A stretch of DNA of 32,330 nt from a virus. Of this stretch, positions 1-32,330 are shown one piece after another; the first letter of the stretch is position 1; each line of letters begins with the position of its first letter. The notes below the pieces were generated by a model. It was given only the letters and a program-made list of their open reading frames with translations, was not told where the DNA came from and ran no database searches. Both the position numbers and the translations under genes were made by a program. The stretch lies in the IMG/VR virus record IMGVR_UViG_3300042507_003448, positions 1 to 32,330 of that record; one strand, given 5' to 3'.

Positions 1-1
1 C

Positions 2-142
2 GACAGCGATCTCACTGCTACTGAACTGGCGGAGTTGTTTTACGACCTTGCGATTGCCGCAACGTACGTCGACAACAACATCATTGACGCGATGCGTAAA
101 GTTGCAGATGATCACGATCGGCGTGGCAAGGTGAGAGGATAA
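2..142 (+). CDS. 3' end of an unknown small phage protein
   Basis: The frame is open from the window edge to a TAA at 140-142 and gives 46 residues. It is acidic and helical in its first half (LTATELAELFYDLAIAA) and basic at its end (DDHDRRGKVRG). The start lies outside the window. It runs in the same direction as the replication block but is separated from it by a promoter and a terminator, so it probably ends an upstream operon. No family is recognised. Confidence 0.5.
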   Translation, partial: DSDLTATELAELFYDLAIAATYVDNNIIDAMRKVADDHDRRGKVRG

Positions 143-146
143 TTGC

Positions 147-154
147 TATATTTG
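147..154 (+). promoter_or_regulatory. Bacteroidota-type -7 promoter box (TATATTTG)
   Basis: TATATTTG matches the TAnnTTTG -7 element of the main Bacteroidota sigma factor. It sits just after the end of the upstream gene and about 135 bp before the first gene of the replication block. A clear TTG -33 element at the usual spacing is not seen. Transcription should begin near 160. Confidence 0.6.
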
Positions 155-159
155 TAATA

Positions 160-253
160 GAGTTGATGCCCATTTTCGCAGGTGAGCATTGACGTAAGCA
201 AAGCCGCTACCTTGGCCTGCCCCGACTGCCTGCGAACAGTCGGGGCTTTTTTT
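160..253 (+). ncRNA. Short leader RNA or attenuator ahead of the replication operon
   Basis: A promoter box at 147-154 and an intrinsic terminator at 219-253 bracket about 90 nt with no convincing reading frame. Transcription would give a short RNA unless the terminator is bypassed, and the replication genes have no other visible promoter. The terminator loop CCTGCGAA (229-236) is the exact reverse complement of TTCGCAGG (175-182) near the RNA 5' end, with two further G-U pairs possible at one side. This allows a pseudoknot or an alternative antiterminator fold. Whether it is a cis attenuator or a free small RNA is inference. Confidence 0.5.
219..253 (+). terminator. Rho-independent terminator upstream of the replication genes
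   Basis: GCCCCGACTG (219-228) pairs perfectly with CAGTCGGGGC (237-246), a 10-bp stem with an 8-nt loop, followed by seven T residues. It lies between the promoter at 147-154 and the first gene at 289, so genes downstream depend on read-through or on an unseen promoter. Confidence 0.85.
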
Positions 254-288
254 CTACATACCTAAAAAACCTTTAACCAAGCCAACCA

Positions 289-471
289 ATGAAAGAATAC
301 AAACAATGGATTCGAGGCATTAAGACCTCCGACCTCTCCTTTGAACAGGAGTCAATGAGCTGGGTCTCATCCTTCGGCTCAACAGAAGAAGTCAAGCGAA
401 CTGCATCCGAAAAGTTGCAGGTCGTGAGAGAAGAAATTAAAAGAAGAGAGGGTTATTCAAACGTAGCGTGA
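289..471 (+). CDS. Hypothetical protein, 60 aa
   Basis: This is the first gene after the leader terminator. It is a short charged protein with a helical C-terminal half rich in K, R and E (SEKLQVVREEIKRRE). Its TGA stop at 469-471 shares one base with the ATG of the next gene (TGATG), which suggests translational coupling. No family is recognised. A DNA-binding or regulatory helper to the replication block is possible from context only. Confidence 0.6.
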   Translation: MKEYKQWIRGIKTSDLSFEQESMSWVSSFGSTEEVKRTASEKLQVVREEIKRREGYSNVA

Positions 472-1082
472 TGAACGAAAATGAATCGAGCCGAGCCATC
501 AAGGATGAATCGAGTTTTCAAAAAAATGAGCAGATTGAAAAATTATCTGAATTTAGTTCTCTATATATAGATAATATATATAATAATATTAATATATTAA
601 TAAGTCATTTTATTACATTGTCTATAGAAATTAATAAATTGTCTATAGAAGTTAATAAATTGAATATAGAAATTGATATATTAAATAAAAAAAAACTCTC
701 CATAGGAGAGAGTTTTTTTTTAGAAGATAATAATAATATATATAATGATATAGAAGAAAAAGAAAAAAGAAAATATAAAAAGAAAAAAGAAAAAGAAATG
801 AATCCCGAAAAACTCAAGAAGTTCAACACCTTCTGGGAAGCCTACGACAAGAAGGAGTCAAAAACAATCTGCCTGAACATCTGGGATAAACTCGAACAAG
901 AGGATATCGATGCCATCATGAAAACCGTTGGCAGCTATGTGCGCTGGAAGTCCGATGCCCAATACCGCAAGATGCCATCAACATACCTTCGTGGTAGATG
1001 CTGGGAGGATAGAATACCTGCCGAGTTCCTGCAAGCCCCTGAATCACAAAGCTACCAACTACCGAAAAATGCAATATATTGA
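471..1082 (+). CDS. Replication initiator-like protein with an AT-rich, iteron-bearing middle (lambda O-like arrangement)
   Basis: It is 203 residues from ATG 471; a GTG at 468 is also possible. Residues 1-45 are polar. Residues 50-70 are three heptads (LSIEINK, LSIEVNK, LNIEIDI) that look like a coiled coil, followed by a K/E-rich low-complexity linker to about residue 109. The globular C-terminal domain begins at an internal Met (ATG 798) with FNTFWEAYDKKESK and includes WKSDAQYRKMPSTYLRGRCWED, as seen in the C-terminal region of phage replication proteins that precede DnaB genes. The linker DNA consists of exact 21-bp repeats plus a long inverted repeat. A second product starting at ATG 798 is possible. 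The end overlaps the helicase start by 14 nt. The general role is inferred from context and the FWxxYxKK pattern. A typical N-terminal winged-helix domain is not seen. Confidence 0.65.
   Translation: MNENESSRAIKDESSFQKNEQIEKLSEFSSLYIDNIYNNINILISHFITLSIEINKLSIEVNKLNIEIDILNKKKLSIGESFFLEDNNNIYNDIEEKEKRKYKKKKEKEMNPEKLKKFNTFWEAYDKKESKTICLNIWDKLEQEDIDAIMKTVGSYVRWKSDAQYRKMPSTYLRGRCWEDRIPAEFLQAPESQSYQLPKNAIY
621..683 (+). repeat. Three tandem 21-bp iterons
   Basis: Unit 1 (621-641) and unit 2 (642-662) differ at one base (TCTATAGAAATTAATAAATT against TCTATAGAAGTTAATAAATT, each then G). Unit 3 (663-683) is diverged but keeps the ATAGAA core and the spacing. The 21-bp period equals two DNA turns and also seven codons, so the protein carries heptads over the same stretch. 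Confidence 0.75.
687..721. terminator. Long A/T-flanked inverted repeat, terminator-like on both strands
   Basis: AAAAAAAAACTCTC (687-700) pairs exactly with GAGAGTTTTTTTTT (708-721) around the loop CATAGGA. It would work as a rho-independent terminator in either direction, yet it lies inside an open reading frame, between the iterons and the A-rich tract. It may limit transcription into the helicase gene or act as an origin structure. Confidence 0.6.
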
Positions 1083-2373
1083 GCAGGTTCAATCCAATGT
1101 CCTTGGCGTTCTGATGAACAAGGACATGAGAGGATATGAAGGCGTTAACAAGCTCAAGGAAGATTACTTCACGGGTGAGTTTAAGCAAGTCTTTCAGGCC
1201 ATAAAATCTTTGTACGCTGAACAACGCCCGGTAGACCCGATTTCGGTAACTAAGAAAATGCGGGAGATGAACTTCATCCCCGATCTGGCATCCTATGCCG
1301 TTTGGGTAGGAGATAGCAATGAATCCGTTGAATACTGGAAGGTCTACAAAGCCGAACTCTTCGACAGCTACAAGTCTAGAAGGCTGGAGAAAATAAAACA
1401 AGAACTTGCCATCGAGTTTGATATTCAGAAAGCATTTGAGCAGTTCATCGAACTCAACGGAGAGGATGAAGATGCCAAGTCCTACAACGCACATGAAGCA
1501 GCCGTTCAGCTGGCGACTAAGATGATCCGCATTAAGGATGGCCAAGAGAAGGTTGTTCTCACACCTACATACCTGCGTCCACTCGATAAGATTGTCGCGG
1601 GGTTCACCCGACCCGACCTCATCCTCCTTGGTGGCAGACCTGCACACGGCAAGACAACCCTTGCTATGCAGATAGCCCTGAATATGGCGTTCAGCGGACA
1701 CTCCATTGGGTTCATCACTATGGAGATGAGCAGAGAGCAACTGATGGGCAGGTTACTCTCCAACTTATCTTCGGTGAACAGCTTTAAGTTCAACGATGTC
1801 GATAAGGATATGTCCATTGATGAGGTTAATCAAATCGGCAGGACCGCAGATAGGCTGAAAGGCAAAAACCTCTTCATCGCTGATATTCCCCACGCTACCG
1901 CACAAACGATAGAGGCAGAAGTAGTCCGCCTAAAGCGACAGTTCGGCATCGAAGGTATCTTCATCGACTACCTCCAACTGGTCAGCCCGGTCAAGGAAGA
2001 TTCAGGGCGAAGCAAGGTCGAACAGGTAACGAACATTTCGAAGCATTTTAAGGCGATAAGTAAAAGACACAACATTTGGGTGTGTGTAATATCATCTTTA
2101 AGCAGAGATAGCGAGAAACGCACGGATAAACGCCCCTACACGAGTGATTTGAGGGAGAGCGGTCAGTTGGAGTACGATGCGGATAAAATCATCTTCGTTC
2201 ACCGCCCTGTTGCATATATGAATCAGGATGATCCCGACTATTCGAAGGTTGAGAACATCATCGAGATTTTGGTTCGCAAGAATCGTTCGGGAGAAACAGG
2301 AACGGCTATTGCCAATGCCGACCTGCGCTACACAAGAATTACTGAATTTGATGGACAATCAACCCCCTTCTAA
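1069..2373 (+). CDS. dnaB: Replicative DNA helicase, DnaB family
   Basis: This is the hexameric 5'-3' helicase that unwinds DNA at the phage fork. ATG 1069 gives 434 residues and begins MQYIEQVQSNVLG, as DnaB N-terminal domains do. The frame stays open upstream, but that part overlaps the initiator gene. Residues 1-100 match the DnaB N-terminal domain. The RecA-like domain has Walker A GGRPAHGKTT at 188-197, where Ala-His replaces the usual Gly-Met, Walker B IFIDYLQL with Asp near 300, then SSLSRDSEKR and the DLRESGQLEYDAD segment with its arginine finger region. It is a little shorter than bacterial DnaB (about 450-470). It starts 14 nt inside the previous gene and ends 3 nt before the next. 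Confidence 0.95.
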   Translation: MQYIEQVQSNVLGVLMNKDMRGYEGVNKLKEDYFTGEFKQVFQAIKSLYAEQRPVDPISVTKKMREMNFIPDLASYAVWVGDSNESVEYWKVYKAELFDSYKSRRLEKIKQELAIEFDIQKAFEQFIELNGEDEDAKSYNAHEAAVQLATKMIRIKDGQEKVVLTPTYLRPLDKIVAGFTRPDLILLGGRPAHGKTTLAMQIALNMAFSGHSIGFITMEMSREQLMGRLLSNLSSVNSFKFNDVDKDMSIDEVNQIGRTADRLKGKNLFIADIPHATAQTIEAEVVRLKRQFGIEGIFIDYLQLVSPVKEDSGRSKVEQVTNISKHFKAISKRHNIWVCVISSLSRDSEKRTDKRPYTSDLRESGQLEYDADKIIFVHRPVAYMNQDDPDYSKVENIIEILVRKNRSGETGTAIANADLRYTRITEFDGQSTPF

Positions 2374-2376
2374 AAA

Positions 2377-2835
2377 ATGGTATCAGAAAGAAGCCTCAAG
2401 ACGATGGATGTCATCGTAGAAACGATAGCCCACAAGATGGGTATTGAACGAAAGGATATATTCGATGGCTCTCGTAGGAGAGGGATAATCGAAGCCCGAA
2501 GGATGGCAATGGCACTCTGCCGAACCTACACCAAATGCACCCTGCAACAAATAGCCTACTACTTCGGGAAGCTCGACCACACAACAGTAATCCACAATGT
2601 AGCCAGGCACGATGAAATCCTAAGCTGTGAAAAAGCCTACCGGGAGATAGTCAAAGAGATATGCGAGGCACTGGAAGTTAGTATAGATAAAGTTATATTA
2701 TTACCGCACGGCTATACATTAGCGAAGAATGGTGAACTTTACGGCTTCTTCCGCTCTAAGTTCAAGGCCATAGCCTACGCTACGGAAAATAATATGGAGG
2801 TAGTTGAAATAAACCCAATCAAATGGCAATTCTAA
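2377..2835 (+). CDS. Stand-alone DnaA domain IV-like DNA-binding protein
   Basis: At 152 residues it carries only the DNA-binding end of the initiator DnaA. Residues 34-80 hold the helix-turn-helix signature: IIEARRMAMALCRTYTKCTL, then IAYYFGKLDHTTVIHN, where the DHTTV loop in DnaA reads the DnaA box. The AAA+ ATPase domain is absent. The C-terminal 55 residues are an unknown extension ending in IKWQF. Beside DnaB and an initiator-like gene, it probably binds phage or host DnaA-box-like sites to help load the helicase or to redirect host replication. It overlaps the next gene by 13 nt. Confidence 0.85.
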   Translation: MVSERSLKTMDVIVETIAHKMGIERKDIFDGSRRRGIIEARRMAMALCRTYTKCTLQQIAYYFGKLDHTTVIHNVARHDEILSCEKAYREIVKEICEALEVSIDKVILLPHGYTLAKNGELYGFFRSKFKAIAYATENNMEVVEINPIKWQF

Positions 2836-3113
2836 GCGAAGCGATACTTAGGTGGTTGAATACGATGCCCGACTTAATCCACAAAGCGGATTTGATGGAT
2901 AAGCTTAGGTATATGGACACAATCCACCGCAAGAACATCATCAGAGCCTACAACGATGGATGGCACAACTACATCCACAAGAAAAGATGGAACTGGAAAG
3001 GAGATGAGTATTACGAAAGGTACTACGGCATCTACGACAAGACCATCACCAAGCGCACCCTTCAAACTTTTCATAATGTTCGTAAAAAACCCAAACCAAA
3101 AACAAATGAGTGA
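2823..3113 (+). CDS. Hypothetical protein, 96 aa, basic and aromatic
   Basis: It starts at ATG 2823, overlapping the previous gene by 13 nt, and ends in ATGAGTGA shared with the next. It is rich in Lys, Tyr and Trp (NYIHKKRWNWKGDEYYERYYGIYDK) with a basic tail (RKKPKPKTNE), which suits nucleic acid binding, but no family is recognised. Its overlap on both sides places it in the replication operon. Confidence 0.65.
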   Translation: MAILSEAILRWLNTMPDLIHKADLMDKLRYMDTIHRKNIIRAYNDGWHNYIHKKRWNWKGDEYYERYYGIYDKTITKRTLQTFHNVRKKPKPKTNE

Positions 3114-3381
3114 AAGACCAAAGCCGGTATATGCCAAGGGCATCTACCTCACCGAGAAAGCCGCAGGCGGCAAAGAGATGATTGAAATCTCCTTTAATGT
3201 TGATAGCTTTACGCAGTTCCTGCAAGAGCATAGAAACGAAAAAGGATATGTCAAAATTAGCTGCTGGCCAAAAGGAATCCCCGATAACTTCGGCTCCCAC
3301 AACTGCACCCTCAACACCTGGAAGCCAAAGCCGCAGGCGGCTGCCCCATCATCTTCGGGGAAGGACGACCTCCCATTCTAA
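3106..3381 (+). CDS. SSB-like small protein with a DDLPF acidic tail
   Basis: It is 91 residues from ATG 3106; the frame is open further upstream but overlaps the preceding gene. The body (residues 8-70) looks like a small beta-rich fold (KEMIEISFNVDSFTQFLQ, then GYVKISCWPKGI). The last residues are a Pro/Ala/Ser linker followed by SSGKDDLPF. An acidic D-D-(I/L)-P-F tip is the protein-interaction tail of bacterial single-stranded DNA-binding proteins and of several phage SSBs. The inferred role is coating single-stranded DNA at the fork and recruiting partners through the tail. The body does not show an obvious bacterial SSB OB-fold signature. Confidence 0.6.
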   Translation: MSERPKPVYAKGIYLTEKAAGGKEMIEISFNVDSFTQFLQEHRNEKGYVKISCWPKGIPDNFGSHNCTLNTWKPKPQAAAPSSSGKDDLPF

Positions 3382-3733
3382 GTTTGGAAATAAGAAGATA
3401 GTCGAGGCTGATGGCACTAAATCTGATAGCAAATTAGAGTCATATTTGAAGGGGCTACTCGAAATGTTTAAGATTCCGTACACTCAGCAGGTTAGCCATG
3501 TTCTCATGCCCTCATTTCGCTATAAAGGAGAGTTGATTAGGCAGATTGCCTATCGACTTGACTTTGTGGTGGCGGGCAAGTGGGCAGTTGAAACAAAGGG
3601 ATTCTTCACTCCCGATGGTAAGATGAAGTGGAAGATGTTTCTTCACCAATATGGGGGGCAGTATGAACACTGCTTCGTGCTGAAGAACAAAAGAGAGTGC
3701 GATAGTTTTGTGAGCAACCTTTTAACTAAGTAA
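3248..3733 (+). CDS. DUF1064-type phage endonuclease-like protein; start uncertain
   Basis: The conserved region starts at 3380 (SKFGNKKIVEADGTKSDSKL) and continues with SHVLMPSFRYKGELIRQIAY, LDFVVAGKWAVETKGFFTPD and HCFVLKNK. This is the pattern of DUF1064 proteins, predicted PD-(D/E)xK-like nucleases; the D, E and K of LDFVV...VETKG fit a nuclease core. The family normally begins a few residues before the N-G-N-K-K segment, but no ATG exists there. The nearest in-frame ATG is 3248, which gives 161 residues and overlaps the SSB-like gene by 134 nt with a low-complexity S/T/P/R N-terminus. A +1 shift from the SSB-like frame or a non-AUG start are alternatives. Confidence 0.7.
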   Translation: MSKLAAGQKESPITSAPTTAPSTPGSQSRRRLPHHLRGRTTSHSKFGNKKIVEADGTKSDSKLESYLKGLLEMFKIPYTQQVSHVLMPSFRYKGELIRQIAYRLDFVVAGKWAVETKGFFTPDGKMKWKMFLHQYGGQYEHCFVLKNKRECDSFVSNLLTK

Positions 3734-3734
3734 A

Positions 3735-4004
3735 ATGCCTGAATTTAGAGGGTGGACAATCACCCGTTCAACTGCAAAAGGGAAGAAATACACCGCCTCA
3801 AAGGGTGATAAGACCGTTCATTTTGGGGCGCAGGGGTACACTATTTCTCCTGGAACTCCGAAGGGAGATAACTACTGCTCTCGTTCCAATGGGATTAAGT
3901 CGGAAACCCATTCTCCGAATTGGTTTGCCCGTGCCCTTTGGTCTTGCAGGGGTGCTAAGAGTGCCGATAAACGCCCGTTCTTCGGGGAAATAGAACTGCC
4001 ATAG
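3735..4004 (+). CDS. Conserved phage protein of unknown function, 89 aa
   Basis: It starts one base after the nuclease stop. The N-terminal part is basic (TRSTAKGKKYTASKGDKTVHFG). The C-terminal part, with SPNWFARALWSCRGAKS and KRPFFGE, resembles small phage proteins that carry a GKKY..HFG then SPN(W/Y)..R.LW pattern (compare DUF5754-like proteins). No enzymatic motif is visible. It is co-transcribed with the nuclease and the ParB-like gene. Confidence 0.6.
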   Translation: MPEFRGWTITRSTAKGKKYTASKGDKTVHFGAQGYTISPGTPKGDNYCSRSNGIKSETHSPNWFARALWSCRGAKSADKRPFFGEIELP

Positions 4005-4005
4005 T

Positions 4006-4635
4006 ATGCTGAAAGAAACAAAGACCTTAAAGGTCTATCAACTACGCAACAACTTAGGGCAGGTAGAAGGCCTGCCGAAGAACCCGAGGGTGATTAAGGA
4101 TGAGAAATTCGCCAGGTTGAAGCAGAGCATCCAGGATAACCCCGATATGCTCAAAATAAAAGAGCTGGTCGTGTTCCCGTTCAAGGAGAAAGGCGAACAT
4201 CAAAGTCAGCAGATATACTTAGTCATAGGTGGTAATATGCGCCTACACGCTCTTAAAGACTTGGGCGTAACCGATGTAGTCTGCAAAGTGCTGAAAGAGG
4301 ACACCTCCGTTGAGGATTTGAAGAAGATAGTCATTCTCGACAATGCCTCATTCGGCTCATACGACTACGACTCACTCGCAAACGATTGGGAAAATGCTAT
4401 GCTCGAAGCTATGGGCATGGACTTGTGGCATACCCTTGAATCTTTTGAAGAGCTGAACTACGATAGCGAAAAGGACACCTCATCAGAGCCACAGGAAAAG
4501 TCAAATCGTAAGATTGTGCTTAAAGTAACACCTGAGAACCACGCTAAAATAACAGACTTCTTGCTCGAACAAGGAGATGGGGAAAGCTTAGAGTCAGGTA
4601 TGTTAGCAGTAATGGAACTCGTAAACTCACTATAA
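4006..4635 (+). CDS. ParB/Srx-like N-terminal domain protein
   Basis: It is 209 residues. Residues 8-110 show a ParB N-terminal-like (ParB/sulfiredoxin) domain: LPKNPRVI at 23-30, a KQSI helix, and VIGGNMRLHALKDLG at 73-87, which corresponds to the G-x-x-R-x-x-A nucleotide-binding motif (CTPase in true ParB, nuclease or ATPase in relatives). Residues 110-150 continue with DNASFGSYDYDSLAND, as in phage ParB-like proteins that sit with DNA modification genes. The central HTH of partition ParB is absent. A role in plasmid-style partition is unlikely because no ParA lies here. A DNA-processing or regulatory role is inferred. Confidence 0.75.
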   Translation: MLKETKTLKVYQLRNNLGQVEGLPKNPRVIKDEKFARLKQSIQDNPDMLKIKELVVFPFKEKGEHQSQQIYLVIGGNMRLHALKDLGVTDVVCKVLKEDTSVEDLKKIVILDNASFGSYDYDSLANDWENAMLEAMGMDLWHTLESFEELNYDSEKDTSSEPQEKSNRKIVLKVTPENHAKITDFLLEQGDGESLESGMLAVMELVNSL

Positions 4636-4941
4636 ATGAAATTTGAACAACTTCAAGAAAACATCGCCCTATGGGCACAAGAGAAGGGCATCTCTGCCCC
4701 CGAAAATGCACCCAAACAAGTCCTAAAAGTGGTAGAAGAACTTGGGGAGTTATGCGGTTCAATAGCCAAAGACAAAAGAATCGAAGAACTCGATGCCTTC
4801 GGTGATGTCCTGGTAACCATCATCATCTTAGCTGAACAACGGCAGGTTGACTTAGTATTGGCACTGCAAGAAGCCTATGGCGTTATTAAAGACAGGACAG
4901 GTAAAACCGTTAACGGAGTTTTCGTAAAAGACGAGGGATGA
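4636..4941 (+). CDS. MazG-like NTP pyrophosphohydrolase
   Basis: It is 101 residues, a single all-alpha MazG domain. The Mg-binding EExxE...ExxD pattern is present: VVEELGELCGS for the first glutamates and IEELDAFGDVLV for the second E and the D. The family hydrolyses NTPs or dNTPs to NMP plus pyrophosphate. In phages it cleans nucleotide pools or lowers (p)ppGpp. It follows the ParB-like gene without a gap and overlaps the next gene by ATGA at 4938-4941. Confidence 0.85.
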   Translation: MKFEQLQENIALWAQEKGISAPENAPKQVLKVVEELGELCGSIAKDKRIEELDAFGDVLVTIIILAEQRQVDLVLALQEAYGVIKDRTGKTVNGVFVKDEG

Positions 4942-5141
4942 AGGCTACCTTAGAATTTGATTTAACCGACCTGAGTGAGTCGACAGTCTTTCGCAAGGCC
5001 GTGAAAGCCAATGAATTGTGGTCTTGCCTATCCGACCTGTATAGGCAGGCTAAGGACTCAGGAGATATTGAATGGCAACAGGCGATTGAGTCAACAATCT
5101 CCTCGTGGGGCTTGGACATAAATGAACTTGAATTACTTTAG
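4938..5141 (+). CDS. Hypothetical protein, 67 aa
   Basis: It starts in an ATGA overlap with the MazG-like gene. The opening MKATLEFDLTDLSESTVFRKAVKA and the LWSCLSDLYRQ helix match a pattern common in small phage proteins (MKATLEFxLP... followed by W..L..L). Its function is unknown. It is the last gene of the plus-strand block, and its end overlaps the convergent minus-strand gene by 9 bp with no terminator between. Confidence 0.65.
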   Translation: MKATLEFDLTDLSESTVFRKAVKANELWSCLSDLYRQAKDSGDIEWQQAIESTISSWGLDINELELL

Positions 5142-5639
5142 CAGAAGAACACCTACGGCAATACCTGCATAGGTTGCTGCCTTCCTAAGTCTGCGCTCCC
5201 TCCTGTAAGAGTCATCCAAAGACTCTTCAAGGTCTGCTATCTTCATCAGGTGAAGTGAATCCACTTGCAGGTGGTGTTCAATCGCTCTCTCTGCTATGGC
5301 CAATCGCCTCATAGCCAAAACCCCAACCTCACGGCAGGAGTCTAACTGCATAGGTATGTAGATTGGGACTTCAATCGTGTCGATTTTTCCCTCTTTTATA
5401 ACATCTACGATGCGTTCTCTCCACCTTGCCTGTACTACTACCATCGTATCAATTATCGTGTCCCTACGAGCCTCTAAATGAACGATTGAGTCTTTCAGTT
5501 CAGTTAGGTGTTTATCGTACTTGGAGGCTTCCTTCTGCTGAACTATATGTTCAACCCTATGGGAGTAGTCGATGTATAGCCAATACACCCAAAGGAGTAT
5601 GGCAATAGAAATGATTAGCTTGTAGCTTACGCTTTTCAT
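5133..5639 (-). CDS. Membrane-anchored coiled-coil protein, candidate inner-membrane spanin (Rz-like)
   Basis: It is 168 residues. Residues 7-25 form one membrane segment (LIISIAILLWVYWLYIDY), followed by a long charged helical region, about residues 30-150, rich in E, R, K and D, and a short hydrophobic end (AGIAVGVLLLK). A single N-terminal anchor plus a periplasmic coiled coil next to a holin-like gene fits an Rz-type spanin. No separate outer-membrane lipoprotein is visible, and the hydrophobic C-terminus could make this a one-piece spanin. It overlaps the 50-aa gene upstream by ATGA. Confidence 0.55.
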   Translation of the reverse strand: MKSVSYKLIISIAILLWVYWLYIDYSHRVEHIVQQKEASKYDKHLTELKDSIVHLEARRDTIIDTMVVVQARWRERIVDVIKEGKIDTIEVPIYIPMQLDSCREVGVLAMRRLAIAERAIEHHLQVDSLHLMKIADLEESLDDSYRRERRLRKAATYAGIAVGVLLLK

Positions 5640-5788
5640 TTTCGTTTACGAGCAGCAGAATAGGCGATGGCAGCTATCTGTTTCCTGCCCCTTTTCTTAG
5701 ATGCGGGCTTTTCTTTATTAGCTTTCGTTAATTCGGAAATGTTGTAGGCAACGGCTTTCTTTAAGCCTCCCTTACCCTTCGCTTTCAT
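5636..5788 (-). CDS. Small basic protein, 50 aa
   Basis: An open frame from ATG at 5788 to TGA at 5636 encodes 50 residues with many Lys and Arg (MKAKGKGGLKKAV, then KKRGRKQIAAIAYSAARK). It overlaps the holin-like gene by 17 nt and shares ATGA with the spanin candidate, so the three are translationally linked. The RKQ(A/I)AIA.S.A pattern is like the C-terminal motif of small basic phage proteins of the DUF6496 type. The role is unknown; nucleic acid binding or packaging is possible. Confidence 0.6.
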   Translation of the reverse strand: MKAKGKGGLKKAVAYNISELTKANKEKPASKKRGRKQIAAIAYSAARKRK

Positions 5789-6101
5789 CAGTGGCATCTT
5801 TCTTAGATTTAAGTTTGCTAATATATTTCTGCTCTAAATACTCAACAACAGTGAGCCCTGAATAGCCGATTACGAAGGCGAACCCGTGTTCAACACCATC
5901 AATCTGTATCTGAGATAAGTCCACTACGATTGGAGTTAGGTATGTAGCCGAAACAGTACCTGCGAAAATGGAGAGAATACGCTGTGTCCAATTCTTAGCA
6001 TCCCCCCACAATAGGAGAGAGCCGAGCAGACCACTCACCGTGAACCCAATGTTTATGCCTAATGCCATTAGGTGTTGCCGTATTTCATCGAAATTAGCCA
6101 T
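5772..6101 (-). CDS. Holin-like membrane protein
   Basis: It is 109 residues with about three hydrophobic segments: INIGFTVSGLLGSLLLW (16-32), ILSIFAGTVSATYLTPIVV (42-60) and HGFAFVIGYSGLTVVEYL (71-88), then a charged tail (KLKSKKDATDESEG). The size, segments and charged C-terminus match phage holins, which open the inner membrane at the end of infection. It has its own promoter box at 6122-6129. No endolysin gene lies beside it. Confidence 0.65.
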   Translation of the reverse strand: MANFDEIRQHLMALGINIGFTVSGLLGSLLLWGDAKNWTQRILSIFAGTVSATYLTPIVVDLSQIQIDGVEHGFAFVIGYSGLTVVEYLEQKYISKLKSKKDATDESEG

Positions 6102-6121
6102 TCTAAGACCTTTTAATGGGG

Positions 6122-6129
6122 CAAATATA
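6122..6129 (-). promoter_or_regulatory. -7 promoter box (TATATTTG) for the lysis genes
   Basis: On the minus strand TATATTTG ends 20 nt before the holin-like ATG (6101), in the 36-bp gap after the 85-aa gene. It matches TAnnTTTG. A -33 TTG at the normal distance is not evident. Confidence 0.5.
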
Positions 6130-6137
6130 ATAGACTA

Positions 6138-6395
6138 TCAATTATCGGTTTGAACGCCTTTATGGGCATTATAGTCCTTGCCGTACTGCTCATCCCAGCC
6201 AAGGAACGTATGCACCCCGATAGGCGGAGGCCAGCACTCGAAGGGCAGGTAGGTCGGGTCAGGCTCTGCATCCCAAAGGATGTCGACGCAGTAAGTTCCC
6301 TCAATTTCACCCAGCGGCACTGCGAAGCCTTGCGGTTGTGGTAGCGCGGTGAATGTCGCCTCGTTGGGGAAGGCGTATTTGCGGAAGGTAGCCAT
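6138..6395 (-). CDS. Hypothetical protein downstream of the fiber gene, 85 aa
   Basis: Its ATG shares one base with the fiber stop (TAATG), so it is coupled to the fiber. It is rich in Pro, Trp and acidic residues (DAEPDPTYLPFECWPPPIG) with no membrane segment. Position and coupling suggest a fiber chaperone or an accessory adsorption protein, but no family is recognised. Confidence 0.6.
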   Translation of the reverse strand: MATFRKYAFPNEATFTALPQPQGFAVPLGEIEGTYCVDILWDAEPDPTYLPFECWPPPIGVHTFLGWDEQYGKDYNAHKGVQTDN

Positions 6396-8431
6396 TAGAG
6401 TCGGGTTAATTCGGCGAGTTGGGCATCGGTGAGGCGGGTGGTGTGGAGGGCCAATGATTCAACTTTGAAAGGCATGTATTGCTCCATCGCCACTATATTT
6501 AATGTCAAATTAGGATTTGTAGCAGTTGATGCTACTTCCGATCCATTAACATATACAACCGCACCGTTTGCGCTGTATGCGATTGCAACTTTTCCTTCAC
6601 TAATTGCGGATGTGTAATTTATTAAAGTAGTTGTAGTTGACCTGACAGTGATTCTAAATGGTGCTGCAATACTATTTGAAGTCAATCCAATCCAATTAGT
6701 AAACGCTGAATTTCTTATCATTAATGCAGGATTGCTCGTTCCCGTAATAACACCTTTGACATCCGATACTTCAAAATACATCGTCCCCTCCGTTTGGCCT
6801 ATCAAGCCACTCACGAGCGCACCCGATGCGCTGATGACGTCGGCGGCACGGCTGCCTGTGCCTGATGTTGTGGGGATGTATGTGGTCGCGATGCTGCCTG
6901 TTTCCAGTTGTGCGCCCCAAGTGTAGGCGGTGAGATTAAGTGCGCCTGATGCAGGCCAACTTAAATCGTTGTTGCCTTCGGCCATCCAAAATATAAGTTG
7001 CCCATTCAAGTCGCCTGCCGCCAGTGTGAGAGGAGCTGAAATAAGCCTATACCATCCATTGCCGTAATCTACAATGCTTGCGCCTGCCGTCAAAGCCGTT
7101 CCACTTGCGAGGTTGAAATATGAGGTTGTTGTTCCACTTGCTCCAACAAAACCTTCAAACCCCAAGGCACAAAAAGTCAATGGGTTTGTTGCACCGCGTT
7201 TTACAAATAAACTAAAAGTATGAGCGCCTGAAGCGGTTGCGACAATGCCTCCCCCTGTATAATATGCATATTGAGTGGTTCCGCTCGCTGCACCGCCTAC
7301 ATACTTGGTTATACTACCACTCGTTCCGTCAGGAGCAAGAAAGTCGGTACTTCCTGTTGTAATAGTCATTCCACCTGATGCCGTAGGTGTATCTTGTGCC
7401 GTCATCTGATTAACCCAACGAGCAAAGTTCGTCGCACTCGGCTCGACCAACAACCCCGGGCACGACTGCCCCAGCCAGTCGATGCGCGGCACTCCCGAAG
7501 CTACGCTCTCAATCAACCCGATGCTATTCACCCGCGTCGCCGTTGTATTGCGGCTCACGCTAAAGTCAGGAGGAAGCCCAACGACATCTGTCGATTCATT
7601 CAGCCGAGTGACCGCACCTGTCGAGGTGGCAATCATAGGCGTAGCTACGCTAAATCTCTCCAACTGCGGAGAGCCGATGCGAAGTGTATAGCTGTACGCT
7701 GTGCCACTTACAAGGCTATGCCCCCATCGGCAGGTAACGAAAGCCGTTGCACTCTCCGTTAAAACCCTCGATACATTGTACCTATCAAACTGCCCTCCAA
7801 CAACTAAAGAGCCTAATCCGCCTATATTACTCCCCTGAAGGAATGTTTGTGATGAATTTAACTCTTGAAGCTGCCATGTGGGGGAAATAGACGTAACAGA
7901 CCCACTAATCAACTGAAGGTAAACGGATGTGTTCCACGTTTGACCGACAAAGGCGGCAATAGTGCTTGAAGAAGGGCTAGGTCTAATATTCAAAAACCCA
8001 CTCGCTCCTGCCGTTCCACTCACCGTAACATCAATGTAATTGACCGAAGTGCCATCAGCCGCTACGGCAGTCCCACTTGCGCTATACGATACAGTTATCC
8101 CAGCAGGGAGTGTTGATATGCTCCAGTTAGTCGGCAGCACACTACCTGTCGCCCCTGCCATTGAATTGTTAGGCAAATAGTTAGTTCGGCATATAGGCCG
8201 CTGAACAAAAAGACTCCCTGCGTTAATAATCGAAGGGACTACAACAAGAGATGGGTTGTTCTGAATTACCTCCCGAAGATTGTTGTACCTCCCACGAAGG
8301 CATCCACCGCCAAACTCCTCTGTACCAGCAGCATTTGCACCACGACCACGAGCAAGGGCATTTTCCTCAGCATACTGCCGAAGGACATGGCGGGCATTGC
8401 CACCTAATGAAGGGCCATCTAATAAGGGCAT
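6395..8431 (-). CDS. Modular tail fiber or receptor-binding protein with carbohydrate-binding and LamG-like domains
   Basis: It is 678 residues. The N-terminal ~85 residues probably attach to the virion. Two related beta-sandwich modules follow, about 83-275 and 345-525, each ending in a matching segment (SPQLERFSVATPMIATSTGA and GAQLETGSIATTYIPTTSG), which marks an internal duplication. Between them lies a segment common in phage fibers: NTTATRVNSIGLIESVASG, PRIDWL, CPGLLVEPSATNFARW. The C-terminus (about 540-678) looks like a LamG/concanavalin A-like domain ending ALHTTRLTDAQLAELTRL. It is rich in Ser, Thr, Gly and Ala. The likely role is binding glycans on the host surface. It is the last large gene of the head block. 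Confidence 0.8.
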   Translation of the reverse strand: MPLLDGPSLGGNARHVLRQYAEENALARGRGANAAGTEEFGGGCLRGRYNNLREVIQNNPSLVVVPSIINAGSLFVQRPICRTNYLPNNSMAGATGSVLPTNWSISTLPAGITVSYSASGTAVAADGTSVNYIDVTVSGTAGASGFLNIRPSPSSSTIAAFVGQTWNTSVYLQLISGSVTSISPTWQLQELNSSQTFLQGSNIGGLGSLVVGGQFDRYNVSRVLTESATAFVTCRWGHSLVSGTAYSYTLRIGSPQLERFSVATPMIATSTGAVTRLNESTDVVGLPPDFSVSRNTTATRVNSIGLIESVASGVPRIDWLGQSCPGLLVEPSATNFARWVNQMTAQDTPTASGGMTITTGSTDFLAPDGTSGSITKYVGGAASGTTQYAYYTGGGIVATASGAHTFSLFVKRGATNPLTFCALGFEGFVGASGTTTSYFNLASGTALTAGASIVDYGNGWYRLISAPLTLAAGDLNGQLIFWMAEGNNDLSWPASGALNLTAYTWGAQLETGSIATTYIPTTSGTGSRAADVISASGALVSGLIGQTEGTMYFEVSDVKGVITGTSNPALMIRNSAFTNWIGLTSNSIAAPFRITVRSTTTTLINYTSAISEGKVAIAYSANGAVVYVNGSEVASTATNPNLTLNIVAMEQYMPFKVESLALHTTRLTDAQLAELTRL

Positions 8432-8433
8432 AA

Positions 8434-8958
8434 TTAGTTATAGAAAGCGAAAACATTACCACTAACAGGCGTTACGGCTGATATTGTCCTGCCATCATTG
8501 GCACGGATAATCATACCCGTGTAACAAGTTATCCCCGAAAGATTTAACCCCGTAGGAGATGCAGATAGCAGGTTGTTGGATGCGCTATCAGTCAAAACGC
8601 TGAACGAACAGGAGGCGTTAATCATTAAAGCCGTGTACGTCTTACCCGTAACTGCACCCGTTACAACCTCCATCTTAGAGCCTAAGCTGGCAACAGGAGA
8701 GCTGTTCGCCACATAATTGCTTAAAGTGGTTAGAAATGCCGAAATACTCGTTCCTATGGCCGTAAGAGCAGCAGCAGTAATGACTAAGGTTATCTGCCCA
8801 TCTTGATATATTTTCAAGGTAATCTCCCCCGTAGTAGGGTCGTAGAGATTGCAGATGATGTCCTTATAGTTCACATAGAAAATCCTGCCATCGGCATAAG
8901 TCAATATTAGCTGAGTAGCCCCAAAGGTGCGGGCGGTTAATGCGGGTAATGCTGACAT
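8434..8958 (-). CDS. Hypothetical virion-associated protein, 174 aa
   Basis: It begins MSALPALTARTFGATQLILTY and has a Ser/Thr/Ala-rich beta-type composition, ending VTPVSGNVFAFYN. It stops 2 nt before the fiber start. Neither enzymatic motifs nor membrane segments are seen. From position it is a minor structural or fiber-anchoring protein. Upstream is a 52-bp AT-rich gap containing a near-match to a -7 box (TAACTTAG). Confidence 0.55.
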   Translation of the reverse strand: MSALPALTARTFGATQLILTYADGRIFYVNYKDIICNLYDPTTGEITLKIYQDGQITLVITAAALTAIGTSISAFLTTLSNYVANSSPVASLGSKMEVVTGAVTGKTYTALMINASCSFSVLTDSASNNLLSASPTGLNLSGITCYTGMIIRANDGRTISAVTPVSGNVFAFYN

Positions 8959-9010
8959 TTTATTTCAATTTATGGTGCTAAGTTACTACAATTTGAATTA
9001 TCGGTTTTGG

Positions 9011-9583
9011 CTACAACGATACCACACACATACCTGCACTCACTGCCTTCACATGGTGCGTGTCAGTCATGTTCTTAACCCTTACCGTTAAGGTGTTGCC
9101 CGTAGATAGAGAAACGAAGCACTGAACAAATACCCCCACAGCCTTACTATTCGACATAATATCCCCAGAAAGAGCCCCTGCAACAGGCGTTGAGTTCTTG
9201 GTAATAGCAACCCTTATCTCATCACCGTTTTGCCCATCTAACGAGGCGTTTACAGTAACGTGGAATAACTTAGTCGTAGCCCCCGTATAAGTAATAACCC
9301 CTGCATTAGAAACGGTGAAATCGCCTGAATTGGCAGAAGCCGTAATCGAAGAGCCTACGTTTAGGATTGCGTATGTATTATTACCTAAAAAATTGGTCTG
9401 CGGAGGCGACACACCCTCATCGGTAGTGCCCCACCCTGCATAAAGTGTAGCTGAACCGCCTCCACTTATTGAGCTAAGAGGGAGTTTCTTAGCAGCAGCA
9501 TAGCCCGTAGCATCAATAGCCACAAACTCCGCCCCCGTAGTCGAGGAGGCTAAATCCAAGTCTTTTATTCTCTTTCGTGCCAT
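9011..9583 (-). CDS. Minor structural protein with a C-terminal jelly-roll-like region, 190 aa
   Basis: The N-terminus MARKRIKDLDLASSTTGAEF with KKLPLSSISGGG is the short adaptor seen on many phage fiber and spike proteins (KISDLP...DG.. then KIPLSSI). The remaining ~140 residues are beta-rich with Thr, Asn and Ser, which suits a C1q/TNF-like or similar sandwich domain used in trimeric spikes. It is probably a virion decoration or tail-spike component. It starts 1 nt before the end of the 207-aa gene. Confidence 0.6.
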   Translation of the reverse strand: MARKRIKDLDLASSTTGAEFVAIDATGYAAAKKLPLSSISGGGSATLYAGWGTTDEGVSPPQTNFLGNNTYAILNVGSSITASANSGDFTVSNAGVITYTGATTKLFHVTVNASLDGQNGDEIRVAITKNSTPVAGALSGDIMSNSKAVGVFVQCFVSLSTGNTLTVRVKNMTDTHHVKAVSAGMCVVSL

Positions 9584-9584
9584 C

Positions 9585-10208
9585 TTAATAAGTTAAGGTT
9601 GTATTGCTATCAGAAGCTAAATCGTTATCTACATTCACCGCTATGGCGTTAATATCGCAAGGGTCAGCATTGGATAGGCACTTCGCGTCAATTCTAACCA
9701 CAACATCCATATCCACCGCTATAATGTAGTTACCCGTATCCCAAGAGATAGATGCCCCCTCAAACTCAGAGGAAAGAATAGTCGAAATATCGTAGTCAAT
9801 ACCACGAACATCAACATCAACGAAAACAGCACCCACCGACTGAGCAAGAGTAAGATACAACCCACCAACCTTAGCCCTAATCAGCTCACCCATCTCGAAG
9901 TTTCTATACCCCTTCCTCTTGCCAATAACCACAAGCATAAGCGGCTGGGTAATCGAAATGAGGTCTTGGCAGCCAACGAACATCTCACCCTCAACCTGCT
10001 CGGAAGAATCCTTCCCCGCCATTCGGATGTAGGCTATGCCCTCACTCCACTCGTAGCCATCAATAACGTGCCGATACTCACCATTCGAGCAATAGATAGA
10101 AGGGATTAAAGACTCGCCATCAGGGATGAGTTCCGCAAAGCCATAGTGTCTGGCAACCCCGAACTCCCGAAGCTTGTCTAAAATGCCGTTTATTACTGAT
10201 AGTATCAT
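9585..10208 (-). CDS. Putative tail terminator or completion protein, 207 aa
   Basis: It begins MILSVINGILDKLREFGVAR and is a mixed alpha/beta acidic protein of a size used for tail terminators and neck proteins. It overlaps the preceding gene by 4 nt. Its place as third gene after the major capsid gene is where connector and tail-completion genes usually lie. No sequence signature is recognised, so the call rests on position. Confidence 0.45.
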   Translation of the reverse strand: MILSVINGILDKLREFGVARHYGFAELIPDGESLIPSIYCSNGEYRHVIDGYEWSEGIAYIRMAGKDSSEQVEGEMFVGCQDLISITQPLMLVVIGKRKGYRNFEMGELIRAKVGGLYLTLAQSVGAVFVDVDVRGIDYDISTILSSEFEGASISWDTGNYIIAVDMDVVVRIDAKCLSNADPCDINAIAVNVDNDLASDSNTTLTY

Positions 10209-10861
10209 AGTATAATGGTAGGCTGCCCCTTTAATGGGGTGGCAGAAAAGACTGCACGAGTTAATAATCTATCAAACCTGCGGATATGACTAATCTTTTC
10301 CCTAATCGTATGCGTCATGAAGTCGCCATACTTATCGCTAAGCACACGAACCTTTTCGGCATTTGTCCTTGGCCTATTAAAAGCCGCATTGCCAGGATTC
10401 CACCCTGGACTTGTCCTGATCGAGGCATTGACCTGAACGCCATAGCTGGACTCAGTTATCCGGGCGGAAGATAGCCGGATTGGAGTTTGAATAAAATTGG
10501 CTTTAAGCCTGCCTGTGTAAGTTAGGTTCACATAAGAGCTTTTGAGGCCTTGAATATCCTTCAACTGCTTGTACCCATTTAAGATCATATAAGGCCTAAC
10601 ACCGACACCTCTAATCTTGCCGAAAGCCGTTGGCTTGAACTTGTTGTAATTCATAGGCAAAAAGTTATGCCTGTAATACCTTGTCTTGCGGGTATTGTAA
10701 GACCCAAGTTGCGAATCATCGCTTTTCATGCCCTTTTCAAAAATCCTATTGGCATACTCTTTTTGTGTTTGTGCGGCTGTTTCGGCATTGATAGGGTTAA
10801 CCCTGTCAACCAAAAGCCGACTTTGGGTCTGCAATATCTTTATGTAGGTATTGAGCTTCAT
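10205..10861 (-). CDS. Putative head-tail neck protein, 218 aa
   Basis: It is basic and helical at the N-terminus (MKLNTYIKILQTQSRLLVD), then YANRIFEKGMKSDDSQLGSY and the YTGRLKANFIQTPIRL segment. The pattern of a T-G-x-L/M...F motif with R/K-rich flanks resembles HK97 gp10-like and Mu G-like tail completion proteins. It overlaps both neighbours by 4 nt, so it is translated with the 334-aa and 207-aa proteins as a connector module. Confidence 0.5.
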   Translation of the reverse strand: MKLNTYIKILQTQSRLLVDRVNPINAETAAQTQKEYANRIFEKGMKSDDSQLGSYNTRKTRYYRHNFLPMNYNKFKPTAFGKIRGVGVRPYMILNGYKQLKDIQGLKSSYVNLTYTGRLKANFIQTPIRLSSARITESSYGVQVNASIRTSPGWNPGNAAFNRPRTNAEKVRVLSDKYGDFMTHTIREKISHIRRFDRLLTRAVFSATPLKGQPTIIL

Positions 10862-11862
10862 GGTATTCTGCTCACCTGTCTAACCCTCTGCCTACAAGCG
10901 AAACACCCCGTGTCGGGCATATAAGCCTGCTCAAAATACCTCGACATATAGGCATCATACTGCTGTTGGTAATACTCAACTAACTGCCCATTTCGCTCTC
11001 GGTTGTAAGATATAATGCCGTTCAGCCTCTTGGAAAACTCCATTTCCTTCATAATCAGCATACCTGCCTTATAGAGGAGTGGATAGCCTAACTGCCCAAT
11101 ATGAGCGCACAAAAGACTTTCAAAGGAACACGCTACCTGGTACTCAATAGAAAGGCCGCCAGTCCATGAGCCGCCCGATATGTTCTGCTCAATCACTGCC
11201 CCCGAAGTGGGAAACTCCAAAGTGCGCTCCAAAACATTATTCTGCCACCTCGAACCACGAGAGCATCCACCACAGCCATAGACAGGGTAAAGACTTGTTT
11301 GGTAGGATGGAACGGCAGTAGCATTGTAGAGGAAGGCAAGGTTAAGCAACTGCCCATTACTTGTGAACTTCTTATTCACCACAACCCTCGATGGAGTCCC
11401 TGCGGTTGTCTGAACAGGGATAACCTGCAATACATCCCCCGTAATCATATCGTAGACACGCACGGTAACAATTCCCGTGAAGTTCACCAATAGATTTACT
11501 GCGGTCAAGGTAACGGCTATGTAGTCGGCCTGCCTATATCTTACGCCTATGCCCCTAAAAACAGCACTCTGAGGCAGATTTTGCAGGCTCTGAGGCCAAA
11601 ACCCGACCTGCCCATCCCAACTGCTCGTAGTGTAGTTCCAACGATTGTAGAGGTAGGCAAGGCTTTCCGCCTGAATCATATTGGCAGCTTGGTCTATCTT
11701 GCGCTCAATAAGGGTGAAGGCGGTCTTATCCTCCTCATTAACACCTGAATCAATATCGCGCATAGATATACCCGTGAGGTCGTTGATATACAACCCACTC
11801 GAAGGTGTTGTGTTAGGGTCGCACAAACCCCGTACACCGATTACGTTATTCCAGCAACTCAT
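10858..11862 (-). CDS. Putative head-tail connector or minor head protein, 334 aa
   Basis: It is the first gene after the capsid terminator, with a promoter box 4 nt upstream of its ATG. Helical N- and C-terminal parts flank a beta-rich centre (GIVTVRVYDMITGDVLQVIP). Two cysteine clusters stand out, YGCGGCSRGSRW and DTGCFACRQRVRQ, which could bind a metal or form disulphides. From position it is probably an adaptor or connector protein. No family is recognised. Confidence 0.5.
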   Translation of the reverse strand: MSCWNNVIGVRGLCDPNTTPSSGLYINDLTGISMRDIDSGVNEEDKTAFTLIERKIDQAANMIQAESLAYLYNRWNYTTSSWDGQVGFWPQSLQNLPQSAVFRGIGVRYRQADYIAVTLTAVNLLVNFTGIVTVRVYDMITGDVLQVIPVQTTAGTPSRVVVNKKFTSNGQLLNLAFLYNATAVPSYQTSLYPVYGCGGCSRGSRWQNNVLERTLEFPTSGAVIEQNISGGSWTGGLSIEYQVACSFESLLCAHIGQLGYPLLYKAGMLIMKEMEFSKRLNGIISYNRERNGQLVEYYQQQYDAYMSRYFEQAYMPDTGCFACRQRVRQVSRIP

Positions 11863-11866
11863 ACGA

Positions 11867-11874
11867 CAAAGTTA
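11867..11874 (-). promoter_or_regulatory. -7 promoter box (TAACTTTG) directly before the connector gene
   Basis: The minus strand reads TAACTTTG-TCGT-ATG, so only 4 nt separate the box from the start codon at 11862. Transcription from such a box would start at or next to the ATG, giving a leaderless or near-leaderless mRNA. The box follows the capsid-gene terminator immediately. Confidence 0.55.
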
Positions 11875-11879
11875 GTAAT

Positions 11880-11905
11880 AAAAAAGGGGATGCTTTCGCA
11901 CCCCC
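11880..11905 (-). terminator. Rho-independent terminator after the major capsid gene
   Basis: On the minus strand an 8-bp stem, GGGGGTGC / GCATCCCC with one G-U pair, encloses a GAAA tetraloop and is followed by TTTTTT. It lies 22 bp after the capsid stop and just before the next promoter box, so it isolates capsid expression from the connector genes. Confidence 0.8.
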
Positions 11906-11927
11906 TTACCCACACACACACCACAAA

Positions 11928-13001
11928 TCAAGGGTTTGTAATCTTACCGTTGAAGATGTAGTTAACACCATCAAGGGTATCACCATTAAAGAACATATCC
12001 GTAGGCATAGTTACATACTTGTAAGATAAGCCGAGGAAGAACTTCCATTGGTTACAGTCAAGTTGAGCGTAGTAATCGAACTCTAAGCCAGTCTCAGGGT
12101 CTACAATAGTACCCTTTTTGATAGCCTGGTCGTCAATTACACGGATGCCGTTAGCACCTTTGAAGGCGTTGTAACGAATCATCTGAACAGCACCTGGTGC
12201 CATAAAGGCGAACTCCGTAGCACCGAAGGTAGAGTCAGCTCTTGGCTCAAAGAAGTAGTAGCTCTGAGCATCAGAAGCCATCATAGCTTGAAGGTCTACG
12301 TTAATCGTAGCGCAACAGCTTGAACGAAGGGCAGTCATGTACTTGTGTACCAACTCACCACCGATAATGATAGGTCTGTCCCAACCCTCAGCCAACTGAT
12401 ATTGGTAGGTTACGTCAGACATAAAGTCATCGAGGTACGTTCCAACAACAGATCCAGTGGCAGTGTTCTTAGTCGCAGTGGTCAGCAAAGTACGAGCAAC
12501 GTTTACGGTACTGCCAGGATTAGCGGAGTACAAGCCGAAGTTAGAACCGATGAAGGTAACAGCCTCGTTGTTCATGTAACGCTTAACAGCCTGCATATGC
12601 ATAGCTAATTGGCGGGCAACATAGTTTTCATCACCCTCACAACGTGGGGCAAGGTCATCTAAGTTGAAGGACCACCTGCGCGAAGCACCAACCGAAGGGT
12701 CGATGTTATACAACTGAGAAGTTTCGCCATAAACAGGACCAGCAGCACAATTAAGTTCGGCAGAAGAAGCAGTCCCTGTGTCGGTCATACGAGGCTGATA
12801 AACAACCTCAACGGCACGATAGTGGCCATTCTTAGTGTCGATTTGGTTTTGCAGGATGCCCTGCTCGTTAATTGGGGAAGTTACGGCACGCAGCGTATTG
12901 ATGTGGCCTGGAAACATTTGAGGGTCGCCCTTAAAGTAGCCATCCTCGAGCCTGCCTTGAATGTCGGGGCAGGAGATAAAAGAAGAATATCCGTAAGACA
13001 T
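11928..13001 (-). CDS. Major capsid protein (probable)
   Basis: It is 357 residues, the usual size for an HK97-fold capsid subunit, placed after a scaffold-like gene and before a strong terminator, as expected for the most abundant virion protein. The sequence begins MSYGYSSFISCPDIQGRLED. It has extended Ala/Thr-rich beta segments, helices with VARQLAMHMQAVKRYMNNEA, and a C-terminal LSYKYVTMPTDMFFNGDTLDG region. No cleavable pro-domain is obvious. The 95-bp leader upstream is the longest gap in the head block. Identification is by size, position and composition. Confidence 0.75.
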   Translation of the reverse strand: MSYGYSSFISCPDIQGRLEDGYFKGDPQMFPGHINTLRAVTSPINEQGILQNQIDTKNGHYRAVEVVYQPRMTDTGTASSAELNCAAGPVYGETSQLYNIDPSVGASRRWSFNLDDLAPRCEGDENYVARQLAMHMQAVKRYMNNEAVTFIGSNFGLYSANPGSTVNVARTLLTTATKNTATGSVVGTYLDDFMSDVTYQYQLAEGWDRPIIIGGELVHKYMTALRSSCCATINVDLQAMMASDAQSYYFFEPRADSTFGATEFAFMAPGAVQMIRYNAFKGANGIRVIDDQAIKKGTIVDPETGLEFDYYAQLDCNQWKFFLGLSYKYVTMPTDMFFNGDTLDGVNYIFNGKITNP

Positions 13002-13096
13002 TTTGGTTAAAAATTAAAAAAGGTTTTGGAAGTCTTTATCTGCCTACCCCTTCGGCACATTTAGCACTTTATGTCTGCCAGACACAGCGTGTCGTG
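13002..13096 (-). promoter_or_regulatory. Leader of the capsid gene with two overlapping hairpins
   Basis: The 95-bp gap between scaffold and capsid genes holds TGTCT-GCC-AGACA (13072-13084) and GACAC-AGC-GTGTC (13081-13093). These share four bases, so the two hairpins cannot form together. A weak box-like TAAATGTG lies nearer the gene on the minus strand. The leader may set capsid expression or mRNA stability; this is inference. Confidence 0.35.
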
Positions 13097-13909
13097 TTAT
13101 TCCTTACTCAAAGCCTCTCGGTGTCCTTCAAGGCGTGGATGAGCATATCTCATCGGTCTGTCGGGCGAAGGCATCCTCACCTGAGCCGTTTTGGTCTGAG
13201 AGCCAGCTTCTCCAGCTTTCTTAACCAACCCTGCCTTCTCAGCCTCTAAACGATAAAGCTCCTCAGCCGTTAAGTACCCAGTGCCCTTGTCGTTCTTAAT
13301 CTGATTGCCCGCCTTGTCCGTTACAATCAACTTATCATCGGACAGTGCAAAGATATACTTTTCTTTAATGTCCATTTCAAAGCCCTTACGAGCATATTGG
13401 TTGGCAGTATCACTCCAGGGGATAGAGTTCTTAACCTTCTCAACATTCATTGATATTACATACTCTTGAAACTTAGCCGATGAAGATTGCTCCGTTTCTT
13501 CAAGTTTTTTCGTCAGTGAACTTGACAATTCCTCCTGCTCCTTAGCCCTTCTGCGAGCCTCCGCCAACTGCTCACGGATTTCATTCAGCTCTTCAGTAGA
13601 GCCTGCACTCTTAGCCTGTGCCTGCAACTGCTCAATGGTGGCCTTGTTCTTAGATTCAGCTAACTCAAAGAGTTCAGATAGCTTCTTGCCCTTCACCTCA
13701 TCCTCAGACAAGCCAAAGGAACGCTTAAACTTAGTTTCCAAAGCACCAAGCGTCTTGCCCGTTACCCTGTTCTTAATATCATCATCGTCAGCAGCGACCT
13801 CACGGCTCACATACTTCTTGGATAGCAAATCCTTGAACTCATCAAGGCTTTCAAACTCCTGCTCTTTGTCAAAGAGCCACTTAGACATTTCTTTGTGGTC
13901 AATAGCCAT
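13097..13909 (-). CDS. Capsid scaffold-like protein
   Basis: It is 270 residues, highly charged and mostly helical. Residues 75-160 form a coiled coil rich in E, K, Q and A (ELNEIREQLAEARRRAKEQE). The N-terminus is acidic and the C-terminal 40 residues are basic (MPSPDRPMRYAHPRLEGHRE). A coiled-coil acidic protein with a basic C-terminal end just upstream of the capsid gene is the usual form of a phage scaffold, whose basic end contacts the capsid subunit. No protease motif is seen. It starts at the last base of the 106-aa gene. Confidence 0.7.
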   Translation of the reverse strand: MAIDHKEMSKWLFDKEQEFESLDEFKDLLSKKYVSREVAADDDDIKNRVTGKTLGALETKFKRSFGLSEDEVKGKKLSELFELAESKNKATIEQLQAQAKSAGSTEELNEIREQLAEARRRAKEQEELSSSLTKKLEETEQSSSAKFQEYVISMNVEKVKNSIPWSDTANQYARKGFEMDIKEKYIFALSDDKLIVTDKAGNQIKNDKGTGYLTAEELYRLEAEKAGLVKKAGEAGSQTKTAQVRMPSPDRPMRYAHPRLEGHREALSKE

Positions 13910-14229
13910 TATTCTTCAGTTTTAGGTTTTCTTGTTCTTTTGGGCTTCTCCTCTTCAGTCAACTCATCAACAGTTTCAACCTCCGTTTCCTGCGTAGTCT
14001 CTTCTGCCAGCTCAGGGACTTCGGGTAGTTCAGAGGTGTCATTCGTAGATGCGGTTAATATTTTAGCCCTACGAGGCTCACCAGGCGTTGAATCGGGAAC
14101 AATAGGGCCGTTAAAAGCCTCGTCATCAACACGGATGTTGTACTTCTTCAAAAACGCCTCATTCTTAGCAATGGCCTCACTTATCCAAATGATGCTGCCC
14201 TTGCTGTACGCACGAATTTTGTTTGCCAT
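13909..14229 (-). CDS. Small head-region protein, 106 aa, acidic with a basic tail
   Basis: The start at ATG 14229 (MANKIRAYSKGSIIWISEAI) is preferred. An upstream Met at 14280 would overlap the Mu-F-like gene by 40 nt and add a basic stretch unlike the rest. Residues 1-45 are probably folded. Residues 50-95 are acidic, rich in E, T and P, and the end is KPKRTRKPKTEE. It may be a head assembly accessory. It lies between head morphogenesis and scaffold genes. Confidence 0.6.
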   Translation of the reverse strand: MANKIRAYSKGSIIWISEAIAKNEAFLKKYNIRVDDEAFNGPIVPDSTPGEPRRAKILTASTNDTSELPEVPELAEETTQETEVETVDELTEEEKPKRTRKPKTEE

Positions 14230-14240
14230 ATTTTTTGGGG

Positions 14241-15047
14241 TTAAGATTCTTCGATAACGGGGACTAGCCAATGCCTGCATCGGTAGCCTCCCAAGTAAAA
14301 AAAGATCGTCTGCTTGTTTGTTCCGGGCATCCTGCCTCTCCAGTCCGGTAAGTCAGCCCATTCGGCAATTTCATTGTACTCATAAATATTTTCATTTCGC
14401 TCAATACAAAACGGCCTTGAATCAGCAATAAGACCGCCATTGTAGCGGAATTTATTAAATCCCTTAGCCAAGTACAGGTACATAGCATAAGAACGAACCA
14501 TTGCGCTAAAAACCACATCAAACTTAGTGTTCAGATTAGCAGAGATAACACCTAACCTCGATGCAGTACCCTTAACGGACTGCTCAATAGCATCCTCCAA
14601 TGCCGCCCTGCTGGAACCAGCAAGCATCATGAACACAATGGTATTCACAATGTCAGAAACGGCATCGCCCATTGCCCCATTTAAAGTCTCTAAAGCCGAT
14701 GTCTCTGCGGCATCAGCACCCTCACGAAGGGGTGTCATCGTTTCGTCAGGTATATCGGAAGTGCCTACGATCTCGTCAATCTTGCGCTGAACACTCGCCA
14801 ACCTGTCCTGATAAAAGGCAATAGCATCAGAGTATCCCGACTCTGCGACCAAACGTTCAATTCTTGGCCTTAAAGACGCAACCTTAGCAAAGTTTTCTTC
14901 CGATTGGTCTATATCCCCATCGGTGAAGCTAAAGGTCGATAAAAGGACTAAAATAGCCTCATATAGGCTGTCTTCCGTCGCCTGGTTTATCGTCTGGATC
15001 TCCTGTGGGAGGGAGTCCAACTCTTGAATTATTTCCTCGAAGTCCAT
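14241..15047 (-). CDS. Head morphogenesis protein, Mu gpF-like (minor head protein)
   Basis: It is 268 residues. The long helical N-terminal part is followed at about 200-262 by the family's C-terminal domain: GLIADSRPFCIERNENIY, EWADLPDWRGRMPG and YLGGYRCRHWLVPV, where the D-S-R-P-F-C and GGY-R-C-R-H motifs are typical of phage Mu F-like proteins. These act at the portal vertex during head assembly. The start lies 89 nt inside the portal gene. The next internal Met is near residue 100, so the long overlap seems real. Confidence 0.8.
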   Translation of the reverse strand: MDFEEIIQELDSLPQEIQTINQATEDSLYEAILVLLSTFSFTDGDIDQSEENFAKVASLRPRIERLVAESGYSDAIAFYQDRLASVQRKIDEIVGTSDIPDETMTPLREGADAAETSALETLNGAMGDAVSDIVNTIVFMMLAGSSRAALEDAIEQSVKGTASRLGVISANLNTKFDVVFSAMVRSYAMYLYLAKGFNKFRYNGGLIADSRPFCIERNENIYEYNEIAEWADLPDWRGRMPGTNKQTIFFYLGGYRCRHWLVPVIEES

Positions 15048-16827
15048 TTATTGTGTTTAGATTTGGCAAAGTTAAGCCCTTTTCCTTTGGAACGAGCGAT
15101 TTTGCCACATCCTCTATCTTTTTCTTTTGCTCTAAGTATTCTAAGTTCAGGAATCCCTCATTCTCATAGACTAAATCACGGATGATAGACTCAACCTTAA
15201 AGTGCATAATAGCCTCCCACTTCTCAATAATGCCAGACGCGGATAGCATCATAACCTCCTTAGCATCCAAATTGAAGTACGGGTCAACCTTGACTGATAG
15301 CTTCATAATAGCACTCTTAACCTCCTCAATAGGAAAGCGAGTGTCCAAATACTGCTGAGCCAACATAGCCCTTGAAAACGAAGGGGCGTTCTTAATCTCA
15401 GTGGTTAGCTCTGCATCAGTCCTCATCTCAAAGTTCTGAGGGTAGCGCATAGCAGGCTGTTGCCAAGAGTCGCCATAACGCATCCTGCCAATCATATTGA
15501 TAGCGAACTGAAAGTCAGAGAATACAACACCCGAAAAACTTAACAGGAAGCTATACAACTCCTCACGGTCAATAGCCTTACCCGTAGCCGTTTCCCTACC
15601 CGAAATCTTCTCATTGTTCATTACATCAATGCTCAAAAGCTCGAAAGCCATCTGAATATTAGTAATGACCTGTTTGTTTAAGAAGTCAAGGATTTCGTGT
15701 TTTACGTCAATGAAGCCAGCGGGCGGTATCTGAATCTTGGTTTCAGTCTCGGTAGTAAACCTATTCGGTGCTTGAACCTGATATACGGATAGTGGACCAA
15801 ACATCCTTCGAGTTCCCGTGCCCCCACAATTTGAGCAGGCAATAGCAACCTTATCCTCAAAGCCCAATGCCTCTTCGACCTGCCCAGACCCATTACACTT
15901 GTCGCACTCATCTACATACTCCCACTTCTGCAAGAAGGCATGAGAAAACTTACTCATCTGCAAGGTGGAGAAATCGTTAACGGCTTGGTCTAATGCAGGG
16001 ATAGCAGGGGTGTAAAAAGAATGGTAGTAGTAATCTCCATCCTCTTGAACCGAAATACCGCCAAGTCTTACGCAGGGAAGAACACCCATATTGTGTCGGT
16101 AGTACAACTCAATGTCAAAGGTGTAGTCGCTCTTTTTGCCTACCTGAGTGGCTATCAGAATCTCATTCTTATCGAAGATGTAGAACACAAGGCCATCCTC
16201 AACCTCTTTCTTCTCCGAGCCTAAGTGAACCTTTGAACTATGCTCTGCACGGATGATAGCATACTCTTCATCCTTCCATCCCCACACCTTCTTACTCTTG
16301 AAGCAATATGCCGTTGGCTTAACCTCGATAGTGTCGTTGAACGTTCCATCCTCAAAATACTCCAAGCCTACGGGCATAATGCCCAACACAGCGTTGGGGT
16401 CGGTCAGCGTAACGAAGGTTACTATCTGTTGAAAGTAGGTTTCAATACTGCCAAAGCGAGGGTAGTCCTCATTGAAGTAACGCTCCTGCTCAATATTGCC
16501 AAAGCGTATTTCATAGTTCTGCCTGTTCCAAACCCTGCCAGCAACGTTTACCGCCTTGTGGAAGTATGGAACAGTAATCGGCCTATAAATCTGCTTACGA
16601 TAGTTGAACTCGTGCGGAAGCTCATTAGGGGCTTTCTCTTTGAGTAGCTTTTCGGGGAAGGCATCGTAGTCCGAATGTACCTTTAGACGAGCAGCCATAT
16701 CGACACAAGCCCGATATGTTGGGTAAAAGTCAGGCACATAGAACTTATCCGAGCGTTTCTTGACCTCGTAAATAGCATACTCTTTCGAGATATGCGCCAA
16801 CAGCTCGGTAGCCTTTTCGAGGGTCAT
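14959..16827 (-). CDS. Portal protein with an inserted DnaJ-type zinc ribbon
   Basis: It is 622 residues and the first gene of the head operon, upstream of the Mu-F-like gene, as is normal for portals. The sequence has the wing-stem-clip character of large portals (YRPITVPYFHKAVNVAGRVW; MSKFSHAFLQKWEYVDE; and a helical C-terminal crown). Residues 308-315 (CDKCNGSG) and 331-338 (CSNCGGTG) are two CxxCxGxG motifs, the DnaJ zinc-finger signature, forming one predicted zinc site. The C-terminal tail is Gly/Pro-rich (LPPTGDPDDKPGDGRQ). An unusually purine-rich GGGGGGAG stretch precedes the ATG. The promoter box is at 16882-16889. Confidence 0.8.
   Translation of the reverse strand: MTLEKATELLAHISKEYAIYEVKKRSDKFYVPDFYPTYRACVDMAARLKVHSDYDAFPEKLLKEKAPNELPHEFNYRKQIYRPITVPYFHKAVNVAGRVWNRQNYEIRFGNIEQERYFNEDYPRFGSIETYFQQIVTFVTLTDPNAVLGIMPVGLEYFEDGTFNDTIEVKPTAYCFKSKKVWGWKDEEYAIIRAEHSSKVHLGSEKKEVEDGLVFYIFDKNEILIATQVGKKSDYTFDIELYYRHNMGVLPCVRLGGISVQEDGDYYYHSFYTPAIPALDQAVNDFSTLQMSKFSHAFLQKWEYVDECDKCNGSGQVEEALGFEDKVAIACSNCGGTGTRRMFGPLSVYQVQAPNRFTTETETKIQIPPAGFIDVKHEILDFLNKQVITNIQMAFELLSIDVMNNEKISGRETATGKAIDREELYSFLLSFSGVVFSDFQFAINMIGRMRYGDSWQQPAMRYPQNFEMRTDAELTTEIKNAPSFSRAMLAQQYLDTRFPIEEVKSAIMKLSVKVDPYFNLDAKEVMMLSASGIIEKWEAIMHFKVESIIRDLVYENEGFLNLEYLEQKKKIEDVAKSLVPKEKGLTLPNLNTINGLRGNNSRVGLPPTGDPDDKPGDGRQPI
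15067..15074 (-). promoter_or_regulatory. Possible internal -7 box (TAACTTTG) before the Mu-F-like gene
   Basis: TAACTTTG on the minus strand lies within the end of the portal gene, about 19 nt before the ATG at 15047. It is the same octamer as the boxes at 11867 and 31470. Because it is inside a coding region it could be chance. Confidence 0.25.
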
Positions 16828-16881
16828 TTACTCCCCCCTCTTCTTCCTCTACACTTGCACATAGTAATAAGGTTTATCGTA

Positions 16882-16889
16882 CAAAGGTA
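16882..16889 (-). promoter_or_regulatory. -7 promoter box (TACCTTTG) for the head operon
   Basis: TACCTTTG on the minus strand matches TAnnTTTG and lies in the 71-bp gap after the glycan cassette, 54 nt before the portal ATG. No terminator separates it from the cassette, so the head genes may also receive read-through. Confidence 0.5.
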
Positions 16890-16898
16890 ATACTTTCC

Positions 16899-17513
16899 TT
16901 AACTTTCCTTTGGAGTAACAAAACGGCAGTTATAGAGCAGTATGTCAGCATCCCACAGTCCTAATATATTCCAATCATCGCCCAACAAATCGAGTATCCT
17001 CCTGCAAACAGGCTTCCCATTTACATCTATCAGATTTCCCCAACGAACAAAGATTAAGCTGGTATTAGACGTATGAGGCAGGATGTTTTTGAGCAAGGTC
17101 AGCTCCGCATTGTACCAATCAATCCACAATAGGTCAATGTAGGTGAACTGCTTATGCAGAAGATAGCTGTCAAGACTTCGGGTAGGCACTTCAACCATAT
17201 GCCTGTATGTAACACTCGGAGGCATAGAGCCCTCATAAGTTGTCGTAGTGTTGTAGGCATAACGCTCACCCTTTGTCGGCCTCCACATCGTCATCCTCGA
17301 ATCCTTATCCGTAATGGCACAATAGTTCATCTGCACATTGGTAGGCAAGTTCGGAATGGGGGTTTCCGCCAATGGCTCGAAGGCGTGAACCTCTGAACCA
17401 GGTATTTCGGCAAGCTTCCTCGTAACCGAGCCATCCCTTGCGTTTATTTCGATTATCAGGCTTTCCTCAGCGGACTCTAAGCACTCTTTAATGTACTCAA
17501 TAGGTTGTTTCAT
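16899..17513 (-). CDS. FkbM-like SAM-dependent methyltransferase
   Basis: It is 204 residues. The FkbM pattern is visible: LIIEINARDGSVTRKL at 18-33 (SAM loop; usually IEIGANxG, so the second Gly is replaced), VHAFEPLAETP near 42-52, and the closing TRSLDSYLL...LLWIDWYNAELTLLKNIL, equal to the family's (T/S)LD...KIDVEGAELxVLKG. FkbM enzymes O-methylate sugars or small molecules. It is the last gene of the cassette, overlapping the previous one by ATGA. It may cap a glycan made by the neighbouring glycosyltransferases. The degenerate Gly loop lowers certainty about activity. Confidence 0.75.
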   Translation of the reverse strand: MKQPIEYIKECLESAEESLIIEINARDGSVTRKLAEIPGSEVHAFEPLAETPIPNLPTNVQMNYCAITDKDSRMTMWRPTKGERYAYNTTTTYEGSMPPSVTYRHMVEVPTRSLDSYLLHKQFTYIDLLWIDWYNAELTLLKNILPHTSNTSLIFVRWGNLIDVNGKPVCRRILDLLGDDWNILGLWDADILLYNCRFVTPKES

Positions 17514-18262
17514 AGGTGTTTTTTGAACTCATTGAAAAATGTTTCGTGTGGATATTGAACTGGGCTGTTTATCTGAATTTTCATTTTACATCCAAACATT
17601 CCTGATATTCCATTTTCATCGGGTGCATATTTCTTTGGCAGGTTAGGAATATCAGATTCATAAAACCCTGCGAAACATCTGTTGAAAAGGCTGTACTTCG
17701 CTATACCTGCCTTAACTCCCTCATCTCTAACATCGCTACTCACATTCTGTATGTATGGGGAAATTACCGATAAAGGGAAGAACCCATAGCCTTCTATATG
17801 CCTATAAATTATATCCCCATCTTCTTCACCAAATCCCAAAAACCTTTCATCAAACCAGTTTAGCTCTGCAAGGGTGTGTTTGGCAATAACGAAATGAGAG
17901 AAAGAGCCGTTAATCGTAAAAAAATTAGACTTAGTTATGGACACTTGATATAAAGAGTCCATAAGAATCGTTGGATTGCTTATACGAACATCATCATTTA
18001 ATAGAAGGATATGAGAGGTTGGGCAATGTACTACAAGGTCATTCCACATTTTTGCCAATCCCCTCATCTCTTGATAGAAAATTGGACTCACATTGTCGTG
18101 TTCAGATAAAAACGATAGCATCTTCCTGCGGTATTCATTGTCCAGTCCCGTTTTGTTAGATGCGTTTACGGCAACTATCACATTAAAACCGCTTAAATCC
18201 CTCATAAGAGGGATAAAATGCGACTCAAATCGTTCTTTGAAGGTGGTTATGCCAATATACAT
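17510..18262 (-). CDS. GT-A fold glycosyltransferase (GT2-like)
   Basis: It is 250 residues. It begins MYIGITTFKERFESHFIP, with a nucleotide-sugar binding first strand, followed by ILLLNDDVRI at 85-94 (DxD-equivalent metal site) and WFDERFLGFGEEDGDIIYR at 136-154, the catalytic (E/D)ED-type motif found near the C-terminal part of GT2 enzymes. The first half also has GLAKMWNDLV, typical of enzymes that extend a chain. Donor and acceptor are not predictable. It starts in a TAATG overlap with the methyltransferase gene. Confidence 0.75.
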   Translation of the reverse strand: MYIGITTFKERFESHFIPLMRDLSGFNVIVAVNASNKTGLDNEYRRKMLSFLSEHDNVSPIFYQEMRGLAKMWNDLVVHCPTSHILLLNDDVRISNPTILMDSLYQVSITKSNFFTINGSFSHFVIAKHTLAELNWFDERFLGFGEEDGDIIYRHIEGYGFFPLSVISPYIQNVSSDVRDEGVKAGIAKYSLFNRCFAGFYESDIPNLPKKYAPDENGISGMFGCKMKIQINSPVQYPHETFFNEFKKHL

Positions 18263-18780
18263 TAACTTGCTTTAACTCCCCAAAAGTACAAGTCCCACCC
18301 CTGATGGGATGCCTCACATTTCTCAAATGGCAGCCCCTCTAATGCATACTCTAAATCTTCTTTGGAAATGTTTCGGTAGTAGTCAGTTGTAAATGGAGAG
18401 TTCCATCCTTCTGATTTTTTTGTGCCATGCTCAGGGCGGCCAGGTGCAGCGCAGGTAATTACAATAAGTCCCCCTGGCTTACACGCTTTATACATAGCCT
18501 TAATGCTCTGTTCCCAATACTTATCGTGTTCTAGCATTTCTCCAGAGATAACCACATCAAACCTCTTTTTGGTTTTTTCAATCCACTCGTGAATGTATGC
18601 TACGACATCTACATTTTTCCCCTCACCAATATCCATCCCAAGATATTCGCAGTCCTCAAAAAACTGCAAATTACTGCCATTTATATCCTGGCTTCCCACG
18701 TCAATGACTGTCTTGCCCTTAAACATTTCGGGGAAGGCTGCCTTTACCACGTTTATGAAATCTACCTGTTGCTGGTGCAT
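18262..18780 (-). CDS. Class I SAM-dependent methyltransferase
   Basis: It is 172 residues. Motif I is KTVIDVGSQDINGSN at 22-36, the acidic ribose-binding residue is in YLGMDIGEG (Asp50), then FDVVISGEMLEHD at 74-86 and CKPGGLIVITCAAPG at 100-114. This is the Methyltransf_11-type order. Such enzymes in glycan clusters methylate sugars. It sits between two glycosyltransferase genes with gaps of 0-3 nt, so the same pathway is likely. Confidence 0.8.
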   Translation of the reverse strand: MHQQQVDFINVVKAAFPEMFKGKTVIDVGSQDINGSNLQFFEDCEYLGMDIGEGKNVDVVAYIHEWIEKTKKRFDVVISGEMLEHDKYWEQSIKAMYKACKPGGLIVITCAAPGRPEHGTKKSEGWNSPFTTDYYRNISKEDLEYALEGLPFEKCEASHQGWDLYFWGVKAS

Positions 18781-18783
18781 AAA

Positions 18784-19680
18784 TCAGTTGTTTAGTATTG
18801 TTTCCTTTATTTTCTCGTATATATTATGTTTACTCATATACTTCTTTTTCCAGGCTTTTATCGGCTGAATGAAGTCATCATAGTTAGTGGACTGCAAGAT
18901 ATGCTCTATCTCCTTTACGGCATACTTAGGATTCCTAAAGTTTTCTAAACTAATCGCAAACGGAACGTGCTGTTTAATATTCCTCGCCCCTACATAAATA
19001 GGTACGCAGGAGCATAGAACTGCATCTATAATCTTATCCGATATGTAATCATCCCAAATGCCGTTCTCAATGCAGACCGAAAATTGAAACGGCAAAAGCC
19101 CCGTAGCCTTGTTGGATAACTCCCCCTTAACGCCCTTGAAGTTTAACCCCCTGCCATACACCGAACACCATCCCGTTTGGGCAAGCTCACGAGCTAAGCG
19201 TATGCGGTATTCGTAAAAGCCACCCGATATGTTGGAGGTTATCATGCTTATCCGCGCTGTCTTTTTTGGGGCGGTCATAAACTCCTCAAGCTCTCCATTG
19301 AGGTGATAGAACATCCCCATCGGGAAGCCCACAAGATTGCCCTCTATGCCGTATGCATAAGGCTCTGCACAGGTGTAAACAACCGAACAATATGAGCCGA
19401 TATTCCTATCAAAGAAGTTGTGGTCAGGAGGCTCTTGAATAAAGCCAATAACCCTTTCTTTGGGCACTTTAATATCGAAGTTTTCCTTTGAATTAAAAAC
19501 CACAAGCCATTCGTAAGAGTCATCAACAACGAACTCCACATTGTCCTTGAAGTGTTTTGCCGTCATAAATTGGTCAATAATCCTGTCGTGGATAGAGAAA
19601 CTATCTGTCCAGTTGGTTATCACCCGTATTTTAGTTGGCTTATTCAATGCGACTAATAAAATTTCTTTTTGTTCTGTCAA
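18784..19680 (-). CDS. Glycosyltransferase family 10-like (fucosyltransferase-type)
   Basis: It is 298 residues. Residues 198-235 carry the alpha-1,3-fucosyltransferase signature: FQFSVCIENGIWDDYISDKI then CSCVPIYVGARNI (family form F..x.ENS...DYVTEK...g.vPV..G), which binds GDP-fucose. The N-terminal half (RVIGFIQEPP, then MGMFYHLNG and ARISMITSNISGGFYEYR) matches bacterial GT10 enzymes. The likely reaction is transfer of fucose or a related GDP-sugar. The start lies 41 nt inside the previous gene. No later Met would keep the first domain, so the overlap is accepted. Confidence 0.8.
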   Translation of the reverse strand: MTEQKEILLVALNKPTKIRVITNWTDSFSIHDRIIDQFMTAKHFKDNVEFVVDDSYEWLVVFNSKENFDIKVPKERVIGFIQEPPDHNFFDRNIGSYCSVVYTCAEPYAYGIEGNLVGFPMGMFYHLNGELEEFMTAPKKTARISMITSNISGGFYEYRIRLARELAQTGWCSVYGRGLNFKGVKGELSNKATGLLPFQFSVCIENGIWDDYISDKIIDAVLCSCVPIYVGARNIKQHVPFAISLENFRNPKYAVKEIEHILQSTNYDDFIQPIKAWKKKYMSKHNIYEKIKETILNN

Positions 19681-20278
19681 TGTTTTGAAGATTAGTGTAC
19701 TGCAAATCTTTGTTTTGGTAATAAGCTACCCTATCGTCATCAGAATGTTTTATAGTTTCAATGCAGCAGATAAAAGGCTTTTGATGAAATCCCATTCGTT
19801 CTACCCGATAGTAAAAATCAATGTCCTCAAAGCCCCATCCATCAACATTTTCATTATACCCTTTTGCTCTCGTAAATAGCTCTTTCCATATTAAACAGCA
19901 TCCTGTCCCATCTCCATACCCCCAGCCATTCAAAAAACTGCCACCAACTAACACATCCCCAATATGGTTTTTTAAGAAGTTGTTATTAGTAAGCATAGCA
20001 TCAGCATCTATGAAAAAAAATATATCAGCCCTGTCATCTGCGTTTAATGCGCCAATATTTCTAGCCTTGCTAAGATTAAAGAACCCGCTTTCATCATGGG
20101 CTTTAACAGCCCTAACCATCGGGTTTCCTAAGTTAAGAACATAGTCAAACGAATTGTCAGGGTCGTCATAATCAACAACGACAACCTCTATCTCAAATCC
20201 ATTTTGAGAAGTCCATGTTGGCAGACACTGCTTTAAGTGGTGAAGCCTTCCCTTACAGCTTGTAATAAATGAAATCAT
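19640..20278 (-). CDS. GT2 glycosyltransferase with galactosyltransferase-like C-terminal motif
   Basis: It is 212 residues. It begins MISFITSCKGRLHHLKQCLP, the usual first strand of GT2 enzymes, with VVVVDYDDPD for the nucleotide, FFFIDADAM at 88-95 for the DxD metal site and DGWGFEDIDFYYRVERMG at 146-163, the GWGxED motif of the GT7/GalNAc-transferase C-terminal type. The motif set is complete, so an active enzyme is expected. It lies 2 nt after the first gene of the cassette. Confidence 0.85.
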   Translation of the reverse strand: MISFITSCKGRLHHLKQCLPTWTSQNGFEIEVVVVDYDDPDNSFDYVLNLGNPMVRAVKAHDESGFFNLSKARNIGALNADDRADIFFFIDADAMLTNNNFLKNHIGDVLVGGSFLNGWGYGDGTGCCLIWKELFTRAKGYNENVDGWGFEDIDFYYRVERMGFHQKPFICCIETIKHSDDDRVAYYQNKDLQYTNLQNIDRTKRNFISRIE

Positions 20279-20280
20279 AG

Positions 20281-21219
20281 TTATCTTGGCGGCCTCCCTT
20301 CTGCTAACAATCTTGATTTATTGGCGTGTTTAGCAACCGACATTTTATGCCACTTGTACTCATGCGTTAGCCCCATATGCCTGTGGTAATCCATTAACTT
20401 TTTGTCGGCAAACTCCCACATAGCAGCCGAGGTGAACCCCCTGCCTCCATAAAGCCCTAAAAACCAGTGATTTTTTTCAGCATCATATATCACCTCTTTG
20501 GGCACAGACTGGTGAGCAAACATTATCGGATACCCCCCAAAGTCAGGGTTTATGCCAAACTGCCCACAGGCTACATTAAGGGCAAGTTCATCGGGATATG
20601 TATTCCCCCAGGGCATAGACAACTCGCTCAAAGGAACGCCATTTCTAGCATTTTCTCTTGCCTGCTCATAAAATCTATTGAGGTCATCTCCCTTTCTTAG
20701 AACAAGGAAAGAGGAGTTTATAGCTGGCACAAGGGCATCTTCACTTATTTCGTGGTATTCCCATATCTTTTCTAAGGTTGCCCACTGCATTTCAGGGAAC
20801 TCATTCCCATCCCTTTTATAGTTGCCCATAGGTATGCCATCTTGCCCCCTAAATCCTTGTGCTTTTTGAGCATAAAAGCATCCTTTTAGGCTATTAGCCG
20901 TCTCAATTATATCGTCTAATGAACGAAGGCAAATCCCATCTACATCGAGGTATATGTTCACATTGTGGACTAAATACCTGTCTATGTTTAGCTTAGCCAT
21001 ACCAGGACTGAACACCCCATTTTGGTATAAATCCCTTTCGTCAATAGGGGTTCTTATGCTGAAAACCCAAGACTTGTGGTCAGGGAGGCTGTACTTATCA
21101 TCGTGGATGAGGTGAATCGGGATGTAGCTATTAAACCTTCGGATAGATAAGGCCATATTATAGGCCATCTGATAGTATTCCTTCTTACCGAAGGCCATAA
21201 GAACGATTGCTGTACTCAT
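20281..21219 (-). CDS. GT8-like glycosyltransferase, first gene of the glycan cassette
   Basis: The start at ATG 21219 (MSTAIVLMAFGKKEYYQMAY) gives 312 residues. The frame stays open upstream, but that stretch contains a terminator and a promoter, so the short form is chosen. NIYLDVDGICL at 89-99 has the DxD metal-binding motif in a GT-A fold, followed by FSPGMAKLNIDRYL before it and the AINSSFLVLRKGD segment after it, as in GT8-like enzymes. The promoter box ends only 5 nt before the ATG. Sugar specificity is unknown. Confidence 0.75.
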   Translation of the reverse strand: MSTAIVLMAFGKKEYYQMAYNMALSIRRFNSYIPIHLIHDDKYSLPDHKSWVFSIRTPIDERDLYQNGVFSPGMAKLNIDRYLVHNVNIYLDVDGICLRSLDDIIETANSLKGCFYAQKAQGFRGQDGIPMGNYKRDGNEFPEMQWATLEKIWEYHEISEDALVPAINSSFLVLRKGDDLNRFYEQARENARNGVPLSELSMPWGNTYPDELALNVACGQFGINPDFGGYPIMFAHQSVPKEVIYDAEKNHWFLGLYGGRGFTSAAMWEFADKKLMDYHRHMGLTHEYKWHKMSVAKHANKSRLLAEGRPPR

Positions 21220-21224
21220 AGGGA

Positions 21225-21232
21225 CAAAAGTA
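21225..21232 (-). promoter_or_regulatory. -7 promoter box (TACTTTTG) for the glycan cassette
   Basis: The minus strand reads TACTTTTG-TCCCT-ATG, leaving 5 nt before the start codon, so the mRNA would be leaderless or nearly so. The box begins right after the T-run of the terminator at 21236-21261. It fits TAnnTTTG. Confidence 0.5.
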
Positions 21233-21235
21233 AAC

Positions 21236-21261
21236 AAAAAGAGCCGCCATAAGGCAGCTCT
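21236..21261 (-). terminator. Rho-independent terminator after the probable major tail protein gene
   Basis: The minus strand has AGAGCTGCC, loop TTAT, GGCGGCTCT (9 bp, one G-U pair), then a T tract. It lies about 22 bp after the stop of the gene at 21283 and separates the tail genes from the glycan cassette. Confidence 0.8.
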
Positions 21262-21282
21262 TAATGTTACCAAACTCTAAGA

Positions 21283-21864
21283 TTAAAGAGTGGAGAAGAA
21301 AGTTGGAGGCGCAGGGTACTTCTGAATACAATCTCCTACGGGGATGTAGGCAGAAGCCGTTACCTCAAACATCTGCAACGCACGGTCATTATCTGGAACC
21401 ATCAAAGCCGCACGGTAGTTCGTGGGATTTGTAATCACCATCACTTCATCGCTTCCGCACAAGTACAGAATCAAATAAGTGGTCTGAGTGTTCAGGTCGC
21501 AGTAGAACTGAGTGTTTCCATTAGAAGGACCTGTTGAACTATAACCCGTAGCATTGGCATCCTGCCAAGTGCAAGTCCAGTTAAAGCCTACGAGAATGTT
21601 CTCAGGGCCACAAGCAATCGGATTGGGTACTTCAACGGCAGCAGGAGATGCAACAGTCCCCTTAATACCAGCAATACGGAATAGCTGGTCGGCAGTAACG
21701 GTATCTTCGTACCAAGTATCGGTACTCCAATCCGCAGCAGTCGCAGGAAGTTCAGCATCGCAAAAGACGATAGCAGCAGCGGAAATACCGCCAAGTTTAT
21801 AAGCTCCGCAATCCACAATTTCGTGTGGGGGCAACTCGGAGCATCCTATTGAGCAAAAAGCCAT
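21283..21864 (-). CDS. Probable major tail tube protein
   Basis: It is 193 residues, within the usual range for siphovirus tail tube proteins. The composition is beta-rich with many Thr, Ala and Asn (VFCDAELPATAADWSTDTWY; TQTTYLILYLCGSDEVMVI). It is a single-gene transcription unit with its own promoter box (21935-21942) and terminator (21236-21261). That arrangement suits a protein needed in very high amounts and matches the capsid gene, which also ends in its own terminator. It lies in the tail block. Conserved domain motifs are not recognised, so another abundant virion protein is possible. Confidence 0.5.
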   Translation of the reverse strand: MAFCSIGCSELPPHEIVDCGAYKLGGISAAAIVFCDAELPATAADWSTDTWYEDTVTADQLFRIAGIKGTVASPAAVEVPNPIACGPENILVGFNWTCTWQDANATGYSSTGPSNGNTQFYCDLNTQTTYLILYLCGSDEVMVITNPTNYRAALMVPDNDRALQMFEVTASAYIPVGDCIQKYPAPPTFFSTL

Positions 21865-21934
21865 TTTTTTATAATTGAAAGGGTCTATGAACTTTTATAT
21901 GGCAAGTCCCTGCCACAACATCACGACAACAGTG

Positions 21935-21942
21935 CAAATATA
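21935..21942 (-). promoter_or_regulatory. -7 promoter box (TATATTTG) for the probable major tail gene
   Basis: TATATTTG on the minus strand lies directly after the stop of the 469-aa gene and about 70 nt before the ATG at 21864. The leader holds a small hairpin, GGCA-AGTCCC-TGCC (21901-21914). Confidence 0.55.
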
Positions 21943-23352
21943 CTAAATGCACATATTCTTTTTTAGATCCTGAGTCTTAGCCTCAACCTCCAATTTAACG
22001 GGCGCAAGCCTACTCATACGCACATAAGTCGGGGAATAGTCCGTAGAGCGTGTGAAGAAGTTGTCATTAACTCCGAACAACTCATCTTCAAGGAAGAAAT
22101 TGTCGTGCCTACAAGCTAAACTCAAGGCATCGTGGACAAATTCGGGGAGCAGGTCGGTGTTCAGGCTTAGAGACTTCCTCCTTTCGGCATAAACAACCCT
22201 TTTGCGCCCTAAAGAATCCTGATACGACACCATCGCCCCATCATACTTAGCATCCCTTACATTGGCCTTAAACCGCATATATTGCTTGAATGTAGAAGAA
22301 GGAGGGTTGGCGGCAGGGTAGATAAAGCCAAACCCAAGTGAATCGGAGTCAGAGGTTACATCTTGGTAGTATGTAACCTTTACCGTTCCGCAAGGGTCAG
22401 TTATCGGTTTAATACAGGTGGATATGAAGCTCGCATCACAAATATTTTCGCTACAACAGTTGCTATCAAATCCAAGATATATGTTCATACACTTGGCTCG
22501 ATAGTCATCCCACGAGTATAGTTGCCCTGCTGTTGGGACTGCCCATATTTCAGTTATTTGAAACCCTCCGCTTATCACATAGTTCTGAGCATCGTATGTA
22601 TCAACACTGTAATAGGTTTGGTTAAAAACCGCATCAGTATCAATAACCTCTCCGACAGGTGAAGCACCATTGGGCTTAAATCCGCAACCCGTTCTAATGT
22701 AGAATGTAATCAATGAAGTACAACAGCAGTCTTGAACTTCGGGGTTGGGGTCGCAGTCTACAAGCGGAGTGATATTAGTTGCATTGATATTTAGCGAAAT
22801 GGTAGTGTCGGTTATGTTGTCAAAAACAAGGTTTCCGCAATAGCCACTGGCAGGGTCGGGTCGGGATGCTATTGTTATTGTTTTTTGAGTCAGCGGAGTT
22901 GTAGCCCCAGATATTTCAACAGGAATGTAGATTGGATATGTAAAGAATTGGTCGCACTCCGTGTCCCAATTTAAGCAGAAGTCAAAAATAAGAGGGCATC
23001 CTTCGGTAGTGGGGATTGCATCAAAAGCTATCTCAGCCACTGGCTCTGAATCACAACCATCATACCCAAAGTCTACACGAACACTACCATCATCATTCAA
23101 AGCCCATGTTGCATTTTCAGATGACTTTTCTTCAATCCCACTTAACTCATTTGGGCAAGCCGTGTCTATCGGAACTATTATCTGATAGCTCATTTCCTCG
23201 GAAGTGTAATACTTGTTGCCTGAGCCATCATCCTCTTGGATGAATAGCATCGGGCTGCAATAGTCGGCAGGAGGGCAGTCAGGGCAATCCGACTCAGTAA
23301 GAGGAAGGAGTTGCCAGTCTAAGGGCTGATTAGGTACGGCTTGTATGCTCAT
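21943..23352 (-). CDS. Tail protein of unknown function, 469 aa
   Basis: It is a large, beta-rich, cysteine-rich protein: DCPDCPPADYCSP near residue 20-33 and clusters such as DCCCTSLITFYIRTGCG and DSNCCSENICDAS. No enzymatic motif is visible. It overlaps the 646-aa gene by ATGA and is the second gene after the tape measure, so it is probably part of the tail tip or baseplate. Odd features are the many paired cysteines for a cytoplasmically assembled protein. Confidence 0.6.
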   Translation of the reverse strand: MSIQAVPNQPLDWQLLPLTESDCPDCPPADYCSPMLFIQEDDGSGNKYYTSEEMSYQIIVPIDTACPNELSGIEEKSSENATWALNDDGSVRVDFGYDGCDSEPVAEIAFDAIPTTEGCPLIFDFCLNWDTECDQFFTYPIYIPVEISGATTPLTQKTITIASRPDPASGYCGNLVFDNITDTTISLNINATNITPLVDCDPNPEVQDCCCTSLITFYIRTGCGFKPNGASPVGEVIDTDAVFNQTYYSVDTYDAQNYVISGGFQITEIWAVPTAGQLYSWDDYRAKCMNIYLGFDSNCCSENICDASFISTCIKPITDPCGTVKVTYYQDVTSDSDSLGFGFIYPAANPPSSTFKQYMRFKANVRDAKYDGAMVSYQDSLGRKRVVYAERRKSLSLNTDLLPEFVHDALSLACRHDNFFLEDELFGVNDNFFTRSTDYSPTYVRMSRLAPVKLEVEAKTQDLKKNMCI

Positions 23353-25289
23353 TCTGTTAAAAGTTCAAATTTAGTCATTCCCGAAGTAATGTTGTATTCA
23401 AGGCTCATCACCCACCCCGTGTCGTAAAGACCCGTGCCAAAACGTATCTTCTGATATGGATTGGCCTGAATGAGATTAAACTGCTCAACGGTTATAGGGG
23501 ATTCAAATGTAACTCTATTCCTAATCTTCGGGCCACTATTGTTGGGGATAAAGTTCCCGTTCCAAGAAAAGCCATCACCTGACCTGTGAACGTATGCCCT
23601 CGCTATTTCGGGGTGGTTCACAATACCTGCGACCATATCGCCAATATATAATTTTGGGCAAAATGAAACACTCGGGTCTCTCCGTACATAAGTGGCTAAA
23701 TGGGAGGCTATCTTGTAATAGTTGCCTACAATCGAATTATTGTACTGAACGGGGTCTTTCTCCGCTACATAAAGCTGGTCATCGGTTAGGCTTATAATTC
23801 CATCTAAGGTTACAAGGTTTTCAACCGTTGGTATCTGAAGCCCTATTGATGCATCGAAATCCTGCTCACTACATACATTACTCACATAGCTCACTTCCTC
23901 TTGAATACCCGCATTAAATGATGGGTTAGTATTGGTTTTCCCTACCTTCAAAGAAGATATGCCAAACTTATTATCTTTTACGAGCATAACCTCGTATGGC
24001 ATATCAATGGCGAAAGCCTCTGTCGTTTCATACAGGTCGCTCTCCTTGCCAATAGTCATCGTGTAGTCGCCCGTTCCCGTAATCCCAAACTTGATACCTA
24101 AGTTGAACAACTTGCCAAATCCAGACATAAGGTCTGCAAACGAAACGTTAATTTGTGCGCCACGAGCAAAAGAACCATCCATTACCGATGATGCGGGATT
24201 AGCCCAGTTCTTCAATATTTTGCCCGAAGTTAGCCTTGCATAGTATGGCCCGTAATTGTAAGCGTTTACTTTAGTTATCGTAATCGCACCCGTAGTTATA
24301 TTCTGAAAGTTACCAACAGTTAAATTGCCTGCATCCCAAGGGAAGTAAACATCCATAATTCTTCGGGCAGCAGGGCCTCCTGGATAAGTTATATCCCCAA
24401 CTGCCATAGCCCTATTGCAATAGTTATCCTGCCACTCACCGTCAAAAGGATTTAAGCTCGTTATCAAGAAATACTCTTGAATACCCTCTCTTATATTGGT
24501 TAAAGTCCTAAGTGGGCTATATCCAAATGAAGGGTCGCACGGGAATAGATTTATGGTTCTGGTTATTTGATTGCCAAAGGCATCGTTATAACTAACATCG
24601 CAAGTTGGAGTTCCCGTACCCGAATAAGTAACTACTGGGTCTATTTGTATTGTCCAATGGTCGGGCTCAAAATATGTTGCGGAGTTGGTTAGGTATCCAT
24701 TTAAGTCCGAAACCGTAAAAGTGTTATCATTCAGAAAGTATTTAGAGATGTACTCATAAAGCTCTAAAATGCCAAACCACTTAAACGCCCCATCAACACC
24801 CTCTGGGTTTAACGGGTTTTCATTAGGAGGCCATGGCCATCCCGTTCCACCTGCCGCATAGTTTGGGTTGAACAACAGCTCACCAATGCCAGTTAGCGGA
24901 GTTCCATTTAAGCTAACATTTGAGTGAACAGGAACTTGAACATCATAATTCCTGCCTATCAGCGAAGAAAGAGAGTTGTCGGAGAGCGTACACTTCGCTA
25001 TGCACCTGCTTATGTCTAACTCTACGTCTGCAAGAAAGATTATGCCCTCAAAGATGAATCCTAAGCAATCCGTTTGCTCAATCCTTATCGGAATGTCCAA
25101 ACATCCCGTAGTGCTTTGAAACAGGCCGTAAATGATGTCATAGCCATCGCCCCAAAAGGAAAGGTCGCTAACAATGTTACTAACTATGCCAGAGAACTGC
25201 TCATCACGCATAATCTTAACGGTAGCCTCCGTTAAGCCCATAGGCTCATCGCTTATGGCAATATTGTTCACATAGACCTGAAAACTCAT
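23349..25289 (-). CDS. Tail tip or baseplate protein, 646 aa
   Basis: It is the first gene after the tape measure, in the place of Dit/Tal-type tail tip proteins. It begins MSFQVYVNNIAISDEPMGLT and is mainly beta with Asn, Thr and Gly (FGITGTGDYTMTIGKESDLY). The C-terminal part (ITVEQFNLIQANPYQKIRFG, SLEYNITSGMTKFELL) resembles the end domain of phage tail proteins of this phylum. Overlaps by ATGA at both ends tie it to the tape measure and the 469-aa protein. No lytic domain is seen. Confidence 0.6.
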   Translation of the reverse strand: MSFQVYVNNIAISDEPMGLTEATVKIMRDEQFSGIVSNIVSDLSFWGDGYDIIYGLFQSTTGCLDIPIRIEQTDCLGFIFEGIIFLADVELDISRCIAKCTLSDNSLSSLIGRNYDVQVPVHSNVSLNGTPLTGIGELLFNPNYAAGGTGWPWPPNENPLNPEGVDGAFKWFGILELYEYISKYFLNDNTFTVSDLNGYLTNSATYFEPDHWTIQIDPVVTYSGTGTPTCDVSYNDAFGNQITRTINLFPCDPSFGYSPLRTLTNIREGIQEYFLITSLNPFDGEWQDNYCNRAMAVGDITYPGGPAARRIMDVYFPWDAGNLTVGNFQNITTGAITITKVNAYNYGPYYARLTSGKILKNWANPASSVMDGSFARGAQINVSFADLMSGFGKLFNLGIKFGITGTGDYTMTIGKESDLYETTEAFAIDMPYEVMLVKDNKFGISSLKVGKTNTNPSFNAGIQEEVSYVSNVCSEQDFDASIGLQIPTVENLVTLDGIISLTDDQLYVAEKDPVQYNNSIVGNYYKIASHLATYVRRDPSVSFCPKLYIGDMVAGIVNHPEIARAYVHRSGDGFSWNGNFIPNNSGPKIRNRVTFESPITVEQFNLIQANPYQKIRFGTGLYDTGWVMSLEYNITSGMTKFELLTE

Positions 25290-28200
25290 CTTATTCTCCT
25301 CCTGTTAGTTATTTTGGTGTAGGAACTCTTTGAAACAATGGCATCGGCAATCTCATCGGGGTTCTTAATAGCAACAGCCCCATTCCTGCGTATGGCATCA
25401 ACCAATTCAGCGTTCTGAAAAGCCAATTCAAGCGAAGTCTGCTCCTTAGCCATTCGGTACGGCTCATCCATAGAACGATGATAGGCAGGAGCAGCATAGC
25501 CCCTTATAATCTGCGAGGGCAGAGAGTCCTCACGGATAGCCTTCAGCACATCTTTGTACTTAGTCGTTTCCTCACGAGTCATCACCGACTCACCCTCTAA
25601 AAGCTTAGCATAGAACTCCCCGCTTTTCAGCCCCTTGTTAGGCTTTTTGTTGTCGTTCTTCTTAATATCCAAGCCCCCCTCGTGGAACTCAGGAAGTGGG
25701 GCGGAGTTAATGGCTGAAAGCTGAGTTGCACCAACGGCAACGACACCTGCGGCTAATATAGTTGCAGTAATGGCATCGAAGTCGGTGTATAGCTTCACAA
25801 TGGCTTGGGCAGTGTTGATTAGAACGCCAAACCTTGCGGCATCCCTGTCAAGCTTAGCCATCTCCTCTTTATTCTTTTTGGTTTCCTCGTTGTACTCATT
25901 CTCACGGATAAGACCAGCCTCGAACTTTTTGTCTAACAGTGCCTGCTCTTTTTCAATGGCGTTCTTGGCTATCTCGGTGCGAGCATCATAGTAATCTTGA
26001 AATAAGTCGATGGCTACCTGGAGTGCCTTTTGCAGCTTTTGGAGGTCTTCGTCTGAAAGCCCCAGAATATTTTCACCCCCCTCTACTTCAGAAAGAGCCT
26101 TTTTTCTTGCCTTGTTAAGTCTATCTAATAAGTCTATGTATTTAAGAACATTTGAAAGTCCATCCTCTGGTGTCCGCCCATCTCTTTTTTGGTCAGGGAA
26201 CAGCGTGCCAAGCTGATACTGTTCCGTGACCGCTTGAATTTGTTGGTCAAACTTCTTGTTTATATCTGCAATTTCCTGCTCTCTTTTAGTTCGGAATGGG
26301 GCAGCAATCATTTCTTCCGTATCACTCAAAAATTCCTTGATCCTTTTTTCAAGGCCATCATACATATTTTTGATTTCAGCATTGGTCTGAGCTGTTATTT
26401 TCTTAACTGCCTCTGCATTGTTCTGCACTTTTTTCTTTTCTATATCAGCAGTTTTAATCATCAACTCCTCCCGGATTCTGTATTCCTCTATTGAACCACT
26501 CGTTGCATTAGCAAGACGCTCCTCAATTAAATTTTTTTCAAGTTCCATTTGGTATAAGAGCAGCTTTTGCTCTTCTTCCATAAACTTTATGTTTTCCTTA
26601 ACAATCTCTAAGTTTCTTTCTGCTGCATTAAGCTCCTCTTGGCTACCCTTTTGGCGTAGATTCTTAATTTCCTCCTCAAGGGTTATTAGTTCTATGTTCA
26701 ACTCCATTAAGTTTTTAGTCGTATCAAACTTAATGCCTGAATTATGGTTAAAAACTTCTATTGCAGTTTTTTCAATAGCTATCAATGCCTTTACTCTATT
26801 TATTTCTGATTCAAGAGCCAGCTCCCTTAATGTCTTGCCTTCTTTGGGTTCGTCATCTCCAGCTGAAGCTAACGCCATAGTCATATTTCTACTAACCTCT
26901 TGGGCTATTGAAAAAATTTGTTCCTGCACGGTTGAAGAATACCCCTGAATATTTTTGCCAAATAAAGTAACGCCATCGAGTTTTTGCATCCCTGATCGTG
27001 CCAAAACATACGCATTGTTGTCAAAGTTTTTGAGAGCTTCTTGAGATTTTGATATTAAGTCTACATAGGTTTTGTATTTGGTTATCTCCTCGTCAAGAGC
27101 AATAGCGACATCTTGCTTCTGCTTTAAATTAAGTTTGTTGAAGGCCTTCATTTCTTTTTCAACCCTTGCCTGAGTAGAAAGAGCAGTCGCCTCCTTAGCA
27201 CTTCTCTCTCTATACGCTATTCCCCGTAGTTCATGAATTTGGTCGCTATCAAAACCAAATAGTGTCTGAAACTTTTGAAGGCGGGATAGTTTTTCAGAGC
27301 TAAGAACAGTGTTTATATCATCTATAAGTTCAGTAAGGCCTTTAATAAAGGCGTTGGCCGATTCTTGTGGGAATATTATTATTTTGAACTCAGAAAAAAC
27401 TTGCGAAAGCCTATTTAGGCTTGCAGATAGTGAGTTGGTCTTGCCCGCAAGTGCAGGGGCAAACTCCTGCTCAACAACTCGGACAAACTCTGTCAATACA
27501 TCCTGAGTTAATATCTTCCCCTCCTTTTGCAGCTTACGGAAATCCTCAAAATTTTTGACAAGCTCTGGGTGTAGATTTTTGTAAGCCTTGAACATAAGCA
27601 TAGCCGCACCAGGCAAAGACTCGCCCATCTGCCTGTTCAACTCCTCCGCAGAAACAACGCCCTTAGACATCATTTGCTGAAGGGCATAGAAAGACCTCTG
27701 AACCTGAAGAGAGCTTGAGCCAGCAGCCCTTAATGATGATGCAAAGCTTATAAACATTTTTTCCGTTTCAGTAGTCGTATAGCCCGCCTGTTGGGAAGCA
27801 ATACTGAAGGCAGTGGCCTGTTCCATTGTCGGTCCAAACTCAAGGCCAAGCTTTTTAATTGCGCTAGAAATCCTTATAAATGCATTTTCTCCAGGCCCAG
27901 TTCCTCCATAAATAAAGGCTAGCCTTGATTGAAGCAGCTCTATTTTTGCCGTCAAATCAACAACTTCTTTCCCAAAGGAAACAATAGACGATACAGCAAA
28001 AGCACCGGCAACATATCCACGAATACTACTTAGTACAGATGCAAGGCCACCAACCGACCCCCTTGAAGCCTGAGCCGCAGACCCAATCCTCGACATATTC
28101 GAGGAAAGTGAACTCATCGTGCTATTCAGCCCACTTGTCTGCCTTTGTAGCTGATTAAGTTGCGTGTTGAGATTTCTTATCCCCGCAGTCATCCCTGCCG

Positions 28201-28393
28201 TTGCACCCCTCATAGAAGATGCTAAATTCTGCATAGCACCACTAGCACCTGCAATAGACTGAGTTATATTGCCCATAGCTAAAGATGCCTGCCTTGCAGT
28301 CGTAGCTATCTGCCTATTCTTGTCTATAATTTTATCTAGACTTGCTTGTAGCTGGCTTATGTTTGCCGTGTACTCGATTTGTATTCTTGCCAT
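25286..28393 (-). CDS. Tail tape measure protein
   Basis: It is 1035 residues, which by the usual ~1.5 angstrom per residue rule points to a tail near 150 nm. Residues 1-130 are helical with repeated Ala/Ser/Gln (GIRNLNTQLNQLQRQTSGLN). A tape-measure N-terminal domain follows (AIKKLGLEFGPTMEQATAFS, then SLQVQRSFYALQQMMSKGVV and EELNRQMGESLPGAAM). Residues 400-850 are long coiled coils. A hydrophobic segment near 890-920 (TATILAAGVVAVGATQLSAI) may cross the host membrane during DNA injection. The start overlaps the frameshifted chaperone frame by 62 nt, as T and H do in lambda. Confidence 0.9.
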   Translation of the reverse strand: MARIQIEYTANISQLQASLDKIIDKNRQIATTARQASLAMGNITQSIAGASGAMQNLASSMRGATAGMTAGIRNLNTQLNQLQRQTSGLNSTMSSLSSNMSRIGSAAQASRGSVGGLASVLSSIRGYVAGAFAVSSIVSFGKEVVDLTAKIELLQSRLAFIYGGTGPGENAFIRISSAIKKLGLEFGPTMEQATAFSIASQQAGYTTTETEKMFISFASSLRAAGSSSLQVQRSFYALQQMMSKGVVSAEELNRQMGESLPGAAMLMFKAYKNLHPELVKNFEDFRKLQKEGKILTQDVLTEFVRVVEQEFAPALAGKTNSLSASLNRLSQVFSEFKIIIFPQESANAFIKGLTELIDDINTVLSSEKLSRLQKFQTLFGFDSDQIHELRGIAYRERSAKEATALSTQARVEKEMKAFNKLNLKQKQDVAIALDEEITKYKTYVDLISKSQEALKNFDNNAYVLARSGMQKLDGVTLFGKNIQGYSSTVQEQIFSIAQEVSRNMTMALASAGDDEPKEGKTLRELALESEINRVKALIAIEKTAIEVFNHNSGIKFDTTKNLMELNIELITLEEEIKNLRQKGSQEELNAAERNLEIVKENIKFMEEEQKLLLYQMELEKNLIEERLANATSGSIEEYRIREELMIKTADIEKKKVQNNAEAVKKITAQTNAEIKNMYDGLEKRIKEFLSDTEEMIAAPFRTKREQEIADINKKFDQQIQAVTEQYQLGTLFPDQKRDGRTPEDGLSNVLKYIDLLDRLNKARKKALSEVEGGENILGLSDEDLQKLQKALQVAIDLFQDYYDARTEIAKNAIEKEQALLDKKFEAGLIRENEYNEETKKNKEEMAKLDRDAARFGVLINTAQAIVKLYTDFDAITATILAAGVVAVGATQLSAINSAPLPEFHEGGLDIKKNDNKKPNKGLKSGEFYAKLLEGESVMTREETTKYKDVLKAIREDSLPSQIIRGYAAPAYHRSMDEPYRMAKEQTSLELAFQNAELVDAIRRNGAVAIKNPDEIADAIVSKSSYTKITNRRRIR

Positions 28394-28700
28394 GCTTTTC
28401 TATCGACTCAAGCTCTCGCTTTCGCCTTTCTTGGTTAAACTCAAGCAAAGTTAGAGTTTTTTCAATAGAGGATTTCATATAGGCATTGTACCTCGCCACA
28501 TCCCCTTCCGCACAGAATATAATTATTTCACGGAACTCCTTGTCCTGATCATAGAGTTGCCTGCCGAGGGAAAGGATTCCACTGTCTTGTTTAGGACTTT
28601 GAGGCGGGCTTGTGCCATCTCCCAATATGTTTCCCAGTCTTTTTCGAAAGAGCTGAAATTGGGAAAGAATTGATTCAACCCGCCTAAAACGAAAAAATCA
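28332..28700 (-). CDS. Downstream (-1 frame) part of a tail assembly chaperone, probably made by frameshifting
   Basis: This frame opens right after a TGA at 28698-28700 and runs to 28332, overlapping the tape measure start. No ATG starts it; the first usable codon is a TTG at 28625. The slippery heptamer T TTT TTC at 28691-28697 lies at its very beginning, in the correct phase of the upstream gene. A -1 slip would join 164 residues of the upstream protein to 119 residues of this frame, including SPPQSPKQDSGILSLGRQLY and a charged C-terminus. This is the position and logic of lambda gpG/gpGT. An independent 97-residue product from TTG 28625 is the alternative. Confidence 0.6.
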
Positions 28701-29182
28701 TATAACCCCTTGCCTTTGTAGTTTTTTCTAAATATTTCGATCTTCTTCTGTTCAAATTCGGCATCCCATTCACCCGGATCTTGATCTTCTCTAATGAGCA
28801 TGCACCCAGATAACTCCATCATAATTTCGGGGTGAAGAAGCAGCTTCTTGCGCTCTTTCATCTCGCCTATTAAAAATCCGATTTTCGATAGACCTTTCAA
28901 CTTCTCCCCACTTGTCGACTCAAACAGCGCACCCTCCATCGCCTCAATGAACCTATCGAGTTCAACATCACTCACCATCCTCTGCAACTGCAAAACAAAG
29001 TCTTGCGCCCTGCCAATCCTCTCAACGGGCATCTCAAAAAGGCTTTCATAGATGTAGTACCTATGCCCCTCACAGGTGAAGGCATACTTCAACCCTTGGT
29101 TCTTCTTTGGCTTGTAAGTAGAATCCCAAACAAGCTGATTAAATTGTTTTGGAAACCACTTGTAGAGCAGTTCTGCTATCAT
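28523..29182 (-). CDS. Tail assembly chaperone (gpG-like position), 219 aa
   Basis: It lies directly upstream of the tape measure. The start at ATG 29182 (MIAELLYKWFPKQFNQL) is preferred because it makes a 4-nt ATGA overlap with the preceding gene. A Met at 29227 adds 15 residues. The body is helical with KKNQGLKYAFTCEGHRYYIY, MVSDVELDRFIEAMEGALFE and GGLNQFFPNFSSFEKDWETYW. The product should guide tape measure and tail tube assembly. A slippery heptamer after residue 162 would divert some ribosomes into the -1 frame. Sequence family is not certain; the call rests on position and the frameshift signal. Confidence 0.6.
   Translation of the reverse strand: MIAELLYKWFPKQFNQLVWDSTYKPKKNQGLKYAFTCEGHRYYIYESLFEMPVERIGRAQDFVLQLQRMVSDVELDRFIEAMEGALFESTSGEKLKGLSKIGFLIGEMKERKKLLLHPEIMMELSGCMLIREDQDPGEWDAEFEQKKIEIFRKNYKGKGLYDFFVLGGLNQFFPNFSSFEKDWETYWEMAQARLKVLNKTVESFPSAGNSMIRTRSSVK
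28691..28697 (-). other. Slippery heptamer T TTT TTC for -1 frameshifting
   Basis: On the minus strand the upstream gene is read GAT TTT TTC GTT, so the heptamer is T TTT TTC in the X XXY YYZ phase. The -1 frame has a TGA immediately before it (28698-28700) and is then open for 120 codons. After slippage the next codon is CGT at 28691-28689. Confidence 0.6.
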
Positions 29183-29472
29183 GATAACTTTATGAAAATG
29201 AAGTTCAAAGGTATGCACATTATACACACAATCGACATTTCCACAAAGTTAAATTCAAAGCAGGGTAGCAAGGCGGTCAGAGCGTAATAAACTACCCCCC
29301 AAATAGAGGCCATACACCCGACACAGTTGTATATAGGCTTACTCCAAATGCTACATTCGGGGATTAGCCTTGCTAAAAATGCCCTGAATCTATTCAGAAT
29401 CATCCCATCCTCCATTGAAATATGGGTGGCTACAATGAGTAGGCTAACTACTACGGCTCGTTCAATCAGCAT
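29179..29472 (-). CDS. Small membrane protein with a Cys motif, 97 aa
   Basis: The start at ATG 29472 (MLIERAVVVSLLIVATHISM) is chosen; the longer frame to 29619 runs deep into the neighbouring gene. Hydrophobic segments lie at 4-19 (ERAVVVSLLIVATHI), about 50-66 (MASIWGVVYYALTALL) and 76-92 (MSIVCIMCIPLNFIFI). The motif KPIYNCVGCMASIWG at 42-56 (C-x-x-C-M-x-x-x-W-G) recurs in small membrane proteins of Bacteroidota phages. The function is unknown. It overlaps the 112-aa gene by 11 nt and the chaperone by ATGA, so it belongs to the tail operon. Confidence 0.65.
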   Translation of the reverse strand: MLIERAVVVSLLIVATHISMEDGMILNRFRAFLARLIPECSIWSKPIYNCVGCMASIWGVVYYALTALLPCFEFNFVEMSIVCIMCIPLNFIFIKLS

Positions 29473-29800
29473 AAAATAATGTAAAGGATACGCAATCAAC
29501 ATCATCGCCAGTTCCGGGCTGGCCAAACTCCAAGTCGTCATCAACATTGCAGGTTTCATCAGCATGAACAGTAACCTCGTATGTTCTATTCGGTGAAAAT
29601 GTATATTGGTCAATAGCAATCGTCAGCTCACCCAATCCACTCGCAGTAACCGTTTGTTGGGTATAGCGGTTCAGTGTAAGGTCGAGGATGCGAACAAGAT
29701 AGTCGGTAGCAGGTGTGAGCCCCTCAGCAACAGTTATTTCGGCACAACAAATGTCGTAAGAGCCTATGGAGGGGCAGTTTGTACATTCAAGACAGCTCAT
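29462..29800 (-). CDS. Hypothetical small beta-rich protein with a Cys-rich N-terminus, 112 aa
   Basis: It begins MSCLECTNCPSIGSYDICCAE with five cysteines in the first 19 residues, then an Ig-like or fibronectin-like beta pattern (TPATDYLVRILDLTLNRY; SPNRTYEVTVHADETC). It overlaps the terminase end by ATGA. It may be a head or tail decoration protein, or a tail tube partner. No family is assigned. Confidence 0.6.
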   Translation of the reverse strand: MSCLECTNCPSIGSYDICCAEITVAEGLTPATDYLVRILDLTLNRYTQQTVTASGLGELTIAIDQYTFSPNRTYEVTVHADETCNVDDDLEFGQPGTGDDVDCVSFTLFYAD

Positions 29801-31137
29801 AATGGTATGTTTTTATATCCGCTTTTTTTCAGGTGGTAAATATACCACTCCCCCAAGAAGGTGTGGCATATGTAGCGCACGCAATCTCCGTGATCGGCTA
29901 GCTGAGTTATAATATTCCTATTCCTTTTAATTATATTCCCCATAGCATCGCATTTGAGCATCCTCAAGTCCCTCGAAGTGTTGGGGCAGCTCTTAGGATT
30001 CACCTTGAAGTCAGGGTAGTGCCTTAGAATGTAGTTGCACTCGGCACGGGAGTTCTCGTGCTTAGGGTTGTCCTGAACGCGGATTTGCTTCCCCGATAGT
30101 TTAAGCCCACGAGCTAACTGCTCATAGTAGTTAGCATTATCCCTCTGAGATAAATCACCCCTCTTGCCCATAGCATCACCCGTTATCTGACACATCGGAA
30201 GGTATGGCTCATATCTCTCCTTAATCGTGTCTATCATCTTTGGTATAGAGCCATCGGGAACGGAGAACTCATCGACTATATGGAAGTGTTCGCCATTGTC
30301 ATCCTTCCACTTGTGGGCAACAATGCCAGCAAACGGCTGTAAGTTGAAGTCGAAGGCAAATAAAATCGGCAGGTTCGGGTTGAAAAACGCGCCCTTATCC
30401 TCATGTTCTTTTGGCTCAAATGCCGTGAAAAATGGGTTTTCAGGCTTTTCCTGAACCTCCCAGTCGCCCTCAACGAAACGCAGGTACTCATATTCAGGCA
30501 TATTGGCCTTCAGTGAGTTTAGGTAGTCATCAGGGATGTATGGGTTATCCGTAATCTTTGATGGAATGTATGCCCAGGTTTCAGGGAGAGTGCCCTTAAT
30601 CCACCTGTCATAAACCTCCTCCTTCACCCAATTATTCGCAGGGTTGCACGTTCCCAATACTACAATAGGAGGGCGACCTTCAGCGTTGTTCCATGAGCCC
30701 GAGCGTTCAAGCATCTTGTAAAGGGTAGCCTCCTGGCACTCGTTAATCTCATCAATGCCGCCTCCGTTTATCTCCAAGCCCTTAAACCTATCTAAGTCTT
30801 TATCGGTGTCGTAGTTCTCGCCCATAAAGATGAGTTCAGAGCCATTGCTAAAGGTCAATATTAAAGACTGCTTATCGTAGTTTGATATGTAAGGCCTCAG
30901 CCCATCATTTAGTATTGAGTTTAGCGTTATGAGTGTTGTGCGTTCTAAAGTAGGGCGAGAGGCTCGTACAATACACCATCTTGACTTAGGGTATTTAGAG
31001 CAAAGAGATATGAAGGTTAGAAGAAGCCAATAAGTTTTACCCCCTCGTCATCGGATGGCACCACCGAAGAGAATGAACTGCTTCTCTCCAGATAGTGCCA
31101 TCCTATAGGCCTCCGTTTGTTTTTTAGTTAGTTTCAT
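29797..31137 (-). CDS. terL: Large terminase subunit, interrupted by an in-frame TGA in the Walker A loop
   Basis: The full frame from ATG 31137 to 29797 is 447 codons with one internal TGA at codon 30. It encodes the DNA packaging motor. Read past the stop, the parts are: FILFGGAIR (21-29), stop, RGGKTYW (31-37); a WCIVRASRPTLERTT segment; Walker B GGGIDEINE with Asp near 129; coupling motif LGTCNPANNWV; nuclease domain with FAFDFN (Asp near 263), ITGDAMGK and ADHGDCVRY as the acidic triad. Everything after the stop looks intact. Deleting TGACGA gives GAIRGGKT, a perfect P-loop. No start codon after the stop would keep the P-loop lysine. TerL overlaps TerS by 14 nt. Confidence 0.85.
31045..31053 (-). 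other. CGA-TGA-CGA element in the terminase P-loop
   Basis: On the minus strand the codons are ATC CGA TGA CGA GGG GGT AAA ACT. The stop is flanked by two identical CGA codons. Skipping TGACGA, by hopping from the first CGA to the second, yields I-R-G-G-K-T in frame. T4 gene 60 uses the same logic: take-off codon, stop next to it, matching landing codon. A 6-base insertion mutation or assembly artefact is the plain alternative. Confidence 0.6.
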
Positions 31138-31465
31138 TAGATTCCTGGTTTTCAGTTTCGTCTTTTTCTCCTTCCGTAAGCTCTAAGACAAATGGCTTGG
31201 AGTCGGATTCCTGAACCTGTGCTTGTGGCTTGCCATACATATAAGCCATAATCAACTCAATGGCTCGTAGATTTCCCTGGATCCCCATAGTAACGAGGCG
31301 GGCAACTAAGCCTTCGGCACGGGTTATGCCGTTAATCTCCTTCGAGAGTTCGGTTTCAAGTATCTTTCTAACGTTACTCCTCCTAAGATCCGCAGGCTTA
31401 ACCTGCCCATCGGGCTTGTTCAGAGGAATGAACGGAAGCCTTTTCTTAATTTCGGTATCCGACAT
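31124..31465 (-). CDS. terS: Probable small terminase subunit
   Basis: It is 113 residues directly upstream of the large terminase. It begins MSDTEIKKRLPFIPLNKPDG. The helical core VRKILETELSKEING, then ARLVTMGIQGNLRAIELIMA and YMYGKPQ is typical of small phage proteins that precede TerL and of DUF5681-like terminase-linked proteins. The C-terminal tail is acidic (TEGEKDETENQESNETN). It would recognise phage DNA and regulate the motor. The promoter box lies 4 nt before the ATG. Confidence 0.65.
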   Translation of the reverse strand: MSDTEIKKRLPFIPLNKPDGQVKPADLRRSNVRKILETELSKEINGITRAEGLVARLVTMGIQGNLRAIELIMAYMYGKPQAQVQESDSKPFVLELTEGEKDETENQESNETN

Positions 31466-31469
31466 AGCG

Positions 31470-31477
31470 CAAAGTTA
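31470..31477 (-). promoter_or_regulatory. -7 promoter box (TAACTTTG) for the terminase and tail genes
   Basis: The minus strand reads TAACTTTG-CGCT-ATG, with 4 nt to the start codon at 31465, again predicting a leaderless mRNA. The box overlaps one arm of the inverted repeat at 31475-31493. Confidence 0.55.
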
Positions 31478-31493
31478 AGGGGTGAACCCTTAA
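31475..31493. promoter_or_regulatory. Operator-like inverted repeat between divergent promoters
   Basis: TTAAGGG (31475-31481) and CCCTTAA (31487-31493) are perfect inverted arms separated by 5 bp. The 19-bp element overlaps the terminase -7 box and lies 22 bp from the divergent box at 31516. A dimeric repressor or activator bound here could control both directions. No T-run follows, so it is not a terminator. Confidence 0.5.
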
Positions 31494-31515
31494 AATCGAC
31501 TAAATTTTAGTGGTG

Positions 31516-31523
31516 TATATTTG
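31516..31523 (+). promoter_or_regulatory. -7 promoter box (TATATTTG) for the phosphoesterase gene
   Basis: TATATTTG on the plus strand ends 22 nt before ATG 31546 and is identical to the boxes at 147 and, on the other strand, at 6122 and 21935. Confidence 0.6.
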
Positions 31524-31545
31524 TGAGTACTCGCAACAACCTAAA

Positions 31546-32330
31546 ATGAATATAACCCGACATTCAGCCAACGTACATACCGTTGACTTGGAAGGGAGAG
31601 AGGCAGAGTTCTTGCTTATTAGCGACCTGCACTGGGACAATCCACACTGTGATAGAAGCTTACTCAAAAAACACCTCGATGAGGCGGTAGAACGTGGGGC
31701 AGGGATTATTGTAAATGGGGACTTCTTTTGTTTGATGCAGGGGCGTGGAGACCCTCGCAGGAACAAGAACGACATAAGACCCGAGCATAATGTGGGCAAC
31801 TACCTCCAAGCGGTTGTCAATAGTGCTGTTGAATGGTTTAAGCCATATGCTAAGAATATTATCCTCATCGGATATGGAAACCACGAAACGGGGGTTATCA
31901 AAAACGTAGAGTTCGATGCCTTACAGATGTTTATAACCCTACTCAATCACGAGTGCAAGACCAATGTTCAGATTGGAGGATACGGCGGGGCAATCTTGTT
32001 TGGATTCCGTAACGGCACAGTTGCGAAGCATTACAACCGTTTCGCTATGTACTACTATCACGGCTCGGGCGGAGGCGGTTCAGTAACAAAAGGGGTTATT
32101 CAAGACCAAAGGATTATGGCGATGGTAGAAGGTTATGACTGTACTTGGCAGGGGCACGTTCACGAGTTGTATCATCATATCAACATGGTTACATACCTAA
32201 ACAGGAAAGACTATCTGATTAAACAACGGCCTCTACACCAAATTCGTACAGCGACATACAAGGAAGAGTATCAGGGAGGAGTGGGTGGCTTTCACGTTGA
32301 GAGAGGCAGGCCGCCGAAGCCGCTCGGTGG
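31546..32330 (+). CDS. Calcineurin-like metallophosphoesterase, 3' end beyond the window
   Basis: The frame is open from ATG 31546 to the window edge (261 codons, no stop). All metal-binding motifs of the family are present in order: ISDLHWD (Asp27, His29), VNGDFF (Asp59), YGNHE (Asn112, His113), YYYHGSGG (His172) and WQGHVH (His204, His206). The enzyme should hydrolyse phosphodiester or phosphomonoester bonds. Phage members act on nucleotides, RNA ends or DNA. It is divergent from the terminase and has its own promoter, so it begins a separate, possibly early, transcription unit. The N-terminal ~20 residues are a short strand before the first motif. Confidence 0.85.
   Translation, partial: MNITRHSANVHTVDLEGREAEFLLISDLHWDNPHCDRSLLKKHLDEAVERGAGIIVNGDFFCLMQGRGDPRRNKNDIRPEHNVGNYLQAVVNSAVEWFKPYAKNIILIGYGNHETGVIKNVEFDALQMFITLLNHECKTNVQIGGYGGAILFGFRNGTVAKHYNRFAMYYYHGSGGGGSVTKGVIQDQRIMAMVEGYDCTWQGHVHELYHHINMVTYLNRKDYLIKQRPLHQIRTATYKEEYQGGVGGFHVERGRPPKPLG

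What the first reader, a model, noticed from the sequence alone, without database searches (positions are those of the whole stretch)
31045..31053. Stop codon in the Walker A loop of the large terminase, flanked by identical CGA codons: mini-bypass, or a disabled motor
Seen: the terminase frame (31137 to 29797) is open except for TGA at 31048-31050, giving GGAIR-stop-RGGKT. Deleting exactly six bases, TGACGA, restores GAIRGGKT, and the rest of the ATPase and nuclease is intact. The codon before and the codon after the stop are both CGA, so a ribosome that detaches at the first and re-pairs at the second would make the canonical P-loop. Known: T4 gene 60 bypassing uses a take-off codon followed at once by a stop and an identical landing codon. 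Inference: this could be a very short bypass element regulating the packaging motor. Alternatives are a 6-bp insertion (CATC-C-GATG is a small quasi-palindrome that could have templated it), a defective phage, a mixed population, or an assembly error. Read-through would insert two residues into the loop and lose the first P-loop Gly spacing, so simple suppression is unlikely to restore function. A reassigned TGA is excluded by its use as stop elsewhere.
Basis: partly seen in the sequence, partly recalled or inferred. Interest (0 to 1): 0.85.

Follow-up and report, generated by a model that had tools for sequence, protein, structure and literature searches.

The report
Ribosome stop-hop in phage packaging motor
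This phage's DNA-packaging motor gene carries a stop codon inside its ATP-binding loop, and comparison with about a hundred related phage sequences indicates that ribosomes hop over it; the insert looks like the smallest version of a mobile, homing-endonuclease-linked element that lands in this essential site and is made harmless during translation.

Summary
It is not an error. The same interruption occurs in 27 F1 contigs of IMG/VR, counting the window's own, in several lineages, with TGA or TAG. TerL families F2, F3 and F4 carry inserts at the same P-loop site with gaps of 3, 5, 7, 8, 15, 18, 36, 37 or 38 nt, several out of frame. Joining the codons on either side restores the canonical P-loop every time but one. 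Those codons are CGN/CGN or GGY/GGY. Downstream sequence is under strong purifying selection (dN/dS about 0.06, as in intact alleles). Gap alleles carry a covarying stem-loop ending 12 nt before take-off. Long gaps hold a covarying GNRA hairpin. A NUMOD4/HNH homing-endonuclease gene precedes terL in 29 of 88 gap alleles and 0 of 129 intact ones. In three contigs the endonuclease plus a recoded second copy of the terL 5' end sits inside the resident P-loop. Best explanation: translational bypassing, here a natural in-frame 'stop hop', neutralising a homing-endonuclease-linked insertion, as in T4 gene 60/MobA but at terL and in many lineages. A regulatory role is unsupported. No wet-lab proof exists.

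The parts
31051..31137 (-). ORF1: recoded 5' part of terL, 29 codons, ATG at 31137, last codon is the take-off codon
   Evidence: in F2 and F3 gap3/hairpin alleles ORF1 is 96-99% identical while flanks are 48-64% (upstream) and 73-83% (downstream); F1 gap ORF1 is 83% against 76% in intact alleles
31066..31089 (-). 5' stem-loop: 8-bp stem GGAGAGAA/TTCTCTTC (31089-31082 with 31073-31066), 8-nt loop, ending 12 nt before the take-off codon
   Evidence: perfect in 15/18 gap against 1/36 intact segments; covariation 0.369 against shuffled 0.168 (0/500)
31051..31053 (-). take-off codon CGA (Arg, last residue of ORF1)
31048..31050 (-). coding gap: UGA stop (3 nt), followed by C
   Evidence: TAG in L014/L015/L019, longer gaps in relatives
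31045..31047 (-). landing codon CGA (pairs with peptidyl-tRNA, inferred not decoded)
   Evidence: CGN in 71/71 Arg-type gap alleles, against 63/79 CGN and 16/79 AGR at this Arg in intact alleles
29797..31044 (-). ORF2: body of TerL (resume codon GGG at 31044-31042; GGKT of Walker A, ATPase, nuclease); predicted bypass product 444 aa
   Evidence: Pfam Terminase_6N, PHROG 979; dN/dS about 0.07 in F1 gap alleles
31124..31465 (-). small gene directly upstream with a weak DUF5681 match, probable small terminase; in HNH-bearing relatives the HNH gene lies between the equivalent gene and ORF1

Best explanation
The six extra bases are the smallest form of a translational bypassing element. [quoted passage not shown] A 5' mRNA stem-loop just outside the mRNA exit (and perhaps the nascent peptide) promotes release of the codon-anticodon pair. 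The tRNA re-pairs with the second CGA six nucleotides on, and decoding resumes at GGG. This yields an intact P-loop (FGGAIRGGKT) and a 444-residue TerL. The element arose as part of a mobile cassette: an HNH homing endonuclease plus a recoded copy of the terL 5' end inserted in the P-loop codons. The non-coding gap keeps the rebuilt gene from being a cleavage site again, and bypassing neutralises it. The window keeps recoded ORF1 and gap without the endonuclease. Shown: conservation, codon matching, out-of-frame and long gaps, covarying stem-loops, purifying selection, endonuclease linkage and insertion into the P-loop. Inferred: the hop itself, the role of the stem-loop, and protection from cleavage.
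For: Recurs in several F1 lineages with TGA or TAG, and in TerL families F2 and F3. Gap series 3, 5, 7, 8, 15, 18, 36, 37, 38 nt; joining take-off and landing codons restores the P-loop each time but one; 5-, 7-, 8-, 37- and 38-nt gaps change frame, so read-through cannot serve them. Codon matching: CGN/CGN in 71/71, AGR never (16/79 in intact; p=1.8e-5); GGY/GGY in 27/28. Median dN/dS 0.04-0.09 in gap alleles, 0.05-0.11 in intact; same-type gaps persist at dS 1.7-2.0. 5' stem-loop and GNRA gap hairpin (0.640 vs 0.255, 0/500) covary. Patchy phylogeny, at least 15 changes in F1/F1b/F2. HNH upstream in 29/88 gap vs 0/129 intact alleles (p=1.7e-13). In L035, L049 and L071 the cassette interrupts the resident P-loop. 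Same plan as T4 gene 60 (PMC5009743, PMC11194080, PMC3014915).
Against: No protein, ribosome-profiling or reporter data. 20 of 99 gap alleles (long-gap types) start the gap with TGG or TTT rather than a stop. CGG to CGA in 13 alleles needs third-base tolerance, or a tRNA-Arg reading both. One contig (L141/L200) has landing codon AGC. The window record has no HNH gene, so its own element's mobile origin is inferred from relatives.
Confidence: 0.88

Rival explanations
1. Stop-codon read-through or suppression: UGA is decoded, making a TerL with two extra residues (GGAIR-x-RGGKT).
For: The 3-nt variants are in frame, and UGA-C is a leaky context (general knowledge).
Against: TGA and TAG both serve. 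Gaps of 5, 7, 8, 37 and 38 nt at the same site are out of frame, and 36-nt gaps of F2 hold more than one stop. Two extra residues disrupt GxxxxGKT. Gap3 and hairpin alleles share the same 5' stem-loop. Read-through does not explain why take-off and landing codons avoid AGR.
Confidence: 0.03
2. A disabling mutation, defective phage, mixed population or assembly error.
For: A stop in an essential motif usually means loss of function.
Against: Many independent assemblies carry it. dN/dS is about 0.06 with persistence to dS near 2. Only one TerL per record, so no backup copy in the record. Conserved covarying RNA structures.
Confidence: 0.02
3. RNA-level removal of the insert (splicing or editing) rather than ribosome bypassing.
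For: Would give the same protein; long gaps contain hairpins.
Against: No mechanism known to me removes inserts of 5 to 10 nt. No Rfam intron match. Take-off and landing codons vary in the third base but stay in one codon box, which suits tRNA re-pairing rather than a splice or target-site repeat.
Confidence: 0.04
4. ORF1 and ORF2 are made as separate polypeptides that assemble (split TerL, by re-initiation).
For: T4 gp39/gp60 and other split phage genes assemble in trans (PMC2988022).
Against: The split falls inside the P-loop; ORF2 has no start codon at the junction; landing-codon identity would be unexplained.
Confidence: 0.02
5. Bypassing is real but kept for regulation of TerL dosage rather than as neutralisation of a mobile insert.
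For: Some alleles, including the window, keep the gap without an HNH gene; TerL is needed in few copies (general knowledge).
Against: Patchy presence or absence among close relatives, position at the catalytic P-loop, and HNH linkage fit a mobile insert better. No regulatory signal was found.
Confidence: 0.1

Closest known systems
Bacteriophage T4 gene 60 programmed translational bypassing with the mobA/60.1 insertion
   Same: Take-off codon followed by a stop, matched landing codon, 5' stem-loop, gap hairpin with tetraloop, adjacent HNH homing endonuclease, active-site position (TDADHDG motif), gap proposed to protect from the nuclease (PMC5009743, PMC11194080, PMC3014915)
   Different: Different gene (TerL P-loop); gaps of 3-38 nt instead of 47-50; Arg CGN or Gly GGY codons; several TerL families and patchy distribution; the complete cassette carries a recoded second copy of the 5' end inside the host gene; take-off stem-loop not tested
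Synthetic in-frame 'stop hops' in E. coli (Weiss et al. 1987, as reviewed in PMC5009743)
   Same: Exactly the 9-nt arrangement: codon, stop, same codon
   Different: Those were artificial; the 2016 review states that no natural in-frame stop hop was known
[quoted passage not shown]
   Same: Terminase large subunit, and the break lies in the Walker A region (KGWG then AYSGKD)
   Different: Shift to the +1 frame at a UUA codon, unrelated sequence, proposed link to UUA decoding; no HNH-bypass cassette shown
Mitochondrial byp elements of Magnusiomyces capitatus
   Same: Short blocks skipped in translation in many places
   Different: Mitochondrial and apparently independent of mRNA context (PMC5009743); no comparison of sequences was made here
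[quoted passage not shown]
   Same: HNH gene next to a structural gene whose expression may need bypassing (PMC4351075)
   Different: Different gene; mechanism unresolved

Membership tests
Programmed translational bypassing (T4 gene 60 type) | Two ORFs separated by a non-coding gap whose removal restores a conserved protein | tested here: met
[quoted passage not shown]
   Window: CGA and CGA; same codon box in 98/99 alleles; CGG to CGA in 13 is a third-base mismatch; one AGC exception
Programmed translational bypassing (T4 gene 60 type) | Stop codon immediately 3' of take-off | tested here: met
   Met in the window (TGA) and in 79/99 alleles; not in 20/99, which start with TGG or TTT
Programmed translational bypassing (T4 gene 60 type) | 5' stem-loop upstream of take-off | tested here: met
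   Window and F1/F1b; F3 gap3 alleles -10.3 against -0.7 kcal/mol in intact; weak or variable in F2
Programmed translational bypassing (T4 gene 60 type) | Hairpin with tetraloop in the gap | tested here: not met
   Impossible in the 3-nt gap of the window; met in the 36-38 nt relatives
Programmed translational bypassing (T4 gene 60 type) | Nascent-peptide signal | not testable with these tools
   ORF1 is highly conserved in gap alleles but peptide and RNA constraints cannot be separated
Programmed translational bypassing (T4 gene 60 type) | Experimentally shown fusion protein | not testable with these tools
   no proteomics or reporter data
Mobile homing-endonuclease and bypass cassette (MobA/gene 60 type) | Linked homing endonuclease gene | tested here: inconclusive
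   Absent from the window record (HNH_3 search); present beside terL in 29/88 gap alleles, 0/129 intact
Mobile homing-endonuclease and bypass cassette (MobA/gene 60 type) | Insertion at a conserved active-site motif of an essential gene | tested here: met
   Walker A of TerL; cassette caught inside the resident P-loop in L035, L049, L071
Mobile homing-endonuclease and bypass cassette (MobA/gene 60 type) | Endonuclease cleaves gap-less but not gap-bearing DNA | not testable with these tools
   needs enzyme assay
Stop-codon read-through | Downstream ORF in frame with the stop in all orthologous cases | tested here: not met
   5-, 7-, 8-, 37- and 38-nt gaps

The most novel reading that the evidence does not exclude
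A class of mobile elements, spread over several phage TerL families, in which an HNH homing endonuclease inserts into the catalytic P-loop of an essential gene and brings a recoded copy of the gene's 5' end plus a ribosome-bypass signal, so that the interrupted gene is rebuilt and immune to recutting. The minimal derivative is a natural in-frame hop over a single stop codon.
Probability: 0.65. Interest if true: 0.96.

Novelty: new variant of a known kind. Interest (0 to 1): 0.93.

Why it matters
T4 gene 60 has long been the main demonstrated phage case of bypassing, and the 2016 review records no natural in-frame stop hop (PMC5009743). Here are about 99 distinct natural alleles with graded gaps from 3 to 38 nt, with intact sister genes as controls. 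That makes testable which signals ribosomes need to hop, how gaps shrink, and whether bypassing evolves as protection around homing endonucleases. It also means such terminase genes may be wrongly called pseudogenes or truncated.

Tried and rejected
Genome-contig scan for the P-loop stop gave only chance matches outside terminases. My first general viral pattern was one base short and wasted a scan. INPHARED searches found no close named phage and no named phage with a gap among those inspected: phage 11b and phi10:1 P-loops were read and are intact; PaV-LD, CL131, DC33, BS-TP1 and P12002L were judged by their annotated continuous CDS only. Rfam search found no intron. Variable-gap scan hits such as L299, L300, L345, L351 and L373 are low-complexity or non-terminase matches and were dropped. 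The 360-bp insert in L020 and L081 looks like an intein, unrelated to the finding. Second TerL copy: none in the 12 records tested.

Full report
OBSERVATION. The terminase frame on the minus strand, 31137 to 29797, is open except for TGA at 31050-31048. It reads MKLTKKQTEAYRMALSGEKQFILFGGAIR-stop-RGGKTYWLLL, and both codons next to the stop are CGA. The downstream part matches Pfam Terminase_6N and PHROG 979, terminase large subunit. The rest of the record is an ordinary phage genome with portal, tape measure, tail, DnaB-like helicase and ParB-like genes.

NOT UNIQUE. A search of IMG/VR with the downstream protein returned 80 loci. Aligning the P-loops shows two kinds of allele: intact ones, GGAIRGGKT, and ones with exactly six more bases, GGAIR-stop-RGGKT. 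The interrupted kind occurs in at least four groups: CGA-TGA-CGA (window, L002-L005), CGA-TAG-CGA (L014, L015, L019), CGC-TGA-CGA (L029-L031) and CGG-TGA-CGG/CGA (L035, L038 and others). Pattern scans raised the F1 total to 27 contigs including the window, and showed the same arrangement in TerL families with unrelated upstream sequence: F2 (L107, L110-L112; CGC-TGA-CGT) and F3 (L128-L146; GGT-TGA-GGC in FGGGAG-stop-GGGKT). The allele groups are named F1, F1b (F1-like, VIVFGG), F2, F3 and F4 by the sequence around the P-loop.

A SERIES OF GAPS. Relatives of F2 and F3 and a variable-gap scan revealed longer gaps at the same site. In F3: GGT-TGAAG-GGC, GGC-TGAAT-GGT, GGC-TGAATAA-GGT, GGC-TAACCAA-GGC. 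In F2: CGC-TGACAAA-CGA, CGC-TGACAAAC-CGT and CGT-TAACCCCTTAGTAGAAATATTAAGGGGTAAAAGATA-CGA. In F1b: 36-38 nt gaps such as CGA-TAACCGCCCCTGCTGGAAACGGTGGGGGCAAAGATT-CGC. In F4: 15 and 18 nt. Gaps of 5, 7, 8, 37 and 38 nt change the reading frame. In L174, L208 and L211 a simple +1 shift would meet TAA at once. Joining the take-off and landing codons gives the canonical P-loop in every case except one contig (L141/L200, landing codon AGC).

CODON MATCHING. In 71 distinct Arg-type gap alleles both flanking codons are always CGN, never AGG or AGA, although 16 of 79 intact alleles use AGR for this Arg (p=1.8e-5). In 28 Gly-type alleles take-off is always GGT or GGC and landing is GGT or GGC in 27, although intact alleles use GGA or GGG in 28 of 106 codons. 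The third bases often differ between take-off and landing (CGC/CGT, GGT/GGC). That argues against a simple target-site duplication and for re-pairing of one tRNA. CGG to CGA in 13 alleles needs third-base tolerance or a host tRNA that reads both. For the pattern-found subset the codon boxes were partly imposed by the pattern ([CG]GN), but the F1, F2 and F3 alleles found by protein search show the same.

SELECTION. Nei-Gojobori dN/dS downstream of the gap has medians of 0.068 (F1), 0.037 (F1b), 0.089 (F2) and 0.063 (F3) in gap alleles, against 0.053, 0.058, 0.109 and 0.071 in intact ones. Alleles with the same gap type persist to dS of 1.7-2.0 (L038/L049, L136/L137). Twelve records tested each hold a single TerL. 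The gene is under selection as a whole and has no backup in those records.

RNA STRUCTURE. In F1 and F1b gap alleles, 8 bp of stem and an 8-nt loop end 12 nt before the take-off codon; in the window the arms are 31089-31082 and 31073-31066. All eight pairs form in 15 of 18 distinct gap segments and 1 of 36 intact ones. Covariation is 0.369 against 0.168 shuffled (0/500), and the slid controls fall to 0.16 or less. Intact alleles show no excess over the slid versions. Random synonymous codons would give the full stem for the window's peptide in 2.6% of draws. F3 gap3 alleles have a different stem there (-10.3 against -0.7 kcal/mol in intact). Long gaps contain a 10-bp hairpin with a GNRA loop, covarying across F1b and F2 (0.640 against 0.255, 0/500). 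T4 gene 60 also has a 5' stem-loop and a gap hairpin with a stabilising tetraloop (PMC11194080, PMC3014915).

MOBILITY. On TerL trees gap and intact alleles interleave: 20 changes in F1/F1b/F2 (at least 15 forced by well supported branches) and 12 in F3 (at least 4). ORF1 is 99% identical among F3 gap3 alleles whose first 300 nt downstream are 83% and whose 60 nt upstream of the ATG are 57% identical; in F2 hairpin alleles the figures are 98, 73 and 48%. So ORF1 plus gap behaves as a unit. A NUMOD4/HNH_3 endonuclease ORF lies just upstream of terL in 29 of 88 gap alleles and 0 of 129 intact ones (p=1.7e-13). In L035, L049 and L071, all F1 with the TGA stop, the resident terL runs MKLTARQ..QAYK..ALSG.KQFILFGGA, breaks, and is followed by a TATATTTG promoter-like motif (in L035 and L049), the HNH gene, and then a recoded second copy of the terL 5' end with CGG-TGA-CGR joined to GGKT. 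The relic closely matches the gap-free relatives L039 and L034. That is the cassette inside the P-loop. The 29/88 count treats related alleles as separate, so the p-value overstates independence; the association nevertheless recurs in F1, F1b, F2 and F3. HNH genes beside terminases can also be packaging components in other phages (cited in PMC4351075), so the homing role rests on NUMOD4, the restriction to gap alleles and the insertion inside terL.

MECHANISM. The most economical account is translational bypassing of an HNH-linked insertion. Ribosomes leave CGA, skip UGA and re-pair at CGA. The codon-stop-codon arrangement is the synthetic 'stop hop', for which the 2016 review says no natural occurrence was known (PMC5009743). 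The gap's probable benefit is that it breaks the endonuclease site, as proposed for T4 (same review). The hop, the contribution of the stem-loop and the protection from cutting remain inferences. No sign of a role in regulating TerL was found. The window's record lacks the HNH gene, so it is read as a derivative that lost it or received only ORF1 and gap.

KNOWN AND NEW. It works like T4 gene 60. It differs in gene, gap length and breadth, and in carrying a recoded duplicate of the gene's 5' end. The earlier proposed terminase bypass of Streptomyces phage Hau3 also lies in the Walker A region (KGWG/AYSGKD), which suggests that this DNA site is repeatedly hit. Literature was searched only in the open PMC library; subscription papers and preprints were not seen, so novelty is provisional. 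The nearest named relatives of the F3 TerLs are Flavobacterium, Cellulophaga, Polaribacter and Bacteroides phages; F1 matches named phages only weakly. Bacteroidota hosts are therefore likely for F3 and plausible for F1 and F2, but not shown.

Noticed in passing
L020 3001-4608 (also L081, with a frameshift): About 360-bp in-frame insertion near the TerL C-terminus (CFAAGTLISLEKG...ILVHN C) looks like a mini-intein without an endonuclease.
   Followed up: partly
L110, TerL from position 68: TerL with the TGA hop also carries an intein-like insertion in its C-terminal half (CFVGETLIKT...NILVHNC); one essential gene with two different kinds of insert.
   Followed up: no
L382 (phiHau3 2329-3995): The previously proposed terminase bypass of Streptomyces phage Hau3 lies in the Walker A motif; an HNH gene is annotated about 1.4 kb upstream of the terminase (591-905).
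   Followed up: partly
L307 and L371: Fourth TerL family (best named match a cyanophage for L307) with 18- and 15-nt gaps GGT-TTTTAG...-GGT; suggests the phenomenon reaches beyond Bacteroidota phages.
   Followed up: no
L293, L301, L309, L311, L323, L366 and others: 38-nt gaps that begin with TGG, a sense codon, instead of a stop; how the ribosome is stopped there is unexplained.
   Followed up: no
L035 about 600 nt upstream of take-off: Bacteroidota-like promoter motif TATATTTG just before the HNH gene inside the broken resident terL.
   Followed up: no
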